Shown here: positions 1-21,132 of the stretch, piece by piece
Layout of the letters: every line of letters starts with the position of its first letter
How positions within the stretch are numbered: position 1 is the first letter of the stretch
From: a virus
Virus record (IMG/VR): IMGVR_UViG_3300028284_000036
Span: 1 to 21,132 of that record
DNA length: 21,132 bases
Reading direction: 5' to 3' (one strand)
Translations under genes and position numbers: made by a program
Notes under the pieces: generated by a model
The model's database searches: none
The model's input: only the letters and a program-made list of their open reading frames with translations
What the model was told of the DNA's origin: nothing

Positions 1-886
1 GACTAAAGATACCACGCTCACCTGCTTTGGATTCATACAAGGTCTGCATCTCGTTGAGGAACGCTTCGAAGTCTGGCTTCTCTGTGTACGCCACTGAGTT
101 GTTAGCCAATCTACGGTGACCTTCATTCTCCCACCAAGCACCTGACTTAGCCTTAGCCATACGACCATCGGAGAGGTTGGACAAGCTAATCAAAGCTGAA
201 CGTCTAACACCACCTACAACTACAATGTCAGCAATCTTACAAACTACATCGTGACACTCAATGCTGGTCAGCTTACGGCCTTCAGCTTTCTGGAAGATTT
301 CAACACAGAAATTAAACAAGTCAACCAAAGGCTGTGGGCCTGACGCTCGACCACCAAAGGTCTCTAGGCGCTCACCTGCTGCCCGCACACCTGAGATGTC
401 CCACTTAGGGATCTTACCAGCGTACAGCATAGCGATTAGCTCACGGAACGCACTAGCCCACCCTACCTTGCTGTCACCTACTACAATGGTTGTGTCAGTC
501 TTGTGGAATGACTCAGCGACTACTGGTAGCTTGGTAATGAAGTTACGCTCTACGCTAAACCCTACGCCTGTGCCACACATAAGTACATACATTAGCTCAT
601 CAAAGCTACGTGGTGAGTCAATGGCTAGGTAGGAGCAGTTAAAGCCTGCTACGTTATCCTTGTCTAGTGCTACACCTGCTGTCATAAGGCAGCGCATTGA
701 TGGCATTACTTCTAAGTCATGGATAGCGTTAAACAGCTTCTTAGCGGTCTTGTCGTCTATCTGACCACGGTTAGACCAGAAGTCTACGTAACGCTGTACC
801 GTCTCTGCCCATGTCTCTCTACGGCCTTCCTCTTGCATCCATCGTGCGTAGCGGCTCTTGTGTATAAACTGTTGGTACTGTTCCAT
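1..886 (-). CDS. nrdJ: Class II (adenosylcobalamin-dependent) ribonucleoside-triphosphate reductase, N-terminal part
   Basis: About 295 N-terminal residues are visible and the frame stays open at the left edge, so the C-terminal half, with the thiyl-radical and second redox cysteines, lies outside. The protein reduces ribonucleotides to deoxyribonucleotides with vitamin B12 coenzyme and feeds phage DNA synthesis. Visible family motifs are PSMRCLMTAG near residue 62, FNCSYLAIDSPRSFDELMY near 82 (Cys84 fits the first redox cysteine of monomeric RTPR), CGTGVGFSVE, and VVGGVRRSALISL, a hallmark of this family. The ATG at 884-886 overlaps the stop of the upstream gene (TAATG) and has AAGGA about nine bases upstream. 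An in-frame stop lies just above it. It is the last visible gene of the leftward operon. The assignment to class II rather than class I rests on these motifs and on the single-chain look of the N-terminus. Confidence 0.9.
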   Translation of the reverse strand, partial: MEQYQQFIHKSRYARWMQEEGRRETWAETVQRYVDFWSNRGQIDDKTAKKLFNAIHDLEVMPSMRCLMTAGVALDKDNVAGFNCSYLAIDSPRSFDELMYVLMCGTGVGFSVERNFITKLPVVAESFHKTDTTIVVGDSKVGWASAFRELIAMLYAGKIPKWDISGVRAAGERLETFGGRASGPQPLVDLFNFCVEIFQKAEGRKLTSIECHDVVCKIADIVVVGGVRRSALISLSNLSDGRMAKAKSGAWWENEGHRRLANNSVAYTEKPDFEAFLNEMQTLYESKAGERGIFS

Positions 887-1020
887 TATTTCTTATCCTT
901 AGATTTAGGTTTGTCTTTATTCTTCTTGCCAAAGATAGCGTCGTAGTTATCTTCATACTTCTTCTTGTCTGTGGGGCGTGTAGCTGAACCCTTACCCCCG
1001 TGTGTCTGACCTGTAGCCAT
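886..1020 (-). CDS. Small Lys-rich hypothetical protein (44 aa)
   Basis: This 44-residue protein begins MATGQTHGGKGS and ends KPKSKDKK. It is hydrophilic and basic at the C-terminus, with a central YEDNYDAIFG segment, and has no membrane segment. The start has an excellent ribosome site (AGGAGG, spacing about 6) inside the end of the upstream gene. Both ends show TAATG overlaps, with the upstream gene at 1020-1022 and with the ribonucleotide reductase at 886-888. This tight coupling is the main evidence that it is real. I recall similar short proteins beside ribonucleotide reductase in marine T7-like phages, but cannot verify this here. Its function is unknown. Confidence 0.72.
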   Translation of the reverse strand: MATGQTHGGKGSATRPTDKKKYEDNYDAIFGKKNKDKPKSKDKK

Positions 1021-1298
1021 TATTTACCTCCTCCGCAACCTTCCGTATCGCAAACAGGAAAGTTCTGACAACCTAAGTGTTCTTCCTCGTTGTAATCGTC
1101 CTCTTCATCACCGTAATTAAGCCTTACAAAAAAGTCATTGTCTTCTACGTCAAGTGCTAGTTTTTGGGAAATAAGACCAGAGACCTGAAGAGATTTAAGA
1201 ACATCCTCGTAACCTACATCATCTCCAAGTAACCACGCTAACTCTTGTATCGAATTTGACACACTAACTATTTTCCAAGTTGCTTTGTTAAACGCCAT
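1020..1298 (-). CDS. Acidic hypothetical protein with Cys-rich tail (92 aa)
   Basis: The 92-residue protein has a probable globular N-terminus (about residues 1-60, with a helical segment ELAWLLGDDVGYEDVLKSL), an acidic stretch (DEEDDYNEEE, about 64-73), and a C-terminal tail with three cysteines in CQNFPVCDTEGCGGG. The tail could bind a metal, but its spacing matches no zinc finger I know. The ATG follows GAGGAGAATAGCTG, a strong ribosome site, and overlaps the stop of the DUF3310 gene (TGATG). I do not recognise the family. Confidence 0.7.
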   Translation of the reverse strand: MAFNKATWKIVSVSNSIQELAWLLGDDVGYEDVLKSLQVSGLISQKLALDVEDNDFFVRLNYGDEEDDYNEEEHLGCQNFPVCDTEGCGGGK

Positions 1299-1690
1299 CA
1301 GCTATTCTCCTCATTTTCAAACACTACTTGATTTAACAGTCGGGCTAAGTACCACTGAGCCTTCTGTAAATCTTCTACTTGCTTGCCTTTGTAGTCATAA
1401 CGCCACAGGTACTTCATGCAGTTGCCCTTGAGGTAGCCTTTGAATGCAACACTGGACATGGACTCCTCTATTGCATCAATACATTCTATGTTACCTGTAT
1501 TGTAGTGGTCAGGGTTGTTGACAACATCTTGTTCCTCGTCGTCGTCGTCAAAGGGATTCATTTCGGCTTCTGCCATGTCAAGATAAACCGTCATCAAAGA
1601 CTCGTCTATTGTGCGCTTAGGGGCTTCTACCGGCGGGTGCTGCTTGCGTAATCTATCCCAGTCTTGGGGTGTTGCGTTATTAATGCTCAT
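1298..1690 (-). CDS. DUF3310 family protein (T7 gp1.7-like C-terminal domain)
   Basis: Residues from about 57 to 120 match the DUF3310 signature well: VNNPDHYNTGNIECIDAIEE, then FKGYLKGNCMKYLWRYDYKGK, then EDLQKAQWYLARL. This domain occurs in many phages and in T7 gp1.7, which has been described as a nucleotide kinase with an unusual fold. The exact activity here is an inference. The N-terminal 55 residues are acidic and poorly conserved (FDDDDEEQD). The start has GGGGAG about eight bases upstream, and ATGA overlaps the preceding gene. Its place next to ribonucleotide reductase is consistent with a role in nucleotide metabolism. Confidence 0.85.
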   Translation of the reverse strand: MSINNATPQDWDRLRKQHPPVEAPKRTIDESLMTVYLDMAEAEMNPFDDDDEEQDVVNNPDHYNTGNIECIDAIEESMSSVAFKGYLKGNCMKYLWRYDYKGKQVEDLQKAQWYLARLLNQVVFENEENS

Positions 1691-1866
1691 CCGTGTATCT
1701 CCCCTGTGTCGTCATAATCCATTTCATGGCACATCCTCTCTACGTCTCGTAAACATTCTTCGTAAGCGTCTTCAGATGCACCTAGTTCTAAAGCTGTTGA
1801 CTTCCAAAACTCTAACTCATCGAACAACTTCTCGTTTTCAGTAATTAACTTTTTAAGATTATTCAT
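1687..1866 (-). CDS. Small hypothetical protein, helical and acidic (59 aa)
   Basis: The ATG is at 1864-1866 and the TGA at 1687-1689. The 59-residue product begins MNNLKKLITENEKLFDELEF and is predicted by eye to be largely helical, with charged heptad-like spacing in the first 30 residues and cysteines at 39 and 46. It overlaps its upstream neighbour by 8 bases and the DUF3310 gene by ATGA. This coupling and the absence of any other reading of this stretch support it. Its function is unknown. Confidence 0.62.
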   Translation of the reverse strand: MNNLKKLITENEKLFDELEFWKSTALELGASEDAYEECLRDVERMCHEMDYDDTGEIHG

Positions 1867-2035
1867 TTTCTAATGCCTCTTCTCTTCTTATAATCCGATT
1901 GAACGAGATATTACCACACTTTGATATTTCTTGCACTAAATACCAATCATCGAAAGAAGAACCTTCAGGTCTTAAACATTTTAACTCACCATAATAAGGC
2001 GACTCAGGGTTCATGTCGTATGCGTCACAAGCCAT
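1859..2035 (-). CDS. Small hypothetical protein (58 aa)
   Basis: The reading frame runs from ATG at 2033-2035 to TAA at 1859-1861 and gives 58 residues, beginning MACDAYDMNPESPYYGELKC and ending REEALENE. It overlaps the previous gene by 11 bases and the next by 8, as is normal in this operon. It contains three cysteines (3, 20, 40) and a WYLVQEI segment. No family is recognised. Confidence comes from gene packing rather than from homology. Confidence 0.6.
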   Translation of the reverse strand: MACDAYDMNPESPYYGELKCLRPEGSSFDDWYLVQEISKCGNISFNRIIRREEALENE

Positions 2036-2183
2036 CTTCTAATTCCTCTTCTCTGTATCTGATAAGCCTATCTTCAAAGGCGTTTAGTAAATCGTCAGCG
2101 TCTATTTCAAGTATCTCTAAGATAAGTATCTCATCGTTTTCCCTGACGAACTGTTCCTTGTATTCCTCAAATGTTAGTGACAT
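2025..2183 (-). CDS. Small acidic hypothetical protein (52 aa)
   Basis: The 52-residue product begins MSLTFEEYKEQFVRENDEIL and is strongly acidic and helical in character (EILEIDADDLLNAFEDRLIRYREEELED). The ATG at 2181-2183 lies inside the last codons of endonuclease I, with a GAGA-type ribosome site in that gene, and the TGA overlaps the next gene. Small acidic phage proteins of this kind may act as DNA mimics or inhibitors, but nothing in the sequence proves it. Confidence 0.62.
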   Translation of the reverse strand: MSLTFEEYKEQFVRENDEILILEILEIDADDLLNAFEDRLIRYREEELEDGL

Positions 2184-2557
2184 TTCTTATCTCTCACATA
2201 CTTAAGTAGTTCGTTACTTGTTTTAACAGTGAAGCAAGGAAAACCTTCTTTCTCACACCACTGGCTCATAGTCATCTTACTACCTTTACGTACCTTTGTC
2301 AATGGGTTGGACAACACAAAGACTAACTCCCACTCTGGCATAGAGTCTCTGATAGCCTTGTACTTCTGTGTGTCGCCTACTCTGAAGTAACCCTTAGCTT
2401 CTATCAGTATCTTCTTGTCTTCGTTCACAAAGTCAGGAGTGTACTTTCTGTGTGTTGTGTAAGGTAAGTTGTAAGGCTCATAGATAAACTCTTTGGTTAG
2501 TGCGTCTGCTAACGCTGACTCTAACCCTGACCTGTACTTCGTTTTCTTCTTAGTCAC
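2174..2557 (-). CDS. Endonuclease I, T7 gp3-like Holliday-junction resolvase
   Basis: The 127-residue product matches the phage T7 endonuclease I family, which cleaves branched DNA and helps break down host DNA. The PD-(D/E)XK catalytic set is visible: Glu13 (SGLES), Asp42 (YTPDF), Glu53 and Lys55 (LIEAKG), corresponding to T7 Glu20, Asp55, Glu65 and Lys67. The C-terminal KGSKMTMSQWCEKEGF is also typical. The start is a GTG at 2555-2557 preceded by GGAG at nine bases; an in-frame TGA lies just upstream, so no ATG start is available. It overlaps the exonuclease gene by 8 bases. The protein is a little shorter than T7 gp3 (149 aa), mainly at the N-terminus. Confidence 0.9.
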   Translation of the reverse strand: MTKKKTKYRSGLESALADALTKEFIYEPYNLPYTTHRKYTPDFVNEDKKILIEAKGYFRVGDTQKYKAIRDSMPEWELVFVLSNPLTKVRKGSKMTMSQWCEKEGFPCFTVKTSNELLKYVRDKKCH

Positions 2558-3422
2558 TGAGCTTCAACTCCTGTACGTTTGGCTCCTTCACTACCTCGCA
2601 TAGATACTTAGGCTGGTAAGAGTAGTTAAACAAACGAAGCTTAGGGTAGCAGTGCTGCTTGTACTGACAGTAAGAACAACCCATTGCTAGTTGCATGTTA
2701 CCTGACTTACCGTCTGGCTTAGGCTTATGGCACACTGCAACAGGCTCAGGCTTTTTTACCATCTCCTTGAGGTACTTAACCCTGTCAGCCACTGTACCGT
2801 TGAACTCCATGTCCACTTTAAACTCTGGGTCTGCTAAGTCGTACTTCAGGTAAGTAAGGTGGCCCACTGTCTTATCAATGGCTAACCAACCAATCTGTGT
2901 CTCGCCTTCTGAGTAGGCGTAGGCTTTAATCTGGTCTACGTAGCCAAAGGGGTCATCCCTGAGTATCTTACCTTCTTTAAACTTCTTGAAGCCAAAGCTA
3001 CTTGCGGACTTGACATCTGTAACAACACCATCAATCTTACAGTCCATAGAGCCTCGAATACCTTCGACCTCACACTTCTTCTGTTCGTCTGTAACTGTAT
3101 GACCTGACATACGGGTAAGGAACAACAGCAACTCCTCAACTAAATGACCGTACATAAACTTGACGTAGGTGTGTGGCTCAATCTTCTCTTTCTTGGTTCC
3201 GTTTACAACGTTCCAGAGGAATCTATCAGTGCGTCCTATGTTAGACAGGCGTAGCGTTCGTTTATCTTGACGCTTCTCCCTGCCAAACTCTGTGCGCATT
3301 AGAGCCTTTACGTTCTCACCAAACTTCTCTATCTCCGCTTCTACGTCTACTGAAGGGTCTGCGTCCTTACTCTCCATCATTGCGTAGATATCAGCTACTA
3401 GTGTCTCAGTCGTCTTGTTCAT
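2550..3422 (-). CDS. PD-(D/E)XK exonuclease, Cas4/RecB-like, with C-terminal Cys cluster
   Basis: The 290-residue protein shows the RecB/Cas4 nuclease pattern in order: GH93xxE96 after a helical N-terminus, Asp127 and Asp131 in GSMDCKIDG, Asp136-Val-Lys138 (TDVKS), then Gln164 and Tyr168 (DQIKAY). Cysteines 231, 249, 252 and 258 (CSYCQYKQHC) resemble the iron-sulphur or zinc cluster of Cas4 and AddB nucleases. The usual extra N-terminal cysteine is not seen, so the cluster may use Cys231 instead. By position beside polymerase and endonuclease I it probably replaces T7 gp6 exonuclease in host-DNA degradation and recombination. The ATG overlaps the upstream gene by 17 bases. Cleavage polarity cannot be read from the sequence. 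Confidence 0.85.
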   Translation of the reverse strand: MNKTTETLVADIYAMMESKDADPSVDVEAEIEKFGENVKALMRTEFGREKRQDKRTLRLSNIGRTDRFLWNVVNGTKKEKIEPHTYVKFMYGHLVEELLLFLTRMSGHTVTDEQKKCEVEGIRGSMDCKIDGVVTDVKSASSFGFKKFKEGKILRDDPFGYVDQIKAYAYSEGETQIGWLAIDKTVGHLTYLKYDLADPEFKVDMEFNGTVADRVKYLKEMVKKPEPVAVCHKPKPDGKSGNMQLAMGCSYCQYKQHCYPKLRLFNYSYQPKYLCEVVKEPNVQELKLSD

Positions 3423-3831
3423 CTTCTTCTAACTCCTTGAATGCTTTGATAACGTCTGTTGAGAATAACTTCTGTAAATTAACCAAGAACATTCTACTTG
3501 CGTTGTTATCTCCACCACTCACTGTTTTGAATTTGTCAAGCCTTTTAACAATCTTCTTTAGGACGGGGGTGCTGAAGACTAACGTACAGTATTCTTCGTC
3601 TCCGATACAGAGGTTGTGAAACCAGTAGTCTGACTCTGTAGCTTCAATCCCTGAAGGCTTACCCCATGACTGGTACTCAATACAAATGTTACCAGTACGC
3701 TGCCACATGTCTTTCTCTGACTTAACCTCTATCTTCTTACCAGTAAGCATCTCTGCTATCTTGTCTTCTCTGACCTCACCGTAGGCCAAGTCAATGTCAA
3801 ACTTCTTTCTATCAGCTTTGTTAGGTTTCAT
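3406..3831 (-). CDS. Small PD-(D/E)XK nuclease-like protein (EVK motif)
   Basis: The 141-residue protein begins with a charged stretch and then shows Glu19 (YGEVRED), a KKIEVKSEKD segment with Glu35-Val-Lys37, and CIEYQSWGKPSGIEATESDYW. The E...ExK arrangement and the following beta-strand pattern resemble small PD-(D/E)XK endonucleases, and similar proteins recur in marine podoviruses. A nuclease role is an inference, because a second acidic residue ahead of the ExK pair is not obvious. The C-terminus is acidic (KELEEDEQDD). The ATG follows directly on the stop of the upstream small gene, with AAGG eight bases away. Confidence 0.7.
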   Translation of the reverse strand: MKPNKADRKKFDIDLAYGEVREDKIAEMLTGKKIEVKSEKDMWQRTGNICIEYQSWGKPSGIEATESDYWFHNLCIGDEEYCTLVFSTPVLKKIVKRLDKFKTVSGGDNNASRMFLVNLQKLFSTDVIKAFKELEEDEQDD

Positions 3832-4011
3832 TTATACAGCCTTTTTTGTTTTAAATAAGTTGTTGAACCAAGCAAGCAAACGAGGTCTCTGGGTATTGGG
3901 GGACTTTCCTTTCATAATCTCGTAGACCGCCTCTAAACCTTCTTCCTTATATAACTGATGGTGGGGATGCTTAGGGTTACCCACTCTGTATCTCTTGCCG
4001 TCTACGTACAT
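3832..4011 (-). CDS. Small basic hypothetical protein downstream of DNA polymerase (59 aa)
   Basis: I choose the ATG at 4009-4011, giving a 59-residue product that begins MYVDGKRYRVGNPKHPHHQL and ends FNNLFKTKKAV. The same frame is open further upstream, but that part lies inside the polymerase gene and would add about 63 low-complexity residues, so it is probably out-of-frame coding. An AAGGAG and a GGAG lie 17 to 30 bases upstream, rather far for this start, so the exact start is uncertain. The region between polymerase and the next gene has no other reading. Its function is unknown; the His-rich N-terminal part (HPHH) is the only notable feature. Confidence 0.55.
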   Translation of the reverse strand: MYVDGKRYRVGNPKHPHHQLYKEEGLEAVYEIMKGKSPNTQRPRLLAWFNNLFKTKKAV

Positions 4012-4045
4012 CCTTGTCTGGTTCTCTCTACTCCTATCCGACTCC

Positions 4046-5767
4046 TTAGTGGGTGTCTGCCCAGTTCTTCCCGACTTTGTACTCGCCTGCGAGGGGGCAG
4101 TTGAGTTTGTAGTGAAGTCCGGCAGCTTCAACACAAGCCGTTGCCAAGCGGCCAAACCTTTCTGCGTCTTTCGATTTAACTTCTGTCTGGATTTCATCAT
4201 GTATGTTTCCTATTATCTTAAAGTCAATTTTATGGAGGTTAGCGTACTCTACCAGTAAACATAGGGCTTTCTTCATAACGATAGCACCTGCTGATTGAAG
4301 TAAGCTGTTTAACGCAGCATGTTCTGACCGGATTGCCACTCGTCTTCCATCCAATCCAAGAACATAACCTCTTCCAGATGCCACTGTAACCTGTTCTCGT
4401 AGTCTTCCAAGAGCTGGCGTATTTGCAAGGAACTTTTCTTTAAGTCGTTTACCGACCTTTGCAGTTCCTCCAACGATGCTTCCGATTTTTGAATCTCCTG
4501 CGCCGTATAGGAAAGCGTAGATGAAAGTCTTTGCTTGGTCTCTAGTCTCAAGGCCCGCAGCCAACTGGTTTGCTGTGTGAATATCTCCTGTGAGTATTTC
4601 ATTAGTGTAGTCCTCATCCTTCATATAGTGTGCCAGCATACGTAACTCTAAACCGCTGGCGTCCATACCAACCAAGCTATAACCTTCAGGTACTGTCCAG
4701 CAAGCTCTACATTCTTGGCCGTAAGGCGAGTAGACTGCTGGTACTTGACCCATGTTGGGGCTTGAGTGTGTCATACGGCCCGTTACAGCGCCGTTAGCAT
4801 TTACGTAACCGTGTACTCTATCGTCTTCTTTAACGGCTTCTATCCAGCTCTGCACCTGTGCGATACGCTTCTGCACTAACAGATACTCCCCAATCAACGC
4901 AGCCTCTGGTATACCCTTGACTTTGTTGAGTACCGACTCGTCTACAATCGGCTGACCCTTCTCAGTGAAAGACTTAGGTTTCCACCCAAAGTACTGTAGG
5001 TATCGGCCTATCTGTTGACGCGAACCTAAGTTAAACTCTGGGTAATCAATCCTGCTGAAGTCTGCTACTGCTGTCTCCCACTGCTCACCTAAGAACTTTA
5101 AACCAACTATAGAGTAGGTGCCGTCCTTCTTTACCTTCGGTGATACTTGTTTTATAAAAGTAGGTAGAGGTCTAAACTTCTCATGTACCTTATCCTCTAA
5201 GTCAAGCTTTTTCTCTTTTAATTCAGCTAATAAGACAAACGCTTTCTTCTGGTCTAGGAGCCAACCGTTCTTGATTTGCTGAGCAATAATGTCTTGTACT
5301 TGATGTTCAAGGTCAACGCTCTCACTTCTAAAATCATTAAGCTTCGAGATGAGTTTCTTGTAAACACGTTCATTAACTCTAACGTCTTGCTGACAGTACT
5401 CCACCATATCCTGAGAAAAATTAAGCCAATCATTGTAATCCCCTTTAAGGCATCCTAATTGCTCGCCCCAGCTATCTAGTGAATGACCACCTTGGCGTGA
5501 AGGCTCTGCCAAGCGTGACATAACAAGTGTGTCAGTTACTTTCTTATCAGTGAAGTCTACGTTCCAAAGCTTTTTGAGCGCCGGTATATCATAGCCAATT
5601 ATGTTGTGGCCTATGATTTCCATCTGCTCAGAATAAAAGTAATCTTTAAAAGCAACCTCACTGGTAAACACTAGCTCTTTAGCTGTGCTTACTTCACGTA
5701 CTGCAACACACCATATAAGAGTAGGCTCTAGCCCGTTGGTTTCAATGTCAAAGACTATCTTCTTCAT
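4046..5767 (-). CDS. Family A DNA polymerase with 3'-5' exonuclease domain, T7-type
   Basis: The 573-residue enzyme copies the phage genome. Exonuclease residues are Asp7 and Glu9 (FDIETNG), Asp60 (GHNIIGYD), and Tyr124/Asp128 (YCQQD). Polymerase motif A is MDASGLELR (Asp369, Glu374). Motif B is RDQAKTFIYAFLYG, with Arg409, Lys413, Tyr417 and Tyr421. Motif C is HDE (Asp524). Tyr417 sits at the place of E. coli Pol I Phe762 and T7 Tyr526. The frame can be extended 15 residues upstream to 5812, but the ATG at 5765-5767 begins directly with the exonuclease motif, overlaps the previous stop (TAATG), and has GGAG upstream, so it is preferred. T7 polymerase has 704 residues; the shortening fits a smaller exonuclease domain and the absence of the thioredoxin-binding insertion. 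Confidence 0.95.
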   Translation of the reverse strand: MKKIVFDIETNGLEPTLIWCVAVREVSTAKELVFTSEVAFKDYFYSEQMEIIGHNIIGYDIPALKKLWNVDFTDKKVTDTLVMSRLAEPSRQGGHSLDSWGEQLGCLKGDYNDWLNFSQDMVEYCQQDVRVNERVYKKLISKLNDFRSESVDLEHQVQDIIAQQIKNGWLLDQKKAFVLLAELKEKKLDLEDKVHEKFRPLPTFIKQVSPKVKKDGTYSIVGLKFLGEQWETAVADFSRIDYPEFNLGSRQQIGRYLQYFGWKPKSFTEKGQPIVDESVLNKVKGIPEAALIGEYLLVQKRIAQVQSWIEAVKEDDRVHGYVNANGAVTGRMTHSSPNMGQVPAVYSPYGQECRACWTVPEGYSLVGMDASGLELRMLAHYMKDEDYTNEILTGDIHTANQLAAGLETRDQAKTFIYAFLYGAGDSKIGSIVGGTAKVGKRLKEKFLANTPALGRLREQVTVASGRGYVLGLDGRRVAIRSEHAALNSLLQSAGAIVMKKALCLLVEYANLHKIDFKIIGNIHDEIQTEVKSKDAERFGRLATACVEAAGLHYKLNCPLAGEYKVGKNWADTH

Positions 5768-6507
5768 TAAAACTTTAACTCCTCTTGTTTCCACTCGCAG
5801 GTAAACCCACAATCCGTCGGTTTATCTACTTTAAAGTTACCTCTATCACTGGCTAAAACGTCAAGATAAACAGCACCATTCTTATCCTTATTAATAGCGT
5901 GTCCTACTTTACGTTCCAACTTAGCCATTTTATCAAACGCTTCAGGAAAATCTACTCGTATCTTATTCCAGTAACCCATACCGCCTTTAACACAGCCTAC
6001 GCAGTTGTTATTGTTGTAACCAAGTTTATACATCATAGGTATCTCTATGTTTAAACTCTCAATAAAACCTAAACAATCTTTCTTAGTATAACCTTCATCA
6101 AACAATATAAAGTCAGCGTTTACCTCATTATTAGAATCCAAAAACCTATCTACCCTGTTCCCTTCCTCAACTGTGTATCCAAACACCTGAATGTCGTCAT
6201 GCCTCTGGTACTTCTTCCTGACATCCTTTTTCAAAATCATGGTACAAGGCGCGCCGGTTTGTCCTTTTATAAACTTACGCTTCTCAAAAACTTCGTAAAT
6301 TGAGAAAGAGTGTTTATCATCCCCAATGATTTTAATAGGGATACCTGTACTTTTAGAAAAATCTCCCAAAAACCTCAAATTATCCTCATGTTCCTCAACC
6401 ACTCTACAGTATACAGCTTCAAATTCAACTTCCGCATACTTCTTACTGGCCAAATAAGTAGCATAAGCACTAGCCGCGCCACAACTGAACCAAGATACCA
6501 CACGCAT
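5767..6507 (-). CDS. PP-loop ATPase, PAPS reductase-like family (phage type)
   Basis: The 246-residue protein starts with VVSWFSCGAAS, a variant of the SGGxDS pyrophosphate-binding loop of N-type ATP pyrophosphatases. It is commonly annotated as phosphoadenosine phosphosulfate reductase family. Eight cysteines are present, including Cys88 (GAPCT), the pair Cys169/Cys172 (NNCVGCVKGG) and Cys233/Cys237 (DCGFTCEW), which suggests a metal or iron-sulphur site or sulphur chemistry. YWNKIRVDFPEAF after the CxxC is typical of the phage members. The true substrate is unknown; sulphate reduction, tRNA thiolation and DNA modification are all possible. It sits between primase-helicase and polymerase with TAATG overlaps on both sides. 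Its bases look more AT-rich than its neighbours, as expected for a later insertion. Confidence 0.8.
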   Translation of the reverse strand: MRVVSWFSCGAASAYATYLASKKYAEVEFEAVYCRVVEEHEDNLRFLGDFSKSTGIPIKIIGDDKHSFSIYEVFEKRKFIKGQTGAPCTMILKKDVRKKYQRHDDIQVFGYTVEEGNRVDRFLDSNNEVNADFILFDEGYTKKDCLGFIESLNIEIPMMYKLGYNNNNCVGCVKGGMGYWNKIRVDFPEAFDKMAKLERKVGHAINKDKNGAVYLDVLASDRGNFKVDKPTDCGFTCEWKQEELKF

Positions 6508-8150
6508 TAAAAATCCACCTTATCATCGGCTACTGGACACGCTGTCTCAATCATACGGCCAGAGTCTTTATCGTAGTAGAGGTAACAAGCTGCACCAGTC
6601 AAACCAACAAACCGATTCTTCAGAACCCTAACGCACGTAGTGTTGCGTATATCAGCGTCTGGGTGCTGCTGGTCACGTTCTAAGCCAATCACCATGTCAC
6701 TTAGCTGTGCGATACTGGCTGACCCCCTAAGCTCTCCTAAGCTAATCTTACCGCCGTCCTCGTGAGCCTTCTGACCTGATGGTCGGCGGAGGTGAGACAC
6801 TAAGAACAAGCCGACACCTGTCTCCTGAACTATCTTACGGAGGTTAGTCATAATGCTATCAATAGCCTTACGCTCGTCTCCGTTGGCTTGGTCACTGACT
6901 ACGATGCTCAGGTGGTCTAGGATAATCCACTTACAGTCTAAGCCTTTAGCCATGTAGCGTATGCGTCCTAGCAGGTCATCCTCACTGGTGCTGCCCCAAT
7001 GGTCAAGCATATAGATACGTCCTGTACCCATAGTCTTTTCCCAGTAGCCTTTCTGCTCTTCAGTGGTAACTGCTGCTTTAACATCCGGTAAGTGTAGCTG
7101 CTTATTAGCTTCGATGGACATAATACCTAGAGCTGTCTTGGGTATATCTTCTTCCAGTGCCAAGATACCTATGTTATCTTCTGTCTGGTTCAACAAGTAG
7201 TGTTCCAACTCACGTACTATCTGAGACTTACCCATGCCAGAACCTGAAGTAATGGTAACCAGCTCTTTAGCCCTAAAGCCGTGGGTGTACTCGTTTAGAC
7301 ACGTCCAAGGGTAAGGAATAGAAACAGTCTGTGCTTGTTCCTGTAGCAAATCCCAAGTGTCTAAGCCTGACACAATACCATCGGGCCTGAATACCTTAGC
7401 ATCCCACCAGCTACTAACAAACTCTGACACCTTTCGGGCCTTCAACATATCGCCTGCGTCCTTCAGGGGCAGTGTTACGTTCTTAGCCTTATTGGGTGTG
7501 AATAAAGTTAGTACAGACTGTGCTGCTTCCTGTCCCGCTTTGTCGTTATCAAAACAGACAATAACGTTATCGAAGCTCTCTAACCAGTCTAGGTTAGCTT
7601 TAATATCCTTAGTTGCACCGGCAGCGCCTGACCTAATTGATACTACTGGCCATTTGCCGTCGAACATCTCAGAGACAGCCATTGCGTCCGCCTCTCCCTC
7701 AGTGATGGTAATGTACTTACCGCCTTCTCTATATGCCTGTTGTCCAAACAGTCCTACATTGTCGAAGTTACCTGTTGCGTAGAATCCTTTGTTATCTACT
7801 TGTCTGACCTTCGTCCCTGTGGCCTGACCTGTGTCTTTATCGTAGTACGGGTAATGATGCTTGACAATCTTACCCTCTGGGGAGAACTCTACAGTCACAC
7901 CGAACTTAGCTGCGATTGCCTGTGAAATCTTCCTATCGGGGATTGACGCTATAGTTCCTGTCATCTCAAATGCTCTTGTTTGCTTCTTAATTACATCAGC
8001 AAAGTCTGAGGCAGTTCCGTTGCCTCTCTCGTAGTGACCACACCCACCAGTAAAACAGTGGGCGTGTCCATCAGAGTACCTTGCAAGGTTGTTGCCTGAA
8101 CCACACTTAGGACATGGCTCATGCTTTACAAAGGTAGACTCTTCTCTCAT
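6507..8150 (-). CDS. Primase-helicase, T7 gp4-like
   Basis: The 547-residue protein has the same order of domains as T7 gp4. A zinc-binding domain carries Cys13, Cys16, Cys32 and Cys37. A TOPRIM primase core carries Glu151 (ITEGEADAM) and Asp201/Asp203 (CFDNDKAG). A hexameric DnaB-like helicase carries Walker A at 303-309 (GSGMGKS) and Walker B near Asp412 (WIILDHLSIV). It unwinds the fork and makes primers. The acidic C-terminus ends in ADDKVDF, echoing the terminal-Phe tail by which T7 gp4 contacts polymerase. The length is close to that of T7 gp4 (566 aa). It lies 2 bases downstream of the SSB gene and overlaps the PP-loop gene by TAATG. Confidence 0.95.
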   Translation of the reverse strand: MREESTFVKHEPCPKCGSGNNLARYSDGHAHCFTGGCGHYERGNGTASDFADVIKKQTRAFEMTGTIASIPDRKISQAIAAKFGVTVEFSPEGKIVKHHYPYYDKDTGQATGTKVRQVDNKGFYATGNFDNVGLFGQQAYREGGKYITITEGEADAMAVSEMFDGKWPVVSIRSGAAGATKDIKANLDWLESFDNVIVCFDNDKAGQEAAQSVLTLFTPNKAKNVTLPLKDAGDMLKARKVSEFVSSWWDAKVFRPDGIVSGLDTWDLLQEQAQTVSIPYPWTCLNEYTHGFRAKELVTITSGSGMGKSQIVRELEHYLLNQTEDNIGILALEEDIPKTALGIMSIEANKQLHLPDVKAAVTTEEQKGYWEKTMGTGRIYMLDHWGSTSEDDLLGRIRYMAKGLDCKWIILDHLSIVVSDQANGDERKAIDSIMTNLRKIVQETGVGLFLVSHLRRPSGQKAHEDGGKISLGELRGSASIAQLSDMVIGLERDQQHPDADIRNTTCVRVLKNRFVGLTGAACYLYYDKDSGRMIETACPVADDKVDF

Positions 8151-8152
8151 CC

Positions 8153-8524
8153 TTAAAAGTCCTCTGCGCCTTCCATCTCTGCTACTTCCAGAACCTTAAC
8201 TTTGTTGAGGTAAGTACCCATTCCGTGTACAGGGTGCGGTTGACCGTCTGTATACAGTAGCCTGACTCTAGAGCCTCTGGTCACTCGACCACTAAACTCT
8301 GTCCCATCAGGGTTAAGCACTGGCACATCGAACTTACTGCTAAACTTACGCTGTTTGACGCCTTCGTACTCTCTCAGCTTGACACCCTTAGCATCTAGCT
8401 CATCTGCTGTTGCGTCATCTAAAGACACTACCAGAGAGAATTTACCAGTGGATTGATTGTTGTAGACCTCATGCTCAGTGAGGTTAGCGAATGCTACTGT
8501 ACCTTCTAATGTTGCTAATGACAT
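8153..8524 (-). CDS. Single-stranded-DNA-binding protein, gp2.5-like
   Basis: The 123-residue protein has an OB-fold-like beta-rich pattern (LEGTVAFANLTEHEVYNNQ, KFSLVVSLDD, RGSRVRLLYT, GTYLNKVKVLEV) and an acidic tail ending EMEGAEDF. A C-terminal acidic segment closed by Phe is the mark of T7 gp2.5, where it recruits polymerase and helicase. The protein is much shorter than T7 gp2.5 (232 aa), so it is a reduced or distinct lineage. It is the first gene of the replication operon, about 95 bases downstream of a consensus promoter, and it has AAGG nine bases before ATG. First position and good signals fit a protein needed in high amounts. Confidence 0.8.
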   Translation of the reverse strand: MSLATLEGTVAFANLTEHEVYNNQSTGKFSLVVSLDDATADELDAKGVKLREYEGVKQRKFSSKFDVPVLNPDGTEFSGRVTRGSRVRLLYTDGQPHPVHGMGTYLNKVKVLEVAEMEGAEDF

Positions 8525-8561
8525 AGTTATTACCTTTCAGTTGGTTATTAAATTGATTCAT

Positions 8562-8580
8562 CTACTTAAGTATACTTTAG
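8562..8580. repeat. Palindromic GTATACTT-type element in the leader of the replication operon
   Basis: On the minus strand this 19-base element includes GTATACTTAAGTA, identical over 13 bases to the palindrome at 11930-11945. On the plus strand, positions 8569-8590 match 16510-16531 at 21 of 22 bases (AGTATACTTTAGT, then AGTTACTT). It lies between the likely transcription start near 8618 and the SSB start codon. An operator or RNA-processing role is an inference. Confidence 0.55.
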
Positions 8581-8624
8581 TTAGTTACTTTAATGTTTAA
8601 TCTTAAAGAACATAACATAAGGAT

Positions 8625-8653
8625 ATTATAGCATTAATTATAGCCTTTGTCAA
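8625..8653 (-). promoter_or_regulatory. Consensus sigma70-type promoter for the replication operon
   Basis: On the minus strand, TTGACA (8648-8653), a 17-base spacer and TATAAT (8625-8630) form a perfect consensus. The -35 box lies in the last codons of the upstream zinc-ribbon gene. The expected transcription start is near 8618, leaving a leader of about 95 bases before the SSB gene. It would drive the whole leftward arm through a host RNA polymerase holoenzyme. Confidence 0.88.
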
Positions 8654-8840
8654 ATTCAAATTCATCTAGGCTAATTGTGAAGTCTATCTGGGTATCTACG
8701 GTGGCGTCGAAGTCACTGTAAGCCTTACTTGAAATCTTACTACAGTCGTAGCAAAGGCCTACCATTGTGTCTGATTTACCGTAGGTTTTGTTTAGTTCCG
8801 CGTTAGTCAATATAACGTCACAAGCTTTGCATCTACTCAT
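8634..8840 (-). CDS. Small zinc-ribbon protein (68 aa)
   Basis: The ATG at 8838-8840 is chosen because GGAG lies nine bases upstream; the frame could also begin five codons earlier at a TTG, but without a good ribosome site. The 68-residue product has two CxxC pairs, Cys4/Cys7 (CKACD) and Cys30/Cys33 (CYDC), which most likely bind zinc, followed by an acidic C-terminus (DFTISLDEFEFDKG). Such small phage zinc ribbons often bind nucleic acid or host proteins. It overlaps the upstream gene by 8 bases and ends over the -35 box of the replication promoter. Confidence 0.72.
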   Translation of the reverse strand: MSRCKACDVILTNAELNKTYGKSDTMVGLCYDCSKISSKAYSDFDATVDTQIDFTISLDEFEFDKGYN

Positions 8841-9063
8841 TTTGTCTCTCTCCAAATGCGTTGTCGTGTTTCTGTTTGAAGTCGCTGTAAGACATTGCGT
8901 GGTATTCCTGTCGTAGCCTATCAGCGGCCATGGCTTGCATCTCTGATACTGTCATGCAGTAGAGCTGATACTCGACCAGCTCATTAACCATTACGTAGCT
9001 ACTATCGTCTAGCCAGTCGCTCTGATGGTCGTAACCAATCAACTGCTCTTTAATCTTGCTCAC
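8833..9063 (-). CDS. Hypothetical protein (76 aa)
   Basis: The 76-residue product begins MSKIKEQLIGYDHQSDWLDD and appears mainly helical (VNELVEYQLYCMTVSEMQAM, DRLRQEYHAMSYSDFKQKHD). It is hydrophilic, with no membrane segment and no metal motif. The coding frame overlaps the next gene by 8 bases and abuts the upstream gene at 9063. Similar proteins with a YCMTVSEM segment seem familiar from marine phages, but no function is known to me. Confidence 0.7.
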   Translation of the reverse strand: MSKIKEQLIGYDHQSDWLDDSSYVMVNELVEYQLYCMTVSEMQAMAADRLRQEYHAMSYSDFKQKHDNAFGERQNE

Positions 9064-9275
9064 TATTCGTCGTCCTCATCAAATGTATAAACGTTACCCC
9101 AAGAAATAACAATACAGGGCAGCAGTATTATAACACCTTGAAAGGGCATTGTCTCTATTTCCCCCGTTAAACTGTTCTGTGTATATACTGGCCTGCTATC
9201 GACGAATTCGATATCTAAACCGGTTCCAGCTCTAAACTCTATCGATAAATGCCTGTTAAATAATATCCAGCTCAT
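9063..9275 (-). CDS. Hypothetical protein with a hydrophobic segment (70 aa)
   Basis: The 70-residue product has a charged, beta-like N-terminal half (WILFNRHLSIEFRAGTGL), then a hydrophobic stretch near residues 46-62 (FQGVIILLPCIVISWG) and an acidic end (FDEDDE). The stretch could be one membrane span or the core of a small beta fold. The start overlaps the MazG-like gene by 4 bases (ATGA), which supports translation. Function unknown. Confidence 0.62.
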   Translation of the reverse strand: MSWILFNRHLSIEFRAGTGLDIEFVDSRPVYTQNSLTGEIETMPFQGVIILLPCIVISWGNVYTFDEDDE

Positions 9276-9700
9276 AATTTACCCCCTTGTCTATGTAGTA
9301 GACCTGCTCTAAGGCCCTTATCGTAGCTTGTAAGGGCTTCTGGGGCCTCTCCTGACCCTACCCCAAAGCCTCTCAAGTATTCGCCTTCAGAAGAGCTTAC
9401 AGTGCGTTCTTTAACGAATACACCATCTACCATTTTACCTTTGCGGTCTTTAATATCCTCGTAGGCATGGCTGAGGCACTCAAACAGACTCAAGCCATTA
9501 CGCTCCGCTATATTGATGAGCACAACCAAACAGTCCCCTATATCATCAATTACCGGCTGTGATAGCAGAATGTTTGTTTCTAGCTCTTTAACCTCTTCGA
9601 CTAGCTTGGTGTGCTGTGCGGCGTCGGTGCTGCCCGCTATCAAATTGCGGTCTCTGTGCCATAGCACTACCCGCATTTCTAATTGTTCTAAACTGTTCAT
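9272..9700 (-). CDS. MazG-like nucleotide pyrophosphohydrolase
   Basis: The 142-residue protein carries the all-alpha NTP pyrophosphatase pattern: Glu35-Glu36-Val-Lys-Glu39 (KLVEEVKELETN) followed by Asp53 and Asp56 (IDDIGDCLVVL). MazG enzymes use an ExxE...ExxD magnesium site, so here Asp53 replaces the usual third Glu. The segment ERNGLSLFECLSHAYEDIKDRKGKM is typical of phage MazG-like proteins. The enzyme probably hydrolyses (d)NTPs; an effect on host ppGpp has been proposed for phage MazG but is unproven here. The C-terminal 40 residues (Gly/Ser-rich, ending HRQGGKL) are not part of the domain. The start has AGGA about eight bases upstream. Confidence 0.82.
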   Translation of the reverse strand: MNSLEQLEMRVVLWHRDRNLIAGSTDAAQHTKLVEEVKELETNILLSQPVIDDIGDCLVVLINIAERNGLSLFECLSHAYEDIKDRKGKMVDGVFVKERTVSSSEGEYLRGFGVGSGEAPEALTSYDKGLRAGLLHRQGGKL

Positions 9701-9702
9701 TT

Positions 9703-9828
9703 TTAATTATCCTCATCTAGCCATTGGTTGTCGCCGCGTTCATCCGCTAACGCCTCGTCTCTCTCCCACTGATAAAACTGTGGGCTGTCATCGTCCCAAG
9801 TCAAATGTTCGTCGCCGTGCTCGTCCAT
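9703..9828 (-). CDS. Very small acidic protein (41 aa)
   Basis: The frame from ATG at 9826-9828 to TAA at 9703-9705 encodes 41 residues, beginning MDEHGDEHLTWDDDSPQFYQ. About a third of the residues are Asp or Glu. AGAGG lies about nine bases before the start. It fills the gap between the membrane peptide gene and the MazG-like gene, with only two bases before the next start codon. A small acidic early protein could mimic DNA or bind a host enzyme, but this is speculation. Confidence 0.6.
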   Translation of the reverse strand: MDEHGDEHLTWDDDSPQFYQWERDEALADERGDNQWLDEDN

Positions 9829-9840
9829 CTTGTATACCTC

Positions 9841-9942
9841 TTAATTAATTAATGCTGTAAAACAGTACGCGATACTGTACCCAATTGCAAACCCCAGCGC
9901 GAAGCGCAGCACAGTGCCTAACATAGCGCCACCCGCAACCAT
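9841..9942 (-). CDS. Putative small membrane peptide (33 aa, or 27 aa from an internal ATG)
   Basis: The frame overlaps the end of the HTH-like gene. From ATG at 9940-9942 it gives 33 residues, starting MVAGGAMLGTVLRFALGFAI and ending in CFTALIN. A second in-frame ATG at 9922-9924 would give 27 residues. Almost the whole peptide is one hydrophobic segment with small-residue GxxxG-like spacing (GFAIG), as in helix-packing membrane peptides. Neither start has a strong ribosome site, so expression would rely on coupling. A 6-base inverted repeat lies within it (9862-9878). Confidence 0.45.
   Translation of the reverse strand: MVAGGAMLGTVLRFALGFAIGYSIAYCFTALIN
9862..9878. repeat. Inverted repeat ACAGTA-N5-TACTGT
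   Basis: ACAGTA (9862-9867) and TACTGT (9873-9878) form a perfect 6-base dyad with spacer CGCGA. It lies in the small membrane peptide gene and about 35 bases upstream of the next gene, so it may be an operator or may be chance. Confidence 0.3.
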
Positions 9943-10202
9943 GCCGAAGACAGTCTATCCGCCTCTGACTCAAGTTTGTTAAATTGTGACCGCTCCCGTG
10001 CCTTTTTACCGTATCGCTCTGGGTTGCGCTCGTGGGCCGGTGTGATATCCCAAGCGGTTATTTCGTTTTTACCTTTGAGCCTTCTGTACAGTGTGGCGTT
10101 GCTTATGTTAGTAATCAGAGACACCGCGTAAATGCTGTAACTGGCGCCGGTGATAAGCCGCGGGTGTTCACCGCTGAATATTAGCTCTTTAGTTTGTCGC
10201 AT
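9918..10202 (-). CDS. Putative HTH DNA-binding protein (94 aa)
   Basis: The 94-residue product contains YSIYAVSLITNISNATLYRR near residues 22-41, which reads as a helix-turn-helix, followed by a basic LKGKNEIT. The C-terminal half is charged (RNPERYGKKARERSQFNKLE). It could recognise DNA in the control region to its right, but no direct evidence links them. The start has GGAG and a spacing of about ten, in a context (GGAGTATA, then AT-rich, ATG) that is also seen for its upstream neighbour. It ends inside the membrane peptide frame. Confidence 0.6.
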   Translation of the reverse strand: MRQTKELIFSGEHPRLITGASYSIYAVSLITNISNATLYRRLKGKNEITAWDITPAHERNPERYGKKARERSQFNKLESEADRLSSAWLRVALC

Positions 10203-10219
10203 TGTTCTATACTCCAGTG

Positions 10220-10372
10220 TTATGAGTTAAGCCACTCAGCGTATGTTTTAGGTGGCTTACCGTCCAACCATAAACCCGTTTTTTTATCGACGGCTGATAA
10301 GTATATCGCATATTCTTGGTCATTCGTTCCTCTGGCCTGAGTTTGCCAAAAATCGTTTTGCTCTAATTCCAT
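10220..10372 (-). CDS. Small hypothetical protein (50 aa)
   Basis: I choose the ATG at 10370-10372, giving a 50-residue product that begins MELEQNDFWQTQARGTNDQE and ends KPPKTYAEWLNS. GGAGTATAAAATA precedes it, a good ribosome site inside the end of the preceding gene. The frame is open upstream to 10465, but that part overlaps a better-supported membrane protein frame and has no ribosome site. Its function is unknown; the C-terminal DGKPPKTYAEWL is the most protein-like part. Confidence 0.6.
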   Translation of the reverse strand: MELEQNDFWQTQARGTNDQEYAIYLSAVDKKTGLWLDGKPPKTYAEWLNS

Positions 10373-10376
10373 TATT

Positions 10377-10541
10377 TTATACTCCATAGCGGGCAATAAT
10401 GGCCCAATTAAGGAACGTAAACATAGCGACGACACCCAATGACAGCGACAGATAAACCACACCATCCGCGATATATTGCTCGATTCGCTCTATCTTTTGC
10501 TTCTTGAGCAGTGCGCTGTTGCCCTTGTAATTGTTTAACAT
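10377..10541 (-). CDS. Small single-span membrane protein (54 aa)
   Basis: The frame runs from ATG at 10539-10541 to TAA at 10377-10379. The 54-residue product has a basic N-terminus (LLKKQKIERIEQ) and one clear hydrophobic segment at about residues 27-50 (VVYLSLSLGVVAMFTFLNWA), so it probably sits in the inner membrane with the basic end in the cytoplasm. It overlaps the upstream stop by TAATG and ends five bases before the next ATG. Candidate roles include a holin-like or superinfection protein, but neither is shown. Its location in the early small-gene cluster rather than beside the endolysin argues against a holin. Confidence 0.6.
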   Translation of the reverse strand: MLNNYKGNSALLKKQKIERIEQYIADGVVYLSLSLGVVAMFTFLNWAIIARYGV

Positions 10542-10804
10542 TATGCCACCTCGTCAAAGTCTGGGTCGCATTCACTAGTTGAAGTCAACAGGCAATCAAT
10601 ACGCTCCTGCGGCACTGTAAGGGCCTCGCAGCCGTTGAGCCATTTGTTGATATGCTTGGTAGTGGTGACGCTGTATCGCTCATCTGTGCGCACTAGTGTG
10701 CCATCAGTCAGACACGCAGCCACCGGCGTTTCATAGCTAAAGAATACCTGTGCAAAGCCCATATCTAACACTGTCATGTTACTAGCTATTTGTTTAATTT
10801 TCAT
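10541..10804 (-). CDS. Hypothetical protein, DUF8033-like (87 aa)
   Basis: The 87-residue product begins MKIKQIASNMTVLDMGFAQV and contains FFSYETPVAACL and SVTTTKHINKWLNG. This pairing of a YxTPVA strand with a TTxxHINxWL helix is shared by short phage and plasmid proteins that I associate, with moderate confidence, with DUF8033. Function is unknown. The ATG has GAGG nine bases upstream. The stop overlaps the next start (TAATG). Confidence 0.68.
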   Translation of the reverse strand: MKIKQIASNMTVLDMGFAQVFFSYETPVAACLTDGTLVRTDERYSVTTTKHINKWLNGCEALTVPQERIDCLLTSTSECDPDFDEVA

Positions 10805-10831
10805 TTTGTATCGCCTCTATTGGTTTGGTTT

Positions 10832-10845
10832 GCCCCTTGCGGGGC
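10832..10845. other. Short GC hairpin GCCCC-TTGC-GGGGC
   Basis: A perfect 5-base stem with a 4-base loop lies in the 50-base gap between two leftward genes. No T-run follows it on either strand, so it is not a standard intrinsic terminator. It may slow RNA polymerase or protect mRNA ends. Confidence 0.4.
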
Positions 10846-10855
10846 GTTGATTGGT

Positions 10856-11176
10856 TTATTCTCCACACAAGTTGCCGTCGAGAGAATCGAACGCAAAAAT
10901 GCAGGCGTTGAATAATGTTGCATATGCTAATTTGGTTGCATATTCGTTAAACGTTGCGGCTTCGTATCCTATCTCATGCAATTGTTCCTCACCATCATCG
11001 GTGTCGCACTGTTGGCAAAGCTCTATAGCTTTATAAGTATAAATCACGCACTCATGCCCGTCACACGATTGGTGCATATAATCGTAAACATCCATGCCGT
11101 GACTTAGAAATTCCTCTTGAGCATCTTTGGCAATTCTGATGGCTTCTTGCTCTAACTCATATTGGTTCTTAATCAT
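10856..11176 (-). CDS. Hypothetical protein, first gene of the leftward small-gene cluster (106 aa)
   Basis: I choose the ATG at 11174-11176, with AAGGTG upstream, over a GTG three codons earlier. The 106-residue product begins MIKNQYELEQEAIRIAKDAQ and contains HGMDVYDYMHQSCDGHECVIYTYKAIELCQQCDTDDGEE, so it has several His and Cys residues that may bind metal. It is mostly helical by appearance. It is the promoter-proximal gene of the cluster, behind the promoter at 11225-11252, which is where phages often place host-takeover genes. I recall related proteins in phages and plasmids but no function. Confidence 0.7.
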   Translation of the reverse strand: MIKNQYELEQEAIRIAKDAQEEFLSHGMDVYDYMHQSCDGHECVIYTYKAIELCQQCDTDDGEEQLHEIGYEAATFNEYATKLAYATLFNACIFAFDSLDGNLCGE

Positions 11177-11224
11177 TGTTATCACCTTTGTTTTGTTTGT
11201 GTGTTTGTTGTCTTGATGGGTTGT

Positions 11225-11252
11225 ATTCTAAAGCATCGCCGCATGGTGTCAA
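11225..11252 (-). promoter_or_regulatory. Leftward sigma70-type promoter for the small-gene cluster
   Basis: On the minus strand, TTGACA (11247-11252), a 16-base spacer and TAGAAT (11225-11230) form a near-consensus promoter. The expected start is near 11218, about 40 bases before the ATG at 11176. A dyad GTCAA-N6-TTGAC at 11248-11263 overlaps the -35 box and could be a repressor site. Confidence 0.7.
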
Positions 11253-11327
11253 TACCCTTTGACCATTTAATTACAATTAATTTCCACAGCATAGATATAA
11301 GGAGCGGGCGCGCGCGAATACTACAGA

Positions 11328-11344
11328 TTGACAACCATTGTCAA
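11328..11344. repeat. Inverted repeat TTGACAA-CCA-TTGTCAA
   Basis: A perfect 7-base dyad with a 3-base spacer. It stands eight bases before the first GTGAC-N16-GTCAC element and shares the TTGAC/GTCAA half-site with the dyad over the leftward -35 box. The symmetry and size are typical of a dimeric repressor operator. Confidence 0.5.
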
Positions 11345-11351
11345 ACATTAG

Positions 11352-11379
11352 CGTGACCAATCCATCTTGATTAGTCACG
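11352..11379. repeat. Dyad element 1: GTGAC-N16-GTCAC (extended hairpin)
   Basis: Arms are CGTGACCAATC (11352-11362) and GATTAGTCACG (11369-11379), complementary at 10 of 11 positions around a 6-base loop. The GTGAC and GTCAC ends are at 11353-11357 and 11374-11378. It is the best-paired of three elements with identical geometry in this region. Confidence 0.6.
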
Positions 11380-11471
11380 AGTATCTCTTGCAGTGTGGTT
11401 GCTTGTGTGTTACATATGTGGTCTGTAGGTATCCTATAGCATACTCACTCCCCAGTTGTACAGGTGTAAAC

Positions 11472-11497
11472 GTGACTATCCTTTCGCTTCTGGTCAC
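11472..11497. repeat. Dyad element 2: GTGAC-N16-GTCAC
   Basis: GTGAC at 11472-11476 and GTCAC at 11493-11497, with 16 bases between, the same geometry as the elements at 11353-11378 and 11541-11566. The interior is not complementary, which favours a protein site over an RNA hairpin. The right arm reads GGTCACCAATTG, similar to the right arm of element 3. Confidence 0.55.
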
Positions 11498-11540
11498 CAA
11501 TTGATTTGCTTGTGGGCCTTATGTGTGCTAGTGATTACCC

Positions 11541-11566
11541 GTGACCCTTGAGTACCATCCGGTCAC
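11541..11566. repeat. Dyad element 3: GTGAC-N16-GTCAC
   Basis: GTGAC at 11541-11545 and GTCAC at 11562-11566 with 16 bases between. One extra base pair is possible (GTGACC with GGTCAC). Its right arm continues GGTCACCGATTGGGCTTG, an imperfect copy of the sequence after element 2. A weak TTGACA lies ten bases downstream. Confidence 0.55.
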
Positions 11567-11702
11567 CGATTGGGCTTGACAATTCCTGTAGCCTATGATA
11601 AACAGGGGGCGGGGGGCCGGTTGTGGCTTTGGTATTCTCATGGGTACCCTCTGATATACAAAAAAGTGACCATTTAGGAAGGAGACGTGTGTGAGCTATA
11701 AG

Positions 11703-11719
11703 TGTTACCAAAAGTAACA
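11703..11719. repeat. Inverted repeat TGTTAC-CAAAA-GTAACA
   Basis: A perfect 6-base dyad with a 5-base spacer, about 105 bases upstream of the rightward -35 box. It may be an operator; no T-run follows to make it a terminator. Confidence 0.4.
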
Positions 11720-11774
11720 GTATTGTGTGTAAATAGGTGGCCCGTAAGTCATTGATTTATAAGGGAGTTCGCGG

Positions 11775-11796
11775 GTACACTTAAGTACACTAAAGG
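11775..11796. repeat. TTAAG-centred palindromic element, upstream copy
   Basis: This copy has core GTACACTTAAGTACAC followed by TAAAGG. The copy at 11930-11950 has GTATACTTAAGTATAC followed by TAAGG, so the two share the pattern GTAYACTTAAGTAYAC and a similar right flank. This one lies about 30 bases upstream of the rightward -35 box; the other lies in the leader. Confidence 0.55.
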
Positions 11797-11823
11797 GGGT
11801 AGTTAAATTAACTGAAATACTTC

Positions 11824-11852
11824 TTGACTTCTAAGCTAAAATATGGTATAAT
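11824..11852 (+). promoter_or_regulatory. Rightward sigma70-type promoter for packaging and head genes
   Basis: TTGACT (11824-11829), a 17-base spacer and TATAAT (11847-11852). The -10 region and spacer end (AAAATATGG, TATAAT) closely resemble the promoter at 16474. The expected start is near 11859, giving a leader of about 110 bases before the TerS-like gene. It is flanked by two TTAAG-centred palindromes. Confidence 0.85.
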
Positions 11853-11929
11853 ATACCTATGTTATAAATTACTTCATTTAGTTATTAACATTAAGATATT
11901 AACAAAAGAACTTAACTAAAGGGTCTTAG

Positions 11930-11950
11930 GTATACTTAAGTATACTAAGG
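11930..11950. repeat. Perfect 16-base palindrome GTATACTTAAGTATAC, leader copy
   Basis: The palindrome at 11930-11945 is perfect and followed by TAAGG. It lies about 70 bases downstream of the expected transcription start and about 25 bases before the TerS-like start codon. Related elements stand by the other two consensus promoters (8562-8580 and 16504-16523). Confidence 0.6.
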
Positions 11951-11968
11951 TAGCCCATAGGAGTTATA

Positions 11969-12379
11969 TTGACTGAGAAAAAAGTAAAGAAACAAGCCTC
12001 TGGTAAGAGGATTGGGCGTCCACCTAAGTCTGAGGTTGTCAGCCGCAAGCGGGGAACCGTAGGGTCAGTAGGTAGACCTAAAGGTGACGCTGCTATCATC
12101 AATGAGTACAAGACTAGGATGCTTACGTCTCCTAAGTCTAAGAAGGTCTTAGAGTCTATCTTTGATGCTGCTTTAAATGATGACCATAAGAATCAGGCTG
12201 CTGCTTGGAAGCTAGTGATGGATAGGGTCTTACCTACCAGCTACTTCGAGAAGGATGCAGCAGGTGGTAACAAAGGTGGTATCAACATATCAATCACTGG
12301 TGTCGGTGGTGAGAAGACTGTCATTTCAGGTGGCTCAACAGAGCCCGTAGCCGAAGGAGAGTACACCGAAGATGTCTGA
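11969..12379 (+). CDS. terS: Small terminase subunit-like protein (TTG start)
   Basis: The 136-residue protein starts at a TTG (11969-11971) with GGAG seven bases upstream; an in-frame TAG at 11951 and no ATG nearby leave no better choice. The N-terminus is basic with two AT-hook-like motifs (KRIGRPPK and GSVGRPKGD). The centre is helical (LESIFDAALNDDHKNQAAAWKLVMDRVLP), and the C-terminus is Gly-rich and acidic. It should recognise phage DNA for packaging. The assignment rests on position (first gene, two before TerL), DNA-binding character and similarity to marine phage proteins annotated as TerS. It overlaps the peptidase gene by 8 bases. Confidence 0.72.
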   Translation: MTEKKVKKQASGKRIGRPPKSEVVSRKRGTVGSVGRPKGDAAIINEYKTRMLTSPKSKKVLESIFDAALNDDHKNQAAAWKLVMDRVLPTSYFEKDAAGGNKGGINISITGVGGEKTVISGGSTEPVAEGEYTEDV

Positions 12380-12746
12380 TATCAACCAAGACCTAGATTA
12401 CTTCACCAAAGAAGAGTTTGCCTGTCAGCACACAGGTGAGAATGAAATTAAAGATACATTCCTATTGAAGCTAGACCTGCTTAGAGCAAGGTGTGGTTTC
12501 CCGTTTGTTATAACTAGTGGCTATCGTAGCCCCGAACATCCGATTGAATCGAGAAAGGAGAAAGCAGGAACTCATGCCCAAGGCATTGCAGCTGACATTA
12601 AAGTTAGTACGGCACAACAAAGGTACACGCTGGTTGAGGAAGCTATCAAGATGGGATTTGGAGGCATTGGAATACACAGTGTCTTCGTGCATGTTGATAT
12701 GCGCAATGTTGACGGTAATCGTCCGCCTGTAATGTGGTTGTACTAG
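12372..12746 (+). CDS. Peptidase M15-family endolysin (D-Ala-D-Ala or L-Ala-D-Glu type)
   Basis: The 124-residue enzyme has the M15A zinc-site pattern: His68 and Asp75 in THAQGIAADI and His107 in FVHVDMR. The upstream FVITSGYRSPEH (45-56) is also characteristic. It should cleave peptide bonds in peptidoglycan stems for host lysis. There is no signal peptide, so it needs a holin or membrane leakage to reach the wall; no holin is recognised beside it. The location between TerS-like and TerL genes is unusual. It overlaps TerS by 8 bases and ends 3 bases before the TerL start. Confidence 0.87.
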   Translation: MSDINQDLDYFTKEEFACQHTGENEIKDTFLLKLDLLRARCGFPFVITSGYRSPEHPIESRKEKAGTHAQGIAADIKVSTAQQRYTLVEEAIKMGFGGIGIHSVFVHVDMRNVDGNRPPVMWLY

Positions 12747-12749
12747 TTA

Positions 12750-14003
12750 GTGACTGACTTAAAAGTTGAGTTGCTACCTTGGCAACAAGAGGTCTGGAAT
12801 GATGAGGCTCGCTTCCAAGTAATAGCTGCTGGTAGACGTACAGGTAAGTCTCGTCTCGCTGCATGGAAGTTAATCATTGAAGGTTTGACTACGACTAAGG
12901 GTCACGTCTTCTACGTTGCCCCTACACAGGGTCAGGCTAGAGACATTATGTGGCAGACGTTACTGGAAGTAGGTAACCCTGTCATTGTGTCTAGCCACGT
13001 CAACAACCTACAGATTAAGCTAATCAACGGTGCTACCATCGCACTCAAGGGTGCTGATAGACCAGAGACTATGCGTGGTGTCAGCCTTAAGTTCTTGGTC
13101 ATGGATGAGTACGCCGATATGAAGCCGGAGGTCTGGGAGCAAATCCTAAGACCTGCCCTAGCTGACCAAAAGGGTTCAGCGATGTTCATAGGTACGCCTA
13201 TGGGCCGTAACCACTTCTACGACCTACATCAGTACTCTGTGCTGGCTAAGGATAAAGACTGGAGTGGTTGGCACTTTACTAGTTACGATAATCCTCTCCT
13301 AGATAAGGAAGAGATTAATGCGGCTAAGAAGTCGATGTCAGCATTCTCCTTTAGACAGGAGTTCATGGCGTCCTTTGAGGCAGCGGGTGGTGAGCTCTTT
13401 AAGGAAGAGTTCGTAAAGTTCTCAGAGGAAGAGCCTAAAGATGGTGGTTATTACATTGCTGTCGATTTGGCAGGATTTGCAGATGTCCAGAAAGCTACAA
13501 CTAAGACTAACCGTCTTGACCAAACGGCTATCGCTGTGGTTAAAGCGAACACTGAGGGCTGGTGGGTTGCTAATATCATACATGGCCGTTGGGGTGTCGA
13601 AGAGACTGCCAGACGAATCTTTGAAGCAGTCAGAGACTACCAACCAATCTCAGTAGGTATCGAGAAAGGTGCCCTAAAGAACGCTGTATATCCATACCTG
13701 AATGATATAATGAAGAAGAACCAACGCTTCTTCAGGGTGGAAGAGCTTACCCACGGTAACCAGAGGAAGACCGATAGGGTTGTCTGGGCCTTACAGGGTA
13801 GGTTTGAGCACGGTAATATAACACTTAATAAGGGTGAATGGAACGCTCCCTTCTTAGATGAGTTGTTTCAGTTCCCTAATAAGCTTGTTCACGATGATTT
13901 GATAGATGCCTTAGCCTACATAGACCAATTGGCTAAGATAGCCTACGCTATTGATTACGAAGAAGAAGAATACGAATTCCTAGACACCTACGCAGGGTAC
14001 TAA
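12750..14003 (+). CDS. terL: Large terminase subunit (GTG start)
   Basis: The 417-residue packaging motor has an ATPase half with Walker A at 26-34 (AAGRRTGKS, Lys33), Walker B at Asp119-Glu120 (FLVMDEYADM) and a coupling motif GTP at 148-150. The RNase H-like nuclease half carries Asp239 (YIAVDLAG), Glu305 (VGIEKGA) and Asp382/383 and 386 (HDDLIDALAY). The first possible start is GTG at 12750, three bases after the peptidase stop and without a clear Shine-Dalgarno sequence, so translation is probably coupled. It cuts concatemers and pumps DNA into procapsids through the portal. Confidence 0.93.
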   Translation: MTDLKVELLPWQQEVWNDEARFQVIAAGRRTGKSRLAAWKLIIEGLTTTKGHVFYVAPTQGQARDIMWQTLLEVGNPVIVSSHVNNLQIKLINGATIALKGADRPETMRGVSLKFLVMDEYADMKPEVWEQILRPALADQKGSAMFIGTPMGRNHFYDLHQYSVLAKDKDWSGWHFTSYDNPLLDKEEINAAKKSMSAFSFRQEFMASFEAAGGELFKEEFVKFSEEEPKDGGYYIAVDLAGFADVQKATTKTNRLDQTAIAVVKANTEGWWVANIIHGRWGVEETARRIFEAVRDYQPISVGIEKGALKNAVYPYLNDIMKKNQRFFRVEELTHGNQRKTDRVVWALQGRFEHGNITLNKGEWNAPFLDELFQFPNKLVHDDLIDALAYIDQLAKIAYAIDYEEEEYEFLDTYAGY

Positions 14004-14006
14004 ACT

Positions 14007-15980
14007 ATGTTAGATTCCAACGAACCATTCACTATTGAAGAATCACTAGAAGGATGGGTAAGTAATAAAGCAATGTCTTGGAGAGATTACTTCGAGGCTA
14101 ACTACTCACAGAAGTTTGATGAGTATTATCGTCTCTGGCGTGGCCAATGGTCTCCAGAAGACAAGACTAGACAGTCAGAACGCTCTCGTATCATCAGCCC
14201 AGCACTACAACAAGCCGTTGAGTCCTCCGTAGCGGAGCTAGAGGAAGCTACTTTTGGTCGTGGTAAGTGGTTCGACATCAAAGATGACTACATGGACAAA
14301 GACCAAGCAGACGTAATGATGCTTCGTAACCACCTAGAGTCCGACTTTAAGCGTAACAAAGTCCGTAAAGGTGTAGCTGAGTGCTTAATCAACGCTGCTG
14401 TCTTCGGTACTGGTATCGCTGAGATTGAATTGTCAACTGAGAAAGAATTTAAGCCAGCTACTCAGCCTCTGATGGACGGAGAGCTAACAGCAGTTGGTGT
14501 CAACATCGTAGACCGCACCTGTGTCAAGCTACGACCCGTCATGCCACAGAATTTCCTTATCGACCCAGTAGCTACGTCCGTTGATGATGCTCTAGGTTGT
14601 GCTGTAGATGAGTTTGTCTCACGCCACGTAGTGGAAAAGCTACAGGAACAGGGTGTTTATCGTGACGTAGAGCTACAGGAAGCCCAACAGGACTTCGATA
14701 TTGAGCCTGACCACGACATTCAGTCTATATACGAAGAAGATAAGGTACGTCTAACCAAATACTACGGTTTAGTACCCCGTCACCTCCTAGAAGAGGCTAT
14801 GAAAGACCCCGACGCAGAGGAAGAAGCAGTTAGCTTGTCAAGTGACGACGAAGAAGATGACAGCTACTACGTTGAGGCTATCGTTGTTATTGGTAATGAC
14901 GGTGTTTTACTCAAAGCTGAAGCTAATCCGTACATGATGGGTGACCGTCCTATCATTGCATTCCCTTGGGATGTCGTTCCTAGCCGTTTCTGGGGCAGAG
15001 GAGTATGTGAGAAAGGATATAACTCTCAGAAGGCGTTAGACGCAGAACTACGAGCTCGTATTGATGCTCTAGCACTGACTGTACACCCTATGTTGGCTAT
15101 GGATGCCTCTCGTATGCCTCGTGGCGCTAAGCCGGAAGTACGTGCAGGTAAAGTTATCTTGACAAATGGTAACCCCGCTGAGATTCTACAGCCATTTAAC
15201 TTCGGTCAAGTCAGTCAGATTACCTTCGCACAGGCAGGTGCCCTACAACAGATGGTACAGACCTCTACAGGCGCTGTAGACTCCACTGGTGTGTCAGGTG
15301 GTATTAACGGAGAAGCGACGGCAGCGGGCATCTCAATGAGCTTAGGAGCCATCATTAAGCGTCACAAGCGCACTTTGATTAACTTCCAAGAATCATTCAT
15401 CGTTCCCTTCGTCACTAAGGCTGCTCATCGCTACATGCAGTTTGAACCAGAGATGTACCCTGTTGCTGACTACAAGTTTGATGTATCTAGCTCTCTGGGC
15501 ATTATTGCTCGTGAGTATGAGGTTACACAGCTTGTACAGTTACTACAGACCATGTCTCCAGACACCCCGATGTACCCTGAATTAGTTAAATCAATTGTTG
15601 ACAATATGAATTTGTCCAATCGTGAAGAGCTTATCGCTAAGCTTGACCAAGCTAACCAGCCTAACCCAGAAGCACAGCAGGCTCAACAGGCTGCACAACA
15701 AGCTCAGATGGCCTTCCAAGCCTCACAGACTGCTGCACTCAACGGACAGGCCCAAGAGTCACAGGCACGAGCTGCTAAGGCTGCTGCTGAAGCACAGGCT
15801 GTACCACAGGAGCTTGAGATTGACCGTATCAGAGCAGTTACAGCTAACCTTCAGGCTGGAGATGCAGACGACAAAGAGTTCCAGAAGCGTCTTAAAATCT
15901 CTGAGCAGCTACTGAAGGAGCGTGAAGTAGCTGTTAAGGAAGTAACTAAACAACCCAACCCGCAACCTACACAAGGATAA
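14007..15980 (+). CDS. Portal (head-tail connector) protein
   Basis: The 657-residue product directly follows TerL by 3 bases. It begins with a helical segment, then WRDYFEANYSQKFDEYYRLW and SRIISPALQQAVESSVAELEE, and has a central ENPY/PW region (RPIIAFPWDVVPSRFWGRGV) followed by MVQTSTGAVDSTGVSGGING, as expected of T7-like connectors. From about residue 560 the tail is Gln/Ala-rich and helical, with a final charged coiled coil (KEFQKRLKISEQLLKEREVA). It forms the ring through which DNA enters and leaves the head. It is longer than T7 gp8 (536 aa), mainly because of that tail. An acidic insert is seen near residues 270-290 (DPDAEEEAVSLSSDDEEDD). Confidence 0.87.
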   Translation: MLDSNEPFTIEESLEGWVSNKAMSWRDYFEANYSQKFDEYYRLWRGQWSPEDKTRQSERSRIISPALQQAVESSVAELEEATFGRGKWFDIKDDYMDKDQADVMMLRNHLESDFKRNKVRKGVAECLINAAVFGTGIAEIELSTEKEFKPATQPLMDGELTAVGVNIVDRTCVKLRPVMPQNFLIDPVATSVDDALGCAVDEFVSRHVVEKLQEQGVYRDVELQEAQQDFDIEPDHDIQSIYEEDKVRLTKYYGLVPRHLLEEAMKDPDAEEEAVSLSSDDEEDDSYYVEAIVVIGNDGVLLKAEANPYMMGDRPIIAFPWDVVPSRFWGRGVCEKGYNSQKALDAELRARIDALALTVHPMLAMDASRMPRGAKPEVRAGKVILTNGNPAEILQPFNFGQVSQITFAQAGALQQMVQTSTGAVDSTGVSGGINGEATAAGISMSLGAIIKRHKRTLINFQESFIVPFVTKAAHRYMQFEPEMYPVADYKFDVSSSLGIIAREYEVTQLVQLLQTMSPDTPMYPELVKSIVDNMNLSNREELIAKLDQANQPNPEAQQAQQAAQQAQMAFQASQTAALNGQAQESQARAAKAAAEAQAVPQELEIDRIRAVTANLQAGDADDKEFQKRLKISEQLLKEREVAVKEVTKQPNPQPTQG

Positions 15981-15988
15981 TTGCTACA

Positions 15989-16153
15989 ATGGTACTAACA
16001 AGTAAAATGTTTGGAGACGCTATGCAGCAAGTAAACATAGCGTTTGCAGAAGTCAATAAAAAGGTTGACAAACTAGAATTAGAAGTTAAAGAACTTAAAG
16101 CTAATCAGGAGAAGCCCAGTGGCGACACCAAGAAAGGGAAAAGCAAAGGTTAA
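15989..16153 (+). CDS. Small coiled-coil protein (54 aa)
   Basis: The frame from ATG at 15989 to TAA at 16153 encodes 54 residues: MVLTSKMFGDAMQQ, a coiled-coil stretch (VNKKVDKLELEVKELKANQ, about residues 22-40) and a Lys/Gly-rich tail (TKKGKSKG). AAGGA lies about 12 bases upstream. It lies eight bases after the portal stop and overlaps the next gene. It is probably a structural or assembly helper, but the family is not recognised. Confidence 0.6.
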   Translation: MVLTSKMFGDAMQQVNIAFAEVNKKVDKLELEVKELKANQEKPSGDTKKGKSKG

Positions 16154-16373
16154 GGTAACCTCTAGTGGTAAGAAGGTAAGCTACGGGCAGGCTGGTAAGG
16201 CTAAAGGTGGTGGCCCTCGTGTAAAACCGGGGACTTCCAAGGGCGATAGCTACTGCGCTAGAAGCCTTGGCATCAAGAAGGGCTTACCCAAAGCTAAACA
16301 AAATGACCCTAACACCCCCAACAACCTCTCACGTAAGCGTTGGAAGTGTTCTGGGGCTAAATCGAGAAAATAA
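16119..16373 (+). CDS. Small basic virion-region protein (84 aa, GTG start)
   Basis: The 84-residue, very basic product starts at GTG with GGAG eight bases upstream. It contains SYGQAGKAKGGGPRVKPGTS and continues into KGDSYCARSLGIKKG, then NDPNTPNNLSRKRWKCSG. This sequence type is conserved between portal and scaffold genes in many marine podoviruses, where its function remains unknown. The charge suggests contact with DNA or with acidic head proteins. It overlaps the coiled-coil gene by 35 bases in another frame. Confidence 0.72.
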   Translation: MATPRKGKAKVKVTSSGKKVSYGQAGKAKGGGPRVKPGTSKGDSYCARSLGIKKGLPKAKQNDPNTPNNLSRKRWKCSGAKSRK

Positions 16374-16374
16374 C

Positions 16375-16470
16375 ATGACGTGTGGCAAAGCAAAGACCAA
16401 GAAGAAAAAGAAAGCAGCTCTCCCTAAGCGTGGACAGCGTACTTTAAAAAACAAGTCTAAGTCAAAATAA
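16375..16470 (+). CDS. Very small Lys-rich protein (31 aa)
   Basis: ATG at 16375 opens a 31-residue frame, beginning MTCGKAKTKKKKKAALPKRG, of which nearly half is Lys or Arg. It lies one base after the preceding stop, with a weak GAG ribosome site. The same frame is open upstream inside the previous gene, but that part is shadow. Similar tiny MCGK-type proteins occur in this position in other podoviruses. It could bind DNA. Function is unknown. Confidence 0.5.
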   Translation: MTCGKAKTKKKKKAALPKRGQRTLKNKSKSK

Positions 16471-16473
16471 CAC

Positions 16474-16502
16474 TTGACTTTTACCTTAAAATATGCTATA
16501 AT
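16474..16502 (+). promoter_or_regulatory. Second rightward sigma70-type promoter, for scaffold and capsid genes
   Basis: TTGACT (16474-16479), a 17-base spacer and TATAAT (16497-16502). The box sequences and spacer ending are nearly the same as in the promoter at 11824-11852. The expected start is near 16509, inside a palindromic element. It would raise transcription of the scaffold and major capsid genes needed in large amounts. Confidence 0.87.
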
Positions 16503-16503
16503 G

Positions 16504-16523
16504 TACTATAGTATACTTTAGTA
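16504..16523. repeat. GTATACTT-type palindromic element at the capsid promoter start site
   Basis: Overlapping palindromes ACTATAGT (16505-16512) and AGTATACT (16510-16517) are followed by TTAGTA. Positions 16510-16531 match 8569-8590 at 21 of 22 bases. Its position over the transcription start would allow repression by a bound protein. Confidence 0.55.
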
Positions 16524-16570
16524 AGTTACTTAAATTTTAACCCTTAAACTGTCCTAAAAGGATAAACAGT

Positions 16571-16837
16571 ATGATTGACAAAGAATTAGAAAAGTATTAC
16601 GAAAGCATGTACACGTTGTTCCGTAACGAAGGCTGGAAGTCTCTTCTTGCTGATTTACAGGCCAACTCTGTACACATTAACTCAGTGGAACAGACTACAG
16701 ATGAGAACAACCTGCACTTCCGTAAGGGTCAGCTTTCCATCATTGCTAGTCTCCTGACACTGGAGCAGCAGATTAGAGCCGCAGAGGAACAGGCACAAGA
16801 AGAGCCTGATGACGAAGAAGAGCAAGAAGCATCCTGA
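16571..16837 (+). CDS. Conserved hypothetical protein (88 aa)
   Basis: The 88-residue product begins MIDKELEKYYESMYTLFRNE and contains WKSLLADLQAN and NNLHFRKGQLSIIASLLTLE, which is highly helical. The C-terminus is acidic (QEEPDDEEEQEAS). AGGA lies nine bases upstream. The type occurs just before scaffold genes in marine podoviruses, and I recall the LHFRKG segment as conserved. It may help assembly. Its stop overlaps the next start (TGATG). Confidence 0.72.
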   Translation: MIDKELEKYYESMYTLFRNEGWKSLLADLQANSVHINSVEQTTDENNLHFRKGQLSIIASLLTLEQQIRAAEEQAQEEPDDEEEQEAS

Positions 16838-17070
16838 TGCGGGTCATGTTTGATTTCCAATGTTCAGAAGGACATGTTACTGAGTTATTTATAGACAGTA
16901 ATACTAAGGAGGCTGACTGTGCTACTTGCGGTCAGCTTGCTAAAAAAATGATTACCCCTGTTCGCAGTAAGATTGACCCTATTTCTGGTGATAATGTAGG
17001 TGCTACGATGAAATGGATGAAGATGCGCGAACAGAAACTGAAGCAAGAGCGTAAGGCCAACTCTGAGTAA
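16837..17070 (+). CDS. FmdB-like zinc-ribbon protein (77 aa)
   Basis: The 77-residue product has Cys9, His13 (FQCSEGHV) and Cys28/Cys31 (CATC), the pattern of the FmdB putative regulatory zinc ribbon. The C-terminus is helical and basic (MKWMKMREQKLKQERKANSE). A second ATG three codons in would also give the complete ribbon. Phage copies are common near head genes, but the role is unknown. It shares TGATG with the preceding gene. Confidence 0.72.
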   Translation: MRVMFDFQCSEGHVTELFIDSNTKEADCATCGQLAKKMITPVRSKIDPISGDNVGATMKWMKMREQKLKQERKANSE

Positions 17071-17127
17071 TCAGAAGCTTTACTTACATGAAACCTCCAC
17101 AATGATAATATATCACGGAGTTTAATA

Positions 17128-17943
17128 ATGGCAACACTTATAGACGAGCGTCCAGAGGACATCAACGAAGAAGAACAGATTACAACTTTTGATACAGCTC
17201 CTGAACCAGAGGAAGCTCCACAACAAGAGCCAACCCCTCCAGAAGAAACTGTAACTGAAGATGACATCCCTGAGAAGTACAAAGGAAAGTCAACTGCTGA
17301 TATTGTACGGATGCACCAAGAGGCTGAGAAGCTTTTAGGTAGACAGAGCAGTGAAGTGGGGGAGTTACGTAGCGTAGTTGATAGTTACATTCAGACACAA
17401 CTCGACACAAACGATACACCAGCACCAACGCAAGAACCTGAAGAAGAAGTAGATTTTTTCTCAGACCCAGACAAGGCTGTCGCTAGAGCTATTGCTAATC
17501 ATCCTTCCATTAAGAAGGCTGAGGAAACAACTCTACAAAACAAACGTGCATCTGCGCTGTCACAACTAAACCAACGACACCCAGATATGCAAGAGGTCAT
17601 CTCTGACTCTAAGTTTGTTGACTGGATTAAAGGCTCTAAGATTAGAACCCAGCTCTTTGCTCAAGCAGACCGTAGTTATGATTACGAAGCCGCTGACGAA
17701 CTTCTCACTAACTGGAAGGAACGTCAAGGTGTAGTAACTCAGACCTTAGCTGCTGAGAAGGCAGGACGTAAGGAAGCAATTAAGTCAGCCTCTACAGGAA
17801 GTACAAAGGGTAATGGACAACAACAGTCTAGGAAAATCTATAGACGTTCAGACATTATTAAACTAATGCAGGACGACCCAGACCGGTACTTACAACTTAG
17901 TGATGAAATTACTAAAGCGTATGCCGAAAAGAGAGTCCGCTAA
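17128..17943 (+). CDS. Scaffolding (capsid assembly) protein
   Basis: The 271-residue protein has an acidic, Pro/Glu-rich N-terminus (about 1-45). This is followed by IPEKYKGKSTADIVRMHQEA and a helical stretch (LLGRQSSEVGELRSVVDSYI), and the C-terminus is basic and helical (RKIYRRSDIIKLMQDDPDRY). This arrangement and the place directly before the major capsid gene are those of T7 gp9-type scaffolds, which guide coat assembly and then leave the head. GGAG lies nine bases before the ATG. A 57-base gap separates it from the zinc-ribbon gene. Confidence 0.87.
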   Translation: MATLIDERPEDINEEEQITTFDTAPEPEEAPQQEPTPPEETVTEDDIPEKYKGKSTADIVRMHQEAEKLLGRQSSEVGELRSVVDSYIQTQLDTNDTPAPTQEPEEEVDFFSDPDKAVARAIANHPSIKKAEETTLQNKRASALSQLNQRHPDMQEVISDSKFVDWIKGSKIRTQLFAQADRSYDYEAADELLTNWKERQGVVTQTLAAEKAGRKEAIKSASTGSTKGNGQQQSRKIYRRSDIIKLMQDDPDRYLQLSDEITKAYAEKRVR

Positions 17944-17974
17944 CTCAAATATTATTATTTAAAGGTATTATCTC

Positions 17975-18934
17975 ATGGCTACATCAGTATATCCCGCCAC
18001 AGGCGGCATGGTTGACAACACAAGCGCAGCAACTTTCATCCCAGAAATCTGGAGTGACGAAGTTGTCGCAGCATACAAGTCTAACTTAGTTCTGGCTAAC
18101 CTCGTTAAGAAGATGAGCATGTCAGGCAAGAAAGGCGACACCATTCACGTACCTAAGCCTCTCCGTGGTTCCGCTAGTGCTAAAGCAGCTAACACCGCTG
18201 TTACTATTCAGAACGGAACTGAAGAAGAAGTTTTGATTTCTATCGACAAGCACTTTGAGTTCTCTCGCTTGATTGAAGACATCACCGAAGTACAGGCTCT
18301 GGCTTCTCTCCGTCAGTTCTACACCGGTGACGCAGGCTACGGTCTGTCTAAGCAGGTTGACGAAGATTTGTTCCTGTTGGGTAAGAAGTTCGGTGACGAC
18401 AACGGTAGTGGTTCCGACTGGATTCACAGCAACACTTACAACTTCTCTGGCTCTGCTGGTATCGAAGCTTACGCTGCTGATGCTGTAGCTGCTGGTGACG
18501 TATTTAACGATGCTGGTTTCCGTGCTGCTATCCAGAAGCTGGATGACGCAGACGTACCTATGGACGGTCGTTCTTTCGTAGTTCCTCCTTCCATCCGTAA
18601 CGCTATCATGGGTGTTGACCGCTACATGTCTTCTGACTTCGTAGATGGTCGTGGTGTTAAGAACGGTCAGATTGGTAACCTGTACGGCATTGACGTATAT
18701 ACTACTTCTAACTGTCCTGTACTTGAGACTGCTGCCCAGAACGCTGCTGGTGGTGAAGTTAAAGGTGCATTGTTGTTCCACAAGGACGCTATGGTTCTTG
18801 CTGAGCAGCAGGGTGTTCGCTCTCAGACTCAGTACAAGCAAGAGTTCTTAGGAACCCTTTACACTGCTGACACTCTGTACGGTACTCAGGTACTTCGTCC
18901 AGAAGCAGGTCTCGTTCTAGCTGTAAACGGCTAA
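17975..18934 (+). CDS. Major capsid protein
   Basis: The 319-residue protein begins MATSVYPATGGMVDNTSAAT and continues with FIPEIWSDEVVAAYKSNLVL, KGDTIHVPKPLRG and FEFSRLIEDITEVQALASLR. These N-arm and E-loop-like features are typical of HK97-fold coat proteins of marine podoviruses. The region VDRYMSSDFVDGRGVKNGQI followed by GNLYGIDVYTTSNCP fits the peripheral domain. It forms the icosahedral head. The codon choice is biased to strongly expressed codons (GCT, GGT, CGT, GAC). An AAGG ribosome site precedes it and an intrinsic terminator follows eight bases after its stop. Confidence 0.92.
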   Translation: MATSVYPATGGMVDNTSAATFIPEIWSDEVVAAYKSNLVLANLVKKMSMSGKKGDTIHVPKPLRGSASAKAANTAVTIQNGTEEEVLISIDKHFEFSRLIEDITEVQALASLRQFYTGDAGYGLSKQVDEDLFLLGKKFGDDNGSGSDWIHSNTYNFSGSAGIEAYAADAVAAGDVFNDAGFRAAIQKLDDADVPMDGRSFVVPPSIRNAIMGVDRYMSSDFVDGRGVKNGQIGNLYGIDVYTTSNCPVLETAAQNAAGGEVKGALLFHKDAMVLAEQQGVRSQTQYKQEFLGTLYTADTLYGTQVLRPEAGLVLAVNG

Positions 18935-18941
18935 GACAACT

Positions 18942-18972
18942 AAGGGGCTCCTTAACGGGAGTCCCTTCTTTT
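18942..18972 (+). terminator. Intrinsic terminator after the capsid gene
   Basis: A stem of 11 pairs (two of them G-T wobbles) is formed by 18942-18952 and 18957-18967 around a TAAC loop, followed by CTTCTTTT. It lies just after the capsid stop codon and about 45 bases before the fibre gene start. It should cut read-through from the abundant capsid transcript. Confidence 0.8.
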
Positions 18973-19016
18973 ACACCCTCATTTCTTATCATCACTTTTT
19001 TTCGTAGGGGCTATGA

Positions 19017-21132
19017 ATGGCTATTTATCGAGGAACAGGAGGAGCCAGTGATTCAACTGACGATTCCACAATATCCGCAGTAACTACACAGGCAGGTATA
19101 GCCACTACTAAAGCAAGTGAAGCAGCTAGTAGTGCTACTGATGCCAACACAAGTGCGACTAACGCAGCCGCCTCAGCAACAGCAGCTTCAGGCCACGCCA
19201 GTACATCTTCCGACAACGCAACGGCTTCCTCTGGTTCAGCAACAGACGCAGCAGGTTTTGCTACAGCAGCTTCTAACTCAGCCACAGCAGCATCTAATTC
19301 AGCAACCGCAGCAGCAAACTCTGCTAGTACAGCAAACAGCACTGAAGTACAAGCAGTAGCAGCTAAGACTACAGAGATTACAGGTGTCTACAACGACATC
19401 GCCAACGTCAACACTGTTGCAGGTAATATTACTGACGTAAACACTGTAGCTACTAATTCTTCCAACATCACGGCAGTAGCCGCAGATGCCTCAGACATCG
19501 GCACAGTAGCCGGTTCCATCAGCAACGTAAACACCGTTGGTGACAACATTGCTAGTGTAAACACTGTAGCAAGTAACAACACAAACATTAATACTGTAGC
19601 TGCTGACGCAAGCGACATAGGTACAGTAGCTGGTATCTCCGGTAACGTAACTACCGTAGCAGGTATAAGCAGCGACGTAACAACCGTAGTTGGTCTAGAG
19701 TCTAAGATGGACACTGTCATTGCCGATGCAAGTGACATAGGCACAGTAGCGGGTAACATTGGTGATGTATCAACTGTAGCTGGTATTAGTAGTGACGTAG
19801 ACACAGTGGCCGGTATAAGCTCTGACGTTACGTCTGTAGCCGATAACATGACTGCTGTACAGAATGCTACCACTAGCGCCACTAACGCCGCCACAAGTGC
19901 TGCCAGTGCGTCTGACAGTGCCTCTGCTGCCGCTACTAGCGCAGGGACTGCAAGCTCTAGCGCATCTGACGCATCTACATCTGAAACTAACGCAGCTAAC
20001 AGTGCAACCTCTGCGAGCAATAGCGCTACTGCTGCATCTGGTTCAGCCAGTGCTGCTTCTGGTAGTGAGAGTGCTTCCTCTGGTTCAGCCAGTGCTGCCG
20101 CAAGCAGTGCATCAGCAGCCTCCACTAGCGCAAGTAATGCGTCTAATTCAGAGACTAACGCAGCCTCTAGTGCCACTGCTGCCTCTGGCTCAGCGAGTGC
20201 TGCTGCTACAAGTGAGACTAACGCTACTGCTTCAGAGTCTAATGCTAACGCTTCCAAGAATGCTGCTGCTACAAGTGCAACCAATGCAGCAACTAGCGAG
20301 ACTAACGCAGCAGCTTCTTACGATAGCTTTGATGATAGATACCTTGGTGTTAAAAGCTCAGCGCCTGCTACCGATAACGATGGTGGTGCTTTGTTAACTG
20401 GTGCGTTGTACTTCAACTCTACCAACAACACTATGAATGTCTTCACAGGCAGCGCATGGGCACCTGTAGCCAACAACAACATCATCAATCCTAATGTTGC
20501 CTTGACTCAAGACTTAGCTACTAATGGTAATGACATTAAGTTTGGCGACAACGACAAGGCTACGTTTGGTGCTGGTGATGACCTACAGATTTATCACAAT
20601 GGTTCTGACAGCTATGTAGATGATGCAGGAGTAGGTGATTTAGTTCTGCGCGGTAATAACCAAGTTTTGATAAAGGACAAAGCCACTAATGATACAATGG
20701 TTAATTGCCGTTCTGGTCAGTTTGTAAAGTTATACTACAATAACGCAGAAAAACTAGCCACCACCTCCACAGGCATAGACGTTACTGGCACAGCCACGAT
20801 GGATGGGCTTACTGTTGATGGTAATGTTGAATCTTTAGGAACTTTCATATTAAACAACGGAACTGATAAGTGGCAGAACTTATTTAGCACCAATGATTTA
20901 ATTATAAGAAACAACCACAATACGTCTTGGTATAACCGCTTACGAATAAGTTATGACGGAGACATCAGCTTCTACGAGGACACAGGCACAACGCCTAAGT
21001 TGGTATGGGATGCGTCTGCGGAGTCTTTAAGCCTAAGCTCAAACAGCGCCTATGTAGTTACAAACTCAGGTAAAGCAATTAACGGATTAGACATAGCAGG
21101 AGCAGAAGGTTCGCTTGGCAGTTATGGCGGCG
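19017..21132 (+). CDS. Tail fibre protein, repeat-rich, open at the right edge
   Basis: The ATG at 19017-19019 has AGGGG at a spacing of six. A nearby ATG at 19013 is in another frame that stops soon. About 705 residues are visible and the frame is still open at the edge. Residues 1-31 (MAIYRGTGGASDSTDD and on) match a common marine phage fibre N-terminus. Residues 32-108 are 11 heptads rich in Ala, Ser and Thr. Residues 126-275 are 15 decapeptides of the ADASDIGTVA type. Residues 286-432 are 21 more heptads. Then come RYLGVKSSAPATDNDGGALL and KFGDNDKATFGAGDDLQIYH modules, both frequent in marine tail proteins. Receptor-binding parts probably lie further downstream. The role is host adsorption. 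Confidence 0.85.
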   Translation, partial: MAIYRGTGGASDSTDDSTISAVTTQAGIATTKASEAASSATDANTSATNAAASATAASGHASTSSDNATASSGSATDAAGFATAASNSATAASNSATAAANSASTANSTEVQAVAAKTTEITGVYNDIANVNTVAGNITDVNTVATNSSNITAVAADASDIGTVAGSISNVNTVGDNIASVNTVASNNTNINTVAADASDIGTVAGISGNVTTVAGISSDVTTVVGLESKMDTVIADASDIGTVAGNIGDVSTVAGISSDVDTVAGISSDVTSVADNMTAVQNATTSATNAATSAASASDSASAAATSAGTASSSASDASTSETNAANSATSASNSATAASGSASAASGSESASSGSASAAASSASAASTSASNASNSETNAASSATAASGSASAAATSETNATASESNANASKNAAATSATNAATSETNAAASYDSFDDRYLGVKSSAPATDNDGGALLTGALYFNSTNNTMNVFTGSAWAPVANNNIINPNVALTQDLATNGNDIKFGDNDKATFGAGDDLQIYHNGSDSYVDDAGVGDLVLRGNNQVLIKDKATNDTMVNCRSGQFVKLYYNNAEKLATTSTGIDVTGTATMDGLTVDGNVESLGTFILNNGTDKWQNLFSTNDLIIRNNHNTSWYNRLRISYDGDISFYEDTGTTPKLVWDASAESLSLSSNSAYVVTNSGKAINGLDIAGAEGSLGSYGG
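19110..19340 (+). repeat. First heptad repeat block in the tail fibre (11 units)
   Basis: Eleven consecutive 21-base units encode seven-residue repeats such as SATAASN, without insertions. The small-residue pattern (Ala, Ser, Thr, Asn) suits a trimeric coiled rod. Confidence 0.65.
19392..19841 (+). repeat. Decapeptide repeat block in the tail fibre (15 units, with 120-base superperiod)
   Basis: Fifteen 30-base units in one frame encode decapeptides with pattern xxxxxVxTVA, for example GNITDVNTVA and GISSDVDTVA. The unit ADASDIGTVA occurs at 19482, 19602 and 19722, exactly 120 bases apart, which shows past duplication of four-unit blocks. Confidence 0.75.
19872..20312 (+). repeat. Second heptad repeat block in the tail fibre (21 units)
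   Basis: Twenty-one consecutive 21-base units encode heptads such as GSASAAS, TSETNAA and NSATAAS, with no phase break. They are of the same type as the first block. Confidence 0.7.

What the first reader, a model, noticed from the sequence alone, without database searches (positions are those of the whole stretch)
11352..11566. Three dyads with identical GTGAC-N16-GTCAC geometry in the divergent control region
The sequence shows GTGAC and GTCAC arms separated by exactly 16 bases at 11353-11378, 11472-11497 and 11541-11566. The interiors differ, apart from the hairpin-like first copy, so the conserved part is the arms and spacing. This is what a dimeric or tetrameric DNA-binding protein would need, with half-sites two helical turns apart (21 bases between equivalent positions). 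They lie in the only large gene-free region, between arms transcribed in opposite directions. They could be operators for an early-to-late switch, or origin iterons. I know of no described phage operator with this geometry.
Basis: partly seen in the sequence, partly recalled or inferred. Interest (0 to 1): 0.72.

Follow-up and report, generated by a model that had tools for sequence, protein, structure and literature searches.

The report
Two-way activator site in phage promoters
A marine phage carries three copies of a paired DNA signal (GTGAC, 16 bases, GTCAC) that lies between back-to-back promoters and probably binds an unidentified protein that switches genes on in both directions; quite different uncultured marine phages carry the same signal, but sequenced bacteria show no sign of using it.

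Summary
Observation confirmed: GTGAC-N16-GTCAC occurs three times in the divergent intergenic region and nowhere else in the window (0.04 expected). In relatives, 16 is the only enriched spacer. The conserved core is GTGACY-N14-RGTCAC. Arms change at 1.4% of positions, interiors at 20%. The core has been kept, almost always outside genes, across a large uncultured podovirus family. The dyad has a fixed place: a TTGACA-like -35 starts 8-9 bp outside each arm, with a TGnTA extended -10 about 17 bp further on, often on both sides. Two lineages shift -35 and -10 together by one helical turn. The same unit, with perfect TATAAT, precedes genes in unrelated phage contigs related to Phage C48C1 (Kyanoviridae, ~150 kb). 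In 257 Gb of bacterial genomes it occurs only at chance level. Best reading (inferred): a bidirectional, class-I-type activator site centred near -57.5 of divergent host-RNA-polymerase promoters. It works like the shared P2 PP/PO late-promoter site, but the spacing differs and no Ogr was found. The binder is unknown. The 94-aa HTH protein is missing from several dyad-bearing phages, and no phage gene is shared by all. In many relatives the same slot instead holds tandem DnaA-box-like repeats. No binding, transcript or activity was measured.

The parts
11353..11378 (.). Dyad 1, GTGAC-N16-GTCAC (also able to form a hairpin)
   Evidence: orthologues in L243, L279, L268 (one arm base changed), L103, L113
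11472..11497 (.). Dyad 2, GTGAC-N16-GTCAC, the copy at the fixed 45-48 bp distance from the conserved block B
11541..11566 (.). Dyad 3, GTGAC-N16-GTCAC
11576..11604 (+). Rightward promoter-like element 9 bp after dyad 3: TTGACA (11576-11581), 17-bp spacer, TGA then TAAACA (11599-11604)
   Evidence: sequence; same position in relatives
11433..11462 (-). Leftward promoter-like element 9 bp from dyad 2: -35 TGTACA (11462-11457), 18-bp spacer, TGC then TATAGG (11438-11433); its -10 lies in block B
   Evidence: sequence; conserved in relatives
11506..11534 (+). Weak rightward promoter-like element 8 bp after dyad 2: TTGCTT, 17 bp, TGC then TAGTGA
   Evidence: sequence; relatives
11315..11344 (-). 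Leftward promoter-like element 8 bp from dyad 1: -35 TTGACA (11344-11339), poor -10 TATTCG
   Evidence: sequence
11388..11416 (+). Weak rightward promoter-like element 9 bp after dyad 1: TTGCAG, 17 bp, TGT then TACATA
   Evidence: sequence
11426..11448 (.). Block B, TAGGTATCCTATAGCATACTCAC: conserved block that contains the leftward -10 and a GTAT-N8-ATAC palindrome
9918..10202 (-).

Best explanation
Each dyad is the binding site of a symmetric (dimeric or tetrameric) transcription activator that sits upstream of host sigma-70-type promoters. Because the site is symmetric and midway between two back-to-back promoters, one bound activator can recruit the host RNA polymerase in both directions, to the leftward replication-gene arm and the rightward arm. 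Half-sites two helical turns apart lie on one face of the DNA; the dyad is centred near -57.5 of each promoter, or one turn further away in two lineages. Shown by sequence: the arms, the spacing, selection on the arms, the promoter-like elements at fixed offsets, the paired one-turn shift, and the presence of the same unit in unrelated phages. Inferred: that a protein binds, that it activates rather than represses, and that it contacts RNA polymerase from this position. Unknown: which protein it is. It may be a host regulator that several unrelated phages exploit, or a phage protein that was not recognised.
For: In 36 non-redundant family dyads that were not chosen for promoters, a TTGACA-like hexamer (at most 1 mismatch) begins 8-10 bp outside the arm in 13 (left) and 11 (right), against 0.5 in shuffled flanks (maximum 5 of 2000). 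TGnTA lies at +28 to +30 in 14 and 14 (shuffled 0.5, maximum 4). Both occur on the same side in 7 and 9 (shuffled 0.01, maximum 1). Secondary clusters of -35 at +20 and of TGnTA at +40/+41 are the same promoter moved by one helical turn. The first dyad lies 45-48 bp from block B in 31 of 34 slots and 58 bp in the other 3. Arms change at 2/140 positions, interiors at 46/224, flanks at 53/420. Among viral-contig hits chosen only for dyad + TTGAC, 38 of 137 promoter-side matches have a perfect TATAAT at the right spacing, against 0 of 114 in bacterial genomes. Unrelated phage contigs of 23-153 kb carry it in front of genes.
Against: No binding or transcription data. The leftward -10 (TATAGG, TAGAGG) is a poor sigma-70 match and relies on the extended TG. 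Only 3 of 36 non-redundant family dyads have a strict TTGACA-like element on both sides; in the window the two-sided arrangement needs weaker matches. No common binder gene was found, and no host regulon. A few family dyads have no recognisable promoter nearby.
Confidence: 0.62

Rival explanations
1. Repressor operators of a genetic switch: a dimer bound at the dyads shuts off the divergent promoters, perhaps by looping between copies.
For: Several copies (3 in the window; spacings of 119 and 69 bp kept in L243 and L279) suit cooperative binding or looping. Divergent promoters are typical of switches.
Against: The dyad lies upstream of -35 and overlaps neither the promoter nor the start. Most slots have one copy. 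The one-turn shift keeps the helical face. In other phages single dyads stand upstream of strong TTGACA/TATAAT promoters. A different palindrome, GTAT-N8-ATAC, overlaps the leftward -10 and looks more like a repressor site.
Confidence: 0.17
2. Replication-origin initiator sites (iterons): the dyads recruit an initiator, and some relatives use host DnaA boxes in the same slot instead.
For: In 18 of 64 slots the place between block B and the G-rich run holds two or more TGTGGATAA (DnaA-box) repeats and no dyad; dyads and arrays tend to exclude each other (Fisher p = 0.0002, not corrected for relatedness). AT-rich DNA (23% GC) with repeats lies nearby, at 11820-11940.
Against: Dyads are locked to promoter elements, while DnaA-box arrays start anywhere from 30 to 126 bp from block B. 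Five slots have both. Other phages use single dyads upstream of gene promoters at several places in one genome. No initiator gene co-varies with the dyad.
Confidence: 0.1
3. RNA-level elements: the dyads work as hairpins, for example terminators, in the transcripts.
For: Dyad 1 folds well (-9.9 kcal/mol, z = -4.9) and is flagged as terminator-like on the minus strand.
Against: The inner arm pair is C-A in 10 of 31 distinct sites, so base pairing is not kept although the letters are. Interiors are unrelated, there is no Rfam match, and the positions are upstream of promoters.
Confidence: 0.03

Closest known systems
P2/P4 late promoters activated by Ogr/Delta (TGT-N12-ACA; divergent PP and PO)
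   Same: A symmetric activator site upstream of sigma-70 promoters. From my own knowledge it is centred near -55 and one site serves the divergent PP and PO. In P2-like phage Smp131 the putative PP' and PO' sites are one and the same dyad read in both directions (nt 4398-4381 and 4381-4398; PMC3931495).
   Different: The half-sites are GTGACY, with 14 bp between the six-base arms. No Ogr_Delta protein was found in 12 dyad-bearing records. It is present in phages not related to P2.
Mu Mor and C activator sites
   Same: Phage dyad-symmetric activator sites read by a dimer that recruits host RNA polymerase through its alpha and sigma subunits (PMC4287176).
   Different: The Mor site is centred at -43.5 and overlaps the -35 region, with a different sequence. 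Here it is centred near -57.5 and the promoters have recognisable -35 elements.
Class I activator sites such as CRP at -61.5
   Same: Helical phasing is kept when the site is moved by a whole turn, as seen here (from my own knowledge of CRP).
   Different: Different sequence (TGTGA-N6-TCACA) and half-site spacing; a host regulon is known for CRP, none was found here.
DnaA-box arrays (TTATCCACA)
   Same: They take the same slot in many relatives.
   Different: Direct 11/22-bp repeats with no fixed distance to the promoter, not a dyad.

Membership tests
Ogr/Delta-activated P2-type late promoters | Symmetric site of consensus TGT-N12-ACA | tested here: not met
   The arms are GTGACY/RGTCAC with spacer 14 (16 between the five-base arms)
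Ogr/Delta-activated P2-type late promoters | An Ogr_Delta zinc-finger activator is encoded (PF04606) | tested here: not met
   0 of 12 dyad-bearing records at E <= 1; control genomes gave matches
Ogr/Delta-activated P2-type late promoters | Site centred about 55 bp upstream of the start, shared by divergent promoters | tested here: met
   Centre near -57.5 inferred from -35/-10 positions on both sides; starts not mapped
Class I activator-dependent sigma-70 promoters (functional class) | Activator site upstream of, and not overlapping, the -35 element, at a fixed helical phase | tested here: met
   Offsets 8-9, and 20 in two lineages, with the -10 moving in step; fixed distance to block B
Class I activator-dependent sigma-70 promoters (functional class) | Activation through contact with the RNA polymerase alpha C-terminal domain | not testable with these tools
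   Needs in vitro transcription
Iteron or DnaA-box replication origin | Repeated initiator sites next to an initiator gene or an AT-rich unwinding element | tested here: inconclusive
   AT-rich DNA at 11820-11940, but no initiator gene co-varies and dyads are mostly one to three copies locked to promoters
Host regulon site used by the phage | The same unit is present at host promoters | tested here: not met
   114 scattered hits in 257 Gb, below my rough chance estimate of about 240, with background -10 matches; 18 of 375 sampled alpha- and gammaproteobacterial genomes have a hit, none more than one site on either strand

The most novel reading that the evidence does not exclude
A previously undescribed transcription-activation signal is shared by unrelated uncultured marine phages (small podoviruses and T4-type phages of about 150 kb). 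It is read by a regulator that is either a host protein these phages independently exploit or a phage activator not yet recognised. In the podoviruses it drives both genome arms at once from one symmetric site.
Probability: 0.4. Interest if true: 0.78.

Novelty: new variant of a known kind. Interest (0 to 1): 0.62.

Why it matters
No record matching the T7-type RNA polymerase profile was found among the family's contigs, although that search lacked a positive control. How such phages time transcription is then open. Here the cis-signal is defined to the base, recurs in unrelated phages and sits where an activator would act, so it could serve as bait for the missing regulator and as a tag for phages that share it. 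The exchange with DnaA-box arrays in one slot makes it testable whether phages swap host-dependent control modules.

Tried and rejected
94-aa HTH protein as the binder: its family is found in 18 loci, but not in the dyad-bearing contigs G001-G004. Its fold is only a moderate-confidence HTH with no significant PDB match. Ogr_Delta: absent. Single-subunit RNA polymerase: no match, but the search had no positive control. The 70-aa product of 9063-9275 is shared by dyad loci of groups A and B, but also by DnaA-array loci, is not found in the other phages and looks acidic and not DNA-binding. A zinc-ribbon protein (8634-8855, C-X2-C-X22-C-X2-C) is core in the family only, with weak endonuclease VII-like matches. 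Profile comparison of the family's core small proteins with those of the 150-kb group found no shared regulator; it stopped after 974 of 1560 pairs. No near isolate: megablast of the region against 50,697 phage records gave nothing. The unit is absent from Phage C48C1 and Erythrobacter phage vB_EliS-L02. Literature searches found no description of this motif. Viral hits L192, L186, L187, L221, L240 and L271 look like chance matches inside genes.

Full report
CHECK OF THE OBSERVATION. Expected by chance is 0.04, and the reversed-pattern control finds none. No other spacer up to 60 occurs between GTGAC and GTCAC in the window. The gap between the leftward gene block (start 11185) and the rightward block (start 11969) is the only large gene-free stretch.

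WHAT GENOME THIS IS. The window is a 21-kb viral contig. Its leftward arm carries primase-helicase, DNA polymerase, a PAPS-reductase-like protein, MazG, a Cas4-type exonuclease and an endonuclease I. Its rightward arm carries a small basic protein, an M15-type peptidase/endolysin, large terminase, portal and major capsid protein. The replication proteins are nearest, at 46-51% identity, to marine pelagiphages and roseophages. The terminase has hundreds of relatives in uncultured viral contigs but none close among isolates. A megablast of the region against isolates finds nothing.

CONSERVATION. In loci fetched through terminase and primase, exact GTGAC..GTCAC pairs occur at spacer 16 in 32 distinct sequences and at any other spacer in at most 5. 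For the looser TGACY..RGTCA the numbers are 53 and at most 11. All 31 distinct exact sites have Y after the left arm and R before the right arm although neither was demanded, and these two positions do not covary as a base pair. Nearly all sites lie outside ORFs of 100 or more codons. Between the window and its nearest relatives the arms differ at 2 of 140 positions, the interiors at 46 of 224 and the 15-bp flanks at 53 of 420.

ARCHITECTURE. An alignment of the control region and a list of slots show a conserved frame: block B (TAGGTATCCTATAGCATACTCAC, window 11426-11448), a variable slot, a G-rich run, then a GATATACAAAAAAG-like block. The first dyad sits 45-48 bp from the start of block B in 31 of 34 slots and 58 bp in the other three. 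Reading outward from each dyad, a TTGACA-like hexamer begins 8-9 bp from the arm and a TGnTA extended -10 lies a further 17-18 bp on, on the right, on the left, or on both. For 36 non-redundant dyads, counts of 11-14 per side compare with about 0.5 in shuffled flanks. In L007/L008 on the left, and in the L020/L026/L030/L034/L040 lineage on the right, the -35 is at 20 instead of 9 and the -10 moves with it, a shift of one helical turn. In the window the clearest promoters are the rightward one of dyad 3 (TTGACA 11576-11581, TAAACA 11599-11604) and the leftward one of dyad 2, whose -10 lies in block B. By these elements the dyad is centred near -57.5.

OTHER PHAGES. Of 113 newly fetched loci, 62 match the window's proteins and 51 do not. 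Many of the 51 fall into groups. Some contigs resemble Phage C48C1 (Kyanoviridae, 156 kb), and two dyad-bearing contigs of 151 and 153 kb carry several sites each. There the element is GTGACY-N14-RGTCAC, 9 bp, TTGAC(A/T), 16-18 bp, TATAAT, followed by a gene, and it stands on one side only. The same scan of 257 Gb of bacterial and archaeal genomes gave 114 scattered hits with background -10 matches, against 38 perfect TATAAT among 137 viral promoter-side matches. The chance expectation for the genome scan, about 240, is my own rough estimate. Samples of 190 alpha- and 185 gammaproteobacterial genomes show no regulon. So the unit appears to be specific to phages.

THE BINDER. The 94-aa HTH family is found only in part of the dyad-bearing lineages. 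No gene family separates dyad-bearing from dyad-free members of the podovirus family. Profile searches found no regulator shared by the podoviruses and the 150-kb group. Ogr_Delta is absent. Either the binder is a host protein with few or differently arranged sites on the host chromosome, or it is an unrecognised phage protein. I cannot decide between the two.

WHAT IT WORKS LIKE. The nearest described arrangement is the late-promoter system of P2-type phages: a symmetric site read by Ogr, with consensus TGT-N12-ACA, used in both directions by the putative PP' and PO' of Smp131 (PMC3931495). Mu Mor also binds a dyad and recruits RNA polymerase, but at -43.5 (PMC4287176). The element here fails the defining tests of the Ogr system (sequence, spacer, activator gene), so it is filed as working like it and not as a member.

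ALTERNATIVES. Repression is possible but fits the upstream position and the one-turn shifts less well. An origin role is suggested by the DnaA-box-like arrays that take the same slot in many relatives. In 64 slots there are 29 with a dyad only, 18 with two or more TGTGGATAA only, 5 with both and 12 with neither (Fisher p = 0.0002); relatedness is not corrected for. But those arrays have no fixed distance to block B, and the dyads do. RNA hairpins are excluded by the C-A pairs, although dyad 1 alone folds well.

STATUS OF THE STEPS. Shown by sequence: the motif, its spacing, selection on the arms, its offsets to promoter-like elements, its spread, and no sign of it as a regulon in the bacterial genomes searched. 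Inferred: a protein dimer, activation, two-way action. Unknown: the protein, the host, and the timing in infection.

Noticed in passing
slots of L033, L051, L053, L054, L059, L060, L062, L065, L067, L076, L115, L122, L151, L159 and others: Tandem TGTGGATAAC (DnaA-box sequence TTATCCACA reversed), 2-7 copies with 11- or 22-bp steps, takes the place of the dyads between block B and the G-rich run; L044, L046 and L099 have both elements in the region.
   Followed up: partly
11429-11444, 11644-11659, 11775-11790, 11930-11945: A second palindrome, GTAY-N8-RYAC (GTATACTTAAGTATAC, GTACACTTAAGTACAC and related): GTAT-N8-ATAC has 47 distinct forms in the family against 10-16 at neighbouring spacers. 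One copy overlaps the leftward -10; two flank the strong promoter at 11824-11852 at about -76 and +79, as a looping repressor might.
   Followed up: partly
11824-11852 (+): Near-consensus sigma-70 promoter, TTGACT-N17-TATAAT, with TG before the second hexamer, conserved in relatives and facing the rightward arm.
   Followed up: no
11290-11330: Conserved block AGCATAGATATAAGGAGCGGGCGCGCGCGAATACTACAGA left of dyad 1. In L164 and L007 a shared segment of about 190 bp that lacks dyad 1 lies between this block and block B.
   Followed up: no
11606-11622: G-rich run (GGGGCGGGGGGCCGG) present at this place in nearly every relative.
   Followed up: no
11705-11719: Short inverted repeat GTTACCAAAAGTAAC, kept in several relatives.
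   Followed up: no
L302, L311, L342, L406: Akkermansiaceae genomes share a conserved element, GTGACCAAGTCCAGCTGGTAAGTCAC, followed by TTGACA and a hairpin-like GCGCGGGCTATATA stretch: the same geometry by coincidence or an independent regulator.
   Followed up: no
8634-8855 (-): Core small zinc-ribbon protein of the family, C-X2-C-X22-C-X2-C, close to the cysteine spacing of Ogr (C-X2-C-X22-C-X4-C) but without Ogr_Delta profile support.
   Followed up: partly
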